Shown: in pieces, positions 1 through 64,000 of the stretch | Numbering within the stretch: position 1 is the first letter of the stretch | How the letters are laid out: each line of letters opens with the position of its first letter | Source of the DNA: Myroides albus | Lineage (GTDB): Bacteria > Bacteroidota > Bacteroidia > Flavobacteriales > Flavobacteriaceae | Direction of reading: 5' to 3' | DNA length: 64,000 nt | NCBI RefSeq assembly: GCF_009711045.1 | Contig: NZ_WMJX01000004.1 | Location: forward strand, 1,259 to 65,258 | Notes under the pieces: generated by a model | The model's input: only the letters and a program-made list of their open reading frames with translations | Databases searched by the model: none | What the model was told of the DNA's origin: nothing | Translations under genes and position numbers: made by a program

Positions 1-94
1 TAAATGAAGCTTTTTTCATTTCTAAGGGTGTTTTTCAATTAAATTTTATAAGTGAGTTTAAATTTTAGTTATGTTGTTTGTTTTAGTAGGTAGT

Positions 95-1312
95 TTATTG
101 TTTCTTTCTTTCTAATAAAGCCATGTAAAAACCGTCAAATCCCGATTCGTGGGCAAGAATCTTGTGGTCTTCAACGAAAGTAAAGTCTTTACCAGCCTCG
201 CTATTTAAAAAGTGTTCTATTTGTTTTTCGTTTTCTGAAGGTAAAATTGAGCAAGTAGCGTAAACTAATTTTCCTCCAGGTTTTAATATTTTAGAATAAT
301 CTTGAAGAACTTGTCGTTGAACTTGTTTGATTTCTTCTATAAACTCTGGTTTAAGCTTCCATTTGCTATCTGGGTTTCTCTTTAGCACACCAAGTCCACT
401 ACAAGGAGCGTCAATTAGTACACGATCAGCTTTGTCGTGTAGTTTTTTAATTGTTTTAGTTCCTTCAATGATGCGGTATTCTATATTGAAAGCACCGTTT
501 CTTTTGGCTCTTATTTTAAGTTGTTTTTGCTTGCTTTCATAGATATCCATAGCAATAATTTGCCCTTTGTTTTCCATTAACGAAGCAATGTGTAGTGTTT
601 TTCCACCTGCACCTGCACAAGTGTCTACCACTCTCATTCCAGGTTGTACATCTAATAAAGGAGCAACAAGTTGGGAAGAAGCATCTTGAACTTCAAAAAG
701 TCCTTCTTTAAAGGCATCTGTTAAGAAAACATTTGCGCGTTCTTTTAAAATTAAGGCATCTGGATATTCAGTAGTTTTGATTGTCTCAATGTCTAAATCC
801 ATTAAGATACCATAAAGTTTGTCACGTGTAGTTTTTAGGGTATTTACACGTAGAATCACACTAGCTTGTTTGTTTTGTGCCGCAATTTCTTTTGTCCACA
901 ATTCTTCACCCAGTTCTTTTATACCTAATTCATCCATCCAATCAGGGATAGATTCTCTGTATTTTCTCGTTTTTGTTAACTCGTCAAATCTTCCTTTGAT
1001 TCTTCGAACCGGAGTATTTTCAAAGTATTTCCAATCTGGTAAATTATAACCTCTCAGAACAGCCCATACAGCAAATACGCGCCACATATCATCTCTGTTA
1101 AATGGCTCTTTTACTTCAGCTATTTCGGCATATAGTCTTTTCCAACGTACTATTTCGTAAATTGTTTCTGCAACGAATTTTCTGTCAGCACTTCCCCAGC
1201 GTTTGTCTTTTTTTAAAGCTCTTGCTACCACTTTATCAGCATATTCTCCTTCGTTGAAGATTGCAAGTAGTGAGTCAATAACTGTAAATACAAGGTTTCT
1301 ATGTAGTCTCAT
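95..1312 (-). CDS. RsmB/NOP-family RNA (cytosine-C5) methyltransferase
   Basis: Predicted cytosolic S-adenosylmethionine-dependent enzyme that methylates C5 of a cytosine in RNA, most likely 16S rRNA. The N-terminal ~140 residues look like the NusB-like RNA-binding domain of RsmB. The catalytic domain shows the SAM loop DTCAGAGGKT (residues 230-239), the PC motif in DAPCSGLGVLKRNP (about 301-314) and the nucleophile motif YATCSILPSEN (about 351-361), so both family cysteines are present. The open frame extends to 1336, but I start at the ATG at 1312: a TAnnTTTG box (1336-1343, minus) and an upstream terminator lie exactly in the extension, so transcription begins after 1336. The length of 405 aa is normal. 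The exact target base (967-type or another) cannot be told from sequence. Confidence 0.9.
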   Translation of the reverse strand: MRLHRNLVFTVIDSLLAIFNEGEYADKVVARALKKDKRWGSADRKFVAETIYEIVRWKRLYAEIAEVKEPFNRDDMWRVFAVWAVLRGYNLPDWKYFENTPVRRIKGRFDELTKTRKYRESIPDWMDELGIKELGEELWTKEIAAQNKQASVILRVNTLKTTRDKLYGILMDLDIETIKTTEYPDALILKERANVFLTDAFKEGLFEVQDASSQLVAPLLDVQPGMRVVDTCAGAGGKTLHIASLMENKGQIIAMDIYESKQKQLKIRAKRNGAFNIEYRIIEGTKTIKKLHDKADRVLIDAPCSGLGVLKRNPDSKWKLKPEFIEEIKQVQRQVLQDYSKILKPGGKLVYATCSILPSENEKQIEHFLNSEAGKDFTFVEDHKILAHESGFDGFYMALLERKKQ

Positions 1313-1326
1313 TAATATATAAATAA

Positions 1327-1361
1327 AATAGCCCACAAATATACATCTTTTGTGAGCTATT
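1327..1361 (-). terminator. Terminator of the ECF sigma operon
   Basis: Thirteen-base-pair hairpin (arms 1327-1339 and 1349-1361, one G-U on the minus strand) followed on the minus strand by a TA-rich T tract, about 40 bases after the stop codon at 1398. Confidence 0.7.
1336..1343 (-). promoter_or_regulatory. -7 promoter box of the RNA methyltransferase gene
   Basis: TATATTTG on the minus strand matches the Bacteroidota TAnnTTTG consensus, about 24 bases upstream of the ATG at 1312. It sits inside the terminator hairpin of the ECF operon. No good TTG -33 element was seen. Confidence 0.6.
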
Positions 1362-1397
1362 AGAACATGACTAATGTTATTTTATCGTTATTAAATA

Positions 1398-1829
1398 TTA
1401 TTTCTTTTCCTTGTATTTACGAAGTAATTTTCGGTTGAAATCATCTTCGGCTTTTTTAAGTAATAAGATTTTTTTATTTGACAATATTTTTTTTGCTTCC
1501 GTTAAGAAGTCTTTTCGCGTACTAAAGTAAGCCTCTTCAAAATCAATGAGTTCCTGTATCTTTTTTGAAGCTTCTTTCTCACTCATGGTTTCAATCTCTG
1601 AAATTTCATTGTGTTTTAAGAATTTGACTATTTCATTGTGTCTCAATTCTGACATTTTATGGTCATAAGTATTGTACAAAGGCCAAAATTTTTCAGCTTC
1701 AGTTGTGCTTAAATTTAAAACTGAAGTTAGGTGAGCTATTTTTAATGAGCGAATTTGTTCTCCGTGATCTTGTGCTTTGATTGAAAGCATGCAGATAAAT
1801 AGAAAGAATAGGGTTATGTGTTTTTTCAT
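1398..1829 (-). CDS. Periplasmic Spy/CpxP-like protein of an ECF sigma module
   Basis: A 143-aa exported protein with a signal peptide (hydrophobic FFLFICMLSI ending in KAQD). The mature part is helical and charged and contains the phrase LNLSTTEAEKFWPLYNTYDHK, which resembles the LTxxQ/FWPLY repeats of periplasmic CpxP/Spy-type proteins. In flavobacteria such proteins are usually annotated 'sensor of ECF-type sigma factor'. It is the last gene of a three-gene unit, starting 3 bases after the preceding stop, so co-translation is likely. The role as a periplasmic sensor or chaperone acting on the anti-sigma factor is inferred from context; no ligand is evident. Confidence 0.7.
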   Translation of the reverse strand: MKKHITLFFLFICMLSIKAQDHGEQIRSLKIAHLTSVLNLSTTEAEKFWPLYNTYDHKMSELRHNEIVKFLKHNEISEIETMSEKEASKKIQELIDFEEAYFSTRKDFLTEAKKILSNKKILLLKKAEDDFNRKLLRKYKEKK

Positions 1830-1832
1830 AAA

Positions 1833-2240
1833 TTAATCATTTAAATAATACTCAATATCAATGTTTGTCAAGACGTAATCATTAATCTCTTTTTGATTGA
1901 GTTCAATGGATTGCTCTAATTCTTGGATGTCTTGTTCATCAAATGAATTGATGAAGTCACTTGATAGGGTGAGTGTTGTGTTGTATTCAATGTAGTTGCT
2001 TATTGCTTCGTCTTTGAGTGTTTCTTGTTTTTCAGAAGTATAGAAAAATGTCAAACCTATGACTAAAGCAATAGTGGCTGCTATTGAACTGTAATAATAG
2101 CGTTTGATTCTCTTTTGGGGTTTAGAAACGCTATTGTTTTTTTGTTCAATATTTTGCATCAATCTACCTTCAAAAGATTCGAAGTAGTTATCTGGCGTTT
2201 TAAAAAGCTTTTTATTATTAAAAGAAGTTTTTCTTTCCAT
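1833..2240 (-). CDS. Single-pass membrane protein, probable anti-sigma factor
   Basis: A 135-aa protein with a cytoplasmic N-terminal part of about 50 residues, one transmembrane helix (YYYSSIAATIALVIGLTFFY, about residues 48-67) and an acidic periplasmic tail. It contains no zinc-binding anti-sigma motif (HxxxCxxC). The position between an ECF sigma gene and a CpxP-like gene, and this topology, suggest that it holds the sigma factor at the membrane. That role is inference from context. I do not recognise the family by sequence alone. Confidence 0.6.
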   Translation of the reverse strand: MERKTSFNNKKLFKTPDNYFESFEGRLMQNIEQKNNSVSKPQKRIKRYYYSSIAATIALVIGLTFFYTSEKQETLKDEAISNYIEYNTTLTLSSDFINSFDEQDIQELEQSIELNQKEINDYVLTNIDIEYYLND

Positions 2241-2283
2241 GTTTTTAACCTTTCCATATTAGACGAAAAAAAGCGTCTTGGGT

Positions 2284-2829
2284 TTAATTGTCTTTTAAAT
2301 ATTCTTCTATTTTCTTCGATGCGATGTGGTATGACGCCTTTAGTGCACCGACACTTGTCTGTAATATTTCAGATAGAGAGTCATAGTCAATCTCTTGATA
2401 ATACCTCATTTTAAATACTAATTGTTGTTTTTCAGGCAGTGTGTTAATAGCTTTTTGCAAGAGAATCTCAGCTTCATCTCTATTGAATAATTCATCTGCG
2501 TATAACTGGTCTATGATGAGGTCATTGAGTTCTTCAGTAGAGACGCGTTGCATTCTACTTTTAGACTTGAGAAAGTCTAATGCCTGATTTGTAGCTATTC
2601 TGTACAACCAAGAGAATAACTTGCTATCTTGTTTGAAGGAATCTATATTATTGAAAATTTTGATGAAAGTCTCTTGAAGTATATCATCAGTGTCATCATG
2701 GTTGAATACAAGTGAGCGTATCTGATGATACAATCTTTCCTTGTACAAATGAACCACCTCGCGAAAAGCTTCGTTTTTTGTAGAAGGATTTTTTAACCGC
2801 TCTATTAAAGTTTGTTCGTCAAGATCCAA
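2284..2829 (-). CDS. ECF-family RNA polymerase sigma factor
   Basis: A 181-aa sigma-70-family extracytoplasmic-function factor. Region 2 spans about residues 25-95 and includes DDILQETFIKIFNNID and the -10 recognition segment FSWLYRIATNQALDFLKSK. Region 4 spans about 128-180 with the helix-turn-helix around IDYDSLSEILQTSVGALKAS. There is no region 1 or 3, as expected for ECF factors. It is first in a minus-strand unit with a membrane protein and an exported CpxP-like protein, suggesting an envelope-stress regulon. The 43-base gap to the next gene contains a small hairpin (2261-2278). The regulon cannot be told from the window. Confidence 0.9.
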   Translation of the reverse strand: MDLDEQTLIERLKNPSTKNEAFREVVHLYKERLYHQIRSLVFNHDDTDDILQETFIKIFNNIDSFKQDSKLFSWLYRIATNQALDFLKSKSRMQRVSTEELNDLIIDQLYADELFNRDEAEILLQKAINTLPEKQQLVFKMRYYQEIDYDSLSEILQTSVGALKASYHIASKKIEEYLKDN

Positions 2830-2901
2830 GGTGATTCTAATTTAAGATTGCGCTAAAAGTAAAATTAGGTAAACTCTCTGAGATTATACTAATAGTATTC
2901 T

Positions 2902-2909
2902 TATTTTTG
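2902..2909 (+). promoter_or_regulatory. -7 promoter box of the HAD phosphatase gene
   Basis: TATTTTTG, a full TAnnTTTG match, ends 11 bases before the ATG at 2921. The transcript would have a leader of only about 5-6 bases (nearly leaderless). Confidence 0.55.
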
Positions 2910-2920
2910 CTAAAAAAAAC

Positions 2921-3580
2921 ATGGTAAAGACAGTGATTTTTGATATGGATGGTGTTATTGTGGATACAGAACCTGTACACAGATACGCTTATCACAGACA
3001 TTTTGATGAATTGGGGATAGAAGTGAGTGAACATGTTTACAACTCTTTTACGGGACATTCTACTAAAAATACCTATGAGCGCATTAAAGAATTGTATGGT
3101 GTTCAAGGTGAGGTTAAGGATTTAGTCTTGCGCAAGCGAAATTTGTTTAATGATTCTTTCGACACGAAAGCAGATTTAGATTTGATTGCTGGAGTTCGCC
3201 CTTTGATTGAAGGTCTATATCAAGCAGGAGTTGAGTTAATTGTAGGTTCTTCAGCATCTAAAAGTACCATTGATAGAGTCTTTACTCGTTTTGGATTATA
3301 TCCTTTTTTTACCCATATAGTTAGTGGAGAAGACTTTCCTAAATCAAAGCCAGATCCCACTATTTTTTTGACTGCAGCTTCATTAGCCAAAAACAGTGAT
3401 AAGCAAGATTGTCTTATTATAGAGGATAGTACAAATGGTATAAAAGCAGCAAATGCTGCTGGTATTCGCGTTATCGGATATAAAAGTGAAAATTCGAAAC
3501 AACAAGATTATACGGGAGCTGATTATATCGTAAGGGATTTTCGTGAGATAGATGCTCAGTATATCATTGGACTAAAGTAA
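2921..3580 (+). CDS. HAD-superfamily phosphatase (beta-phosphoglucomutase-like)
   Basis: A 219-aa subfamily IA haloacid dehalogenase hydrolase. Motif I is DMDGVIVDTEP (residues 8-18) with the nucleophile Asp and the acid/base Asp. Motif II is the Ser in VGSSASKST (about 107). Motif III is the Lys in SKPDPTIF (about 143). Motif IV is IEDSTNGIKAA (about 165), whose Asp binds magnesium. An alpha-helical cap lies between motifs I and II. This is the architecture of beta-phosphoglucomutase and of phosphoglycolate or small sugar-phosphate phosphatases. The substrate cannot be told. It is transcribed divergently from the ECF operon and stands alone. Confidence 0.85.
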   Translation: MVKTVIFDMDGVIVDTEPVHRYAYHRHFDELGIEVSEHVYNSFTGHSTKNTYERIKELYGVQGEVKDLVLRKRNLFNDSFDTKADLDLIAGVRPLIEGLYQAGVELIVGSSASKSTIDRVFTRFGLYPFFTHIVSGEDFPKSKPDPTIFLTAASLAKNSDKQDCLIIEDSTNGIKAANAAGIRVIGYKSENSKQQDYTGADYIVRDFREIDAQYIIGLK

Positions 3581-3962
3581 GCTTGTATCATTTTGCAATT
3601 AGCACTTTTTATTTTTGAACAGATGGATTGGCAAGCTATCATTAAGTAACTATATAGCTATTGTATCAAAGGATAGGATCAAAGGTGCGTTTAGCTGGGA
3701 GAGGATTATAATCTTTTAATCTTTGAGTGACTTACATTTAAAGTTAATACAGGTTTCTGATTGTTTTTATGTTGTCAATGTTAAGTTATAATAGATTCAT
3801 TGTAGAGTTAATTCAAGTGTATCTATGTTATGTTTGATTGAAGTTATAAGGAACATAAAGATTTAAATAACAAGTTGAGCTTAGAAATAAAAGTGATTTG
3901 TTTTTTAAGTAGGGGGAATTTTGTAAATTTGCGTTCTTTGATTATAAACACAAAATATATAA
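3581..3962. other. Spacer of 382 bases without a recognisable gene
   Basis: Contains one TATTTTTG box (3610-3617) followed at 3623 by an ATG that opens only eight codons before a stop, possibly a gene relic, and at its right end the promoter of the next gene. I see no RNA gene or repeat. Confidence 0.5.
3897..3931 (+). promoter_or_regulatory. Promoter of the small membrane/TPR-like gene
   Basis: TTTG at 3897-3900, a 23-base spacer and TAAATTTG at 3924-3931 fit the Bacteroidota -33/-7 consensus. The ATG follows about 30 bases later. Confidence 0.65.
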
Positions 3963-4478
3963 ATGTTTCACAGGTATATTAAATTAGGTATTGCAGCTGC
4001 ACTTTTTGCAACAGCAATTTGGCAATTCGTAGAAGGGAATATAGGGAATGGGATTTTTCTATTGTTTTTAATGGGGTTAGTAATCCTATTGTACTTCAAA
4101 AACGAGTATATTCTTTTGGCTTTTTTAAAGCTGAGAAAACAAGATTTTGAAGGTGCTCAAAAATGGTTGGATAAGATTAAAAACCCTGAAACAGCTTTAG
4201 TGCGCAAGCAGAATGGATACTATAATTACCTAATGGGAATTATGACATCTCAAACTAACTTGAACGCTTCTGAAAAATACATGAAGAAAGCAATCGAATT
4301 GGGATTGAATATGGATCAAGATTTGGCCATGGCTAAGTTACAATTAGCTGGAATTGCTATGACTAAGCGCAGAAAAATTGAGGCGACTAAGCTTTTAAGT
4401 GAAGCGCAAAAACTTGACAAACAAGGAATGCTAAAAGAACAAGTAAAAATGATGAAAGAACAAATGAAGAGATTCTAA
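3963..4478 (+). CDS. Small membrane protein with cytoplasmic helical-repeat tail
   Basis: A 171-aa protein. Residues 8-50 form two hydrophobic segments (LGIAAALFATAIWQFV and GIFLLFLMGLVILLYF) like the DUF2892 family. The rest is a soluble, helical, lysine-rich domain with a TPR-like pattern (LNASEKYMKKAIELGLNMDQ, then KLLSEAQKLDKQG). I recognise it as a conserved flavobacterial hypothetical protein without known function. It has its own promoter and a strong terminator, so it is monocistronic. It is convergent with prfC. Confidence 0.7.
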   Translation: MFHRYIKLGIAAALFATAIWQFVEGNIGNGIFLLFLMGLVILLYFKNEYILLAFLKLRKQDFEGAQKWLDKIKNPETALVRKQNGYYNYLMGIMTSQTNLNASEKYMKKAIELGLNMDQDLAMAKLQLAGIAMTKRRKIEATKLLSEAQKLDKQGMLKEQVKMMKEQMKRF

Positions 4479-4503
4479 TCTCGTTTGTTTACAATATAAA
4501 AAA

Positions 4504-4530
4504 ACCTCTCAATTTATTGAGAGGTTTTTT
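4504..4530. terminator. Bidirectional terminator between the small membrane protein and prfC
   Basis: Stem CCTCTCAA/TTGAGAGG (4505-4512 and 4517-4524) with a 4-base loop, A-rich before and T6 after. It can end transcription from both sides. Confidence 0.85.
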
Positions 4531-4531
4531 A

Positions 4532-6124
4532 TTATATAATATCTTCAGATGTAAATCTCAGTTTTACTGAAGGGTATTTGCTTTGTGTCATTTGAATAGA
4601 GAATTCACTATTAGCTAAAAACACCAATTGTCCAGATTTGTCAAAGGCAAGGAACTTTTGTTTTACACGTTTAAATTCTTTAAACTCATCATTTTTAGGA
4701 TCATCTGGCTGTACCCAACATGCTTTATAAGCAGGGAAGTTTTCATACGTACATTTAGCTCCATATTCATGCTCTAAACGGTATTGTATTACTTCGTACT
4801 GAAGTGCTCCAACAGTACCAATTACCTTACGACCATTCATTTCAAGGGTGAATAACTGTGCTACTCCTTCGTCCATTAACTGATCAATCCCTTTTTCTAA
4901 TTGCTTAGATTTCATCGGGTCAGCATTGTTAATGTATCTAAAGTGTTCAGGAGAGAAACTTGGAATACCTTTAAATTGCATGATTTCTCCTTCAGTTAAT
5001 GTGTCTCCGATCTTGAAGTTACCAGTATCGTGAAGTCCTACAATATCACCAGCATAAGAGATATCTACAATTTCTTTTTTCTCTGCAAAGAAAGCATTCG
5101 GACTGGCAAACTTCATCTTTTTACCTTGTCTTACATGTAGATAAGGAGTGTTTCTTTCAAAAGTACCAGATACGATTTTAATAAAAGCTAAACGGTCTCT
5201 GTGTTTAGGGTCCATATTAGCGTGAATCTTAAATACAAAACCAGAGAAAGCATCCTCTTTAGGATCTACTAGTCTTGTGTCAGATTCTTTGGCTCTTGGA
5301 GAAGGAGCGATTTGAATAAAACAGTCTAATAGTTCGCGTACACCAAAATTGTTTAATGCAGAACCAAAGAATACAGGTTGTAGTTCTCCTTTTACATATT
5401 GTTCTCTGTCGAATTCCGGATAAATACCTTCAATGATTTCAAGTTCTTCTCTCAGTTTTCCTGCTGCAGTTTGCCCTACTAATTTGTCAAGTTCTCCAGA
5501 AGCTAAGTCTGAAACCTTAATGACATCTTCTATGTTTTTGCGGCTGTCATCACTGAATAAGTTGATATTCTTCTCCCAAATATTGTATATTCCTTTAAAG
5601 TCATACCCCATACCGATTGGGTAACTTAAAGGTGTAACTTTCAATTGAAGCTTTTGCTCTACTTCATCCATTAAGTCAAAAGCATCGCGACCTTCACGGT
5701 CAAGTTTGTTGATGAAAACAATCATAGGAATGTTTCTCATGCGACAAACTTCCACTAATTTTTCAGTTTGTTCCTCAACCCCTTTTGCCACGTCAATTAC
5801 GACAATCACACTGTCCACTGCCGTTAGTGTACGGAATGTATCTTCAGCGAAATCCTTGTGACCAGGAGTATCAAGAATGTTGATTTTTTTATCTTTATAA
5901 TTAAATGCAAGAACAGATGTTGCAACAGAAATACCTCTTTGACGTTCAATCTCCATAAAGTCAGAAGTAGCTCCTTTTTTTATTTTATTGTTTTTTACAG
6001 CACCAGCTTCTTGGATTGCTCCACCAAATAATAGTAATTTTTCTGTTAAAGTAGTCTTACCAGCATCTGGGTGAGCAATAACACCAAAGGTTCTTCTGCG
6101 TTCAATCTCTTTTAAAAAACTCAT
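4532..6124 (-). CDS. prfC: Peptide chain release factor 3
   Basis: RF3 is the cytosolic translational GTPase that removes RF1/RF2 from the ribosome after peptide release. At 530 aa it is full length (E. coli about 529). G-domain motifs: G1 AHPDAGKTTLTEKLL (about 17-31), the switch I segment RGISVATSVLAF (about 64-75), G3 DTPGHKDFAEDTFRTL (about 88), and G4 NKLD in VFINKLDREGRD (about 140). The domain II and C-terminal elongation-factor-like regions follow without gaps. A TACTTTTG box (6145-6152, minus) lies 21 bases before the ATG. It is monocistronic and convergent with its left neighbour. Confidence 0.97.
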   Translation of the reverse strand: MSFLKEIERRRTFGVIAHPDAGKTTLTEKLLLFGGAIQEAGAVKNNKIKKGATSDFMEIERQRGISVATSVLAFNYKDKKINILDTPGHKDFAEDTFRTLTAVDSVIVVIDVAKGVEEQTEKLVEVCRMRNIPMIVFINKLDREGRDAFDLMDEVEQKLQLKVTPLSYPIGMGYDFKGIYNIWEKNINLFSDDSRKNIEDVIKVSDLASGELDKLVGQTAAGKLREELEIIEGIYPEFDREQYVKGELQPVFFGSALNNFGVRELLDCFIQIAPSPRAKESDTRLVDPKEDAFSGFVFKIHANMDPKHRDRLAFIKIVSGTFERNTPYLHVRQGKKMKFASPNAFFAEKKEIVDISYAGDIVGLHDTGNFKIGDTLTEGEIMQFKGIPSFSPEHFRYINNADPMKSKQLEKGIDQLMDEGVAQLFTLEMNGRKVIGTVGALQYEVIQYRLEHEYGAKCTYENFPAYKACWVQPDDPKNDEFKEFKRVKQKFLAFDKSGQLVFLANSEFSIQMTQSKYPSVKLRFTSEDII

Positions 6125-6144
6125 TATTAAAAATTTTTAGGCTA

Positions 6145-6152
6145 CAAAAGTA
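6145..6152 (-). promoter_or_regulatory. -7 promoter box of prfC
   Basis: TACTTTTG on the minus strand, a TAnnTTTG match 21 bases upstream of the prfC ATG. No clear -33 element. Confidence 0.5.
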
Positions 6153-6293
6153 GTTATATTTTAAATAATTTGATAGTTTTTATTCCACAGGGCTAAAAGC
6201 AGAGATAAGACAAAGGAATATTGGAGTGTCTTTTAATAAGTTGATCAGTGATTGTTTCCCGTTAAAAGCAAATCCATTGTAATACAGATGGTG

Positions 6294-6410
6294 CTTTCTT
6301 GGGGTTTTCTAGGGGGATGCTTGCAGTTTGCTTGGGAAAACACCCCTTGTTCCCAGTAAAAGTGCAAGAATACCCGAAGAAAAGCGCAAGAAACCCCAAG
6401 AAAGGCTCCC
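6294..6410. repeat. Interspersed palindromic element, copy 1
   Basis: Bounded by a perfect 14-bp inverted repeat: CTTTCTTGGGGTTT (6294-6307) and its complement (6391-6404). The interior from CTTGCA (6320) through CCAGTAAA (6353-6360) to the GCAAGAA/CCCC modules (6364-6398) aligns in the same orientation and spacing with copy 2 at 43923-44012. The composition is richer in G+C than the surroundings. It is non-coding. I do not recognise it as a named repeat family; it resembles REP/BIME-type or miniature palindromic elements. Confidence 0.7.
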
Positions 6411-6942
6411 TCATTTTATATTCTTAATAAACCTATATTGTAGCTTTAAAGAGGGGCAATGATCAAGTACAAGTCAGTATGTCAATTGACTGATACCCCA
6501 ATAACAAACAAGTTTGTGTTTTTAAATAATCTCCTAAGTAGAAATATACTCAATAAAAAAGCTGCGACTTGGTGTAGTCATTGGTTCAAGGGACAAAAAG
6601 AAATTCTAATTAGATACTTTATGTTGTTTTTTGGGTTTTTGGTCAACAACTCAGCAATATTCTTCTTGATTCTGGTTGATTAGGTTTGATAGCTGTTAAT
6701 TAATCTTGTATTGCGTTTACCAAATTTTTTCACATAGGGTCAGCAGAGCGTTAGAGAATGAAGTTCTTCTTTTATCCACCTGATTAAATTTGTATTGTAT
6801 AATTTAGTTTTTCAAGTTAATTGCGTTTCTTACGTTGCACTATTTCGCGTAGTGGTGAAAGTGAAAAAAAGGTTTAGAAAGAGAATTTGGTTTATTTTTA
6901 AATACTCAAGCCTCTAAAGTATATATAAGTAAAGTATTTCGT

Positions 6943-6950
6943 TATTTTTG
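6943..6950 (+). promoter_or_regulatory. -7 promoter box of the lipoprotein-surA operon
   Basis: TATTTTTG matches TAnnTTTG. The start predicted from it (about 6957) rules out the TTG at 6956 as a translation start and favours the ATG at 6992. Confidence 0.55.
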
Positions 6951-6991
6951 TAAGATTGAATTTTAAAACAATAAAACTATTGTATTTGGAA

Positions 6992-7861
6992 ATGACTAAA
7001 TTTAAAAAGAAATGCCTGCAGTTGTGCTTTTTATCTCTTTCAGCATTAGTTGCTTATTCATGTGATGGCAAGGATGCAGAAACAAAGAATAATATGGCTG
7101 CTCGAGTAAACAATACTTATTTGGCAAAAGATAAATTAGAAGATATTGTTCCCGTAAAGGTAACTGGCAAAGATAGTCTTGCTTTTGTACATCGTTTTAT
7201 TGATAAATGGGCTACAAAGCAACTGTTAATCGAAGCAGCACAGTTAAATTTACCAGAAGATAAAGTCGTGGAAATCGATCAGTTGGTAGAGAACTTTAAA
7301 TCTGATTTATCTATAAAGGCTTATTTGGAGCTATTAGTGCAGAATAAGATAGACACCATTATATCAGATAATCAGTTAAAGGAGTATTACGAATCGTATA
7401 AGAGTAATTTTTTAGTAGATGATATGTTGGTTCAGTTGGCCTACGTGAATGTATTAAATGACAATACAAACTTTGCAACTATTAAGAGAAAGTTTAATTC
7501 TACAAAGTCAAGTGAGATTAATTCATTAGAAAATTTATCTTTGCAGATGAAGTCTTATTTTCTAAATGACGATGTGTGGATTGAAGTAGGTAATATTTAC
7601 GAAAGATTGCCGTTTATTACATTAGAAAATAGGAGGGATTTTTTACGTTCGAATTACAGTTTTGAATATAGCGCTGAATCAAGTACATATTTTGTACGTG
7701 TGAAGTCTGTAATCCCCAAAGGGGGAATCATTCCTTTCGAGTTTATAAAAAAATCATTGAGATCATTAATTATTAATGACCGCAAAGTAGAATTAATGAA
7801 ACAGATACAAGAAGATATTATAAAAGATGCAAAAAATAATAAGAGGTATGAGATTTTTTAA
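6992..7861 (+). CDS. SurA-like periplasmic lipoprotein without parvulin domain
   Basis: A 289-aa lipoprotein. The signal peptide MTKFKKKCLQLCFLSLSALV is followed by the lipobox-like AYSC (Cys about residue 24). The mature part resembles the N-terminal chaperone module of SurA/PrsA-type peptidyl-prolyl isomerases: a helical region around DKWATKQLLIEAAQLNLPED and the phrase LKEYYESYKSNFLVDDMLVQ. I see no complete parvulin (PPIC) domain. I chose the ATG at 6992 rather than the upstream TTG because the promoter box ends at 6950. The gene overlaps the following surA gene by 14 bases, so the two are translationally coupled. Likely role, by context and partial similarity: outer-membrane-protein folding in the periplasm. 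Confidence 0.7.
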   Translation: MTKFKKKCLQLCFLSLSALVAYSCDGKDAETKNNMAARVNNTYLAKDKLEDIVPVKVTGKDSLAFVHRFIDKWATKQLLIEAAQLNLPEDKVVEIDQLVENFKSDLSIKAYLELLVQNKIDTIISDNQLKEYYESYKSNFLVDDMLVQLAYVNVLNDNTNFATIKRKFNSTKSSEINSLENLSLQMKSYFLNDDVWIEVGNIYERLPFITLENRRDFLRSNYSFEYSAESSTYFVRVKSVIPKGGIIPFEFIKKSLRSLIINDRKVELMKQIQEDIIKDAKNNKRYEIF

Positions 7862-9227
7862 TAAGAAGACATTATTGGCTTTAGCTATGTCATTGTCTTT
7901 TGTTGGTATTTCCCAAGGTCAATCAGCCAATACTCAAAAGAGAAAGATTGATGGAGTAGTAGGAGTAGTTGGTAAATATGTGATTTTAGATTCTGAAATT
8001 GACAAAACATTATTGGAGTTAAAAGCACAGAATATCCCTGTGGGAAGTTTATCTCGCTGTGAATTATTTGAAAAATTATTAGAGGATAAGTTATATGCTC
8101 ACCAAGCGTTGCAAGATAGTTTAGATGTTCCAGATGCAGAGGTAACTACTTTTATGTCTGAACAGATTAATGGGATGGTAGAGCAAGTAGGATCGATGGA
8201 TCGCATCTTGAAGTTTTACAACAAAAAGAATGAAGAAGAATTTCGCGAGTACTTTTTTGAGATTGTAAAGCAGAATAAATTAACTCAGAATATGCAAAAG
8301 CACATTGTAGAGAAAGTAACTATCACTCCAGAAGAAGTGCGTCAGTTCTACAAATCTATTCCTGAGGATGAATTGCCAATGATTGGAGATGAAGTGGAGA
8401 TTGCAGAAATTGTTGTCAGACCAGAGGTTTCAAAAGAGCAAAAACAAAAAGTAATTGACCGTTTAAATGAAATGCGTAGAGATGTTTTAGAGAACGGGGC
8501 GAGCTTTTTTAGTAAGGCTGTATTATTTACAGACGATAAGGGGTCCGCAACAAATGGAGGATTTTATTCTATAACAAAGAAGTCGCCATTTGTAAAAGAG
8601 TTTAAAGAAGTTGCTTTTAGTTTAGCAGAAGGTGAAATTTCACAACCATTTGAAACTGAGTTCGGATATCATATCATTTATTTAGAGAAAATTAGAGGTC
8701 AGAATTTAGATTTGAGACATATTCTCTTGGTACCAAAACCTACAGATGAGGCTTTAGAAGAAGCAAAGAAAAAAATCGAGGGGATTCGCGAGAAAATTGT
8801 CAATAAAGAAATTAGTTTTGCCGATGCAGCAGCAGCGTCTTCAGATAATAAAGATACCAAGCAAAACGGCGGTATTATGAGAGATCAGATGACAATGGAT
8901 CCGCGTTTCGAGTTAAATAATATGGATGATAGAGAATTGTATCAGTTAGTTGCTAATCTTGGAGAAGGAGAAGTATCTCAACCAGCGATTAAGTACGATT
9001 TTCACAAACAAGAAAAAACTTACCGCATTGTTACGATAAATAAAAAGTATCCATCACATAAAATGGATTTTGCGGAAGATTATACGAAGATTAGAAACCT
9101 TGCATTGAATAAAAAACAAGGAGAAGAACTTCAAAAATGGATATCTAAGAAGCTAAATGATGCTTATATCAATATCCAAGGTGAATTTCGCGATTGTAAA
9201 TTCCGTAATAATTGGGTCAAAAAATAA
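7848..9227 (+). CDS. surA: SurA-type periplasmic peptidyl-prolyl isomerase/chaperone
   Basis: A 459-aa exported chaperone that should escort unfolded outer-membrane proteins. The signal peptide MRFFNKKTLLALAMSLSFVG ends near ISQGQ. A SurA N-terminal domain (about 30-165; VVGVVGKYVILDSEID is typical) is followed by two parvulin domains: residues about 180-280, with GGFYSITKKSPFVKEF and FGYHIIYLEKI, and about 288-395, starting LRHILLVPKP. The reading frame is open from 7827, but the ATG at 7848 follows AAGAGGT and gives a clean signal peptide. It overlaps the upstream lipoprotein gene and ends in a strong terminator. Confidence 0.9.
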   Translation: MRFFNKKTLLALAMSLSFVGISQGQSANTQKRKIDGVVGVVGKYVILDSEIDKTLLELKAQNIPVGSLSRCELFEKLLEDKLYAHQALQDSLDVPDAEVTTFMSEQINGMVEQVGSMDRILKFYNKKNEEEFREYFFEIVKQNKLTQNMQKHIVEKVTITPEEVRQFYKSIPEDELPMIGDEVEIAEIVVRPEVSKEQKQKVIDRLNEMRRDVLENGASFFSKAVLFTDDKGSATNGGFYSITKKSPFVKEFKEVAFSLAEGEISQPFETEFGYHIIYLEKIRGQNLDLRHILLVPKPTDEALEEAKKKIEGIREKIVNKEISFADAAAASSDNKDTKQNGGIMRDQMTMDPRFELNNMDDRELYQLVANLGEGEVSQPAIKYDFHKQEKTYRIVTINKKYPSHKMDFAEDYTKIRNLALNKKQGEELQKWISKKLNDAYINIQGEFRDCKFRNNWVKK

Positions 9228-9250
9228 GAATTTAATAATCTGAGATAAAG

Positions 9251-9290
9251 AAAACGACATTTTAGCAATAGGCTGAAATGTCGTTTTTTT
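9251..9290 (+). terminator. Terminator of the lipoprotein-surA operon
   Basis: Stem AACGACATTT/AAATGTCGTT with a 13-base loop, then T7, 24 bases after the surA stop. Confidence 0.85.
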
Positions 9291-9770
9291 ATAAAATAAA
9301 GGGTAAATTTTACAAAATCCTATTTTAACCATTAAAAAAGAATTAATATCAAATAAAATGGTTTTAATTATTAAAAGTACTGAGTTTTATTCATCAAAAT
9401 AGAATCTTTATAAATAATAATTTTTGGTTTTGAGGGTTTGATTAAAAATTTTTGAAAATAAAGAAGTTTGATTAAATTTGTGATGACAAAAATAAATACC
9501 AGTACAACTCTTTTTTAGATTAAAAGTTAATTGGTCTTGAATCACTTAAAGCAAGAGTGATATGAGTTTCTTAATCGAAACTTATTTTATTTAATACAAT
9601 GTTATTTAAGTAGAGAAATCACAGTTATGCTAAGTTTTAAAAGTAGTCCGTTTACCTTTTGTTTGAGAAATGAAATTGTCTTGTATGATAACTAATTAGG
9701 AATAATGTTTTACGGGTTGATTAACAAGTTGTATTTAATCAGTCAGCCTTAAATTTAATAGAGATTAATT
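9291..9770. other. acnB upstream region with long putative leader
   Basis: About 480 bases without a gene. A consensus promoter at 9451-9480 implies an untranslated leader of about 280 bases. Within it two small hairpins lie side by side: ATCACT/AGTGAT (9541-9561) and AGTTTC/GAAACT (9565-9582). No known riboswitch motif was seen. Confidence 0.5.
9451..9480 (+). promoter_or_regulatory. Promoter of acnB
   Basis: TTTG (9451-9454), an 18-base spacer and TAAATTTG (9473-9480) form a full Bacteroidota promoter. The ATG lies far downstream at 9771. Confidence 0.6.
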
Positions 9771-12533
9771 ATGAGCCTTTATAAGGATTACATCAACGAG
9801 ATTGAAGAAAGAAAAAATCAAGGACTTAACCCTAAGCCAATTGACGGTGCTGAACTATTAAGTGAAGTTATAGCACAAGTAAAAGATGCTGAGAACGAAT
9901 ACCATGAGGATTCTCTTAAGCTTTTTATTTATAATGTTTTACCTGGCACTACAAGTGCTGCTGGTGTTAAAGCAAAGTTTTTAAAAGAAATTATCTTAGG
10001 TGAGGTTGTAGTAAAAGAAATTACTCCAGCTTTTGCTTTCGAATTATTATCTCATATGAAGGGAGGTCCTTCTATCGAGGTTCTTTTAGATTTAGCATTA
10101 GGTAATGATGAAGCTATCGCTTTAGAAGCTGCTAAAGTACTTAAGACACAAGTGTTCTTATACGATGCAGATACATTACGTCTAAAAGAGGCTTTCTTAG
10201 CTGGTAATGCTATTGCTAAGGATATCTTAGAGAGCTATGCTAAAGCAGAGTTCTTTACTGAACTTCCTGAAGTGGCTGAGAAAATAGATGTAGTGACTTT
10301 CATCGCTGGTGAAGGGGATATCTCTACAGACTTATTATCTCCAGGTAACCAAGCTCACTCTCGTTCTGACCGTGAACTTCATGGACAGTGTATGATCACT
10401 CCTCAGGCTCAACAAGAGATTAAAGCGCTACAAGCAGCTCATCCTGGTAAAAGCGTGATGTTAATCGCGGAAAAAGGAACAATGGGAGTGGGGTCTTCTA
10501 GAATGTCAGGTGTGAATAACGTAGCATTATGGACAGGTAAACAAGCAAGTCCTTATGTACCTTTCGTTAATATTGCTCCAATTGTAGCAGGTACAAATGG
10601 AATTTCTCCTATTTTCTTAACGACTGTGGATGTAACAGGAGGTATCGGAATTGACCTTAAGAACTGGGTAAAGAAAACAGACGCAAATGGAAAAGTTGTC
10701 CTTAACGAAAAAGGAGAGCCTATCTTAGAGGAAGTTTACTCTGTAGCAACAGGAACTGTATTGACAATTAATACAAAGACAAAAAAACTTTATAACGGAG
10801 AAAAAGAGCTTATCGATATTTCTAAAGCCTTAACTCCACAAAAAATGGAGTTTATCAAAGCAGGTGGTTCTTATGCTATCGTGTTTGGTAAAAAAATTCA
10901 AACTTTCGCTGCAAAAGTATTGGGTATAACAGCTCCAACAGTATTTGCTCCTTCAAAAGAAGTTTCTGTGGAAGGACAAGGACTTACAGCTGTAGAGAAA
11001 ATCTTCAATAGAAATGCAGTAGGAGTAGCTCCAGGAAAAGTATTACACGCTGGATCTGATGTACGTGTAGAAGTTAATATCGTTGGGTCTCAAGATACAA
11101 CTGGTCTTATGACTGCTCAAGAGTTAGAGGCAATGGCTGCTACAGTTATTTCTCCTATTGTAGATGGAGCTTACCAATCTGGATGTCACACTGCTTCTGT
11201 ATGGGACAAAAAAGCGCAGGCTAATATCCCTAAATTGATGAAGTTTATGAACGACTTCGGTTTAATTACAGCACGTGACCCTAAAGGTGAATACCATTCT
11301 ATGACTGACGTTATTCACAAAGTATTGAATGATATTACAATTGACGATTGGGCTATTATTATCGGTGGTGACTCACATACGAGAATGTCTAAGGGAGTTG
11401 CTTTCGGTGCGGATTCAGGAACAGTTGCTTTAGCTCTAGCTACAGGTGAGGCTTCAATGCCAATTCCAGAGTCAGTTAAAGTTACTTTCAAAGGAACTAT
11501 GAAACCACATATGGATTTCCGTGACGTGGTGCATGCTACACAATCTCAAATGTTGAAACAATTCGCAGGAGAGAACGTATTCCAAGGAAGAATTATCGAA
11601 GTACATATCGGAACTCTTCTTGCTGACCAAGCCTTTACATTTACAGACTGGACTGCAGAGATGAAAGCTAAAGCATCTATCTGTATTTCTCAAGACGATA
11701 CTTTAATTGAATCATTAGAAATAGCAAAAAGCCGTATCCAAATCATGATTGAGAAAGGTATGGATAATAAAAATCAAGTGCTTCAAGGCTTGATTGACAA
11801 GGCTAATAAGCGTATCGAAGAGATTAGATCAGGTGAAAAACCAGCTTTAACTCCAGATGCTAATGCTAAGTATTATGCTGAGGTAGTGATTGACTTAGAT
11901 ATTATCGAGGAGCCAATGATTGCTGACCCAGATGTAAATAACGAAGATGTTTCTAAACGCTATACACACGATACAATTAGAGAGCTTTCTTACTATGGAG
12001 ACAACAAAAAAGTTGACTTAGGTTTCGTAGGTTCTTGTATGGTACATAAAGACGACTTGAAGATTGTTTCTCAAATGCTTAAAAACATTGAAAAACAAAG
12101 TGGTGAAGTTAAGTTTAATGCTCCATTAGTAGTGGCTGCTCCGACTTACAACATCATCGACGAGTTGAAAGCTGAAGGAGATTGGGAATACTTACAAAAA
12201 TATTCAGGATTTGAGTTCAGTGACTTGTTGCCAAAAAGCAATGCTCGTACAGAGTATGAAAACATTATGTACTTAGAGCGCCCTGGTTGTAACTTATGTA
12301 TGGGGAACCAAGAGAAAGCAGCTAAAGGTGATACTGTAATGGCTACATCTACTCGTTTATTCCAAGGACGTGTAGTAGAAGATTCAGAACGCAAAAAAGG
12401 AGAATCTTTATTAGCTTCTACACCAGTAGTAGTATTATCTGCTATCTTAGGAAGAATACCAACTATCGAAGAATATAAAGCTTCAGTAGAAGGAATTAAC
12501 TTAACTAAGTTTAAGCCAATTCCTACTAAGTAA
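9771..12533 (+). CDS. acnB: Aconitate hydratase B
   Basis: Cytosolic 4Fe-4S enzyme that isomerises citrate and isocitrate; AcnB can also act as 2-methylisocitrate dehydratase. At 920 aa it is somewhat longer than E. coli AcnB (865). The N-terminal HEAT-like domain (about 1-160) and the swivel domain come first, the reverse order of AcnA-type enzymes. The three expected cluster cysteines are present: the Cys in GFVGSCMVHK (about 762) and the pair in ERPGCNLCMGNQ (about 845-848). Also visible are QAHSRSDRELHGQC and IGGDSHTRMSKGVAFGADSG. It is followed by its own terminator and then OsmC and a second aconitase. Confidence 0.96.
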   Translation: MSLYKDYINEIEERKNQGLNPKPIDGAELLSEVIAQVKDAENEYHEDSLKLFIYNVLPGTTSAAGVKAKFLKEIILGEVVVKEITPAFAFELLSHMKGGPSIEVLLDLALGNDEAIALEAAKVLKTQVFLYDADTLRLKEAFLAGNAIAKDILESYAKAEFFTELPEVAEKIDVVTFIAGEGDISTDLLSPGNQAHSRSDRELHGQCMITPQAQQEIKALQAAHPGKSVMLIAEKGTMGVGSSRMSGVNNVALWTGKQASPYVPFVNIAPIVAGTNGISPIFLTTVDVTGGIGIDLKNWVKKTDANGKVVLNEKGEPILEEVYSVATGTVLTINTKTKKLYNGEKELIDISKALTPQKMEFIKAGGSYAIVFGKKIQTFAAKVLGITAPTVFAPSKEVSVEGQGLTAVEKIFNRNAVGVAPGKVLHAGSDVRVEVNIVGSQDTTGLMTAQELEAMAATVISPIVDGAYQSGCHTASVWDKKAQANIPKLMKFMNDFGLITARDPKGEYHSMTDVIHKVLNDITIDDWAIIIGGDSHTRMSKGVAFGADSGTVALALATGEASMPIPESVKVTFKGTMKPHMDFRDVVHATQSQMLKQFAGENVFQGRIIEVHIGTLLADQAFTFTDWTAEMKAKASICISQDDTLIESLEIAKSRIQIMIEKGMDNKNQVLQGLIDKANKRIEEIRSGEKPALTPDANAKYYAEVVIDLDIIEEPMIADPDVNNEDVSKRYTHDTIRELSYYGDNKKVDLGFVGSCMVHKDDLKIVSQMLKNIEKQSGEVKFNAPLVVAAPTYNIIDELKAEGDWEYLQKYSGFEFSDLLPKSNARTEYENIMYLERPGCNLCMGNQEKAAKGDTVMATSTRLFQGRVVEDSERKKGESLLASTPVVVLSAILGRIPTIEEYKASVEGINLTKFKPIPTK

Positions 12534-12556
12534 TTTAAATAGTATTTATATATACC

Positions 12557-12594
12557 AAGCGAGGTAGTCCATACAGACTACCTCGCTTTTTTTA
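12557..12594. terminator. Terminator of acnB (probably bidirectional)
   Basis: Perfect 13-bp stem (12557-12569 with 12576-12588), 6-base loop, T7 on the plus side. On the minus strand it could also end osmC transcripts. Confidence 0.9.
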
Positions 12595-12625
12595 TGATAT
12601 ACTTGATTATAATATGATGCTTGTT

Positions 12626-13090
12626 TTAACTGAAACATTGTGCATGATGCTCTATTTCAAAATTGCAAGAATTAGCAATAAAACAAAGTTTATTGGCTTG
12701 GGTATGCAGTTGTAGGGCTAATTCTTTTTGCGATTCATCTTTGATGCGTATTATCGGATTTAAAACTACTTTAGTTATACGTCCACTGCCATCATCATTT
12801 AGTACCAATGTAGCTTGTGAATTATCTTCGTAAGTAAGCACCTCTATATTGTGTTGTTGGCATACATACAGATAAGACATCATGTGGCAAGAGGTAATGG
12901 CACTCAATAGTAAATCTTCTGGATTTAGCAAGTTAGGATCTCCTTTAAAGGCTTTGGCTGCTGAAATAGCTAAAATATCTTTTCCCTCTATTTTGATAGT
13001 GTGACTTTTGGCATACACCTTTTTGTTTGACTCTTTTTGCTTGTCGGGCGCTATCCAATTTAAGGCTGCTTTAAAAAGATGTTTGTACAT
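12626..13090 (-). CDS. OsmC-family protein
   Basis: A 154-aa protein of the OsmC/Ohr fold, small cytosolic thiol peroxidases that reduce organic hydroperoxides. Two conserved cysteines are present: one in AITSCHMMSYLYVC (about residue 68), one in IANSCNFEIEH (about 144). The N-terminal segment HTIKIEGKDILAISAAKAFKG and LLNPEDLLLSAITSC are typical of the YhfA/OsmC-like branch. It stands alone between two aconitase genes on the opposite strand. A -7 box (13173-13180) and an inverted repeat in the leader (13101-13132) may control it. A protective role for iron-sulfur enzymes is only suggested by position. Confidence 0.85.
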   Translation of the reverse strand: MYKHLFKAALNWIAPDKQKESNKKVYAKSHTIKIEGKDILAISAAKAFKGDPNLLNPEDLLLSAITSCHMMSYLYVCQQHNIEVLTYEDNSQATLVLNDDGSGRITKVVLNPIIRIKDESQKELALQLHTQANKLCFIANSCNFEIEHHAQCFS

Positions 13091-13100
13091 AGTATTGGCT

Positions 13101-13132
13101 TATCTAAATGTTTTGTTTTGTGTATTTAGATA
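13101..13132. promoter_or_regulatory. Inverted repeat in the osmC leader, possible operator or hairpin
   Basis: TATCTAAAT (13101-13109) and ATTTAGATA (13124-13132) form a perfect 9-bp inverted repeat with a 14-base spacer, 11-42 bases before the osmC ATG. It could be a leader hairpin or a dimer binding site. Confidence 0.4.
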
Positions 13133-13172
13133 GTAGTGGAGTTAGAGTAACTCTTACTATCAATGATTTATT

Positions 13173-13180
13173 CAAATTTA
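13173..13180 (-). promoter_or_regulatory. -7 promoter box of osmC
   Basis: TAAATTTG on the minus strand, about 83 bases upstream of the osmC ATG. Confidence 0.45.
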
Positions 13181-13344
13181 AACAAAATACACATCTATTT
13201 TTTTGTTATCATGTCGTCTTTATACTTTGTATTTGGGTATTCCTTGCAAATCTACTTTGTTTAAGTAGAATCATTTTAAATATATTGTTTTAACATTTAT
13301 ATAGAATTTATAAGCCTTAAAATATATTAAATTGGGTGTAAATA

Positions 13345-13352
13345 TAAATTTG
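13345..13352 (+). promoter_or_regulatory. -7 promoter box of the second aconitase
   Basis: TAAATTTG, 19 bases before the ATG at 13372, predicting a short leader of about 14 bases. No clear -33 element. Confidence 0.5.
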
Positions 13353-13371
13353 TAAATAAAAGTATTTTACT

Positions 13372-15633
13372 ATGGCTTTTGATATAGAAATGATTAAGAA
13401 AGTGTATGCAAAGATGCCTGCTCACGTGGAGAAAGCGAGAGAGTTAGTAGGGCGTCCTTTGACACTAACAGAAAAGATTTTGTACACGCACTTATGGGAA
13501 GGGAGTCCTTCTCAAGTATTTGAAAGAGGAAAAGACTATGTGGATTTTGCGCCAGATAGAGTAGCTTGTCAAGATGCAACAGCACAAATGGCATTACTAC
13601 AGTTTATGCATGCTGGAAAAGATAAAGTGGCAGTACCAACTACAGTACACTGTGATCACTTGATTCAAGCAAAAGTTGGAGCTTCTACTGATTTGCAAGT
13701 TGCACAGAATCAATCTTCAGAAGTATTTAATTTCTTGTCATCTGTATCTAATAAATATGGTATTGGTTTCTGGAAGCCAGGAGCAGGTATTATTCACCAA
13801 ATTGTGCTAGAGAACTATGCTTTCCCAGGAGGATTAATGATAGGTACAGATTCACATACAGTTAATGCTGGTGGTCTAGGTATGTTAGCTATCGGTGTAG
13901 GTGGAGCTGATGCAGTAGATGTAATGTCTGGTATGGCTTGGGAATTGAAGTTTCCTAAATTAATAGGTGTGAAATTAACTGGAAAGTTAAATGGTTGGAC
14001 AGCACCTAAAGACGTTATCCTTAAAGTAGCTGACATTCTAACTGTGAAAGGTGGAACTGGAGCTATCGTAGAGTATTTCGGTGAAGGGGCTACTTCTATG
14101 TCATGTACTGGTAAAGGTACTATCTGTAATATGGGAGCTGAGATAGGCGCGACTACTTCTACATTTGGATACGATGATTCAATGAGAAGATATTTAGCTG
14201 CTACAGGTCGTCAAGATGTAGTCGATGCTGCTGATAAGGTAGCTGAGCACTTAACAGCTGATGCTGATGTGTACGCTAATCCAGAAAAGTATTTTGATCA
14301 ATTGATTGAGATTAACCTATCAGAATTGGAACCGCATATTAATGGGCCTTTCACTCCTGATAGAGGAACCCCTGTATCGAAAATGAAACAGGAGGCTCAA
14401 GCTAATGGATGGCCATTAAAAGTAGAGTGGGGACTAATAGGTTCATGTACAAACTCTTCTTATGAAGATATGTCTAGAGCGGCTTCTATTGTAGAACAAG
14501 CAGTAGCTCAAGGAATCACTCCTAAGGCAGAGTTTGGTATTAACCCAGGTTCTGAACAAATACGTTATACGATCGAAAGAGATGGTATCATTGAGACTTT
14601 TGAGAAGATGGGGACTAAAGTATTTACAAATGCTTGTGGACCATGTATTGGTCAATGGGATCGTGAAGGAGCAGATAAGCAAGAGAAAAACACGATTGTG
14701 CATTCGTTTAACCGTAACTTCTCTAAACGTGCAGATGGTAACCCAAATACGCATGCTTTCGTAACTTCGCCAGAAATGGTAGCTGCATTAGCTATTGCTG
14801 GAGATTTAAGTTTTAATCCTATCACAGATACTTTAATAAACGATGAAGGTCAAGAGGTAAAATTACTTCCTCCAACTGGTGACGAATTGCCAACTAAGGG
14901 ATTTGATGTAGAAGATCCAGGTTATCAAGCACCAGCTGCTGACGGTTCAAATGTCGTAGTGGAAGTAAACCCAGCATCTAATCGCCTTCAGTTGTTAGAA
15001 CCGTTTACTCCGTGGGATGGAAAGAATATTACTGGAGCTAAATTGCTAATCAAAGCTTTTGGTAAATGTACTACGGATCATATCTCTATGGCAGGTCCTT
15101 GGTTGCGTTTCCGTGGCCACTTAGATAATATTTCGGACAATATGTTGATCGGGGCTGAGAATGCTTTTAATCATGAAACAAATAAAGTTAAGAATCAACT
15201 CACAGGAGAGTATGGAGCTGTACCTGCTGTGCAGCGAGCTTATAAAGCGGCTGGTATTCCGACAATCGTAGTAGGAGATCAAAACTATGGTGAGGGATCA
15301 TCACGTGAGCACGCAGCTATGGAGCCTCGTCACTTAGGCGTTAAAGCGGTTTTAGTGAAGTCTTTTGCACGTATTCATGAAACAAACTTAAAGAAACAAG
15401 GTATGTTAGCTTTAACGTTTGCTAATGAAGCAGATTATGATAAAATTCAAGAGGATGACATTATCAACTTCTTAGACTTAACTGAGTTCGCCCCAGGTAA
15501 GCAATTATCATTAGAGTTTGTACACGCAGATGGTTCTAAAGACGTGATTAAAGCTAATCACACATATAATGCAAGTCAAATAGAATGGTTTAAAGCAGGT
15601 TCTGCATTAAACTTAATTGCAGCAGGTAAATAG
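13372..15633 (+). CDS. acn: Aconitate hydratase, mitochondrial type
   Basis: A 753-aa 4Fe-4S enzyme of the TCA cycle, close in length and motifs to mitochondrial aconitase rather than to bacterial AcnA (about 890 aa). Cluster cysteines: [13 protein letters not shown] (about residue 364) and ACGPCIGQW (about 423-426). Substrate loops: [34 protein letters not shown] and, in the C-terminal swivel domain, [15 protein letters not shown]. It lies 0.8 kb after acnB with an osmC gene between on the other strand, so the strain carries two non-orthologous aconitases. Separate promoters suggest separate regulation. Confidence 0.95.
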
Positions 15634-15658
15634 ATATTAATATATCTACTATAATCAG

Positions 15659-15686
15659 AAAGGGTATCCTATTGGGTACTCTTTTT
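15659..15686 (+). terminator. Terminator of the second aconitase gene
   Basis: Ten-base-pair stem with two G-U pairs (15659-15668 with 15675-15684), loop of 6, ending in a T run. Confidence 0.65.
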
Positions 15687-15692
15687 GTTTTA

Positions 15693-16353
15693 TTAAAATT
15701 GATTTATAAAGTCTTTTTTAGCTACTAAAAGACATTCATTAATGGATGATTTTAGTAAGTCATAATCTCCTACTTTCCATTTTTTCTTGAATTTATTGAT
15801 ATTCTTTTTGTGATATTTTTGTGTGACAATATTATTATTCAGGTCTGTTATGGTAGAGGTAATGTTAATAAATAATTCTTTTCCTACTACGATAAAACCA
15901 TAGTAATTGACCGTAAGTCCATAGTGTAAATCAATTTCTTGAATTTGATTTACATTATATTTATTTCTTTCTTTCTTATATAATCGTAGTCTAATTCTGT
16001 TGTTTCTGCTTTGTGTATTACAGGAAGAGCATTGATATTTTTATAAAAATATATTCCTTATTAATAGAATCGTACTTTTTCTTTATCTCATTATTTATAG
16101 CTGTATAAATAATAGGTTTGTAAATGCTATCTATTTGTTCTAATCCTTTTTTGAACTTTGTTTGAGATGTAAGAGCCATATCTAACAAACCTTGTGCTCC
16201 ACTTTTTAGAACATGGACTTTTGGTTTATATATTGTAACAGCTATTTTTTTATTGTCTTTAAATACTTCTTTATTTAAAACTATCTGCCTTGAACTACAA
16301 GAACAAAATAAAACGATAATTGTAAGTAGATAGAATGTTTTGAAAGGTCTCAG
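15693..16353 (-). pseudogene. Broken lipoprotein gene (frameshift, no ATG)
   Basis: Minus-strand reading gives RPFKTFYLLTIIVLFCSCSS, a lipoprotein signal with lipobox-like cysteines. It is followed by about 85 residues of open frame (for example VHVLKSGAQGLLDMALTSQT) that stop shortly after residue 105. The frame continues in another phase after a five-base T run on the plus strand (16038-16042), reading on through HYGLTVNYYGFIVVGKELFI to a stop at 15693. Removing one base from this run gives one frame of 219 codons. The expected start codon reads CTG (16351-16353) instead of ATG. Two lesions suggest a decayed gene, although the homopolymer slip could be a sequencing error. The family is not recognised; it looks like a flavobacterial hypothetical lipoprotein. 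Confidence 0.7.
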
Positions 16354-16487
16354 AGTATTAGTTTATTTTCAAATTTTTGATAAAATTGTTATTTATTACT
16401 GTGATAGTACTGATATTATTATAGTATTTTTTGTACGACACTGTATTTTATAGTTATTTTGCGGTTATAAATACACAATAACACAAC

Positions 16488-17807
16488 ATGAGTGAATTAG
16501 ACGATAAGAAGATTGTTTTGGCAATTGATCAGAAACCAAAGTTAGGACAGTGGATCCTATTGAGTATTCAGCATTTATTTGCCATGTTTGGCGCTACTGT
16601 TTTGGTGCCGACTTTGACAGGAATGAATCCCGCAATAGCCCTTATATCAAGTGGGATAGGTACATTAGCTTTTATTGTTATAACAAAAGGGAGAGTGCCT
16701 TCTTATTTGGGGAGTTCTTTTGCTTTTATTAACCCGATTATAGCTCTTAAATTATTAGAGGCAGATCCTGCATCAGGTATGCCTGTGGGAAGTTTTTTGG
16801 TTGGGAGTTTTTTAGTGGGGGTAGTTTACTCTTTAGTGGCATTGTTAATTTCAAAAGCAGGTACAGGTTGGTTGATGAAATTGTTGCCACCTATTGTAGT
16901 AGGCCCGGTAATTATGGTAATCGGGTTGGGATTAGCCAATACAGCGGTAGGTATGGTGACGAACAATCCAAGTGGAGAGTATGATTTAACTTATGTTCTC
17001 ATAGGATTAGTGACACTTGCGATTACTATTATTACTGCGATTTTTACGAGAGGGTTCTTAAGTGTTATACCTGTTTTGGTTGGTATTATTGGAGGATATT
17101 CATTTGCAGCAATTATGGGGGTGGTCGATTTTACCAAAGTAATAGAGGCTCATTGGATAGAAGTACCAGAGTTTATGCTTCCATTTGTTGATTATACTCC
17201 TTCTATATCTTGGTATGTTATTTTGTTAATGTTGCCAGTGGCTATTGTGCCGATTGCTGAACATATTGGACATCAGTTAGTATTGAGTAAAGTGATAGGT
17301 AAAGATTTAATAAAGGATCCTGGACTACATAAGAGTATGTTAGGGGATGGAGTAGCCACTATGTTGGCTTCATTGATAGGAGGACCACCAAATACTACTT
17401 ATGGAGAGAATATAGGTGTGCTTGCTATAACACGTGCATTTAGTATCTATGTGTTTATAGGTGCTGCATGTTTTGCAATTATTTTTGGATTCTGTGGAAA
17501 GGTAGCGGCTTTGTTAAGTACTATACCAGCTCCAGTAATGGGTGGAGTATCTATTTTGTTATTTGGAATTATTGCATCAAGCGGATTGCGTATGTTAGTT
17601 GAAAACAATGTAGATTTTAAGATAAAGCGAAATCTAATTATTTCTTCTGTTATTTTGATTATTGGAATTGGAGGCGCAGCAATTCACATCGGAGAAGCGT
17701 TCTCATTAGAGGGGATGGCACTTGCCTCAATCATTGGTATTGTTTTAAACCTTGTTTTACCTGGAAAAAAGAATGTGAAATTCGAGGATATGTTTAAAGA
17801 TGAATAG
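16488..17807 (+). CDS. uraA: NCS2-family uracil permease
   Basis: A 439-aa inner-membrane transporter of the nucleobase-cation symporter-2 family, predicted to import uracil (possibly xanthine) with protons. The N-terminal signature LLSIQHLFAMFGATVLVP (about 25-42) and GENIGVLAITRAFSI (about 305-319) match UraA, including the Glu residues that contact uracil (one in IAEHIGHQ, about 258, one in GENIG). Hydrophobic segments fill nearly the whole length, consistent with 14 helices. It is monocistronic; a weak TATTTTG box lies just upstream. The choice of uracil over other bases is by motif similarity only. Confidence 0.88.
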   Translation: MSELDDKKIVLAIDQKPKLGQWILLSIQHLFAMFGATVLVPTLTGMNPAIALISSGIGTLAFIVITKGRVPSYLGSSFAFINPIIALKLLEADPASGMPVGSFLVGSFLVGVVYSLVALLISKAGTGWLMKLLPPIVVGPVIMVIGLGLANTAVGMVTNNPSGEYDLTYVLIGLVTLAITIITAIFTRGFLSVIPVLVGIIGGYSFAAIMGVVDFTKVIEAHWIEVPEFMLPFVDYTPSISWYVILLMLPVAIVPIAEHIGHQLVLSKVIGKDLIKDPGLHKSMLGDGVATMLASLIGGPPNTTYGENIGVLAITRAFSIYVFIGAACFAIIFGFCGKVAALLSTIPAPVMGGVSILLFGIIASSGLRMLVENNVDFKIKRNLIISSVILIIGIGGAAIHIGEAFSLEGMALASIIGIVLNLVLPGKKNVKFEDMFKDE

Positions 17808-17928
17808 GTTTTACATATCTATTAAATAATAATCAGGCATTATTTTATATAAATAAATAATTATGTTAAAATAAATAGAAAAACAGTGTTTGCTTAAGTT
17901 TATAGATGATTTTATTTGAATTATTGAT

Positions 17929-17936
17929 TATATTTG
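17929..17936 (+). promoter_or_regulatory. -7 promoter box of the TlpA-like gene
   Basis: TATATTTG, a full TAnnTTTG match 19 bases before the ATG at 17956. Confidence 0.5.
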
Positions 17937-17955
17937 GTTTTGACAAGATGAGAAA

Positions 17956-18522
17956 ATGAAAGAAAAGAAAAGTAAACTTCGACTATTATCAAATATCCTT
18001 TTTTTTGGAATATTAATTGTTATCCTTTTTACGCCTTTGGGAACAAGTGTTAAAGTGTGGGTTAATCAATTAGTCGCCATGAGTCCATCATTGGAAAATG
18101 AAAGTGATTTTGAGAAAGTAGTTTACAATGGTTGGGAGGTCTTAGATAGTCAAGGAAATAAGGTCGACTTTTCTGATTTGGATGGCAAAGTTGTAATTGT
18201 TAATTTTTGGGCAACATGGTGTCCTCCTTGTATAGCAGAAAAACCAAGTTTTCAAGAATTGTATGATGACTATAAAGATAAAGTAGTCTTTATGTTTATC
18301 ACAAATGAAGATAAAGATAAGGTTAAGGTTTTTCAGGATAAGTACAATTATTCATTGCCTGTATTCTATGAAGTAGCTAATACGCCAGTAATGCTTTTTT
18401 CAAAGTCTATTCCTGCGACTTATGTCATAGATAAAAAGGGTAATATTGTTGTAAGAAAGTTTAGGGCAGCAGATTGGAACAGTTCTAAGTTTAGAGTTGA
18501 GTTAGACTCTTTGTTGAAGTAA
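17956..18522 (+). CDS. Membrane-anchored TlpA-family thioredoxin
   Basis: A 188-aa thiol-disulfide oxidoreductase. Residues about 9-30 (LSNILFFGILIVILFTPLGT) anchor it in the membrane with the catalytic domain outside. The thioredoxin fold (about 55-188) has the redox motif NFWATWCPPCIAEKPSF (Cys about 91 and 94) and the cis-proline segment SIPATYVIDKKG. TlpA/ResA relatives reduce apocytochrome c or other periplasmic thiols; the partner here is unknown. It has its own promoter and a strong terminator. Confidence 0.9.
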   Translation: MKEKKSKLRLLSNILFFGILIVILFTPLGTSVKVWVNQLVAMSPSLENESDFEKVVYNGWEVLDSQGNKVDFSDLDGKVVIVNFWATWCPPCIAEKPSFQELYDDYKDKVVFMFITNEDKDKVKVFQDKYNYSLPVFYEVANTPVMLFSKSIPATYVIDKKGNIVVRKFRAADWNSSKFRVELDSLLK

Positions 18523-18545
18523 TTAAGCTTTTGCACTATAAATAA

Positions 18546-18581
18546 AGCCTTGTAAGTAATGCTACTTACAAGGCTTTTTTA
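18546..18581 (+). terminator. Terminator of the TlpA-like gene
   Basis: Stem of at least 12 bp (18547-18558 with 18563-18574), loop ATGC, then T6. Confidence 0.9.
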
Positions 18582-18682
18582 TTAGATTGTTCTTTGTGTG
18601 TTAGTCTTTTTTTAATCGATGAATAAGATAATCATGGACTTTTACCCCATGAGCAAAGTGACCATTATATGTAATAGATATA

Positions 18683-18713
18683 AAAAAAGGGAACTGCATT
18701 AGCAGCTCCCTTT
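18683..18713 (-). terminator. Terminator of metK
   Basis: Minus-strand stem AGGGAGCTGC/GCAGTTCCCT with one G-U pair, followed by T7, about 22 bases after the metK stop. Confidence 0.85.
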
Positions 18714-18735
18714 ATACTGATGTATGTAATTCAAT

Positions 18736-20025
18736 TTATATATTGAATGCTTTTTTGATATCCTCAACTCTATCTAATTTTTCCCAAGTGAATAGTTCAA
18801 CTTGAATCTCTTTTACATCTCCACCTGGTCGAGTGAAAGTTTTAGTAACGACTTGTGGTTTTCTTCCCATATGTCCATAAGCAGCCGTTTCACTGTAAAT
18901 AGGGTTTCTCAGTTTTAAGCTTGTTTCGATAAAGTATGGTCTTAGGTCAAATAGTTCACTTACTTTCTTGGCAATTTCACCGTCGGTTAAGTTAACTTTA
19001 GAAGTACCATAAGTATTTACATAAACTCCAGTAGGCTTAGCTACACCGATGGCATAAGAAACTTGAACAAGTACTTCATCGGCAACACCTGCAGCAACTA
19101 AGTTTTTAGCTATATGACGTGTTGCGTATGCGGCACTTCTATCTACTTTACTTGGATCTTTTCCTGAGAATGCTCCACCACCGTGAGCTCCTTTACCGCC
19201 ATAAGTATCAACGATAATTTTTCTTCCAGTTAATCCAGTATCCCCGTGAGGTCCTCCAATAACAAAAACACCTGTAGGATTGATTAGGTATTCAATGTCG
19301 GCGTTTTCAAATAAGTATTGATATTGTGGATACTTTGCAAGTACTCTTGGAATAAGAATATCAATGATATCCTTTTCTATAATAGATTGCATTTGTTTTT
19401 CAGCGTCAGCTTTTGCAGCAGCAGACTTATCTACTGGTTTGATAAAGTCATCATGCTGAGTAGAAAGTACAATAGTGACAATGCGAACTGGTTTGTTATT
19501 ATTGTCATATTCTAAAGTCACTTGACTTTTTGCATCAGGTCTAAGATAAGTGATTTGCTTTTGCTCTCTTCTTAAACCTGCTAATTCTTGTAATAATTTG
19601 TGTGATAAGTCTAATGCAAGAGGCATATAATCTTCTGTCTCTATTGTTGCATAACCAAACATCATCCCTTGGTCCCCAGCTCCTTGATCTTCTTTTGATG
19701 CACGGTCAACTCCTTGATTAATATCTGCTGATTGTTCGTGTATTGCAGATAATATTCCACACGAGTTTGCCTCAAACATATATTCACTTTTGGTGTATCC
19801 AATACGTTGGATTACATCTCTTGCAATTTGTTGAACGTCAAGATAAGTTTTAGACTTAACTTCTCCTGCTAAAACAACTTGACCAGTAGTAACTAATGTT
19901 TCACAAGCTACTTTTGATTCAGAGTCAAAAGCTAAGAAATTGTCAATTAGAGCATCAGAAATTTGATCTGCAATTTTATCAGGATGTCCTTCACTTACAG
20001 ATTCGGATGTAAAGTAATAAGCCAT
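18736..20025 (-). CDS. metK: S-adenosylmethionine synthetase
   Basis: Cytosolic enzyme that makes SAM from methionine and ATP. At 429 aa it is longer than E. coli MetK (384), as usual in flavobacteria. Key motifs: [16 protein letters not shown] (about 14-29, the methionine/ATP site), [12 protein letters not shown] (about 115-126) and the phosphate-binding loop [19 protein letters not shown] (about 281-299). It is monocistronic with promoter, a SAM-II-type riboswitch leader and terminator all visible, so the product feeds back on its own gene. Confidence 0.97.
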
Positions 20026-20049
20026 AGTAATTATTATTTTTAAAGTTGT

Positions 20050-20139
20050 AAAAAATAGAGGAAATGGCTAAAGGGGAGATAAATACACTTCTGCTTTAGC
20101 ATTTTTTACCGAGGTTGCAATCAGTTCAAATTTTTCCTC
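20050..20139 (-). promoter_or_regulatory. SAM-II-type riboswitch in the metK leader
   Basis: Read on the minus strand, the aptamer (20139-20091) shows every SAM-II landmark in order: P1 GAGG (20139-20136) with CCTC (20114-20111); loop motif ATTTG; the P2 5' strand CTGATTGCA; linker GGTAAA; and the P2 3' segment TGCTAAAGCAG, where CTG/CAG and GCA/TGC pair as a pseudoknot. GCTAAA is the hallmark of the class. Downstream, CTTTAGC (20073-20067) and TTTCCTC (20064-20058) can pair instead with GCTAAAG and GAGGAAA of the aptamer, followed by T6 (20055-20050). It sits directly at the predicted 5' end of the metK transcript. Regulation by SAM is inferred from motif and gene. Confidence 0.85.
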
Positions 20140-20154
20140 CTGTTTATTGTGATG

Positions 20155-20186
20155 CAAATGTATTAACTATTTTAGTATCAATGCAA
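20155..20186 (-). promoter_or_regulatory. Promoter of metK
   Basis: Minus-strand TTG (20186-20184), a 21-base spacer and TACATTTG (20162-20155): a complete Bacteroidota promoter whose start point lies just upstream of the riboswitch. Confidence 0.8.
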
Positions 20187-20376
20187 TTTTTTTTACAATT
20201 TATATTATTGTTAACTATTGTTGATTTTCTTACTTCTATTTCGCAAAGCAATTTAATATTAAAAGTAAATAGAAAAGATGGTTTGAATATGTGAAGTAAA
20301 AATATTGATATATTGCATAATCGGTAAAAATTACAAACTAAAATACGAATAATATATTTTAGGGTGTATTTTTCCC

Positions 20377-20384
20377 TACATTTG
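20377..20384 (+). promoter_or_regulatory. -7 promoter box of the carbonic anhydrase pair
   Basis: TACATTTG, a full TAnnTTTG match 34 bases before the ATG at 20418. The -33 region is not clear. Confidence 0.55.
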
Positions 20385-20417
20385 CTATCAAATTATAGAA
20401 TTGAAAACAATTAAGTA

Positions 20418-21059
20418 ATGAGATTACACAATATAGAGGATCAAAAGTCTTTAACACCAGAGTTAGCATTGTCATTTCTAAAAGAAGGAAATAAACGTTT
20501 TGTTGCTAATTTAAAGGCTCATAGTAACTTATTAGAGCAAGTTAACGACACACAAGCTAATCAGTTTCCTTTTGCTATTATTTTAAGCTGTATAGACAGC
20601 AGAACTTCGGCAGAATTGATATTTGATCAAGGATTAGGTGATATATTTAGTACTCGTATTGCAGGAAATGTATTGAACAACGATATAATCGGTTCAATGG
20701 AGTTTGCTTGTAAGCTTGCAGGTTCTAAGTTAATTGTTGTATTAGGACATTCTCATTGTGGGGCAATTACTGGTGCTTGTCACGGAACAGAATTGGGGCA
20801 TTTAACTGATTTGTTAGCGAAGGTTAAACCTTCTATTGAGTATGTGAAACAAAACAATAAAGATTTAGATATTCATTCTAAGGAAGCTGTGGATAAAGTA
20901 GCTTTTCATAATGTTGAGTATACCATCGATCACATTCTCAATAAAAGTACCGTTTTAAAACAAATGTATGAACAAGGCGAGATAGGTATTGTAGGTGCGT
21001 TTTATAAGGTGGAAACTGGAGAAGTAGATTTTGTAAAGGAAATGTTTGTAAAAAAATAG
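20418..21059 (+). CDS. Beta-class carbonic anhydrase (first of two)
   Basis: A 213-aa zinc enzyme that interconverts carbon dioxide and bicarbonate. The zinc ligands and dyad are in LSCIDSRTSAELIF (the CxDxR motif, about residue 52) and GHSHCGAITGACHG (the HxxC motif, about 108-111). Other family segments are FSTRIAGNVLNND and MEFACKLAGSKLIVVLGHS. No signal peptide is obvious, so it is probably cytosolic. It is the first gene of a two-gene unit with a second, clearly different beta-carbonic anhydrase 5 bases downstream. It is divergent from metK. Confidence 0.93.
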   Translation: MRLHNIEDQKSLTPELALSFLKEGNKRFVANLKAHSNLLEQVNDTQANQFPFAIILSCIDSRTSAELIFDQGLGDIFSTRIAGNVLNNDIIGSMEFACKLAGSKLIVVLGHSHCGAITGACHGTELGHLTDLLAKVKPSIEYVKQNNKDLDIHSKEAVDKVAFHNVEYTIDHILNKSTVLKQMYEQGEIGIVGAFYKVETGEVDFVKEMFVKK

Positions 21060-21064
21060 TTGTT

Positions 21065-21715
21065 TTGAAACACAATGATTTTTATTTAAAAATACTTGAG
21101 AATAATAAAGCTTGGGTTGAGGAGAAGTTAGCTATCAACCCAAATTATTTCAAGCGTTTGTCTGAAAGACAAACACCACCTGTATTGTGGATTGGCTGTT
21201 CGGATAGCCGTGTTCCTGCAAATGAAATTATTGGTGCAGAACCTGGGGATGTGTTTGTCCATAGAAATATTGCCAATATGGTCATTCATTCAGACATGAA
21301 TATGTTGAGTGTTTTAGATTATGCTGTGAATATTCTCAAAGTGACTAATATTATAGTATGTGGACATTACGGATGTGGAGGTGTTTTAGCAGCAATGAAG
21401 AATGAATCTTATGGTTTGATAGATAACTGGATTCGCCATATAAAAACTGTTTACAGACTACACAATGTGGAACTTGATCAGATAGATGATGAAGTTGTAC
21501 GATTTAATCGCTTTGTAGAATTGAATGTTCAGGAACAAGTTTATGACTTGGCAAAGACGTCAATTGTACAAGGTGCATGGGCAAGACAACAGGATCTAAG
21601 TATACACGGATGGGTTTATGGACTCAATTCTGGATATGTGACAGATTTAGAGGTTAATGTTACCAATAATCAAGACCTTGATGAGGTTTATCAATTGCGT
21701 TTTAAAAAGATTTAA
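21065..21715 (+). CDS. can: Beta-class carbonic anhydrase (second of two)
   Basis: A 216-aa enzyme of the E. coli Can type. The motifs are WIGCSDSRVPANEI (about residue 44) and CGHYGCGGVLAAM (about 101-105), giving the usual Cys-Asp-Arg and His-Cys zinc set. The start codon appears to be TTG at 21065, since no ATG lies near the N-terminus in frame and the protein begins at the usual place (HNDFYLKILENNKAWVEEKL). It is only 5 bases behind the first carbonic anhydrase, so the two are co-transcribed. Its end overlaps the end of the convergent LETM1-related gene by 4 bases. Confidence 0.93.
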   Translation: MKHNDFYLKILENNKAWVEEKLAINPNYFKRLSERQTPPVLWIGCSDSRVPANEIIGAEPGDVFVHRNIANMVIHSDMNMLSVLDYAVNILKVTNIIVCGHYGCGGVLAAMKNESYGLIDNWIRHIKTVYRLHNVELDQIDDEVVRFNRFVELNVQEQVYDLAKTSIVQGAWARQQDLSIHGWVYGLNSGYVTDLEVNVTNNQDLDEVYQLRFKKI

Positions 21716-22884
21716 TCCTCCTCTAAATTTTCATTGAATGAACTCGGTAGGAGAGAGGGAATAAAATTAAGGATAATAGGCAAAATGATTGTACCTCCTG
21801 GTAATAAAAAGATAGCTAAAGAAGGTATGGTTTTAATAACTTCGATGGTCTGCTTTTTTACAACTTTTTTCTCCTGCGAATTTAAATCGCGATAGGTCGA
21901 ATCCATAAGCAATTTCATCAATTGCTTATTTTTTTGAATTTCTTTTACTAAACGCGTTTTGTTTCTACTCAAAAGGAGCTCGATATTATTGCTTGAGTTA
22001 GTGATTATATTGTTGAATAAAGTTGTGGACTTATAAAAGTGGTATTCGCTATTGTGTTTCACAACAAATTCTTCAAACATGTGCTTGCTTAACGAGTAGA
22101 TATGTTGATTGATATCTAATAGACTAAAAGGTATCTGTTCTAATTTTGGTAGTTCTACCTTCTTAGTTGTATTATTCCATGAATTACAGATTATAAAATC
22201 CGCAAGGCAATTCGCTTCTAAAATGCTTGTAGTTTTTTGAAATTTAAAATCTTCTAAGGAATCAATGGATCTTGATAGTAATGCAATAAGACTTTGGTCT
22301 TGCTCGTTTTTAATTTCTTTATTTTGTTTGAATTGCAGTAAAAGAGCAATCAGTGTACCAATAAAGTTTTGACTAAATGCTTTAGGTGTTACTTGATCAG
22401 GGTTGTTTAAAAAGTGTTCGAAGCTAATTACATCAGAACAAAGAATTATCTTATTGAGTATAAAATCATTTGATTTTGAGTTAGAAAAGAAATGTTCTTT
22501 CCATCTCATTGTAAAGATATTTTCAAGTTTAGCATAAGCATTTTTATCTTGAAAGAAAGAAGATAAGTAATTGTTTTTGTGGGGTATTAACAAGGTGTAA
22601 AACTCGATGACTTTTTCTATAAAGGCATTTGGATCGGCAGAATTGCTATTGATCTGGTAAACTTTGTAAAATAACTGTAGAACTGTGATTTTTGATAGTT
22701 CTTCTTGTGTATACTTAAACTCCTTGAATATAGAAGGTAGGGCGTTAATATCGATTATTCCGAAACTAAAACCAATAGCTCTTATTTCTTCAACTAATAG
22801 ATCAATATTAGTAGCACTAAATATGTTGTACTTGTCTATTTCTGCTATGTATTTATTAATCCAACCGTTTGTACTTGGGTTCAT
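21712..22884 (-). CDS. LETM1-related protein
   Basis: A 390-aa protein whose last ~70 residues carry the LETM1-like signature: basic SQEKKVVKKQTIEVIKTIPS, then LAIFLLPGGTIILPIILNF and IPSLLPSSF. The long N-terminal part is helical and unrecognised. In flavobacteria such proteins are annotated as LETM1-related, sometimes 'biofilm-associated'. Mitochondrial LETM1 is an inner-membrane protein of cation/proton exchange. Whether this bacterial protein transports ions is unknown; only one short hydrophobic stretch is present. It follows the RimB-RimK fusion gene on the same strand with a hairpin between. Confidence 0.75.
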   Translation of the reverse strand: MNPSTNGWINKYIAEIDKYNIFSATNIDLLVEEIRAIGFSFGIIDINALPSIFKEFKYTQEELSKITVLQLFYKVYQINSNSADPNAFIEKVIEFYTLLIPHKNNYLSSFFQDKNAYAKLENIFTMRWKEHFFSNSKSNDFILNKIILCSDVISFEHFLNNPDQVTPKAFSQNFIGTLIALLLQFKQNKEIKNEQDQSLIALLSRSIDSLEDFKFQKTTSILEANCLADFIICNSWNNTTKKVELPKLEQIPFSLLDINQHIYSLSKHMFEEFVVKHNSEYHFYKSTTLFNNIITNSSNNIELLLSRNKTRLVKEIQKNKQLMKLLMDSTYRDLNSQEKKVVKKQTIEVIKTIPSLAIFLLPGGTIILPIILNFIPSLLPSSFNENLEED

Positions 22885-22904
22885 ATCTATACAATTTTAA
22901 ACAA

Positions 22905-22933
22905 GTAGTGATAGCTAAATTAACTATCACTAC
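22905..22933. terminator. Hairpin between the RimK fusion gene and the LETM1-related gene
   Basis: Perfect 10-bp stem GTAGTGATAG/CTATCACTAC with a 9-base loop. On the minus strand it lies after the RimK stop with a modest T-rich tail; on the plus strand a T5 run follows. Probable terminator or attenuator. Confidence 0.55.
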
Positions 22934-22942
22934 CTTTTTAAT

Positions 22943-24307
22943 TTACCATTTTACTTGTTTCTCTATTGCTTTAATCATTTCTGAGGCAATATCTTTATTA
23001 GTAGCGCCTTCTATACCTTCTAATCCTGGTGAGGAGTTAACTTCAAGTAATAAAGGACCTTTTGCTGATCTAATAATATCTACTCCAGCAACTTTAAGGT
23101 TCATTGCCTTAGCTGCTTTGATGGCGATTCTTTTCTCCTCTGGTGTAACTTTAATTATCGATGCGGTACCTCCTAAGTGGATATTGGCTCTAAATTCTCC
23201 AGGCACTGCTTCTCGTTGTATTGCAGCTACTACTTTACCATCAACAACAAAGCATCTGATGTCTTTACCATTGGCCTCCTTTATAAATTCTTGAACAAGA
23301 ATATTGGCATTTAAACTTTTAAAAGCATTAATAACACTTTCTGCGGCTTTCTTTGTTTCTGCGAGTACAACACCTTTACCTTGTGTACCTTCCAGTAATT
23401 TAACTATTAAAGGACTTCCCCCAACCATTTTGATTAGATCATTAGTATCTAAAGGAGAATTGGCAAACCCTGTAGTGGGAATGTCAATACCGTTATTTAG
23501 GAGCAACTGTAGTGAAAAAAGTTTATCTCTTGATTGTGCAATTGCAGCAGCACTATTCAAACTGTATACTTTTAGGGACTCGAAATGTCTAGTTAAGGCA
23601 CATCCGTAGTATGTCATACTTGGGCGAATTCTTGGAATCACAGCATCAAAGTCATTAAGTACTCGACCTCCACGATAGTGAATTTCTGGCTGATTCGCAT
23701 CTAATTTCATATAACAGTACTTTAAATTAAGAAAGTGCATTTCATGACCTCTTAATTCCCCTGCTTCAATAATTCTCTTATTGCTGTATAATTCAGGATT
23801 ACTTGCTAACAGTCCTATTCTAAGTCCTTTTCTATCAACTTTATTTTTACTGTAGTATTCATCGAGTTTTTCAGAAGTTGGTTGACCTAATAAGAAGTGT
23901 TTTTCAGGATCAACTAATATTTTACCACTCATCGCTTCTCTTCCAAGAAGCATGCGGTATCCCATCGAATCTCTATTTGTTAGTGTAAGTTCTATTTCCC
24001 AAGGAGTTTCATTTAACACGATGTCAGTGCGAATAACATAGCGCGATTCTCTTGATCCACTAGAGCTTTTTACAATTCTTTTATCAATTACTTTAGCTTC
24101 ACAACTAATGATTGTTTTCCCATTGTTTTGAAGAGGATTGATGTCGAATTTTACCCATTTATCTCCATCCTTTTCAAATGGAATAATATTAACTGCGTGT
24201 AATGCAGAAGTTTTCGCTCCAGAATCAACTCGAGCTTTAATTGCAGGAATTTTAAAAGTAGGAAAAGAGCACCACTCTTCACTACCAACAATAACTTTAT
24301 CTAACAT
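22943..24307 (-). CDS. rimK: Fusion of RimB-like retropepsin domain and RimK ATP-grasp ligase
   Basis: A 454-aa two-domain protein. Residues 1-140 match the RimB/putative ATP-dependent zinc protease family, a retropepsin-like fold, with the [11 protein letters not shown] motif (Asp28) and MLLGREAM. Residues about 158-454 are a RimK-type ATP-grasp glutamate ligase: [36 protein letters not shown] and [15 protein letters not shown] (the metal-binding Asn/Glu). RimK adds glutamates to ribosomal protein S6 and RimB trims them in systems where they are separate genes. The fusion links writer and eraser-like activities in one chain. The substrate here is not proven. Confidence 0.88.
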
Positions 24308-24570
24308 ATAATGATATTATGTTGCGAATGTAGTACAATAAATATAATGCTTTTATATCTGTATGTAAAAAAATAGTAAAATTTAACTCTTTAATATATT
24401 GTGTTTTACGATTTAGTCTTTTCAATAGATAGGTAATCATTTGTGGAAGTGGATTTACTTAAGTGTTTTTTATATTGAAATAGCGAAAGGAATTGTGTTT
24501 AGATTACTATTTCTAATTGCTAAATAGACCAAAAGTTGATGAAAGTAGGAATCCTTAGATAGTTATATAA

Positions 24571-24597
24571 AAAAATAGCCTACTAATTAGTAGGCTT
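24571..24597 (-). terminator. Terminator of clpC overlapping its stop codon
   Basis: Palindrome AGCCTACTAATTAGTAGGCT (24577-24596) followed on the minus strand by ATTTTTTT. The last codons and stop of clpC lie inside the hairpin. Confidence 0.85.
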
Positions 24598-27138
24598 ATT
24601 TTTTTCAGTATCAATTGATATTTTTAATTCTTCTTTATTTTCTCCCAGGTTCATTGATATATTATCACCTAAGGAAATCTTCGAATTTACAATTTCTTCA
24701 GCAAGAGGATCTTCTATGTACTTTTGAATAGCTCTTTTAAGAGGTCTTGCTCCATATTGTTTGTCGTAACCTTTCTCGGCGATAAAATCTTTAGCTTCCG
24801 TACTCAATGTAAGTGTGTAGCCAAGATCTTCAATTCGCTTGTAAAGTTTAGATAACTCTATATCAATAATTAAATCGATATCACTTTTCTCAAGTGCATT
24901 GAAAACAACGATATCATCGATTCTGTTTAAAAACTCTGGAGCAAAGGCTTTTTTAAGCGCATTTTCGATAACTGATTTAGAGTTTTGATCGGTTTGTTCT
25001 TTTCTGGCTTGAGTTCCGAATCCAACTCCTTGTCCAAAGTCTTTTAATTGACGTGCACCTATGTTAGAAGTCATGATAATGATTGTATTTCTAAAATCAA
25101 CTTTTCTACCAAGGCTATCAGTTAAGTGGCCGTCGTCAAGAACTTGTAATAAGGTGTTGAATACATCTGGATGTGCTTTCTCAATTTCATCAAATAAAAT
25201 AACAGAGTAAGGTTTTCTTCTTACTTTTTCAGTTAGTTGACCACCTTCTTCATATCCTACATAACCTGGAGGTGCACCTACTAATCTAGATACAGCAAAT
25301 TTCTCCATGTATTCACTCATGTCGATACGCAATAAAGCCTCTTCAGAATCAAACATTTCTTTAGCAATCACTTTAGCTAATTGCGTTTTACCTACCCCTG
25401 TTTGGCCTAAGAATATAAAAGAACCAATAGGTCTGTTAGGGTCTTTTAAACCAGCTCTATTTCTTTGTATTGCTTTTGCTATTTTGCTAACAGCTTCATC
25501 TTGTCCGATTACTTTACCTTTTATTAACTGTGGTAGATTTGCCAGTTTAGTAATCTCTTTTTCAGCAATTCTATTAACTGGAATCCCTGTCATCATAGAA
25601 ACAACATCAGCAACATCATCTTCAGTAACGGTAATCTTATTAGTTTTAACGTCTTCCTCCCAGCTGTTTTGTGCAGAAGCTAAGTCTTTTTCTAATTGTT
25701 TTTCATCGTCTCTTAAGCCTGCAGCTTCTTCGTATTTTTGTTTTTTGACCATTTCATTCTTTTCTTCGCGAACTTCTTCAAGTCGTTTTTCTAAGTCAAG
25801 AATATTTTGTGGTACATTGATATTTGTAATGTGAACACGTGAACCAACTTCGTCAAGAGCGTCAATAGCTTTATCAGGTAAGAATCTATCGCTCATGTAT
25901 CTGTTAGTTAACTTCACACAAGCCTCGATTGCTTCGGGTGTATAAGTTACATTGTGATGAGATTCGTATTTTTCTTTAATGTTGTTCAAGATAATGATTG
26001 TCTCATCTACGGTTGTAGGTTCAACAATAACTTTTTGAAACCTTCTTTCTAAAGCTCCATCTTTTTCGATATGTTGTCTAAACTCATCTAAAGTAGTTGC
26101 GCCAATACATTGAATTTCACCACGAGCTAAAGCAGGTTTAAACATATTAGAGGCATCTAAAGAACCAGTAGCTCCACCAGCACCAACAATTGTGTGAATT
26201 TCATCAATGAAAAGAATAATATCATCATTTTTTTCAAGCTCATTCATCACTGCCTTCATTCTCTCCTCAAACTGACCTCTATATTTTGTTCCCGCAACTA
26301 AACTTGCTAAATCAAGTGTTACAACTCGTTTGTTATATAGAACTCTTGATACTTTCTTTTGAATAATGCGCAAAGCAAGTCCTTCAGCAATAGCAGATTT
26401 ACCAACTCCAGGCTCTCCAATCAAAAGCGGGTTGTTTTTTTTGCGTCTACTTAAAATTTGTGAAACACGTTCTATTTCTTTATCACGGCCAACAACAGGA
26501 TCTAACTTTCCATTCTCAGCCATTTCAGTTAAATCTCTACCAAAATTATCTAATACTGGAGTTTTTGTACGCTTAGATGTTTTTGTAGAAGAGCTGTCAG
26601 TTTTGTCAGTATTTTTACTGTCATCTTGTCCTTCTTCATCAAAAGTTTCTGCTTTTGGTTGTTCTGTAATGTCCTCTTGATCAAAGATACTTGTAGCATC
26701 TTGTTGACTTAAGTATTCTTGTTTTACAGCATCGTACGTAACTTTAAGTTTGGTTAGTATTTGAGCTGTAGGATCATCACTGTTTTTTAGAATACACAAT
26801 AGCAAATGAGCTGTATTTATCTCGTTGTTTTTAAATAGCTTAACTTCTAAGTAAGTTAGCCTAAGTGCTCTTTCTGCTTGTTTAGTTAAATGCAGGGAAG
26901 CCTTTTCATTTAAAGGGTTTAGACCTGTTGTATTTGGATTTAAAGCTTCTATTTTATGTCGTAGAAAATCTACATCTATATCTAAATTGTTTAAAATATT
27001 TGATGCTTCACCTTGTTCAACTCTCAGTAGCCCTAATATAAGATGCTCTGTACCAATAAAGTCATGACCAAGTCTTAAGGCTTCGTCTTTACTGTAAGAA
27101 ATTACATCTTTAACTTCTTGTGAAAAATTATCGTCCAT
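24583..27138 (-). CDS. clpC: ClpC, AAA+ unfoldase of the Clp protease
   Basis: An 851-aa Hsp100 ATPase that unfolds proteins and feeds them to ClpP. It has Clp N-domain repeats (about 1-140), an acidic Ser/Thr/Lys-rich linker (about 150-195), AAA-1 with Walker [10 protein letters not shown] (241-249) and Walker [10 protein letters not shown], and a UVR-type coiled segment (about 455-490, [20 protein letters not shown]), which defines ClpC rather than ClpA. AAA-2 follows with Walker [10 protein letters not shown] and the ClpP-docking VGF loop (QGVGFGTQ). Length and order are normal. It is divergent from gyrA. The unusually Ser/Thr-rich linker is a lineage feature of uncertain meaning. Confidence 0.95.
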
Positions 27139-27389
27139 TTTTTATAATATTAAATAGGTGAATATTTATTGTACAGTATAAATGCAAAAAGCATACCTAC
27201 TAAAATATACTGACATAATAGCTAATATGGTGAAAAAAAAGATATTAAAAAAGCAGTGAAATATGTTTTTTTTAAAAATGTATAAACTGTATGCTTTTCT
27301 CTGAAATACTAAAGAAAAAACATGGTATAAAGCTATTAATTCTGTATATTAGCACGTTTAATATTTGAGAATTTTAATTTTATATACTT

Positions 27390-29912
27390 ATGTCTGAAGG
27401 AGAAAAGTTGATTCCTATTAACATAGAAGAGCAAATGAAATCTGCTTATATTGATTACTCAATGTCAGTTATTGTTTCTCGTGCTCTTCCAGATGTTAGA
27501 GATGGCTTAAAACCTGTTCATCGAAGAGTATTATTTGGAATGTATGAATTGGGGGTATTATCTAATAGAGCCCACAAAAAGTCTGCAAGAATTGTAGGGG
27601 AGGTTCTAGGTAAGTATCACCCACACGGAGATAGCTCAGTGTATGACACTATGGTACGTATGGCTCAAGACTGGAGTATGCGTTATTTACTTGTTGATGG
27701 ACAAGGGAACTTTGGATCAGTAGACGGAGATAGCCCTGCAGCTATGCGTTATACTGAGGCGAGAATGAGAAAGATTTCTGAAGAGATTCTTGCTGACATT
27801 GATAAAGAAACTGTTGATTTCCAATTTAACTTTGATGATACTTTAGAAGAACCTAAGGTTATGCCTACGCGAATTCCTAACTTATTAGTGAATGGTGCTT
27901 CTGGTATTGCTGTAGGTATGGCTACTAATATGGCTCCTCATAACTTATCTGAAGTTATTGATGGTATATTGGCCTATATAGACAATAACGATATTGAGAT
28001 TGATGAGTTAATGAATCACATCAAAGCTCCTGATTTTCCAACCGGAGGTATTATCTACGGATACGAAGGAGTAAGAGAAGCTTTTAAAACTGGTCGTGGT
28101 CGTGTTGTCATGAGAGCTAAAGCTAATATCGAGGAAGTAGATGGAAGAGAGTGTATTATTGTAACTGAGATTCCTTATCAAGTTAACAAAGCAGAAATGA
28201 TTAAGAAAACTGCTGAAGCTGTTAACGAGAAGAAGATTGAAGGTATTGCTACAATCCGCGATGAATCTGATAGAAAAGGTATGCGTATTGTTTATGTTCT
28301 TAAGCGTGATGCTGTACCTAATATTGTTTTAAATACACTTTATAAGTATACTCAATTGCAATCGTCTTTTAGTGTAAATAATATTGCATTAGTAGATGGT
28401 AGACCACAGATGCTGAACCTAAAGGATTTGATTTATCACTTTGTTGAGCATAGACATGATGTGGTTACTCGCCGTACTGAATTTGAATTGAGAAAGGCTG
28501 AAGAGAGAGCTCATATTTTAGAAGGACTTATCATTGCTTCGGATAATATTGATGAAGTAATTGCTTTGATTAGAGGGTCTAAAAATGCTGATGAAGCAAG
28601 AGCTAAATTAATTGAGCGTTTTAGTCTAAGTGAAATTCAAGCTCGTGCAATTGTTGAAATGCGTCTTCGTCAATTAACTGGACTAGAGCAAGACAAACTG
28701 CGTGCTGAGTATGAAGAAATCATGGAATTAATCAACCATTTAAGAGCTTTATTAGCAAGTAAAGAAATGAGAATGGACTTGATTAAAGAAGAACTTGTTG
28801 AAGTTCAAAATAAATATGGCGATGAACGTCGTTCTCAAATCGAATATGCTGGAGGTGATGTTAGTATTACTGATTTAATTGCCGATGAGCAAGTAGTGAT
28901 TACTATTTCTCACGCTGGTTATATTAAGAGAACACCACTTTCTGAATATAAAACTCAGAACAGAGGAGGAGTTGGACAGAAGTCTGCAGGTACTCGTGAT
29001 CAAGATTTCTTAGAGCATATGTATGTGGCAACTAATCACCAATATATGCTATTCTTTACTCAAAAAGGAAAATGTTTCTGGATGAGAGTTTATGAAATTC
29101 CTGAAGGAACAAAAACAAGTAAAGGTAGAGCTATTCAAAACTTGATTAATATTGAGTCAGATGATAAGGTAAAAGCATTTATCTGTACTCAGGATTTGAA
29201 AGATGAAGAATACATCAATAATCACTTTGTGATTATGGCAACTAAAAAAGGACAAGTTAAGAAAACTCCTTTAGAGCAGTACTCAAGACCAAGACAAAAT
29301 GGTATTATGGCAATCACTATCAAAGAAGATGATGAATTGTTAGAGGCTAAATTGACTGATGGTAAGAGTAAAGTATTAATTGCTGTACGTTCAGGTAAAC
29401 TTGTTCGTTTTGATGAAGAGAAAACTCGTCCAATGGGAAGAACTGCTTCTGGTGTTCGTGGAATCACTTTAGCTGATGACAATGATGAAGTAATCGGAAT
29501 GATCTCTGTTAGTGATTTGAACAGTGAAATTCTTGTTGTTTCTGAAAATGGATATGGTAAGCGTTCTGCATTAGATGAATATAGAGAAACTAACCGTGGA
29601 GGTAAAGGTGTTAAAACCATGAATATCACGGATAAAACTGGTTTACTCGTTTCTATTAATTCTGTGACTGATGCTGATGACCTTATGATTATTAATAAAT
29701 CTGGTTTAACTATCCGTATGCGTGTTTCTGACTTAAGAGTTATGGGGCGTGCAACTCAGGGTGTTAGATTAATTAATATCAAAGGAAATGACTCGATTGC
29801 TGCTGTTTGTAAAGTGATGAAAGAGGACGATGAAGATATTGAGGATATTGATTTTACAGACATAGAAGATCAAATTGATACAGTGTCAGATGATCAAAAC
29901 ACTGAAGAATAA
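27390..29912 (+). CDS. gyrA: DNA gyrase subunit A
   Basis: An 840-aa breakage-reunion subunit of DNA gyrase. The catalytic tyrosine is Tyr121 in [10 protein letters not shown]. The quinolone-determining segment reads [11 protein letters not shown], with Ser82 and Asp86 at the places of E. coli Ser83 and Asp87, so it looks wild type for these positions. The C-terminal beta-pinwheel (about 500-810) contains the GyrA-box-like NRGGKGVKT, which distinguishes gyrase from topoisomerase IV ParC. An acidic tail ends the protein. The following TPR gene starts 29 bases later on the same strand. Confidence 0.96.
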
Positions 29913-29941
29913 TTGAATTAAACACTTTAAACTATAAAAAG

Positions 29942-31213
29942 ATGAATAGAAAGTATGTTTATCTATTATCTGCTTTAATGATTTCAGGGGCTTCTTTCGC
30001 TCAGAAAAAAGAACTTAAAGAGGCTGAAAAAGCAGTGAAAAAAGGAAACTTAACTGAGGCACAAGCTGCACTTAAGAATGTTGAAGCAGTACTGGGTTCT
30101 GCTACAAATGAACAAAAAGCTACTTATTACGCTTTACAAGGTAACTTGGCTTATCAACAAATCGAACAAGATAAAAACGTTGATGCTAACGTGGAACTTA
30201 TTTTAAATTCATTTAAAAAAGTTAATGAATTTGAAACCAATAAGAACAGTAAAATTGTAAAACAAGCTGACGAGGAAATTAAAGCTGTAGCAACTAAAGT
30301 TGTTAATCAAGCAATTGAAGACAATGGTTCACAAAACTATAAAGGGGCTTCAAGACGTTTTAATCAAGCATTTTTGTTGAACCCTACAGACACAATCTAT
30401 TTATATTACGCTGCTTCTACAGCTATTAATGCAAAAGATTACGAAACAGCTGTGAAGCATTACGAACAATTAATTGATTTAGATTATAATGGATCTGAAT
30501 CATATTATACAGCTGTGGAGAAAGCCTCTGGTCAAGTTCAAAGTTTTGGTAATGATTCAAAAATGCGTGACCTTATGGTTAAGCAAGGAACACATACTGA
30601 CCCTAAGTTTGTAAAAGAGGATTCTAAAAAACCAGAAATTGTAAAGAACTTAGCTCTGATTTATTATCAAGAGGGTAAATACGATGAAGCAGAGAAAGCT
30701 ATCGTTGCTGCTCGTGCGGCTAATCCTGATGATATGAATTTGTTGTTAACTCATATGGATTTATATTTAAAATCTAATAATATGGGGAAATATGAGGAGT
30801 TAGCTAAAGCAGCTTTAGCTAAAAATCCTAACGATGATGTATTGTTGTATAACTTAGGAGTAACTAGCTACCAAGCTGGTAAATACAAAGAGGCAAAAGA
30901 GTATTATACGCAAGCTCTTCGCATTAATCCTAAATCAGAGAATGCATATTTAAACCTTGCAATTTTAAAACTTCAACCAGACGAAGAGATTACTAATAAA
31001 ATGAATAACCTTCCTTTAAATGCTGCTGGAAATAAGCAATACGAGGAATTGCTTAAACAAAAGCATGGGATTTATAGAGATGCAATGAATGACTTAGAAA
31101 AAGTGATTTCAATTAATCCAAATAATCAAGAGGCTGTTCAAACTTTAAAGAATATTTATCGCGCATTGGAAATGAATGATAAATTAAAAGCTTTAGAGGC
31201 TAAATCAAACTAA
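29942..31213 (+). CDS. Exported tetratricopeptide-repeat protein
   Basis: A 423-aa protein with a signal peptide (YVYLLSALMISGASFAQ, cleavage about residue 20). The mature part carries several TPR units, for example KEAKEYYTQALRINPKSENA and TAVKHYEQLIDLDYNGSESY, plus KYDEAEKAIVAARAANPDDM. TPR arrays form protein-binding superhelices, so it is likely a periplasmic or outer-membrane scaffold. Its partner is unknown. It lies 29 bases after gyrA and ends at a strong terminator, so it may be co-transcribed with gyrA, a common flavobacterial arrangement. Confidence 0.85.
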   Translation: MNRKYVYLLSALMISGASFAQKKELKEAEKAVKKGNLTEAQAALKNVEAVLGSATNEQKATYYALQGNLAYQQIEQDKNVDANVELILNSFKKVNEFETNKNSKIVKQADEEIKAVATKVVNQAIEDNGSQNYKGASRRFNQAFLLNPTDTIYLYYAASTAINAKDYETAVKHYEQLIDLDYNGSESYYTAVEKASGQVQSFGNDSKMRDLMVKQGTHTDPKFVKEDSKKPEIVKNLALIYYQEGKYDEAEKAIVAARAANPDDMNLLLTHMDLYLKSNNMGKYEELAKAALAKNPNDDVLLYNLGVTSYQAGKYKEAKEYYTQALRINPKSENAYLNLAILKLQPDEEITNKMNNLPLNAAGNKQYEELLKQKHGIYRDAMNDLEKVISINPNNQEAVQTLKNIYRALEMNDKLKALEAKSN

Positions 31214-31239
31214 GAGTATTTGTTTTAGATATGATAGAA

Positions 31240-31271
31240 AAAGGAGTTGTCTATAGACAGCTCCTTTTTTT
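31240..31271 (+). terminator. Terminator of the gyrA-TPR unit
   Basis: Twelve-base-pair stem (31240-31251 with 31256-31267) with one G-U pair, loop TATA, T7. Confidence 0.9.
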
Positions 31272-31299
31272 GTATGGCATTGTGGGTGATGCATATGCC

Positions 31300-31329
31300 A
31301 AAAAAAGCATTCCAAGGAATGCTTTTTTT
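31300..31329. terminator. Terminator of the DUF349 gene
   Basis: A6-GCATTCC/GGAATGC-T7 hairpin (stem 31307-31322), about 26 bases beyond the minus-strand stop at 31356. Symmetrical, so usable in both directions. Confidence 0.85.
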
Positions 31330-31355
31330 GTCTTTGACAAGATAATCAGATAACA

Positions 31356-33266
31356 CTATTCGTTATTACTATCGTCTTCTCCAATATGTTTAATTTGATC
31401 TAATTTGTCTGTCCAAATTTTTAGATCATCTTTTAATTTATCGATATTCTTGCGAACTTCTTTTACAAAACTATTGCTTTCAGAAGGGTTTTGAATATAA
31501 GCCAAGTTGTTTTCTAACTGCAATATATCGCCATTAACCTCCTCAATTTTGCGTTGGATAAAGATAGCTTCACCTTGCAGCTTTCTCTTGTCGTTGGTCT
31601 CTAAAATAGTTTCCAATCGATTATTGAATTTAACCGCTTCCATTTCTCTTCTGCTTAGATTTAATTTTTCAAATAAGCTATCGAGAATTTTGTTGAATTT
31701 ACCTTCAATAAAACGCTTATGTTGAGGAACTCTACCTAAGGTTTTCCAATTGTTGATATGGTTTTTAATCTCAGATAAATCGGTTTTATGATCTCCCGAT
31801 AACTCAAAAGTTTTCATTAGATCTAAATACTCCTTTTTCTTATTGTAAGCATCTTGTTCTTCTTGATTCTCTTGATTTTTGATTGAGTGTAAACGATCAA
31901 AGTAGTGGTTACAGGCATCTCTGAATTCTTTCCAAAGCTGATCAGAATATTTTCTTGGGACATGTCCAATTTCTTTCCAATCATTCTGTATTTTCTTCAT
32001 AATAGGAGTAGCCTTGACAAAATCTTCACTGTCTTTGTATTGTTTGGCTTTCTCTATTAGAGCCACTTTCTTAGCATAGTTCTCTTGTTGTTCTTTTTTT
32101 AATGTCTTGTAGAAAGTGTTTTTCTCTGCATTAAAATTACGCGTTGCTAATTTGAATAAATCCCATACTTCATCATTGTTCTCAGCAGGTACTTTACCTA
32201 TTGAAAAGAATCTATTTCTAAGTTCTTCTACTTTGCCAATTTCTTTCTGCCACTGATTGTGATTAGTAATAGGTAGCTTAGAGATTTTATCAATCTCACT
32301 GATAATATTCACTTTTTGTGCTAAGTTTTGTCTTTCAACTAATCTTAGTTTATCTAATAGTGATTCGCGTTTTTCGTGTAATTGTCTTGTAATTTCACTG
32401 AATTGATCCCAGATTTGTTCTCTATATTCACGCTCAACAGGTCCTATTTCCTCTCTCCAGATACGGTGTAGAGTTTGTAGTTCTCTAAAAGCTTTTACAA
32501 TATCTTCTTCTTGTAATAACTCCTCAGCTCTTGTTATAATCTTCTGCTTTTGTTCTAAATTGTGCTTGAAGTCAAGATCTCTTGATTCTCTATCTAAATG
32601 CAATTGATCGTAAAAGCGCTCAATGTGAAAATGGTAATTATTCCAAAGGTGATTATATTTATCCTTAGGTATAGCTCCAGCGTTTTTCCATTGATCTCTT
32701 AGATCATTTAATTGTTTTAAAGCATCGTCTATTGTTTCTTTATTATCTACAAGGTCTTTTAATTGCTCGATAATGTTTAGTCTCTTTTTGTAGTTTGTAT
32801 TCAAAGAGTCTTGCAATTGTTTGAAGTAGGTATTTTTCTTTTCTCGATATTCCTCGTAATATTCTTCAAATTCGTGCTTAATTGGTAAGTTAAACTCAAA
32901 ATCTGAATCATTCGCATCGGGATTCTCCTCAAAGAAAGCTTCTTTTTTTTCTTCGATTAAATCAGCATACTTACGTGTAAATACTTTTTTAATTTCTTCT
33001 GCATGGTCTTTGATCTCAGTTACCTTGTGCAGTCTTGTTAGTTTATGAAGTTCCTTAGTTAGTTTTTCTAAATCGAAAGTTTCATAATTTTCTAAGGGAA
33101 TGTGATTCGCTTCATGTACTGCATGATCTTCGCTCTCTTCCGCATTAGAAGCATTAATGGAATCTAAAGCCTTTTCTTTATCAGTTTGGACAACCTTGTT
33201 ACTATTGGATTCCTGGTTTGGTCCGTCTGCTGGCTTGTGCAGGTTATCAGTCTCGTGATTTAACAT
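31356..33266 (-). CDS. DUF349-repeat coiled-coil protein
   Basis: A 636-aa cytosolic protein. After an acidic, disordered N-terminus (about 1-65) it consists of repeated DUF349 units of about 70-75 residues. Each has a W-x5-G/A-x-[VI]P core, seen as QWKNAGAIPKDKYNHLW, WREEIGPVEREYREQIW, ELRNRFFSIGKVPAENNDEVW, NDWKEIGHVPRKYSDQLW and NWKTLGRVPQHKRFIEGKF. The C-terminal ~80 residues are coiled coil. The function of DUF349 proteins is not established. A TAAATTTG box (33322-33329, minus) may be its promoter. Confidence 0.85.
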   Translation of the reverse strand: MLNHETDNLHKPADGPNQESNSNKVVQTDKEKALDSINASNAEESEDHAVHEANHIPLENYETFDLEKLTKELHKLTRLHKVTEIKDHAEEIKKVFTRKYADLIEEKKEAFFEENPDANDSDFEFNLPIKHEFEEYYEEYREKKNTYFKQLQDSLNTNYKKRLNIIEQLKDLVDNKETIDDALKQLNDLRDQWKNAGAIPKDKYNHLWNNYHFHIERFYDQLHLDRESRDLDFKHNLEQKQKIITRAEELLQEEDIVKAFRELQTLHRIWREEIGPVEREYREQIWDQFSEITRQLHEKRESLLDKLRLVERQNLAQKVNIISEIDKISKLPITNHNQWQKEIGKVEELRNRFFSIGKVPAENNDEVWDLFKLATRNFNAEKNTFYKTLKKEQQENYAKKVALIEKAKQYKDSEDFVKATPIMKKIQNDWKEIGHVPRKYSDQLWKEFRDACNHYFDRLHSIKNQENQEEQDAYNKKKEYLDLMKTFELSGDHKTDLSEIKNHINNWKTLGRVPQHKRFIEGKFNKILDSLFEKLNLSRREMEAVKFNNRLETILETNDKRKLQGEAIFIQRKIEEVNGDILQLENNLAYIQNPSESNSFVKEVRKNIDKLKDDLKIWTDKLDQIKHIGEDDSNNE

Positions 33267-33321
33267 AATTAAGATGCTTATAGTTTAACAATTAATTAAT
33301 TAAAGTAATATACCTTCTTAC

Positions 33322-33329
33322 CAAATTTA
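33322..33329 (-). promoter_or_regulatory. -7 promoter box of the DUF349 gene
   Basis: TAAATTTG on the minus strand, about 56 bases before the ATG at 33266. Confidence 0.45.
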
Positions 33330-33496
33330 GCAAAAAAAAAACAAATAACCTTGTAAAATAGGTGTTTACTGCTAATGTATTTTAGCTATATCCTTTGCGT
33401 TTTATTAAATTTCAATCTAAAAACTGCAACCTTGTTGTTTTTATCAATTTGTTGACATTCAATAGCAAGAATTTTTTTATCTATTATTTACTTTTG

Positions 33497-34234
33497 TTAT
33501 CTATTCCATATTCTCCATGCTTTTTCAGCTTGAAGCACTAACATTTCATATCCATTTTTGACAATAGCTCCATGTTGTTTGGCATGATGCATAAAGCTTG
33601 TCTGTTCTGGATTATAGATTAGGTCATAGGCAATGTGTCTTGGGGAGAATAAGCTGTAGTCTAATGCTGGTTTATTTTGTATATCTGGTGATGTACCTAA
33701 GGGAGTTGTATTAATAACAATGGTGTATTTTTGCATTAGTTCAGCTGTTATTTCACTATATGTTATTGTTTTATCAGTTTTGGTTCTACTGACTTGTAAA
33801 TATTTAATATTTAGTTTTTTTAAAGCGTATTTTACTGCTTTGCTTGCTCCACCTGTACCCAATATTAATGCGCGTTTATGATGAAACTTCAACAGTGGTT
33901 TTAGAGAGTGATAAAATCCGTACCAGTCTGTATTATATCCTTTTAGATTACCTTTTTTAGTGACTCTAATTGTGTTGACTGCGCCTATTTTCTTGGCAGT
34001 CTTTGACAAACTATCTAAATGTGAAATAATATCTTGTTTATAAGGGATGGTTACGTTATAACCACAAATGTCTTTTTGTGTTTTTACAGCTGTAGAAAAC
34101 AGATCTATTGTATCAATGTCAAAGTTTTCGTAGGTGTTGTTTTTTAATTTCTCGCGCTCAAACTTTTTGTCAAAGTAATTTCTTGAGAACGAATAATCTA
34201 TATTCTTACCGATTAAACCAAAGCGTCTTGTCAT
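33497..34234 (-). CDS. aroE: Shikimate dehydrogenase
   Basis: A 245-aa NADPH-dependent enzyme of aromatic amino-acid synthesis that reduces 3-dehydroshikimate. The shikimate-binding segment is YSFSRNYFDKKF (about 14-25). The catalytic Lys lies in NVTIPYKQDII (about 66). Other motifs are GAVNTI, the nucleotide loop LGTGGASKAV (about 126-135), NTTPLGTSP (about 178) and the C-terminal GYEMLVLQAEKAW. It is slightly shorter than E. coli AroE (272), as usual in Bacteroidota. It lies downstream of a TPR gene on the same strand but behind a terminator-like hairpin. Confidence 0.93.
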   Translation of the reverse strand: MTRRFGLIGKNIDYSFSRNYFDKKFEREKLKNNTYENFDIDTIDLFSTAVKTQKDICGYNVTIPYKQDIISHLDSLSKTAKKIGAVNTIRVTKKGNLKGYNTDWYGFYHSLKPLLKFHHKRALILGTGGASKAVKYALKKLNIKYLQVSRTKTDKTITYSEITAELMQKYTIVINTTPLGTSPDIQNKPALDYSLFSPRHIAYDLIYNPEQTSFMHHAKQHGAIVKNGYEMLVLQAEKAWRIWNR

Positions 34235-34306
34235 AAGGTGTGTTTTATAAAAATTAGTTATTATAACCTTTATGCATAGTTAGTTATTTTATGTGAATCA
34301 GCAATA

Positions 34307-34340
34307 AAAAAGAGCGAACCTTTTTGGGGACGCTCTTTTG
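34307..34340 (-). terminator. Terminator downstream of the TPR gene
   Basis: Stem AAAAGAGCG/CGCTCTTTT with a 14-base loop and a T run on the minus strand, 5 bases beyond the stop of the TPR gene at 34345. Confidence 0.8.
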
Positions 34341-34344
34341 TAAT

Positions 34345-35742
34345 TTATTGTTTGGTAAATTTTCTAATTGTGTTTTGAACAAACGGACTTTCCCATTGAA
34401 TAGGGAAGTAGGTTTTGATGATTTCTCTCTTTTCAAAGTTTTTAGTTAAGGCTATTTCTAAATACTCTGATCCCTTGTCGTAATTCTCTATCGTAAAGAA
34501 CAATACAGAGAGTCTGTATAAAATATCAGCATTATCAGCTTCAAAGTCCATTACTTGTAAAAGTTTATTGATAGCCTCTTCATAGTCACCTAAAACATAT
34601 AAGGTATCTGCCCAACCTATCCAATGCTCCATGATATGGCTGCCTAACTCTGCTGCTTTTTTATATCCTTTTTCTGCCTCTTTAAAGTCCAGAAGTGTTT
34701 TGTTTAAGACAGCATATCTCAACCAGTATTTATCGTTGAATTCATCGATATTAATCGCTTTCTGTAAGTACATTAAAGCTTTGTCATACTTTTCCTCTTT
34801 GATGGATAAGTCAGTTAAGGAAAGCCATCCTTTGTCTAATGAAGGATCTTCGTGAACTGCTCTTTTATAATACTCCATAGCTTGAGGGAAGTTGTTTAAG
34901 TCTTCATAACAACTACCTATACGCAATAACACATAAGAAGTAGGATCATCTAATTCTAGTGTAACGACATAATTCTCTATAGCTTCTTTGTATTTTTTAA
35001 GTTTTTCAAGAGATTTCCCTTTCTCAAGGTAAGCTCCCAAAAATTGATCGTCAATTAAAGTAGCATATTCAAATGCCCAAACAGCTTTTTTGTAATTCTT
35101 TAAAGCAAAGTATTGTCTTCCCAATTGATGCCAAGCAATTTCACTGTACGGTTTTCTGTCAATATAGGCAGTTAAGAAATCAATTGCTTCGTTGTTTTCT
35201 GATAGAAAATCAAAACAATAGATCACATTGTAAAGTGCTGATTGATCTTCTTCGTCATTTTCTAAACACTGAATAAAACTGTCTTTAGCTAATTCAATTT
35301 CATCTACTAACAAGTATTCCATCCCTAAAAGAGAGTACACATCAGCTAAATCCTCTGTTAGCTTCAATGCTTTCTTTAAAGATTCTATTGCGTCGAGGTG
35401 ATTGCCTTTCTTCGAATAAACTGTTGATCTTTGGATGTACACTTCTTCGTTTGTAGGGTATATCTCCTCTATTTGATCTAATAACTTATCTGCTGCTTCT
35501 AATTTATTTTGAAATATAAGCAGTTCAACTTCTACTAATTTTAAACTTGTAGAATTTGGGTGTTGTTCTTGACCTAATTTAAGTGCTTTTTTAGCAAGGG
35601 TCAATTTACCTGAATCCAAATAATGAAGAATAATACTTTCAAATTCTTCAGAGTCGAAAAATAGTACTTTATTCGTCTTTAACATTGATTCAAAACGAGA
35701 TAAAGTCATTCTGTACTCTTCCTCTTCGTTATCTAAATGCAT
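34345..35742 (-). CDS. Cytosolic tetratricopeptide-repeat protein
   Basis: A 465-aa protein without signal peptide, built almost wholly of TPR units from about residue 35 to the end (for example YKEAIENYVVTLELDDPTSY, FPQAMEYYKRAVHEDPSLDK and YDKALMYLQKAINIDEFNDK). The protein is very acidic. It is a conserved flavobacterial TPR protein without a defined partner. It starts 27 bases after the stop of the class III aminotransferase gene and so probably belongs to the OstA-aminotransferase transcription unit. A terminator ends the unit. Confidence 0.85.
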   Translation of the reverse strand: MHLDNEEEEYRMTLSRFESMLKTNKVLFFDSEEFESIILHYLDSGKLTLAKKALKLGQEQHPNSTSLKLVEVELLIFQNKLEAADKLLDQIEEIYPTNEEVYIQRSTVYSKKGNHLDAIESLKKALKLTEDLADVYSLLGMEYLLVDEIELAKDSFIQCLENDEEDQSALYNVIYCFDFLSENNEAIDFLTAYIDRKPYSEIAWHQLGRQYFALKNYKKAVWAFEYATLIDDQFLGAYLEKGKSLEKLKKYKEAIENYVVTLELDDPTSYVLLRIGSCYEDLNNFPQAMEYYKRAVHEDPSLDKGWLSLTDLSIKEEKYDKALMYLQKAINIDEFNDKYWLRYAVLNKTLLDFKEAEKGYKKAAELGSHIMEHWIGWADTLYVLGDYEEAINKLLQVMDFEADNADILYRLSVLFFTIENYDKGSEYLEIALTKNFEKREIIKTYFPIQWESPFVQNTIRKFTKQ

Positions 35743-35769
35743 TTTGTTTTGTCTTTTTTAATATAGGTA

Positions 35770-36963
35770 TTAAAGTCCTAATTCTTTTTGTACTTCATCA
35801 AGTGCTTCGATTATCATCGCACATCCTTGTTCTATTTCCGTTTCGCTTATCGTTAGCGGTGGTGTTATGCGTATTGCTTTTCCTTCAAATAACAACCAAA
35901 ATAGGATAACTCCTTTTTCTTGACACTTAATGATGACTCTATTGGTAATGTCTGCACTTAGTGTCATTGGAGCTAACATCAAACCTCGTCCACGTATTTC
36001 TGTAATAAGTGGGTGTACAAGTAGTTTTCGAAATAGCTTTTCTTTCTCAAGGGTTTGCTCCATGATGTCTGTCTCTACCAGCTCTTTTAATGTTGCAAGA
36101 CTTGCCGCTGCAATAACTGGGTGACCACCGAAGGTAGTAATATGACCAAATTTTGGATTGTCATATAACATATCCATATGTTTGTCACTTGCAGTAAATG
36201 CTCCAACAGGCATTCCACCACCCATACCTTTTCCCATGACTATAACATCTGGTACAACATCGTAATTTTGAAATCCAAATAGTTTTCCTGTTCTACCAAA
36301 ACCAGGTTGAATCTCATCTACAATCATTAACGCCCCAACTTCTTGACAACGCTGTTTTACTTTTGTAAGAAAACCGTCAAACGGCTCTACAAATCCTGCT
36401 CCACCTTGAATAGTTTCCAAGATAATTCCAGCAGTTTTTGTAGTTATTTTTTGCAAGTCATCTACATTGTTAAAGTGTATGAAATCTACATCAGGTAATA
36501 GGGGGCGGAAAGCCCTTTTTCTTTCTTCAAATCCCATTACACTCATAGATCCCATTGTGTTTCCATGATAGGCATTAAAGCAAGATATCAATTGACTTCT
36601 TCCCGTTACTCTTTTAGCTAATTTTAGAGCTCCTTCTGTAGCTTCTGTACCTGAATTAACTAAGTATGTTTTGTTTAAAGGAGCAGGGATATTCTCTGCT
36701 AATAATTTACAAAACTCTACTGCAGGATCTTGTATATATTCTCCATAAACCATTACGTGAGAATATTTATCTAATTGATCTTTTATTGCTTGATTTACTT
36801 TCGGGTGTTGATGTCCTAAAGTACAAGCAGATACTCCTGCTACAAAGTCTAAATAGGGTTTGTTGTTAATGTCGTATATATAAGAACCTTTAGCATAAGC
36901 CACTTGCATACCTATTGGATTAGGCGAAGTTTGTGCTTGGTATTTGTAAAAATCAGTTTTCAT
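35770..36963 (-). CDS. Class III pyridoxal-phosphate aminotransferase
   Basis: A 397-aa PLP enzyme of the acetylornithine/4-aminobutyrate aminotransferase group. Motifs: the phosphate-binding NSGTEATEGALKLAKR (about 103-118), the ring-stacking FNAYHGNTMGSMSVMG, DEIQPGFGRTG (about 215, binds the PLP nitrogen) and the Schiff-base Lys in VIVMGKGMGGGMPVGAF (about 243). The substrate is not determined by these motifs. No arginine-pathway genes are adjacent, so it is not clearly ArgD. It lies between the OstA-like and TPR genes with 14- and 27-base gaps, suggesting one operon. Confidence 0.88.
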   Translation of the reverse strand: MKTDFYKYQAQTSPNPIGMQVAYAKGSYIYDINNKPYLDFVAGVSACTLGHQHPKVNQAIKDQLDKYSHVMVYGEYIQDPAVEFCKLLAENIPAPLNKTYLVNSGTEATEGALKLAKRVTGRSQLISCFNAYHGNTMGSMSVMGFEERKRAFRPLLPDVDFIHFNNVDDLQKITTKTAGIILETIQGGAGFVEPFDGFLTKVKQRCQEVGALMIVDEIQPGFGRTGKLFGFQNYDVVPDVIVMGKGMGGGMPVGAFTASDKHMDMLYDNPKFGHITTFGGHPVIAAASLATLKELVETDIMEQTLEKEKLFRKLLVHPLITEIRGRGLMLAPMTLSADITNRVIIKCQEKGVILFWLLFEGKAIRITPPLTISETEIEQGCAMIIEALDEVQKELGL

Positions 36964-36977
36964 GATCTAATCTTATG

Positions 36978-38813
36978 TTATTTTAACTTTAGCATTTTCT
37001 CTGGTGCTTTTTCTTCTTTTTTCAACATCTTAGGTTGCTCTTTCTTTTGCTCAGAGAATTTGTTTAAATCTTTTTCTTCTTTCTTGGTGTTTATCGCTTT
37101 TGAAGTAGGCGATGGGCTACTTACATTAGTACTACTATCGGTTTTTCTTGGAGAACGATCTAATAGATTCTCACCCGTAGATTCTGCCTCTAATGTTTCG
37201 GCTTGAATTGCCATTGGCAAGTCATAGATGTGTTTCTTAGATTTTAATTCTTCAAGTAATAGTTTTTCTTTGTCTAATTCTTCTTGAGAATAGATATTTT
37301 GCAGACCCGTAATCTTTTCATCACCTCTGTATAAAAATCCCCTTAGTTTTCTTGCGTTTGTAGGTAAAAAATCATCTGGGTAAAGGGTACTCGTAGGTGC
37401 GACAATTCGCGAAGCAGTAGCAATTTTGTTTTCTTCAAATGTAACGTTAATGTGGCTGCAAATACCTTTGTCTATACCTACGAACTCATTTTTCTCATTG
37501 TACATATAATATACAATTTCGGCATTTTTAATTACGTCTATTTCATTGAGTTTATTGTCTTGGAATTTGCCATATAAGTTCACACCTTTGACTTGATTAA
37601 ATCCATCGCCAATAGTATCTCTCTCGATAACAAAAGCATCCTCTAATACTTTTAATGAATCCATCTTTTGCGTTTCAACATTGCTAAGCAAGTGAATTAA
37701 CTTACCTGAGAGTTGACTTTCTCCATTCCAAAGTACTGGCTTACCGATCATTTTAGTTATTCCAGTCAGCTCGCTTGTGTGTATAGAATCCGCTTTACCA
37801 CTCATACTATCTCTGAGTATTCTCGCACCTTGATATGCCTTAATGACTCTTTGCTTCTCTTTGCCAGTAAGCGTTATAATTGGAGCGTGGAGATAAAGAG
37901 TGTCTTTGGGTTCGTTTTCTTTTTTTACTAATGGTTTTTTAGTAACGAAAATAGAATCTTTCGCTTTGTGCATTTCAGCATAATGACTTGTTATGACAGC
38001 TCTATTAACAGTGTCAGTTATTCGCACATTATAGGAAGCAGAAGCAAAGTCTTGTAATTTTGCATAGTAGATCGAGTCGGCTTCTAATTTTCTCTTATCA
38101 TACCATATATAGGAATTCTTTAAGAGTTTTCCTAAATCTTGTTGAACGTCATAAAAGCCATTTTCCGTGTATATAAAATCTTCTTCACTTGTAATAGTAG
38201 ATGGACCGAACACATAAGCATGTTCTGGTACTTCATAATAATCTAAGTGGTTTGATTTTACTATTGTTCCCTTTTCTGTAGTGATCTTTACTGCATTGAA
38301 AAATTGAAATTTCTTTTCATTTGAAAAGTATTTCCCTTTATTGCTTTCTAAGACATTTCCCTTATTTGTAATTTTTGCATAACTATCGTAATACACAAGG
38401 TTTTGACCTCTGTCAAATTTTAATGTATCTGTAACAAGAGTTGAGTCAGGACTGCGAAGCTCTACATCGCCTTGAGCATAAGCAAAACCATTTATTGCGT
38501 TATATTCAGCATATTTGCTGTCCATAATTAAAGTGTCCTGTTGGACAATATGCACATTGCCAAATAGTTTTAGATATTCTTCATTTTTGAAGTAATAAGC
38601 TTTATTACAGCGCATAGTCATACCATCGTGTTCAGCAAGGATATTACCTGTCAAAATAACTGCATTAGGCAAAAGTTCCTCATTGATATCTGATCGATCA
38701 GCATGGTGAATAATGATTTTATTCTTATTAGGAGTTTGGCTGAAACTTATGAAAGTGAAGAGTAAAAGTATAAATGAAATATGTATTGCTCTCAAGTCTA
38801 AAATTTTTTTCAA
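36978..38813 (-). CDS. OstA-like (LptA-type) periplasmic protein
   Basis: A 611-aa exported protein with a signal peptide (HISFILLLFTFISFSQ). The N-terminal ~250 residues are OstA/LptA-like beta-jellyroll repeats: LLPNAVILTGNILAEHDGMT, LKLFGNVHIVQQDTLIMDSK and GFAYAQGDVELRSPDSTLV. Such domains bind and carry lipopolysaccharide to the outer membrane. The C-terminus (about 545-611) is Lys/Glu-rich and low-complexity. No ATG is available: the frame opens with TTG at 38813, but a TAAATTTG promoter box overlaps that codon (38811-38818), so the TTG at 38795 may be the true start. It is probably first in an operon with the aminotransferase and TPR genes. Confidence 0.85.
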   Translation of the reverse strand: MKKILDLRAIHISFILLLFTFISFSQTPNKNKIIIHHADRSDINEELLPNAVILTGNILAEHDGMTMRCNKAYYFKNEEYLKLFGNVHIVQQDTLIMDSKYAEYNAINGFAYAQGDVELRSPDSTLVTDTLKFDRGQNLVYYDSYAKITNKGNVLESNKGKYFSNEKKFQFFNAVKITTEKGTIVKSNHLDYYEVPEHAYVFGPSTITSEEDFIYTENGFYDVQQDLGKLLKNSYIWYDKRKLEADSIYYAKLQDFASASYNVRITDTVNRAVITSHYAEMHKAKDSIFVTKKPLVKKENEPKDTLYLHAPIITLTGKEKQRVIKAYQGARILRDSMSGKADSIHTSELTGITKMIGKPVLWNGESQLSGKLIHLLSNVETQKMDSLKVLEDAFVIERDTIGDGFNQVKGVNLYGKFQDNKLNEIDVIKNAEIVYYMYNEKNEFVGIDKGICSHINVTFEENKIATASRIVAPTSTLYPDDFLPTNARKLRGFLYRGDEKITGLQNIYSQEELDKEKLLLEELKSKKHIYDLPMAIQAETLEAESTGENLLDRSPRKTDSSTNVSSPSPTSKAINTKKEEKDLNKFSEQKKEQPKMLKKEEKAPEKMLKLK

Positions 38814-38818
38814 ATTTA
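38811..38818 (-). promoter_or_regulatory. -7 promoter box at the start of the OstA-like gene
   Basis: TAAATTTG on the minus strand, overlapping the first possible start codon. If used, translation must begin at the downstream TTG (38795). Confidence 0.45.
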
Positions 38819-38878
38819 AGTAAAAAATGTGAACAAAGATTTTAGTTGTGAATAAATTATAACATAGCCTATTAAAGC

Positions 38879-38908
38879 AAAAAACACTTCCGAAAGGAAG
38901 TGTTTTTT
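38879..38908. terminator. Terminator of the fur-type/purA unit
   Basis: Thirteen-base-pair stem including CACTTCC/GGAAGTG with a GAAA tetraloop, A6 before and T6 after, 10 bases beyond the purA stop. Confidence 0.92.
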
Positions 38909-38917
38909 ATATATCAT

Positions 38918-40695
<1,778 letters not shown>

Positions 40696-40714
40696 ATCAA
40701 AAATAACTTAGTTG

Positions 40715-40722
40715 CAAATATA
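40715..40722 (-). promoter_or_regulatory. -7 promoter box of the Fur-family/purA unit
   Basis: TATATTTG on the minus strand, 20 bases upstream of the ATG at 40695. Confidence 0.55.
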
Positions 40723-40862
40723 TAGCTATTTTTATTTTTAATTGTATAAAACTACATATTGAACATTTATGTCGCTATAATTATTACTTATTTTTATCTT
40801 TCAAAAATACATTTTTAAAACTTATAAAGTGTACTTTCTCTTAGTTTAGACTTGTTCAAGGC

Positions 40863-43082
40863 CTAATTTGGATTGACTCTACTTACTTTTTCTATTCCTT
40901 CGATCTTTTTAATATTATTGATCATTTTCTTGAGAATATCATTATTTGGTACAATTACAGTGATTGATCCCTTAAATATTCCTGCATCTTCGCTTAATGA
41001 GATACTTCTGATATTACTCACTTTACTCTCCATGATTATTTTGGTAATCTCTGTAGTAAGTCCAGCTGAGTCCAATCCTGTGATATTAATTGTCGCTTCA
41101 AAGTTGGCTGCTGTTGAAGAATCTACCCATTGTGCATTCATGATGCGATAAGCGTAATTTGAACGCATGCTGATGGCATTTGGACAATCTGTACGATGTA
41201 CTTTGATTCCTTCATTTATTGTTACAAATCCAAATACGTCATCTCCTGCGATTGGATTACAACAGGTTGCTAACTTGTAGTCTAATTTCTCTTTTTCTTT
41301 GCCAAATACTAATAAGTCAGGCGTTTTAGTATCGCTGCTTTCATTGTTGATAGCAGGGATAGAAGGGGCTCTTTTAATAGTCTTCTTGAAGAAATTAAAC
41401 AGTGTGTTATTTCGGTTAGAAGCATATTCTTTTAGCTGTGTATTGTCTATCACTCCAGCTCCAATGCGATAAAACAGGTCTTGACTGGTTTTTAGTTTAA
41501 AGTGAACAACCATTTCGTTGATCACTTTTTCATCCATATTCACCTTAAGGTGTTTTAACTTGCGCTGTAGTTGCTCTTTTCCATCATCGGCAATCTTCTT
41601 AGTGTCTTCATTTAAAGCACTTTTTATTTTATTTCTCGCCCTTGAGGTTGTGACATAGTCTAACCAGCTGACACTTGGTTTTTTACTTTCTGAGGTGATA
41701 ACTTCTACTTGATCACCACTGACTAAAACGTGGTTCAAAGGAACCAATCGTCCATTTACGCGTGTTCCCCTTGTTCTCAAGCCTACTTCTGAGTGAATAG
41801 AAAAGGCAAAGTCTAAAGCAGTCGCTCCTTTTGGAAGGGATTTAATCTCTCCTTTTGGCGTAAACAAGTAAATTTCTTTTGCGTATAAACTTAATTTGAA
41901 GTCTTCTACAAAGTCTACAGCATCTGTCTCTGCATTTTCAAGGGCCTCTTTCAATTGGTTAAGCCACTTGTCTAAGCTGTTTTCTTCTGTGATTCCCTGC
42001 TTGTATTTATAGTGAGCTGCATATCCTTTCTCTGCAATTTCATCCATTCGCTCACTTCTAATCTGTATTTCTACCCATCTACCTTTTGGTCCCATCACAG
42101 TAATGTGCAAGGCCTCGTAACCAGTAGATTTAGGAGCAGAAATCCAATCCCTTAGCCTGTTTGGGCTGGGTCTAAAGTGATCAGTTACAATGGAATATAT
42201 TTTCCACGCAATGAATTTTTCATCGTGTGGTGTTGATTTATAGATAATTCGAAGGGCAAATTTGTCGTATACTTCATCAAAAGTTACATTTTGAGCCTTC
42301 ATTTTTCTGCGTATGGAGTAAATCGACTTAGGTCTTCCCTTCATCGAATACTCGATTTGTTCTTCATCTAATGATTCTTTCAGTATATCCGTTACTGATT
42401 TGATATAGGCAAGCTGCTCCTCATTAGATTCTTGCATTCTGTTTACAATATCCTTGTATATACGGGGTTCAGTATATTTTAAACCGAGATCTTCTAACTT
42501 AGTTTTGATGTTAAATAACCCCAAACGATGGGCAAGGGGGGCATAAATATACAGGGTTTCTGAAGCAATCTTAGCTTGCTTGTAGTCTGCCATGCTCTCC
42601 ATCGTCTGCATATTGTGCAAACGGTCGGCAATCTTAATAAGGATAACGCGAACATCATCATTTAAAGTCAATAGCATCTTGCGGTAGTTTTCCGCTTGCA
42701 TAGAAATATGCGGGTCTGGTTCTAATAAAGCCATTTTAGTTAAACCTTCAACTATCTTAGCTATTTTAGGATTGAACCATTCTTCAATTTGCTTGACTGT
42801 GATATCCGTATCTTCTACTACATCATGCATTAATGCAGAGGCAATAGAAGTGGCTCCCAACCCAATCTCTGAGGCAACTATTTTAGCCACAGCAATAGGG
42901 TGGAAGATATATGCTTCACCTGATTTACGTCTTTGATCTTTGTGCGCCTCTACTGCAACATCAAATGCTTTGCGAATTAGTTTTTTATCTTCATCATTTA
43001 GTGTTTGATAACTAATTTTCAGTAACTCTTTGTACTCTTTTGCAATCGCTTTGTTCTCTAATTCAATCTCTTCCTCTGTCAT
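40863..43082 (-). CDS. rel: Bifunctional (p)ppGpp synthetase/hydrolase (Rel/SpoT)
   Basis: A 739-aa stringent-response enzyme. HD hydrolase domain about 40-190 with intact HPIAVAKIVASE and ALMHDVVEDT. Synthetase domain about 230-350 with GRPKSIYSIRRKM, KFALRIIY, STGYEALHITVMG and EIQIRSERMDEIAEKG. TGS about 395-460 (LFTPKGEIKSLPKGATALDF). Zinc-finger/helical region with the Cys pair in LATCCNPIAGDD, and C-terminal ACT (about 660-739). Both catalytic domains keep key residues, so it should make and degrade (p)ppGpp. It is followed by the Fur/purA genes after 167 bases and preceded by a 1.3-kb gene-free region. Confidence 0.95.
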   Translation of the reverse strand: MTEEEIELENKAIAKEYKELLKISYQTLNDEDKKLIRKAFDVAVEAHKDQRRKSGEAYIFHPIAVAKIVASEIGLGATSIASALMHDVVEDTDITVKQIEEWFNPKIAKIVEGLTKMALLEPDPHISMQAENYRKMLLTLNDDVRVILIKIADRLHNMQTMESMADYKQAKIASETLYIYAPLAHRLGLFNIKTKLEDLGLKYTEPRIYKDIVNRMQESNEEQLAYIKSVTDILKESLDEEQIEYSMKGRPKSIYSIRRKMKAQNVTFDEVYDKFALRIIYKSTPHDEKFIAWKIYSIVTDHFRPSPNRLRDWISAPKSTGYEALHITVMGPKGRWVEIQIRSERMDEIAEKGYAAHYKYKQGITEENSLDKWLNQLKEALENAETDAVDFVEDFKLSLYAKEIYLFTPKGEIKSLPKGATALDFAFSIHSEVGLRTRGTRVNGRLVPLNHVLVSGDQVEVITSESKKPSVSWLDYVTTSRARNKIKSALNEDTKKIADDGKEQLQRKLKHLKVNMDEKVINEMVVHFKLKTSQDLFYRIGAGVIDNTQLKEYASNRNNTLFNFFKKTIKRAPSIPAINNESSDTKTPDLLVFGKEKEKLDYKLATCCNPIAGDDVFGFVTINEGIKVHRTDCPNAISMRSNYAYRIMNAQWVDSSTAANFEATINITGLDSAGLTTEITKIIMESKVSNIRSISLSEDAGIFKGSITVIVPNNDILKKMINNIKKIEGIEKVSRVNPN

Positions 43083-43922
43083 AAAAATAATAGCACTTAA
43101 ATGAGTTTGTATATTGTATTAAATATATGAAAAAATCAAATTAGCCTTAGTATGACAACTGTTAAAAGTTATTATACTGGCCGTAGTTTTTTCAGTTTTT
43201 TGATCTCCCAAATGAAAAAAACGCTTTTGAATCTATTTTACCAAGGGAAAATAGAAAAAGTAGGTTTGTAATTTGATAGGGGGTAGCAATTTTTTTAGAT
43301 TGTTAATCTTCTTACAAATATAAGATTAAATTGAAGATTTTGTATTTGACTTTCTATGTATTGTCAATAGATATTTCTATTGCGTTATAAATAATTGCAA
43401 TTGCTCTTTAATTCTGTTTCTTCATTATTTTATTTAGCTTTTCTCTTATGATGCTTGGTGATTTTTACTTGAGATCAAGTGTCTGTACAATAAGGTGATG
43501 TTGCAATGGAAGGAATAGAGCGGGAGGGTGAGCAATGTTTGTGGCACTAGCGTTATACGTGTTTGATTTAAGTTAGTTGTCTATCTTTAATTGGGATGTT
43601 GTGATTAGTATGCTTGGAGGAATCTGTATTTGGGATATACTATTTCTCGTATAAACTCTAATTTACTCTTGTATCGTTTGCGTATGCACTTTTTTCTTCA
43701 ACTGTATTTTACCTACTAATAGCAGTAATTTAATTTTTACTTTTTTGTCAGAATCAGTGAAGTAATGGCGACGTGTATTAAAAATCAAATTGACAAGAAA
43801 CAGAATATCACTTTTAAAAACTGGTAGGTAGATGATCTATTACTTACACTTATAATAGGAAGGGCTACTTATCACTTTGTGCTCATCTGATAAGAGATAG
43901 ATTGCGAGTATTTGGTACTTTT

Positions 43923-44012
43923 CTTGCACCTTTCTTCGAGAAAACCGCGCTTTTGACCAGTAAACCCCAAGGAAACTGCAAGAAATCCCCAAGAAACTGC
44001 AAGGAATCCCCC
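43923..44012. repeat. Interspersed palindromic element, copy 2
   Basis: Starts with CTTGCA (43923) and has CCAGTAAA 34 bases later (43957-43964); copy 1 has the same words 33 bases apart (6320, 6353). It ends with two near-identical 22-base units (43969-43990 and 43991-44012) of the form AAGGAAACTGCAAG plus AAATCCCC or GAATCCCC. The left part TTCTTGCACCTTTCTT is roughly complementary to the right units, so the whole is an imperfect palindrome. It is non-coding and G/C-richer than its surroundings. Confidence 0.7.
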
Positions 44013-44381
44013 TTAATTAAGCATGGGAATCTGCTTTTTATGGCTGCTTTCTTTTTTCAACCATCTTAGTGATTTAGAGAATAGTGTATATTGAAGTGTC
44101 CTCGGGTCTATAGTTGTGAATGAGTATCATTAATTCAAAATCTGAGTTAGCCCAATATCGCAACGCAATGCTATTTCTTTGATTCTTCATTAACTCTAAA
44201 ACCGGATTATGGCATGTTTGTATTACTAATGCTGACTTATTTTGTTTAATGAGTCGTCGTTTATAGGTCTATCGTCCCTTTTGGGTTATAAGCACTTATT
44301 CTACATTGTCTCTTTTCGGATGCTGAATTTGCATTGAGATTATCTATAGAGTAGTTCATTGTGATAGTATTGGAAAGGCAC

Positions 44382-44413
44382 AAAAAAAGCGATGAGATCT
44401 TCATCGCTTTTTT
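44382..44413. terminator. Terminator of the DUF58-to-TrmH operon
   Basis: Thirteen-base-pair stem with core GCGATGA/TCATCGC flanked by A6 and T6, 5 bases beyond the TrmH-family stop codon. Confidence 0.9.
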
Positions 44414-44417
44414 GTTT

Positions 44418-45215
44418 TTATTTAAAGTCCCTTTGTCTTTTTGCTTCAAACAATAAAATCGCCGCCGCAACTGAAACATTCATGGAGTCAATTTCTCCAC
44501 TCATAGGGATAATAATATTCTTTGTACTGGCCTCTCTCCAGGTCTGTGTAAGTCCTGTAGCTTCAGTACCAACTACAAAAGCAGTTGCAGAGGTGTAATC
44601 TCTTGTGTGATAACTGGTCGAATCTTGTAGAGTAGCACAATAAATGGCTATATTTTTTTGCTTTAAAAAAGCAATAGCTTCTTCTGTACTTGCCATGGCT
44701 ATTTGGTTGGTAAACACGCAACCTACACTTGAGCGAATGACGTTTGGATTGTACAGGTCCGTTCTGGGATTCGCGATGATAACAGCATCTATATTTGCAG
44801 CATCAGCTGTGCGCAATATTGCTCCTATATTCCCTGGTTTTTCGGTAGCTTCAGCTACAAGAATAACTGGGTTATCTGACAATTTTAAATCGGATAGGCT
44901 CAGTTCTTTTGTTCGTGCAATAGCCAAGACTCCTTCTGTGGTATCTCGATAGGCAAGTTTTTGATAGACCTCTTTAGATATCTCTATTAATTCTGTAGAT
45001 TGATTCAGATATGGCTTTAATTGGTCAAGAGAAATAATATCAGCTTGATACAAAATAGTGTTTATTTGATAGTTTCCTTTTGTAGCTAATTCTATTTCTC
45101 GAAGGCCCTCAATTAAAAATGTACCAGATTGTCGTCTGTTTTTTGACTTTTCTTGCAGTTGTACAATGCTTTTTATAAAGCTGTTTTGAGGACTTTCTAT
45201 CTTTTTAGTAATCAT
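44418..45215 (-). CDS. TrmH/SpoU-family RNA 2'-O-methyltransferase
   Basis: A 265-aa SPOUT-class enzyme. The N-terminal substrate-binding domain (about 1-100) contains SFIKSIVQLQEKSKNRRQSG and FLIEGLREIELA. The knotted catalytic domain has the three SpoU motifs: EKPGNIGAILRTADA (about 129-143), FVVGTEATGLTQ (about 212) and IIIPMSGEIDSMNVSVAAAI (about 234-253). It resembles 23S rRNA 2'-O-ribose methyltransferases (RlmB/TsnR type); the target base is not known. The ATG lies one base from the DUF58 stop, so it is translationally coupled to the MoxR/DUF58 cluster. Confidence 0.9.
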   Translation of the reverse strand: MITKKIESPQNSFIKSIVQLQEKSKNRRQSGTFLIEGLREIELATKGNYQINTILYQADIISLDQLKPYLNQSTELIEISKEVYQKLAYRDTTEGVLAIARTKELSLSDLKLSDNPVILVAEATEKPGNIGAILRTADAANIDAVIIANPRTDLYNPNVIRSSVGCVFTNQIAMASTEEAIAFLKQKNIAIYCATLQDSTSYHTRDYTSATAFVVGTEATGLTQTWREASTKNIIIPMSGEIDSMNVSVAAAILLFEAKRQRDFK

Positions 45216-45216
45216 A

Positions 45217-46551
45217 TTATAACTTTCCTTTTGCCTTGATTTCGAGGTATTTGTTTATTGTGTTTATCGACAATTCATCTGGTTTGGTTAGGACAGACAT
45301 GATACCGTATTTGGTAAGTTCATTGACGATTAAACGCTTTTCAAAGTTAAATTTTTCTGCGATAACTTTGTCAAATATATGATCGGTATTTAATGCCTTT
45401 TTATTGGCAAGTTTTGTAAGCTCTGTGTTTTCGAAAAAGACCACTAATAACAAATGACTTTTAGCAATGGCTCTAAGGTACTTTAACTGTCTATTCAAAT
45501 TCGATAGGGATTCGAAGTTTGTATATAAGATAATTAAACTGCGATGTGTGATATTGTATTTTATTTGGTTGTAAATCAATCCAAAATCACTTTCCTTAAA
45601 GTTTGTTTCTATACTGTAGAGTTGCTCTATTATTTTGGTTAAGTGACTTTTTTTGTTTTCAGCCAAAATTTTGTTTTCTACTTTATTCGAGAAAGTCATC
45701 ATACCGATGCGGTCATTTTTTTTAATGATGACATTGGACAATGCTAAAGTTGAATTGATAGCATAATCTAATAAGGTCATTCCATTAAAGGGCATTTGCA
45801 TGGTTCGACCTTTGTCCAGGATACAGTAAACATTCTCTGTGTTTTCATCCAAAAATTGGTTGACCATTAACTCATTTCGCTTAGCTGTCGCTTTCCAGTT
45901 GATAGTGCGTATATCATCTCCGATGACATATTCCTTAATCTGTTCAAATTCCGTAGTCTGACCAATTTTGCGTATTTTCTTTAAACCAAAGGCAAATTTG
46001 TTTTTAGAAAAAGCTATTAAGTCGTACTTCTGCATTTGAATGAAAGAAGGATAGCAGGCCAAGTTCTGTTTGTCTGAGAATGTGTATCTTTTTGCAACTA
46101 ACTTTAAAGGTGAATTAACAAAAATATTAAGTTTGCCGAATTGATAAACTCCGCGTTTTTTGGGAATTAAGGCGTATTGAAAATTTTGTTTTTCATTGCT
46201 TTTAATCCTTTGTTTTATAGTGAAATCTCGCTTTTGAAATTGAAAGGGGATTTCATCAATAATTTGACAGTCTATCGAAAAAGTGTATTTGTTTTGTACA
46301 GCTATTTTTATTGGATTTTCATCTCCATTTGACAGGCGTTCAGGTAGTGTTCTCTCAGCTACTATTTTGTTATTACCTAAAAATAGAGCCATTATATCGG
46401 ACAATATTGCAATTAAGAAAAGCCATAGTAATATCCATACCAAATCGTAGAGGACTGGTACAAAAAAGGATATGACGAACAGGCAGATAATTACTCCAAA
46501 GCCTATATATACTCCTTTTAAAAGGTATAATCGTTTAAGTAAATCCAACAT
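45217..46551 (-). CDS. DUF58 membrane protein (vWA-like)
   Basis: A 444-aa protein. Residues about 13-55 hold two transmembrane helices (VYIGFGVIICLFVISFFV and LVWILLWLFLIAILSDIM). The cytoplasmic part has the DUF58 signature FEQIKEYVIGDDIRTINWKA (about 200-219) and a von Willebrand A-like fold (VYCILDKGRTM as a degenerate metal site). DUF58 proteins are usually encoded next to MoxR AAA+ ATPases, as here (14 bases downstream of moxR), and are thought to be their partners. The cellular role in Bacteroidota is not established. Confidence 0.85.
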   Translation of the reverse strand: MLDLLKRLYLLKGVYIGFGVIICLFVISFFVPVLYDLVWILLWLFLIAILSDIMALFLGNNKIVAERTLPERLSNGDENPIKIAVQNKYTFSIDCQIIDEIPFQFQKRDFTIKQRIKSNEKQNFQYALIPKKRGVYQFGKLNIFVNSPLKLVAKRYTFSDKQNLACYPSFIQMQKYDLIAFSKNKFAFGLKKIRKIGQTTEFEQIKEYVIGDDIRTINWKATAKRNELMVNQFLDENTENVYCILDKGRTMQMPFNGMTLLDYAINSTLALSNVIIKKNDRIGMMTFSNKVENKILAENKKSHLTKIIEQLYSIETNFKESDFGLIYNQIKYNITHRSLIILYTNFESLSNLNRQLKYLRAIAKSHLLLVVFFENTELTKLANKKALNTDHIFDKVIAEKFNFEKRLIVNELTKYGIMSVLTKPDELSINTINKYLEIKAKGKL

Positions 46552-46565
46552 ACAATGCTTTTTAA

Positions 46566-47564
46566 TTATCTTGGAATATCTATCGATTCTACGATTTGAT
46601 AAATAATGTCTTTGGCTGTCATGCCTTCCATCTCTCTTTCTGGAGAAACAATAATCCTGTGCTGTAGAACTGGGTATACTGCTTCTTTAATATCTTCAGG
46701 AGTGACAAAGTCACGGTTATTTAAGGCTGCAAATGCCTTTGATGCATTTAAAATGGCAATAGAGGCTCTTGGAGATGCTCCCAAATATAAAAGGGGATTA
46801 GTACGTGTATTGGCAATAATTTTTGCAATGTACTCCATGAGGTTCTTTTCGATAATAATCTGTTTGACTAATTTCTGAAACGCTACTAATTCCTCTGGTT
46901 GGATTACCTTGTCAATTTTTTCCAATTTTGTTTGATCCACTAATGTGTGTTCTTTTTCAATAATCTGAATTTCTTCTTCCAAATTCGGATATTCAATATT
47001 GATTTTAAACAAGAAACGGTCAAGTTGTGCTTCGGGTAATCGATAGGTTCCTTCTTGTTCGATAGGGTTCTGTGTTGCAATAACTATAAAAGGTTGGTCC
47101 ATCTTATAGGTGTGACTATCAATTGTAACTTGTCTTTCTTCCATTACCTCAAACAAGGCTGCTTGCGTTTTTGCTGGCGCGCGATTAATCTCGTCAATCA
47201 GAATCATATTGGAAAAAATAGGTCCTTTTTTGAACTCAAATTGACTGTTTTGAACATTGAAGATCGAAGTACCAAGAATATCTGAAGGCATTAAATCCGG
47301 AGTAAACTGAATACGACTAAAGCCCATATTAATGGTTTGCGAAATAAGTTTAGCAGATAATGTCTTGGCTACTCCCGGAACTCCCTCTAAGAGGATATGG
47401 CCATTTGATAAAAGCGAAGCTAAGATTTGATTAATTGTCTTGTCTTGTCCGACAATTACTTTTGCAACTTCTTGCTTGATCGCTTGAACTTTTTGTGTCA
47501 ATAAGCTCAAATCTAAACGCGATTCAAACTGTAAGTTTTCTGTATTTTCTTGTATGTTTTCCAT
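46566..47564 (-). CDS. MoxR-family AAA+ ATPase
   Basis: A 332-aa cytosolic ATPase. Walker A LLEGVPGVAKTLSAK (about 75-89), Walker B MILIDEINRAPAKTQAAL (about 136-153), sensor 1 VIATQNPIEQEGTYRLPEAQ (about 178-197) and a C-terminal AAA lid with GASPRASIAILNASKA. I start at the ATG at 47564, 7 bases after the preceding stop, instead of the upstream TTG (47579). MoxR proteins act as chaperones that activate or assemble membrane or metal-centre complexes with vWA partners; here DUF58 follows directly. Confidence 0.92.
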   Translation of the reverse strand: MENIQENTENLQFESRLDLSLLTQKVQAIKQEVAKVIVGQDKTINQILASLLSNGHILLEGVPGVAKTLSAKLISQTINMGFSRIQFTPDLMPSDILGTSIFNVQNSQFEFKKGPIFSNMILIDEINRAPAKTQAALFEVMEERQVTIDSHTYKMDQPFIVIATQNPIEQEGTYRLPEAQLDRFLFKINIEYPNLEEEIQIIEKEHTLVDQTKLEKIDKVIQPEELVAFQKLVKQIIIEKNLMEYIAKIIANTRTNPLLYLGASPRASIAILNASKAFAALNNRDFVTPEDIKEAVYPVLQHRIIVSPEREMEGMTAKDIIYQIVESIDIPR

Positions 47565-47571
47565 AGTGTAA

Positions 47572-48780
47572 TTAGTCAATTATTTTTTCTGTAAGTTTAT
47601 TAAATTTTATTAAATCGGATTCACTTGCCCCATATTTAGCTTTTCTAAATGCGTTGACAAAATTGACATAGGCTACAATATCCTTTCTATCCTTATTTGT
47701 CTTGATATGATAAGACTCTACAAATTTTTCATCTAATTTGGAAGTGTCTATCCAATATAGCCTTCTGATCTTTTCTAAGTTGTAGATAATACTCTTATTT
47801 ATGATATCGCTATAATCTTTATTTTGAATATACAGGTTAGATACTGTCTTAGTAAAATCTACTGTAGTATTGGTTAAGGGTACTATAATAGGTACTACTC
47901 GTTGCTTGCGTTTAGCTGTAAAGACGACAAAGACAATTAAGGTGGTTAGACAAAGGTACCACGCCCATCTAAGTTCTTTGTTTCTCAGTATAAAGCTCAG
48001 TATTGAATCATCATCACTAAAAGGTGAATCACTGTCCTTATCGGTAACAAAGTAAGTTATTCTATCCTCTGGTAGATAAGAAAGTACACCTTGAATGTAT
48101 AGGTGATTATTACTCTTTAACATATTGTAATTGGTAAAGATAGTTGAGTCAGTACCCAAAATAATTTTACCTTTTCCATAAGAGTACTCAATCAAATTAG
48201 GATGTTTTTGGCCGTCTAATAACGTTTTATATCCCAATACTTTTACTTTGTTTTTGACACTGTCACTTATTTTAAATACGTTGCTGTTATTGTTCTCAAA
48301 GGTAAAGCGTGAAGTATTAATATTCTTATTTGTTAACTCTAAGGTGTAATTGTCTTTCTTATATTGTCTTATTTCGGGTGATACAATGTGAATTTTTAAG
48401 GATTCAGCTAAACTTTCAGAGCCAAGCCTTTCAAATACTAAAGCTGTATTTCCTTTTTCAACGTAATCAAGGAGTTGATCCAATAAATAAACGTCAAAAT
48501 TAGTTTGATTTCGGATACTAATCAATGATGTTTTTACATTGGTGTCATAGCGTTCTTGAGATAAGAAAGTATAGGTTTTTGGACCTACGTGTTTTAATTT
48601 ATTCTTGGGAAATAAAAAGTCAATTTCTTTATTTAGAATATACATTCCGTATGGATTCTTATCCGTAACACTATAAGACTCCTCCCAGTTAATGGGTGGC
48701 TTTTGATTTTTTTTGAAGATTACAACCAGTCCAATAACTACGACAATTGCTATAATAAATTTTTTAGTAGCACTATTCAT
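47572..48780 (-). CDS. DUF4350-family membrane protein
   Basis: A 402-aa protein with an N-terminal transmembrane helix (FIIAIVVVIGLVVIF, about 8-22), a large extracytoplasmic domain (about 25-260) that resembles GATase1/ThuA-like DUF4350 folds (GNTALVFERLGS and EYSYGKGKIILGTDSTIF), a second transmembrane helix near 270-287 (WYLCLTTLIVFVVFTAKR) and a cytoplasmic tail of about 110 residues. It overlaps DUF4129 upstream by 8 bases. No catalytic residues are evident. DUF4350 regularly occurs in MoxR/DUF58 clusters. Confidence 0.75.
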   Translation of the reverse strand: MNSATKKFIIAIVVVIGLVVIFKKNQKPPINWEESYSVTDKNPYGMYILNKEIDFLFPKNKLKHVGPKTYTFLSQERYDTNVKTSLISIRNQTNFDVYLLDQLLDYVEKGNTALVFERLGSESLAESLKIHIVSPEIRQYKKDNYTLELTNKNINTSRFTFENNNSNVFKISDSVKNKVKVLGYKTLLDGQKHPNLIEYSYGKGKIILGTDSTIFTNYNMLKSNNHLYIQGVLSYLPEDRITYFVTDKDSDSPFSDDDSILSFILRNKELRWAWYLCLTTLIVFVVFTAKRKQRVVPIIVPLTNTTVDFTKTVSNLYIQNKDYSDIINKSIIYNLEKIRRLYWIDTSKLDEKFVESYHIKTNKDRKDIVAYVNFVNAFRKAKYGASESDLIKFNKLTEKIID

Positions 48781-49603
48781 TTTTACCTGGTTTTAATGTT
48801 AAGTCAAAAGCTGCTTTGGCTTTGTTGAATTCTTCTTCAGTGATAAGGTGTTCTCCATACCAAATGTGATTGTATAAATAAGACAAATATTGAAACTGTT
48901 CTTTAGTTTCGATATTCTTTATCTCCAGTAAGTAATCCGTATTTGTTTTGTCCACATGCCATTGAATGATGTTTTGTTCTTGTAAATGTTGTAGTAGCCA
49001 TAAATAATAAAAGCGAATACCAATTCTGTATTCCTTTCGCTGAATCATTTCTTTTATCAATGTAGGGAAATCAGCATTTTCAATATCATTCTCAGCATTT
49101 TGCAGTTTAAATTGCAAGTCCTTGCCTTTGCGTTTGAATCCCCAATAAATATCTTTTTGTATAAATGCTCTTATGACATAGTAAACAATAAGGAAAAATA
49201 CTAATATCGCCAATACTCTCATCCCTGTTACAAAGTTAGATACATCGTTATGAGTGATCGTTCTATTTCCAAAAATATTGTCGAAGAACTCATTTATTGC
49301 TTTTAATATTTTTTGTAAGAAATTGTCACGGACAACCAAGGATTCATCATATTGGAAATCCTTATCTTCTAAATATCTCTTTTTGTAGTCACTTCTAAAT
49401 TTCCTTAAAGTAAGAGCAGAATCCGTATCTACTGTTAGGGGTAGGTCGTATGTCCATGGTTTTGATTCTTTTTGGCCAATTACTCCATATGGTTTTTCTG
49501 CTATGGAATCAAGATAAGTTTCTACTTGCTGACTATAGCCATAGGGTATAGTTAGAATAAGACAACTAAAAAAGATATATATATTGATTAATTTACTATT
49601 CAT
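48773..49603 (-). CDS. DUF4129-family membrane protein
   Basis: A 276-aa protein. Signal peptide or N-terminal anchor (IYIFFSCLILTIPYGYSQQ), a short extracytoplasmic part, one transmembrane helix (LAILVFFLIVYYVIRAFI, about 131-148) and a cytoplasmic C-terminal domain with the DUF4129-like pattern YRIGIRFYYLWLLQHLQE (about 190-207) and FQYLSYLYNHIWYGEHLITE. DUF4129 is often fused to transglutaminase-like domains in other MoxR clusters; no transglutaminase domain is present here. It is coupled to DUF4350 by overlap (ATGAATAG). Confidence 0.75.
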   Translation of the reverse strand: MNSKLINIYIFFSCLILTIPYGYSQQVETYLDSIAEKPYGVIGQKESKPWTYDLPLTVDTDSALTLRKFRSDYKKRYLEDKDFQYDESLVVRDNFLQKILKAINEFFDNIFGNRTITHNDVSNFVTGMRVLAILVFFLIVYYVIRAFIQKDIYWGFKRKGKDLQFKLQNAENDIENADFPTLIKEMIQRKEYRIGIRFYYLWLLQHLQEQNIIQWHVDKTNTDYLLEIKNIETKEQFQYLSYLYNHIWYGEHLITEEEFNKAKAAFDLTLKPGKNE

Positions 49604-49709
49604 GTGCTGTGCTTTGCGTATTAGTCTATATGATTTTGTGTCTCACAAACAAGTTTAATTATGCTGCAGTGTTATCACACATTTCATTTTCAATCTTGTA
49701 ATAGTTAGG

Positions 49710-50678
49710 TTAGTGTAGAGGATTAAGTTTTCGATGTACTTTGTAAGGATAGATAAAAAAGTAATAAACAATTATTGCCAAGGTTCCGAAAATAATCAAG
49801 TAATTAATGATATCGGGCATCTCTTTGGCATATCTTGTTATATATCCTTCAATAAACCCGGCTGCAATAGTAAAGGGAATTGTCGCTATAAATATTTTGA
49901 ACCCAGCTTTAAAGCCGATTTTAAAAGAGTTCATTCTCGAAAATGTTTTTGGAAACAGTAAACTTCCACCAAAAATAAAACCTGCAAAAGCTTCGATAAC
50001 CATCGCTGTTATTTCCATCGCTCCATGTAACCAAATACCTCTGAAGCTATCCATAAAAGCATTGTGTTGTACAAATAGATATTGGAATGTTCCTAGCATG
50101 ATCGCATTTTGGAATAGAAAAAATAACGTTCCAATTCCGCCAAATACACCATAAACAAAAAAACGCAGTCCAACGTTAAGGTTATTTGCAGTTATACTAA
50201 TAAAACTCCCCCAATTACTTCCAGATTTATAAACCCCCATAACATCGCCACTCTCTATATTGTTAAGGGTCATATTTACATAACTATCACCTAAAATAGC
50301 TCTACTAAAGTTTAAATCATAATGCGCAGAAATCACTCCAATGGCCGTAATAATTAAAAAGGCTAAAACAGAGAATTTTAAGTAATTTCTGTATTGGTAT
50401 ATCGTTAATGGAACTTCTGTCTTAAAAAAATATGAAATTCTATTCTCTTCAATGCGTTTTAGTTTGTAAATTTTTTGATAAGTTTGTGCAGCTAAATTGT
50501 TTAGATATTGCGTAACTTTACTTTTAGGGTAAAAAGTCTGCGCGTATGATAAGTCATTCATTATCTGAATGTACATGTCCGCTAAGAAATCAGGTTTTTG
50601 AGTTTGATTTGAAAATATCGTTTTTTCAAAAGCTAACCATTGATCTTTATTTTGTTTTATAAAAGCAACTTCTCGCAT
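49710..50678 (-). CDS. SpoIIM-like multi-pass membrane protein
   Basis: A 322-aa protein of the stage II sporulation protein M family, which is widespread in non-sporulating bacteria. The cytoplasmic N-terminal part (about 1-100) precedes five or six transmembrane helices, for example FSVLAFLIITAIGVISAHYD, FVYGVFGGIGTLFFLFQNAI and YLIIFGTLAIIVYYFFIYP. The segment WLHGAMEITAMVIEAFAGFI (about 218-237) is the family hallmark. The organism shows no sporulation genes here. The protein heads the minus-strand MoxR cluster and is divergent from an RDD gene with only 24 bases between start codons. Confidence 0.85.
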   Translation of the reverse strand: MREVAFIKQNKDQWLAFEKTIFSNQTQKPDFLADMYIQIMNDLSYAQTFYPKSKVTQYLNNLAAQTYQKIYKLKRIEENRISYFFKTEVPLTIYQYRNYLKFSVLAFLIITAIGVISAHYDLNFSRAILGDSYVNMTLNNIESGDVMGVYKSGSNWGSFISITANNLNVGLRFFVYGVFGGIGTLFFLFQNAIMLGTFQYLFVQHNAFMDSFRGIWLHGAMEITAMVIEAFAGFIFGGSLLFPKTFSRMNSFKIGFKAGFKIFIATIPFTIAAGFIEGYITRYAKEMPDIINYLIIFGTLAIIVYYFFIYPYKVHRKLNPLH

Positions 50679-50702
50679 GAAGTGAAAATGTTTTGAAATA
50701 TT

Positions 50703-51437
50703 ATGGCTAATTTAACAATAAATACAACACAACATATACAATTAGAGTTTAAAAGTGCTCAAGTTGGTAGCCGAGTGATGGCTTTTTTTTTAGATACTTT
50801 GTTTAAAGTGTGCTATATTGTTCTAATCATAAAGTTATTCGATGGTTTTTATTTGTTTGAGAATGTAATGGATAGTTGGTCACAGATGGCAATAATTATT
50901 GTGTTATATGCTCCTGTAATTTTTTATACGTTATTTTTTGAAATTGTGCTACAAGGGTTTACTCCTGGTAAAAAGATAGCCAAAATACGTGTGATTAAAA
51001 TAGATGGTTATCAAGCCACAATTATGGATTATGCTATTCGATGGATTATGAACCTGGTTGATATTTACAGTTTTAGTGCATTGATTGGTCTTGTTTCAAT
51101 GTCTTTTTCAAAGAAAAACCAAAGGTTAGGGGATATGTTAGCAGGTACTGCCGTTATAATTTATAAGGAAAGAACGGATTTCTCAGCTACGATCTTTCAA
51201 GAAGTTGAGGATACTTACGTTCCTGTCTATAATCAAGTTTTGAATCTCTCAGACAATGATTTGCGCATTATCAAAGATACTTACCTTTTGTATAAGAAAA
51301 ACAGAGATTCTCGATTGCTTCGCAAATTAGTCAATAAAGTAACAGAGGTTATGTCTGTCGATGTTAAGCACTACAGTAATCAAGAATTTATTGAAGTAGT
51401 ACTGAAAGACTACAATTATTTAACTGCAAGAATTTAA
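50703..51437 (+). CDS. RDD-family membrane protein
   Basis: A 244-aa protein. The RDD domain covers about residues 15-155: QVGSRVMAFFLDTLFKVCYI carries the first Arg and Asp, and TPGKKIAKIRVIKIDG the conserved loop. Three or four hydrophobic helices are visible. The C-terminal ~90 residues are soluble. RDD proteins are poorly characterised; some have been linked to ion exchange. RDD next to SpoIIM, DUF4129, DUF4350, MoxR and DUF58 is a recurring gene set. It is followed by a TRIC/UPF0126 gene after 15 bases on the same strand. Confidence 0.85.
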   Translation: MANLTINTTQHIQLEFKSAQVGSRVMAFFLDTLFKVCYIVLIIKLFDGFYLFENVMDSWSQMAIIIVLYAPVIFYTLFFEIVLQGFTPGKKIAKIRVIKIDGYQATIMDYAIRWIMNLVDIYSFSALIGLVSMSFSKKNQRLGDMLAGTAVIIYKERTDFSATIFQEVEDTYVPVYNQVLNLSDNDLRIIKDTYLLYKKNRDSRLLRKLVNKVTEVMSVDVKHYSNQEFIEVVLKDYNYLTARI

Positions 51438-51452
51438 TTTTTTATTCATTTA

Positions 51453-52061
51453 ATGTTTAGTTTTTTCGAGATTTTAGACTTGCTCGGAACCTTAGCGTTT
51501 GCTATTTCCGGCGCATTGGCTGGTCGTGAACGTAGGTTAGATCTTTTTGGAATGACCATATTGGCATTTGCAACAGCCATAGGAGGCGGAACCATTCGGG
51601 ATATGATGATTGGGTTTACTCCTGTGATGTGGTTGACTAACTTGAGTTATTTCTACGTTACACTTATTGGGGTTGCCATGGCTATTGTATTTTACAAGAA
51701 ATTCAATGTGCTTCGCTATTCGCTATTTTTATTTGACACTATTGGTATAGCTGTCTTTACTCTTATTGGTATCGAAAAGGGAATGAGGATTGGGCTACAC
51801 CCCGTTATCTGCGTTACTTTAGGGACAATTACCGCTTGTTTCGGTGGGGTAATTAGGGATATCTTAGCCAATAAGATTCCAATTATCTTTAGAAAAGAAA
51901 TATATGCAACTGCTTGTATTTTAGGTGGGGGGATGTATTACTTTTTACATTATTTTCAATTGCAGAAGGATGTGATTTACATTGCTACGGCTGGTACAAT
52001 CATGATTATTCGTGCGCTATCAGTTAAGTATAAATGGAGTTTGCCATTTGCTCATGACTAA
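51453..52061 (+). CDS. TRIC/UPF0126-family cation channel-like protein
   Basis: A 202-aa membrane protein with an internal duplication of three-helix units. Each has the glycine/arginine motif: AIGGGTIRDMMIG (about 47-59) and ACFGGVIRDILAN (about 130-142). This is the YicG/UPF0126 family, whose fold is that of trimeric intracellular cation (TRIC) channels. Ion selectivity is unknown; potassium is plausible. It shares a transcription unit with the RDD gene and ends at a strong terminator. Confidence 0.9.
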   Translation: MFSFFEILDLLGTLAFAISGALAGRERRLDLFGMTILAFATAIGGGTIRDMMIGFTPVMWLTNLSYFYVTLIGVAMAIVFYKKFNVLRYSLFLFDTIGIAVFTLIGIEKGMRIGLHPVICVTLGTITACFGGVIRDILANKIPIIFRKEIYATACILGGGMYYFLHYFQLQKDVIYIATAGTIMIIRALSVKYKWSLPFAHD

Positions 52062-52085
52062 AGCAATGCATCGTTGAAGAAATAT

Positions 52086-52126
52086 ATAGCCCAATCCCTT
52101 AACCAAAGGATTGGGCTATTTTTTTG
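52086..52126 (+). terminator. Terminator of the RDD-TRIC unit
   Basis: Twelve-base-pair stem ATAGCCCAATCC/GGATTGGGCTAT, then T7, 24 bases after the stop. Confidence 0.92.
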
Positions 52127-52590
52127 CATATTGTTAGTAGGCAATGGCAAAACAGGGAAGTTTGTTGTTAAGTTAGAAAAGGAGTGTTGTCAATCTTTAC
52201 GGTGTGTCTTGTTGTCAATTTTCTATCCTAAATACTTAATTGGGGCATTCTTGTAGTAGATGTCGTCTGATATGCCGGTGTGTAACTTTTACATTATTCC
52301 CTTTTAAAGGAACAAAAAGTAGATTTAAGGAGTGACTTTGTGATGATGTAAAATAAGCGTATTAAGAGTATCAATGAACTTAGTATACACAATAGTTAAA
52401 TCGTGAATTGCTTTAATGAAATGCTCGTATTGTTGTGGAACCTTTTACTGTTAAAGTTAATCCGCATTGAAGTAATGGGATTTAAGGAAGCTATTTTGTA
52501 AGTTGAACATTACTTTAGGCTTGATCTTTACTCTGTGTAGGTAACCTGATATTTGTAAGGGCCTTACTAAGTATTTATGTTTTAACAATA

Positions 52591-52626
52591 AAAAAGCGAA
52601 GAATGTAAAGACAAACTTCGCTTTTT
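52591..52626. terminator. Unassigned bidirectional terminator-like hairpin
   Basis: Stem AAAAAGCGAAG/CTTCGCTTTTT (52591-52601 with 52616-52626) with a 14-base loop. It lies about 470 bases past the TRIC terminator and 110 bases beyond the minus-strand operon terminator, so it belongs to no identified gene. Confidence 0.65.
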
Positions 52627-52702
52627 ACTTTAGAATAATGGGGGTATTCTAAACAGTATAAATATTAAATTGTTATGAAAAAGTTTCAAATCAAAAATCA
52701 AA

Positions 52703-52738
52703 AAAAGCTAGTTACAGAAAGGGTCCATAACTAGCCTT
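52703..52738 (-). terminator. Terminator of the DUF2520-kdsC-maf-MscS unit
   Basis: Stem GCTAGTTA/TAACTAGC with T7 on the minus strand, about 60 bases past the stop at 52799. Confidence 0.75.
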
Positions 52739-52798
52739 AACCACTACCATTTGACTATTAAAACCGTTTAGCTTAAAAACAATTTCTATGCCAATATT

Positions 52799-53326
52799 TT
52801 ATATTGTAGGAAAATTTTCTTCAGATTCTTCTTTTGAAACAATGACAATCCCTTTCTGTAGCAGTAAACTGTTGGGATAAGAGATCTTTTCGTTTTCTTT
52901 GGAAATTATTATTGTACAGAATGCTTTTATATCTGTAATAGTTCCTTCAATTGGAAAATCTTTATCTTGTATTCGTATTACATCTCCAATTCTAAATGGA
53001 AATGAAAAGAATAAGAGTATTCCTGCTGTTATATTACTTAGCAAAGACCATTGAGCAAACATCGCTACACCTATTACTGTAAATACCGATGTCAGTGTAA
53101 GCATAAAGTTTTCGGGCTGTACTCCCCAAATGGTTAAGATTAGTATCAGAAACAAAACCAATAAGAGTGTATTGAATAATCTTATGACCAAAATAACTCT
53201 GTTGTCTTTACGCTTCTCTTTGTTAGAAAAGGAGCGTATGATATACGATACTAATTTTCGACAAGGAAAATAAAGTATAATGATTATTGCTGTAATAACT
53301 ATTTTCGGATAATAAATGTGTAGCAT
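52799..53326 (-). CDS. Short MscS-like mechanosensitive channel protein
   Basis: A 175-aa membrane protein. Two or three helices (IVITAIIIILYFPCRKLV and FNTLLLVLFLILILTIW) are followed by the pore/beta-domain signature of MscS: FTVIGVAMFAQWSLLSNITA (about 86-105), FFSFPFRIGDVIRIQDKDF (about 111-129) and a short beta domain ending YPNSLLLQKGIVIV. The large C-terminal cage domain of E. coli MscS (286 aa) is missing. This looks natural, since the reading frame is intact and short forms exist in Bacteroidota. It starts 1 base after the maf stop. Confidence 0.85.
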   Translation of the reverse strand: MLHIYYPKIVITAIIIILYFPCRKLVSYIIRSFSNKEKRKDNRVILVIRLFNTLLLVLFLILILTIWGVQPENFMLTLTSVFTVIGVAMFAQWSLLSNITAGILLFFSFPFRIGDVIRIQDKDFPIEGTITDIKAFCTIIISKENEKISYPNSLLLQKGIVIVSKEESEENFPTI

Positions 53327-53327
53327 A

Positions 53328-53915
53328 TTATTCTTTTATAAAAGCGATCAATTCTTGTACTAATTCTGTTGTAGGTAATCCTACGATATTGGTATATGAA
53401 CCGTCAATTTTAGAGATTCCTATAAGCCCAATCCACTCCTGAATACCATAAGCGCCAGCTTTGTCATAGGGTTTGTATGTATCTATATAAAAGTAGATAG
53501 CCTCATCAGACAATTCGATAAAATCAACTTTAGTAATACAATTAAATATCTTGATTTTGTTCTTGCTTCTTAGACACACAGATGTTATTACTTCGTGTTG
53601 TTTACCAGACATCCCCTTTATCATGGTGTAGGCCTCTTGACGATCTACAGGCTTTCCTAAAGAGGTATGATTATTCCAAACCGTGGTATCACTGGTAATG
53701 ATTATTTCATTGTGAGCCAATAGTGGAATCGCTTGAGATTTTGCATTAGCGATAAAGTCCGTAATAGCTTCCCTTTGCAGTGTACTTGGATACGTTTCAT
53801 CAATATCCGATGCTCTTACCGTAAAAGGAATTTGCAAGTCTTGCATATATTGTTTTCGCCTTGGTGAGTTTGAACCAAGTACAATATTGTAATCTTTAAA
53901 TATTTGTGATAACAT
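53328..53915 (-). CDS. maf: Maf-family nucleotide pyrophosphatase
   Basis: A 195-aa cytosolic house-cleaning enzyme that hydrolyses non-canonical or pyrimidine nucleoside triphosphates. Motifs: LGSNSPRRKQYMQDLQ (about 13-28), the Glu in DIDETYPS (about 41), SDTTVWNNHTSLGKPVDR (about 76-93) with Asp and Lys, and YDKAGAYGIQEW (about 152-163). Length and motifs are complete. It lies between kdsC (13 bases) and the MscS-like gene (1 base) in a tight minus-strand operon. Confidence 0.93.
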   Translation of the reverse strand: MLSQIFKDYNIVLGSNSPRRKQYMQDLQIPFTVRASDIDETYPSTLQREAITDFIANAKSQAIPLLAHNEIIITSDTTVWNNHTSLGKPVDRQEAYTMIKGMSGKQHEVITSVCLRSKNKIKIFNCITKVDFIELSDEAIYFYIDTYKPYDKAGAYGIQEWIGLIGISKIDGSYTNIVGLPTTELVQELIAFIKE

Positions 53916-53928
53916 TCGCGTGAATTAA

Positions 53929-54456
53929 TTAATCGTATTTAGCATCAAAGTGCTGAAACCATTTTTGTTGTGTTTTCATCACTTGTTCAATGACTTCTCT
54001 TACAGCGCCTTTTCCTCCATTGACATGCGAAATGTATTTAGCTACACTTTTTACCTCTGGTACTGCATCTTGTGGGCAAGTAGGTAGAGCCGCTTTTTGC
54101 ATAACGTGGTAGTCTGGTATGTCATCACCCATATACATTACGTTTTCAGCGTTAAGGTTGTATTTAGCAAGAAGTTGATCGAATACTTCAACTTTATTAG
54201 ATACACTCATGTGTATGTCTTTAACTCCTAAGTTTTGCAATCTAATGCGCACACCTTCGTTATTTCCTCCTGAGATGATAAATACGTTATAACCGTGTTC
54301 GATTGCTGCTTTGATTGCATACCCATCTCGGATACTCATCACTCTAAGTAAGTTGCCATCTTGTGCTACGTGTACTGAACCATCTGTAAGTACACCATCT
54401 ACGTCTAAAATAAACGTAGTGATGTCATTCATTATTTCTTTGAAGTGTTTTGACAT
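53929..54456 (-). CDS. kdsC: KDO-8-phosphate phosphatase (KdsC-type HAD)
   Basis: A 175-aa C0-type haloacid dehalogenase without cap domain, forming tetramers in the family. It removes phosphate from 3-deoxy-D-manno-octulosonate 8-phosphate for lipopolysaccharide synthesis. Motifs: ILDVDGVLTDGSVH (about 17-30), IISGGNNEGVRIRLQNLGV (about 60-78), and YMGDDIPDYHVM (about 108-119). The start codon overlaps the stop of the DUF2520 gene by one base (TAATG), showing translational coupling. Confidence 0.93.
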   Translation of the reverse strand: MSKHFKEIMNDITTFILDVDGVLTDGSVHVAQDGNLLRVMSIRDGYAIKAAIEHGYNVFIISGGNNEGVRIRLQNLGVKDIHMSVSNKVEVFDQLLAKYNLNAENVMYMGDDIPDYHVMQKAALPTCPQDAVPEVKSVAKYISHVNGGKGAVREVIEQVMKTQQKWFQHFDAKYD

Positions 54457-55205
54457 TATCTATTTAGTATTGAATTAGTTATTAATTGATAAATTTCTTT
54501 TTCGTTTGTTCCTTCAAGCATTTGAAGATGACTGTCAATCGTGCCTATATCCTTTCTTGCTGCAGGTCCTGTTTGTGCTTCTTTTGGAGAAAGTACTTGT
54601 AGTTTCTCAGCAGTTTCCGCTATTAGTGGCTTGAGAATGTCAAAGGGAACGCTGTTTTTCTTACAGATGTCTTCAGCCAAAGTACATAGGTGATTAGTAA
54701 AGTTGTTTACAAATACTGCCGCTAAATGAATTACTTTTCTTTGTTCAGAGCTAATCTTGTATACTTTTTCAGAGAAACAAATGGCAATTTTATCCAGTAG
54801 TTTGAAGTCAGTAGGTTTAGCCGCTTCTAAACAAAAAGGCATTTTGGAAAAGTCAACTTCTTTGTCATACGAAAAGGTTTGCAACATATAAAGTACTCCT
54901 TTGCGGTTTGTTTTCTGTATAATATCCATTGACTGTGTACCTGAAGTATGAACTACAAAGGCATTGTCAAAAGGAATGGCATTGGACACTTCTGCAATAG
55001 CATCATCGCTGACTGCAATGATAAAAATATCTGCAGGCTTTAGCAAATTGATGTCTGTTATTATTTGATTCTCAGAAACTAAGTCGTTAACTTTGTTTTT
55101 GCTTCGTGCATACACTTGTTGCAGTGTTAGGTTGTCTTGTTCTAAGATATTTAGAATAAGATGATGAGCTACTTTACCAGCTCCTAAGATTGAAATTGTA
55201 ATCAT
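54456..55205 (-). CDS. Rossmann-fold DUF2520 protein
   Basis: A 249-aa protein with an N-terminal NAD(P)-binding Rossmann domain (SILGAGKVAHHLILNILEQ, residues 4-22; DIFIIAVSDDAIAEV about 60-74) and a C-terminal helical DUF2520 domain (about 125-249; AVFVNNFTNHLCTLAEDICK). The fold resembles pyrroline-5-carboxylate reductase/ketopantoate reductase relatives. The substrate is unknown. It is first in the operon with kdsC, maf and the MscS-like gene; the pairing of DUF2520 with kdsC recurs in Bacteroidota. Confidence 0.85.
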   Translation of the reverse strand: MITISILGAGKVAHHLILNILEQDNLTLQQVYARSKNKVNDLVSENQIITDINLLKPADIFIIAVSDDAIAEVSNAIPFDNAFVVHTSGTQSMDIIQKTNRKGVLYMLQTFSYDKEVDFSKMPFCLEAAKPTDFKLLDKIAICFSEKVYKISSEQRKVIHLAAVFVNNFTNHLCTLAEDICKKNSVPFDILKPLIAETAEKLQVLSPKEAQTGPAARKDIGTIDSHLQMLEGTNEKEIYQLITNSILNR

Positions 55206-55268
55206 AATAAGTACTTAGCAAACAGTTTTTTCAATTGGAACAATTTTTGTAAAATTAAGCAATTTAAG

Positions 55269-55658
55269 ATGAAAAAGGATATAGAAACTTTAGAAGATAT
55301 CAAGATACTTGTCGATACCTTTTATGGACGAGTACAAGAAAATGAAATGATAGGGCCTATTTTTAATAGTAAGTTAGAAGGGAAATGGCCAGAGCACTTA
55401 GAGAAAATGTACAGCTTTTGGCAGACTATTTTATTAGAGGAATACACTTATAGAGGTAAGCCTTTTCCTCCTCACGCACAGTTACCAGTGAATACTGAGC
55501 ATTTCGAAACTTGGAAAGTAATCTTTAATGGTACAGTTGATGAGCTATATGAAGGTAAGATTGCCGATGAGGCGAAGTGGAGAGCGGAGAAAATGGCAGC
55601 GATGTTTTTAAGTAAGATTGAGTACTTTAGAGAATTTGGTGGTAAGCCATTGATGTAA
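55269..55658 (+). CDS. Group III truncated haemoglobin
   Basis: A 129-aa single-domain globin, the usual length of group III truncated haemoglobins. Visible landmarks are VDTFYGRVQENEMIGPIFNS (helix B/C), WPEHLEKMYSFWQTILL (helix E with Trp), the proximal His in PVNTEHFETWKVIF (about residue 79) and KWRAEKMAAMFLSKI (helix H). It binds haem and probably oxygen or nitric oxide. It stands alone, divergent from the DUF2520 operon. Confidence 0.9.
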   Translation: MKKDIETLEDIKILVDTFYGRVQENEMIGPIFNSKLEGKWPEHLEKMYSFWQTILLEEYTYRGKPFPPHAQLPVNTEHFETWKVIFNGTVDELYEGKIADEAKWRAEKMAAMFLSKIEYFREFGGKPLM

Positions 55659-55781
55659 AGAATTTTTGTGGGGTAAAGTATTTCAATTTATCCTGTGTTT
55701 GTCAAAATACAGAAAAGTGAGTTAGTAAAACCCTTGAGCTTTTTTGGCAAAAAAAATAGTTAATCAAACGTTTATAAAAGA

Positions 55782-55808
55782 AAAAAGGAAGATTAATCTT
55801 CCTTTTTT
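55782..55808 (-). terminator. Terminator overlapping the end of the thioredoxin-fold lipoprotein gene
   Basis: Palindrome AAGGAAGATTAATCTTCCTT flanked by A and T runs. The TAA stop at 55793-55795 forms part of the loop. Confidence 0.85.
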
Positions 55809-57214
55809 TCTTTTATCGTTGTTGCAATATTTCGGTCAAAGATATTGACAAATGCATTTTTAATTGTACCATCTGCGTTTAAGACAATACTTCTTTGGAT
55901 TTTTGTAATGATCCACTTGTCTTTCATTTGATTAAAATCTGTACTCCTTAATTCAATTAAATTAGCATGTTTATACTTGCTGACAAACTTTACCCACTCA
56001 GTGTGCTCTCCATCAATGCAAACAGAGATAATTTGTATATCTGGATTTTGATCCAATAACTGCATTGCTCTTCTGTGTGCACCATCTGCGTGACCAAGTG
56101 TGTTTTTGGTCCAGACAAACATTAAGGTTGGTTTCCTTATTATATTGTTTACCTCTACCGGTATTCCATCAGTATTTACTAAGGGAACATTTGGCAAGCG
56201 TTTTTCGTATTTGAGATTTTGAACAGCTTCTTGGATTTGTATAATCTCCCCGTGCTGTGATTTATCTGTAGAAAGTTCGAAGTATCGGTCTAAGAACTTG
56301 TCATTGTTATTTAAGTTCTGATCTTCTAATAAGTATATAAAGGCAATATTGTCTAAAATAGCATTTTTGACTTTTTTATTCTTGATTAAAGTATCTACTA
56401 TATTTAGTTTTTCAATGTTCTTATCAAATTTTCTCGATGCGTCAAAATCAATTTCAGTTTCATTGGTTACTGAGTTGAGCATCATGGATAGGTATCGGGT
56501 ATAAGAAGAATAACTAATCAATCTTTCCTCGTTGAAGTTGATTTTCTTTCTAAAACTGTAGTAATCTTCTGGTAAATTTTGACGTATATCTTGATTTGTT
56601 CTAATGTAGTGAGCTAAAGGGTATATTTCCTTTTGAGCAAAAAAGTGTAAATCCAATTTTGCTTTAGCATAAATGTCAAAGTCATTAGACCACCCAATGA
56701 GTGTTTTACTTCTAAGGTAATAGGTTGTTCTTGCTGCGTGCGTTGAATCAAGCTTGCGGAGAAATGCTCCTGGTTCCAAGTCGTAATTCTCGTATTTATA
56801 GTTTTCGTCCACAAGATTTTTCATGTTTAAAGCCATCAAGAAATTATTCTTTTCAGCTCCACGTCCAGAAAAAATAATAGAATGGTCAAAATCACGAGTA
56901 TTCAAACGAAGGTTTAAACTGTCATTCTTGTCCAAGTAAACATATTGAAATTCGGGTCTGTGTCTGTAGATATACATCCCAGGAGTCAATGAATCAAACT
57001 TATGTGAAAACTTGTTGTGCTGGTCTAAATAGAGTGTATCTAAGACCTCATTGTCTTTGCAAAATAAGACATAGTCACTGTTGGGGTTTACTATTTCACC
57101 CTGAAAATAGGCACTGTAATCACTATCGTCAAATTTGGGTTGACAAGAAGTAACAGATAGTGTAATAGGTATTACAGCAAAAAATATATTTTTACTTATA
57201 GTTTGAATATTCAT
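55793..57214 (-). CDS. Thioredoxin-fold lipoprotein lacking the CxxC motif
   Basis: A 473-aa lipoprotein with lipobox SVTSC (Cys about residue 24). The N-terminal ~100 residues resemble the DUF4369-type beta domain found in Bacteroidota TlpA-like proteins. The middle is helical and unrecognised. The C-terminal ~130 residues have the thioredoxin-like layout: LPNVPLVNTDGIPVEV, then KPTLMFVWTKNTLGHADGAH where the redox WCxxC would be, and SIVLNADGTIKNAFV. Both cysteines are missing, so it cannot be a thiol oxidoreductase. A TACATTTG box (57262-57269, minus) lies 48 bases before the ATG. The function is unknown. Confidence 0.75.
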   Translation of the reverse strand: MNIQTISKNIFFAVIPITLSVTSCQPKFDDSDYSAYFQGEIVNPNSDYVLFCKDNEVLDTLYLDQHNKFSHKFDSLTPGMYIYRHRPEFQYVYLDKNDSLNLRLNTRDFDHSIIFSGRGAEKNNFLMALNMKNLVDENYKYENYDLEPGAFLRKLDSTHAARTTYYLRSKTLIGWSNDFDIYAKAKLDLHFFAQKEIYPLAHYIRTNQDIRQNLPEDYYSFRKKINFNEERLISYSSYTRYLSMMLNSVTNETEIDFDASRKFDKNIEKLNIVDTLIKNKKVKNAILDNIAFIYLLEDQNLNNNDKFLDRYFELSTDKSQHGEIIQIQEAVQNLKYEKRLPNVPLVNTDGIPVEVNNIIRKPTLMFVWTKNTLGHADGAHRRAMQLLDQNPDIQIISVCIDGEHTEWVKFVSKYKHANLIELRSTDFNQMKDKWIITKIQRSIVLNADGTIKNAFVNIFDRNIATTIKEKKED

Positions 57215-57261
57215 TGTTATAAAAAGCCTCTTAAATTGGTCTTTTAAAATGCGCGCTATAG

Positions 57262-57269
57262 CAAATGTA
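57262..57269 (-). promoter_or_regulatory. -7 promoter box of the thioredoxin-fold lipoprotein gene
   Basis: TACATTTG on the minus strand, 48 bases before the ATG at 57214. Confidence 0.45.
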
Positions 57270-57361
57270 AGTTTTCATGTTGGCAATCGTCGTTAACAAG
57301 CTGTTAAAATGCGATATTAAGGAAGTATTGAGAATTAATCTTATATGTGGGATAATTTTAT

Positions 57362-57369
57362 TAATTTTG
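57362..57369 (+). promoter_or_regulatory. -7 promoter box of the ABC-F gene
   Basis: TAATTTTG, a full TAnnTTTG match 27 bases before the ATG at 57396. No clear -33 element. Confidence 0.5.
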
Positions 57370-57389
57370 TCGGCAATTTAAATCAATAG

Positions 57390-59012
<1,623 letters not shown>

Positions 59013-59021
59013 TTAAATATC

Positions 59022-59052
59022 AAAGTCCTACTGTTTAAAGTAGGACTTTTTT
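59022..59052 (+). terminator. Terminator of the ABC-F gene
   Basis: Stem AAAGTCCTACT/AGTAGGACTTT with a 6-base loop and T7. Confidence 0.92.
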
Positions 59053-59108
59053 TATGCACTTCATTTTGATTAGTAACACCATTTTTAGAAACAGTTTATA
59101 ACAAAAAA

Positions 59109-59141
59109 AAATAGTTCAGCTTTTTAGCTGAACTATTTTTT
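59109..59141. terminator. Terminator of the GAPDH gene
   Basis: Stem AAATAGTTCAGC/GCTGAACTATTT with a 6-base loop, A8 before and T6 after, 23 bases beyond the gap stop codon. Confidence 0.92.
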
Positions 59142-59163
59142 GTAATAGAATGACTTCTATCTA

Positions 59164-60612
59164 TTAATAGTAAGTATAACGTCTAACTTGAGCGATGTAT
59201 TTAGCTAAGCGAATAACTTGATGGCTGTAACCATATTCATTATCATACCAAACATACATTACAACGTTTTTACCATCTGCTGATACAATTGTAGCTTTAC
59301 TATCAAAGATAGATGGAGCAGAAGTACCAACAATGTCAGATGATACAAGTTCGTTGTTGATTGAATATTTGATTTGCTCTACTAAATCACCATTAAGAGC
59401 AGCCTTGCGCATTGTTTCGTTTAACTCCTCAACTGTAGTATTTTTTTCTACTTCTAAGTTTAATACCACTAATGATCCGTTAGGAACTGGTACACGGATA
59501 GCATTTGAAGTTAATTTACCAGCTAAAGAAGGTAAAGCCTTAGCAACAGCACTTCCAGCACCTGTTTCAGTAATAACCATATTTAGTGCAGCAGCTCTAC
59601 CACGACGGTATTTTTTGTGCATATTGTCCACTAAGTTTTGGTCATTTGTATAAGCGTGGATTGTCTCTAAGTGTCCTTTTACCACACCGAAGTTGTCTTC
59701 CATTACTTTTAAGATAGGTGTAATAGCATTTGTAGTACAAGATGCTGCAGACCAAATATCTACTTGAGCTGGATCGTATTCTGTGTGATTTACTCCGTGA
59801 ACGATGTTTGGAACACCTTTACCAGGAGCAGTTAACAATACTTTAGAAGCACCTTTCGATGACAAGTGGCGTTTTAGATCTTCATCTGTTTTAAAAGCAC
59901 CAGTATTATCGATGATTAAAGCATTGTCAATATCGTATTGTGTATAGTCAATTTCTTCTGGAGAACCTGCAGAAATCATGTGTACTGTTGTACCATTGAT
60001 GATTAAAGCATTGTTTTCATGATCAGCGATTACAGAACCTTCAAAGTCACCGTGTACTGAGTCATATTTAAGTAAAGAAGCGCGTTTTTCTAAAAGAATT
60101 GGATCGTTTTTATCACGAGTTACAATTGCTCTAAGACGCATTTGTTGTCCTTTACCAATTTTATTCATTAATTCACGAGCTAATAAACGACCAATACGTC
60201 CAAATCCATATAATACAACATCTTTTGGTACGATTTGTTCAGTTTCTTTAGCATCTTTTAATTTACTTACAACGAAACCTAAAGCATTATTGTGTTTATT
60301 GTCTTCTAAGTGGTATTCGTAAGTCAGTCTTCCGATATCTATTCTTGAAGGCGGTAAATCAGCTTGTTGAATAGCTTTAGCGATTTCTACAGAGTCGAAA
60401 ATGTTAATTGGTTTTCCTACAAATTTTGCAGCATACTCATGAAGATTAATAATGTCGCTAACACTACGGTCAATTAGTTGATTGCGGAACATTAAAAGTT
60501 CAATAGATTTATCATACCATAAATCGCTAACGATTTTGATGAACTCTACACATGCTTTTCTGCGATCTGCTTGAAAAGCCAATTCCTTTTCGTATAAACT
60601 TGTATTTTTCAT
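59164..60612 (-). CDS. gap: Glyceraldehyde-3-phosphate dehydrogenase, long form
   Basis: A 482-aa enzyme of glycolysis/gluconeogenesis. The standard GAPDH starts near residue 130 with the nucleotide loop VVLYGFGRIGRLLARELM. The catalytic Cys is in WSAASCTTNAITPIL (about 293) and the base His follows about 27 residues later in HLETIHAYTNDQN. Other motifs are GHLETIHAYT and RAAALNMVITETGAGSAVAK. The N-terminal ~130 residues are an extra helical extension absent from common 330-340-aa GAPDHs but known in a long subgroup. Possible promoter: GACTTTTG with a TTG element 20 bases upstream (60641-60671, minus). Cofactor preference is undetermined. Confidence 0.93.
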   Translation of the reverse strand: MKNTSLYEKELAFQADRRKACVEFIKIVSDLWYDKSIELLMFRNQLIDRSVSDIINLHEYAAKFVGKPINIFDSVEIAKAIQQADLPPSRIDIGRLTYEYHLEDNKHNNALGFVVSKLKDAKETEQIVPKDVVLYGFGRIGRLLARELMNKIGKGQQMRLRAIVTRDKNDPILLEKRASLLKYDSVHGDFEGSVIADHENNALIINGTTVHMISAGSPEEIDYTQYDIDNALIIDNTGAFKTDEDLKRHLSSKGASKVLLTAPGKGVPNIVHGVNHTEYDPAQVDIWSAASCTTNAITPILKVMEDNFGVVKGHLETIHAYTNDQNLVDNMHKKYRRGRAAALNMVITETGAGSAVAKALPSLAGKLTSNAIRVPVPNGSLVVLNLEVEKNTTVEELNETMRKAALNGDLVEQIKYSINNELVSSDIVGTSAPSIFDSKATIVSADGKNVVMYVWYDNEYGYSHQVIRLAKYIAQVRRYTYY

Positions 60613-60682
60613 TATAAGATTGTGTTGTATAAAATTAGTGCAAAAGTCTGCTTTTTTGTCGAATAAATCAAGAGTTAAAAAT

Positions 60683-60707
60683 AAAAAGACCTCTTTCGAA
60701 GTCTTTT
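60683..60707 (-). terminator. Terminator of the htrA gene
   Basis: Stem AAAAGACTT/AGGTCTTTT with one G-U pair and a 6-base loop, then a T-rich tail on the minus strand, 17 bases beyond the htrA stop. Confidence 0.75.
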
Positions 60708-60723
60708 AAATGATTATTTGGAT

Positions 60724-62124
60724 TTAAAGCAGTATTCTTATTAGTTCACCCGAAGAACTAATAACTTCAAGCTTTATTTTTTGTGAATTTACTATTTTGT
60801 CGAATAGCATTTTAGCTTGGGCAGTGTTTTGTACTCTTTGCCCATTTATAGATAGGAGTATCCCTTGTTCAAGTTCGTCTTTATATGGTGCGTAATTAGG
60901 GTTGTCTACTTTAGTGATTTTTAGACCGTAATTGATCTTAAGCCTTTCTCTTTCTTGCTCAGTTATTTCTTCAAATTCAAAACCATTGTAACTTACTTGT
61001 TGGGATTGTGCTTTGATAAGCGCGACCATATCTGTTTTGCTCTGACCATTTCTAATGTAGGTAACTTCTACTTTGTCTTGTGGTCTTTTGGTGTTTAGAA
61101 TGGATTTTATATCTACAAAAGTTTTGATTGGCTTGCTATTGATCTGCGTGATGATATCACCTTTAGTTAAGCCTACCTTTTCAGCATCGGATTGCTTTAC
61201 TACATCTTGTATGTAAAAACCATGCGTTTGTTCGATCTTTAGATCTTTTGCTATAAGGTTGTTTAGTTCAAGACCTGAAACACCTAACACGGCCTGTTGC
61301 ACATCGCCATATTCTAATAAATCTTCAATTATTTTTTTGGTAATATTGGACGGGACAGCAAAAGCATATCCGACGTACGAACCAGTATTGGAAGAAATCA
61401 TTGTATTGATACCTATAAGTTCTCCTCGGGTATTAACAAGGGCACCACCACTATTACCTGGGTTGATTACTGCGTCTGTTTGTATAAAGGATTGAATACC
61501 TGATTTGGATAGGTTACGTGCTTTAGCTGATACGATACCCGTGGTCACAGTAGAGGTAAGGTTAAATGGATTACCTACAGCGATGACCCATTCTCCAAGT
61601 CTTAGGTTATCCGAATCTCCAAATACCAAGTACGGTAGTTTCTTATCTGCTTCTATTTTTAATAAAGCAATGTCCATTTGTTTGTCTGTACCAATAAGCT
61701 TTGCTTTATAGGTCTGGTTGTCGTTTAAGGTCACCTCAAGTTCTGAAGCATTAGCTATTACGTGATTATTGGTTACGATATAGCCATCTTCTGTGATGAT
61801 TACTCCTGAACCCATTCCTACTTGAGCTTGTGTTTCTCCCTTGTATCCGTAAAAGAATTCCAGTAGCGAATTACTTCTGGTGCGTGTATAACTCAAATTC
61901 TTAACGTGAACAACAGCATTTACTGTGTTTTCTGCTGCTTGAGTGAAATCTGTCGGTGCAGCACTACCAGCAATGGAAGAGGTTTTTAACGGCAGAGTGT
62001 GCTCTGAATTAGCAGTTTGCTCTAAAGTCGGAATTGACTTATTTTCAAAAAAGTATTTGTAACCTCCAAGGGTTATTGCACCACTGAAGATGCATAGGAA
62101 TAATAAACTGATTGTTTTCTTCAT
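60724..62124 (-). CDS. htrA: HtrA/DegP-family periplasmic serine protease
   Basis: A 466-aa envelope protease/chaperone. N-terminal signal or anchor (TISLLFLCIFSGAITLGGY). Trypsin-like domain about 65-265 with the complete triad: His in VTNNHVIANAS (about 122), Asp in QMDIALLKIEAD (about 152) and Ser in NPGNSGGALVNTRG (about 224). Two PDZ domains follow: about 270-365 (VLGVSGLELNNL, TKGDIITQINSKPIKTFVDI) and about 380-466 (EQGILLSINGQRVQNTAQAK). It should degrade misfolded periplasmic proteins, together with SurA functions elsewhere in the window. It is divergent from dapF. Confidence 0.95.
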   Translation of the reverse strand: MKKTISLLFLCIFSGAITLGGYKYFFENKSIPTLEQTANSEHTLPLKTSSIAGSAAPTDFTQAAENTVNAVVHVKNLSYTRTRSNSLLEFFYGYKGETQAQVGMGSGVIITEDGYIVTNNHVIANASELEVTLNDNQTYKAKLIGTDKQMDIALLKIEADKKLPYLVFGDSDNLRLGEWVIAVGNPFNLTSTVTTGIVSAKARNLSKSGIQSFIQTDAVINPGNSGGALVNTRGELIGINTMISSNTGSYVGYAFAVPSNITKKIIEDLLEYGDVQQAVLGVSGLELNNLIAKDLKIEQTHGFYIQDVVKQSDAEKVGLTKGDIITQINSKPIKTFVDIKSILNTKRPQDKVEVTYIRNGQSKTDMVALIKAQSQQVSYNGFEFEEITEQERERLKINYGLKITKVDNPNYAPYKDELEQGILLSINGQRVQNTAQAKMLFDKIVNSQKIKLEVISSSGELIRILL

Positions 62125-62231
62125 AATTAACTAAAAGCTTATTGATTTGATATGTAAAAATAAAAAAGGAAATAGTGATTTCGAAGTTGTTTAACCAAGA
62201 CTTAACATAGTGAGATTAACAACTTAATTTG

Positions 62232-62239
62232 TAAATTTG
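62232..62239 (+). promoter_or_regulatory. -7 promoter box of the dapF-GNAT-mltG operon
   Basis: TAAATTTG, a full TAnnTTTG match 23 bases before the dapF ATG. Confidence 0.55.
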
Positions 62240-62262
62240 CTTTTTATCAAACCGTAGAGTAT

Positions 62263-63042
62263 ATGTTGAAATTTTATAAATATCAGGGAACAGGTAATGA
62301 TTTCGTTATGATAGATAACAGAGATAGCCACTTTCCTAAGGCTAATCAGGAGTTAATTGAGTTGTTGTGTGACAGACGATTTGGTATAGGGGCCGATGGT
62401 CTTATTCTATTGGAGAATGATAGAGATTTTGATTTCAAAATGGTATATTTTAATGCGGATGGCAAGCAAAGTAGTATGTGTGGTAATGGAGGAAGATGTA
62501 TTGTCGCTTTTGCAAAGGACTTAGGTGTGATTCAAAACCAATGTCGCTTTATTGCAGTAGACGGAGAGCACACTGCTAAAATCAGTAGTGAAGGATTAGT
62601 TTCTTTGCAAATGATAGATGTGGATAAGGTTCATGTAGAAAAGAAATTCAGCTTTTTAAATACAGGATCTCCACATCATGTTGAGGTGGTTCGTGAATTA
62701 GATAGATATGGCGTTTTTGTAAAAGGCAAAGCCATAAGAGAAAGCGAAAGGTATGCTCCTTTTGGAACCAATGTAAACTTTGTTGAACAAGAAGGTCCGA
62801 ATCGCTTTAGAATCCGAACATTTGAACGCGGAGTTGAAGATGAAACACTGTCGTGTGGAACAGGTGCCACTGCAGTAGCTATCGCCATGTATCACCAAGG
62901 AAAGGCTGATGCAAATGACATTGTCATTGAAGTAGAAGGAGGGGAGTTGTCTATTAGTTTTGACAAACGCGACAATACCTATACAAATGTTTACTTAACG
63001 GGACCTGCAGAGTTTGTTTTCCAAGGTACTTTTAATAATTAA
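62263..63042 (+). CDS. dapF: Diaminopimelate epimerase
   Basis: A 259-aa cofactor-free epimerase converting LL- to meso-diaminopimelate for lysine and peptidoglycan. Both catalytic cysteines are present: MCGNGGRCIVAFA (about residue 71) and ETLSCGTGATAVAIA (about 200). Other family segments are KYQGTGNDFVMIDNR (about 6-20) and the central hinge VNFVEQEGPNRFRIRTFERG. It is the first gene of an operon with a GNAT acetyltransferase (6-base gap) and mltG. Confidence 0.96.
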   Translation: MLKFYKYQGTGNDFVMIDNRDSHFPKANQELIELLCDRRFGIGADGLILLENDRDFDFKMVYFNADGKQSSMCGNGGRCIVAFAKDLGVIQNQCRFIAVDGEHTAKISSEGLVSLQMIDVDKVHVEKKFSFLNTGSPHHVEVVRELDRYGVFVKGKAIRESERYAPFGTNVNFVEQEGPNRFRIRTFERGVEDETLSCGTGATAVAIAMYHQGKADANDIVIEVEGGELSISFDKRDNTYTNVYLTGPAEFVFQGTFNN

Positions 63043-63048
63043 TATACA

Positions 63049-63570
63049 ATGTTTATTCAAGGGGAATTGATCTATCTACGCGCTTTAGAGCCTGAAGATT
63101 TGGAGTTTATTTTTTTAATTGAAAACGATGTGAAGCTATGGGAAGTGAGCAATACACAAACGCCTTATAGTCGATTTCTCATTAAGCAATATTTAGAAAA
63201 TGCCCATCAAGATATTTACGAAGCCAAACAACTTAGATTGGTAATTTGTCATCGAGAAACTCATAAGACATTGGGCTTAATTGATCTATTCGATTACGAT
63301 CCTCAGAATAACCGCGCTGGTGTTGGAATTGTAATTCAGTATGAACAAGAAAGGGGAAAAGGCATCGGTACAGAGGCTTTAGATTTAATGATTCAATATG
63401 GAGAAAATCACTTATATTTGAATCAGTTATATGCAAATATATCTACTGATAATAAGGCGAGTATTAACCTATTTGAAAGTGCTGGTTTTGAGTTAGTAGG
63501 TATCAAAAAAGCGTGGACTCGCAAAGGAAATCAATACAAAGACGAAGGTTTATATCAATTAATTTTTTAA
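63049..63570 (+). CDS. GNAT-family N-acetyltransferase (RimJ/RimL type)
   Basis: A 173-aa acetyl-CoA-dependent acetyltransferase. Beginning IYLRALEPEDLEFIFLIEND, core AGVGIVIQYEQERGKGIGTE (acetyl-CoA loop about residue 95-106) and the C-terminal NKASINLFESAGFELVG are typical of the RimJ/RimL branch, which acetylates N-termini or small amines. The substrate is unknown. It lies 6 bases after dapF and 8 bases before mltG, so the three are co-transcribed. Confidence 0.9.
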   Translation: MFIQGELIYLRALEPEDLEFIFLIENDVKLWEVSNTQTPYSRFLIKQYLENAHQDIYEAKQLRLVICHRETHKTLGLIDLFDYDPQNNRAGVGIVIQYEQERGKGIGTEALDLMIQYGENHLYLNQLYANISTDNKASINLFESAGFELVGIKKAWTRKGNQYKDEGLYQLIF

Positions 63571-63578
63571 CAAGAATA

Positions 63579-64000
63579 ATGAAAGTAAAGAACATTATAA
63601 CTTTAATCGCTGTTTTAGGAGCCTTTGGTCTCTTGGGATATTTGTACATCTGGTATGGTAAGGCATTTAATAGCAATCTTGAAGGGTGGAACGAGAAGGA
63701 ATACATCTACGTTGCAGAAACTGACAACTTTGAAAAAGTGGTGAGTATGCTATCTCCTTATTTGAAAGATGTTGAAAGTTTCAAGACTATTGCGGAACAG
63801 AGAAACTATGATGCACTTGTTATCAATGGTCGATTTCAGTTGAGAAATGGCATGAATAACTACGACATTATTCAGGCTTTGAGAGATAATAAACCGACAC
63901 GAGTAACTTTCAATAATCAAGAGCGAATAGAGAATTTGGCAGGTCGTATTTCGAGTCAAATCGAAGCAGATAGTCTTGCTTTGTTGGAAACATTTTTGAA
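63579..64000 (+). CDS. mltG: Endolytic transglycosylase MltG, 5' part (cut by window end)
   Basis: The first 140 codons of a gene that continues beyond the window. The N-terminal membrane anchor is IITLIAVLGAFGLLGYLYIW (residues 6-25). Then come AFNSNLEGWNEKEYIYVAET, a LysM-like region (FEKVVSMLSPYLKD, YDALVINGRFQLRNGMNNYD) and the typical MltG phrase RVTFNNQERIENLAGRIS. MltG cleaves nascent glycan strands in the inner membrane. The catalytic Glu lies past the window end. Its position after dapF and the GNAT gene fits the flavobacterial order. Confidence 0.85.
   Translation, partial: MKVKNIITLIAVLGAFGLLGYLYIWYGKAFNSNLEGWNEKEYIYVAETDNFEKVVSMLSPYLKDVESFKTIAEQRNYDALVINGRFQLRNGMNNYDIIQALRDNKPTRVTFNNQERIENLAGRISSQIEADSLALLETFL

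Follow-up and report, generated by a model that had tools for sequence, protein, structure and literature searches.

How can a SAM-II riboswitch control translation in a phylum that does not rely on the Shine-Dalgarno (SD) sequence? The usual explanation of translational riboswitches is the hiding of the SD, and Bacteroidetes do not use it. According to the accessible text of PMC6847099, F. johnsoniae lacks SD sequences, and initiation is tuned there by structure near the start codon. The metK leader analysed here, which lies in a 64 kb stretch of DNA (the whole of it is called the window below), adds a puzzle of polarity. The initial annotation had seen that two segments downstream of the aptamer compete with it and are followed by a T run, and had remarked that, were this alternative fold a terminator, SAM would switch metK on, opposite to feedback. 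The locus suggests a compact answer to riboswitch action without an SD, i.e., clamping the start codon itself. The aptamer family (Rfam RF01726) is widespread in the order, with matches in 202 of 296 genomes.

A SAM-II aptamer upstream of metK

The SAM-II identity that had been proposed from sequence landmarks is borne out by Rfam scoring, which had been recommended. The match to RF01726 (the SAM-II long-loop model) reaches 60.9 bits against a gathering cut-off of 44, with an E-value of 3.1e-9, covers the model in full (positions 1–60), and is the sole gathering-level Rfam match across the window. The sequence and coordinates given earlier for 20050–20139 are also correct. From this match, the aptamer probably binds SAM. 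It ends 60 nt before the start codon of the gene downstream (20025), which we take to be metK from the signature at its conserved protein start; the product name also comes from the metK relatives, which are matches of the same protein in unannotated genomes. The aptamer thus stands upstream of a SAM gene. Between aptamer and start codon (20085–20026), sequence inspection finds no GG dinucleotide; with this and the 60-nt distance, occlusion of an SD does not fit the leader. Divergently from metK run two adjoining ORFs (20418–21715, forward strand), which presumably encode beta-carbonic anhydrase-like proteins, judging from the motifs CxDSR and HxxC.

For comparison, 277 sequences (276 loci and the window) were collected, of which 221 have the core pattern and metK, and 212 of these are distinct. 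The other 56 were dropped, either as the core is absent (many are metK loci without it), or as the pattern failed or metK was unreadable. The leaders were searched on both strands, and loci were fetched for part of the matches listed in the order, phylum and genus searches. The family codes used below (f1–f48) are arbitrary, and "typical Flavobacterium" denotes the 73 leaders of the rest of the window's genus, a name inferred from titled metK relatives, the best match among which is labelled Pedobacter. RF01726 occurs in 87 of 100 nearer relatives, and in 45 of 296 genomes drawn from the phylum, 44 of these being in the same class.

In 231 leaders with a readable pattern, the pairing of P1 is kept as GAGG/CCTC (170) or GTGG/CCAC (61), a result partly by construction because leader extraction required a P1 match. 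The first triple of the pseudoknot (P2) is paired by a simple pattern in 200 of 232 leaders, and several of the 32 non-matching ones are merely out of register. Since CTG/CAG is identical in 198 of these 200, this helix shows little covariation. In many Flavobacterium aptamers (L044, L046, L049, L054, L059–L086 and others), an extra 20–50 nt forming one or two hairpins lies between P1 and the AAAAAUGCUAAA segment, and the RF01726 match spans 80–109 nt.

In 206 of the 212 leaders, a promoter element of the TAnnTTTG type precedes P1 by no more than 70 nt, mostly by 12–16 nt; the consensus and spacing are those given in the accessible parts of PMC6847099 and PMC9723704. From the position of the element in the window (Table 1), the transcript would be expected to start near 20150, about 10 nt before P1.

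Table 1 Features of the metK leader in the window (minus strand), and two SAM-I/SAM-II pairs in the coordinates of their own loci
Feature	Position	Strand	Basis
Promoter -7 element TACATTTG (consensus TAnnTTTG)	20155..20162	-	sequence
SAM-II aptamer RF01726	20145..20086	-	Rfam cmscan, 60.9 bits (cut-off 44)
Aptamer P1	GAGG 20139-20136 / CCTC 20114-20111	-	cmscan match
Aptamer pseudoknot, first triple	CTG 20124-20122 / CAG 20093-20091	-	sequence
Aptamer pseudoknot, second triple	GCA 20118-20116 / TGC 20101-20099	-	sequence
Aptamer core GCTAAA	20100-20095	-	sequence
Anti-aptamer arm CTTTAGC; partner, aptamer core GCTAAAG 20100-20094	20067..20073	-	fold and clade pairing
Anti-aptamer arm TTTCCTC; partner GAGGAAA 20139-20133 (5' side of P1)	20058..20064	-	fold and clade pairing
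Clamp arm AGCCAT, overlapping both anti-aptamer arms; partner ATGGCT 20025-20020	20064..20069	-	fold, clade leaders
Clamp inner hairpin, 5' arm TATTTTT (T run of the initial annotation)	20051..20057	-	fold
Clamp inner hairpin, 3' arm AAAAATA	20035..20041	-	fold
metK start codon and codon 2, ATGGCT (clamp target)	20020..20025	-	ORF and fold
metK, S-adenosylmethionine synthetase (presumed), 429 aa	18736..20025	-	ORF
SAM-I/SAM-II pair in L018	1501-1559 and 1626-1724	- and +	
SAM-I/SAM-II pair in L026	1501-1560 and 1651-1753	- and +	

One downstream strand with two partners

As noted earlier for this leader, GCTAAAG/CTTTAGC and GAGGAAA/TTTCCTC form exact helices, one nested in the other, with TATTTTTT directly after them, and both are present in the minimum-energy fold of the free leader (-20.6 kcal/mol), where a long bulge of 34 nt on the aptamer side separates the two arms. 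Fold predictions also support the earlier statement that these arms and the SAM-bound fold exclude each other. The window by itself does not stand out in the single-duplex test: 15 of 60 dinucleotide shuffles are equally good. Among the 212 distinct metK leaders, the pairing between aptamer and downstream region beats 95% of its own dinucleotide shuffles in 148. These 148 leaders include 53 of 69 from the window's genus (a few clade members among them), 19 of 30 in f5, 16 of 19 in f7, 14 of 15 in f11, 14 of 19 in the rest of the family and 21 of 37 titled loci; in f15 the count is 0 of 5.

The arms also follow the aptamer between families. GAGG goes with CCTC and GTGG with CCAC (77:5 against 8:12), counted over leaders with exactly one of CCTC and CCAC (126 lack both motifs and 4 carry the two) and uncorrected for relatedness. 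Similarly, TTTGGC accompanies GCCAAA, or TTTGAC accompanies GTCAAA, in 24 of 26 readable leaders (101 carry the aptamer motif), again uncorrected for relatedness. When own downstream regions are compared with those of other families, 23 of 212 leaders fall in the best 5% by row and 69 by column. This swap test is weak and no proof of coevolution by itself; much of the same anti-aptamer is common to many families.

A further complementarity, between AGCCAU and AUGGCU, had been missed by the first reading of the sequence. The strand CUUUAGCCAU (20073–20064) has two possible partners: its CUUUAGC is complementary to GCUAAAG in the aptamer core, and its AGCCAU to AUGGCU at the start of metK. As AGC belongs to both CUUUAGC and AGCCAU, the two folds are mutually exclusive. 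When the aptamer is locked, the remaining leader is predicted to form one hairpin, AGCCAU/AUGGCU with UAUUUUU/AAAAAUA inside, and the predicted start-codon pairing rises from 0.14 in the free leader to 0.98. To model the locked state, all other pairs of the aptamer were forbidden and the pseudoknot and SAM energies left out; without these energies this state comes out 10.4 kcal/mol less stable than the free fold. The aptamer is transcribed before its competitor, and this order should favour it. By prediction, one fold covers the initiation region and the other frees it, which is the arrangement of a sequestor and an antisequestor.

Taken singly, the window's statistics are modest. Its ranks among 100 shuffles are 3 for start-codon pairing, 6 for the duplex and 7 for fold energy, and its mean pairing over positions -12 to +6 ranks 51 of 100. 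Actually, start-codon pairing near 0.98 is found in 2 of the 38 long ORFs of the window (metK probably among the 38), with a mean of 0.57.

What has been observed computationally is the match to the aptamer model, the two alternative sets of pairings, the fact that they exclude each other, and their retention across the clade. On this basis we propose that the leader is probably a SAM-II aptamer coupled to a translational off-switch that acts on the metK start codon. In this model, transcription would begin about 10 nt before P1. At low SAM, the strand made next, CUUUAGCCAUUUCCUC, would invade the aptamer; CUUUAGC would take the GCUAAAG core and UUUCCUC the 5' side of P1. The anti-aptamer hairpin would then hold AGCCAU, leaving the start codon free and metK on. 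With SAM present, P1 and the pseudoknot would hold the aptamer core and AGCCAU would be released to pair with AUGGCU, with UAUUUUU/AAAAAUA closed inside, so that the start codon would be buried and metK off. SAM binding in this leader, the direction of control and the blocking of ribosomes by the clamp are what the model would add to these observations. As SAM would free the clamping strand, metK would be turned off, consistent with feedback. Thus, of the ways out of the polarity puzzle that had been considered, an anti-repressor freeing the start region is favoured by AGCCAU/AUGGCU, and the terminator is disfavoured. On this view, the T run would not be the tail of a terminator; it would form the 5' side of the hairpin inside the clamp.

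Conservation of the predicted clamp and start-codon sequestors in other lineages

A search over 398 genomes of the genus brought the window's clade to 18 genomes (the window's own, L277, and 17 others, L278–L294) with 16 distinct leaders; the alignment used here (A1) holds these 16, two duplicates being left out. Identity over the query is 82–87% for the genomes above the break in that search, and 79% in L294. The same clamp fold is predicted in all 18 genomes. These are close relatives, and the shared clamp may represent a single origin. On locking the aptamer, start-codon pairing in the 16 distinct leaders rises from a mean of 0.31 to 0.98, against 0.55 to 0.59 in shuffled leaders, and 15 of 16 gain more than 0.3. 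The exception, L291, scarcely switches in the prediction (0.89 to 0.96).

In both anti-aptamer helices, 97.3% of cells are standard pairs in the 16 leaders, and this proportion falls to 46–73% if the 3' partner is slid by 1–3 columns. The CTTTAGC arm is paired at all seven positions in 16 of 16, and the TTTCCTC arm in 94.6% of cells. Covariation of these arms in relatives had been suggested as a check; the pairing is retained, but no pair of these helices has changed on both sides among the 16 leaders.

For the clamp, the outer helix AGCCAT/ATGGCT is paired at all six positions in 16 of 16 (all cells standard), while the inner helix is standard in 78% of cells. Overall, 88.3% of the clamp's cells are paired on A1, against 42–65% with the partner slid. 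Three of its pairs show double-sided changes, a number reached by 13 of 500 shuffles. The inner arms vary in step, as TATTTTT/AAAAATA, TTATTTTTT/AAAAAATAA and TTAATTTT/AAAATTAA, and A-rich sequence before the start codon is usual in the group; the evidence from this AU helix is weaker than the rest. The initial annotation had also considered that the T run might be incidental. Within the clade this is disfavoured, as all 16 distinct relatives have a predicted clamp in which the T run is paired to the A run that precedes the start codon.

More specific are the two bases that separate the anti-aptamer arms, C and A, both invariant in 16 of 16 leaders. They stay unpaired in the anti-aptamer fold, and the clamp pairs them with the start codon's G and U. 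After CTTTAG, all 16 clade leaders continue with CCAT (15) or TCAT (1), against 0 of 91 other CTTTAG leaders (6 have CATT and 1 has ACAT); the TCAT leader retains both helices through G-U pairs. In the same way, AGCCA is found in 15 of 16 clade leaders against 0 of 70 other leaders starting with ATGGCT. For other start types, exact reverse complements of codons 1–2 gave no clear pattern outside the clade.

Start-codon sequestors were assessed over all leaders by the same kind of shuffling, and the duplex is in the best 5% in 49 of 212. Outside the clade, sequestors with other sequences reach this level in f5 (20 of 30), f7 (8 of 19), f8 (5 of 5), f2 (2 of 3) and f14 (2 of 2); the window's genus contributes no more than 5 of 69. 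For instance, GGCUAUCUUC can pair with GAAGAUGGC-type starts, and UUUCUUUUGU with ACAAAAGAAA immediately 5' of the start codon. Of these 49 sequestors, 48 overlap the anti-aptamer strand, with a mean overlap of 0.64 against 0.46 expected from coverage. In the swap test, 39 of 212 sequestors are in the best 5% by row and 49 by column; the row and column counts are 13 and 21 of 30 in f5, 8 and 10 of 19 in f7, 5 and 5 of 5 in f8, 2 and 2 of 3 in f2, 2 and 1 of 2 in f14, and 3 and 3 of 69 in the genus. Start-codon pairing itself is in the top 5% against shuffles in 21 of 212 leaders, about twice chance.

The locking analysis covers 232 distinct leaders, i.e., the 212 and 20 new ones from the genus search. 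Locking raises start-codon pairing from 0.36 to 0.55 in f5 and from 0.41 to 0.73 in f7, and brings no gain in the 73 typical Flavobacterium leaders (0.47 to 0.46), whose position profile near the start, for which leaders shorter than 46 nt were left out, differs by at most +0.08. A clamp common to all Flavobacterium is rejected on these grounds. It may be that the aptamer core AUGCUAAAG acts as a decoy of AUGGCU, that CUUUAGCCAU fits both (its complementarity to the core includes one bulged base) with SAM deciding between them, and that a start-codon clamp was reached by several lineages (the window's clade, f5, f7, f8 and others) with unrelated sequences; our judgement on this wider reading is evenly divided.

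In f5, f7 and f11, the U-rich codons at +9 to +14 of metK behave oppositely to the start codon; by prediction they are paired in the SAM-free state (0.40, 0.43 and 0.61, respectively), and this pairing drops on locking (0.07, 0.07 and 0.19). Their partner is perhaps the A-run of the aptamer.

Alternative explanations and known riboswitches

The arms might only reset the aptamer and set its SAM threshold, with repression exerted otherwise, e.g., through a candidate Rho or nuclease site or ribosome standby, and with the clamp secondary or accidental. Typical Flavobacterium, which keep the arms and show no clamp, agree with this, as does the richness of the released stretch in C and U. Such a role would leave unexplained the clade-specific CAU after CTTTAG[CT] with its invariant C and A, and also the start-codon sequestors that f5, f7 and f8 have independently, and we regard it as rather improbable. 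That the complementarities are due to chance in AU-rich DNA could be argued from the window's own duplex test and the weak AU inner helix, but it is largely contradicted by the 148 of 212 leaders that outdo 95% of their shuffles, by the variation of the arms with the aptamer between families and by the retention of the clamp in 16 of 16 clade leaders, and is scarcely credible.

If the alternative fold were an intrinsic terminator, SAM would prevent it and metK would be on. The T tract directly after GAGGAAA/TTTCCTC is what such a terminator would need, and 11 of 16 clade leaders have a T run of at least 5 after the arm. However, no such run is found in the 73 typical Flavobacterium leaders, the 19 of the rest of the family or the 37 titled loci, which mostly keep the arms, and it is sparse elsewhere (f5 4/30, f7 3/19, f11 1/15, f2 1/3, f13 1/1). 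The outer helix before the U tract spans the long bulge, and activation of metK by SAM opposes feedback. A scan for intrinsic terminators with loops of 3–8 nt gave no match, and the leader has no compact G+C-rich hairpin followed by a U tract within that range. From the T-run distribution and this short-loop scan, the terminator is disfavoured as the main model and appears very unlikely. Equally doubtful is ordinary direct occlusion, by which the pseudoknot would hide the ribosome-binding site and the downstream arms would be irrelevant. SAM-II is so described in Proteobacteria in the accessible parts of PMC10907184 and PMC9373788. Against this stand the distance of the start codon, the lack of GG before it, the conservation of the downstream arms and the ribosomes of Bacteroidia, which do not recognise the SD according to the accessible parts of PMC9976891 and PMC6847099.

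The start-codon off-switch that we favour shares its sensor and its general logic with known systems. RF01726 is listed for Bacteroidetes in PMC2864571, and the window's aptamer resembles that family in aptamer, score, SAM-metabolism gene context and phylum. The main text of that paper, as far as accessible, contains no account of gene control, whereas a platform is proposed here. Proteobacterial SAM-II riboswitches (metA/metX/metZ) are alike in aptamer class, in predicted or tested off-control and in a start site few nt before P1. In them the pseudoknot hides the SD or a terminator follows (accessible parts of PMC10907184, PMC2258182, PMC1273637 and PMC9373788), while the metK leader has no SD and would carry a clamp on the start codon. 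The general scheme of sequestor/antisequestor riboswitches with off control, as outlined in the accessible part of PMC2258182, is also alike, in that the ligand removes the antisequestor and the sequestor forms; here, the antisequestor's partner would be the SAM-II core, and the sequestor would cover AUG and codon 2, not an SD. In the literature searched, with most subscription papers outside its scope, we found no account of an expression platform of SAM-II in Bacteroidetes; the accessible parts of PMC12121620 (transcriptionally active riboswitches) and PMC7366714 (B. thetaiotaomicron transcriptome) contain no SAM-II passage. The sensor and the general logic are already known, and a start-codon platform for SAM-II in an SD-less phylum was not found in the papers searched.

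The window's own genome gave no match to a SAM-I riboswitch. In 2007, according to the accessible part of PMC2258182, no species had been found with both the SAM-I and SAM-II classes. In two genomes of the order, SAM-I and SAM-II lie back to back on divergent transcripts, 66 and 90 nt apart (L018 and L026 in Table 1).
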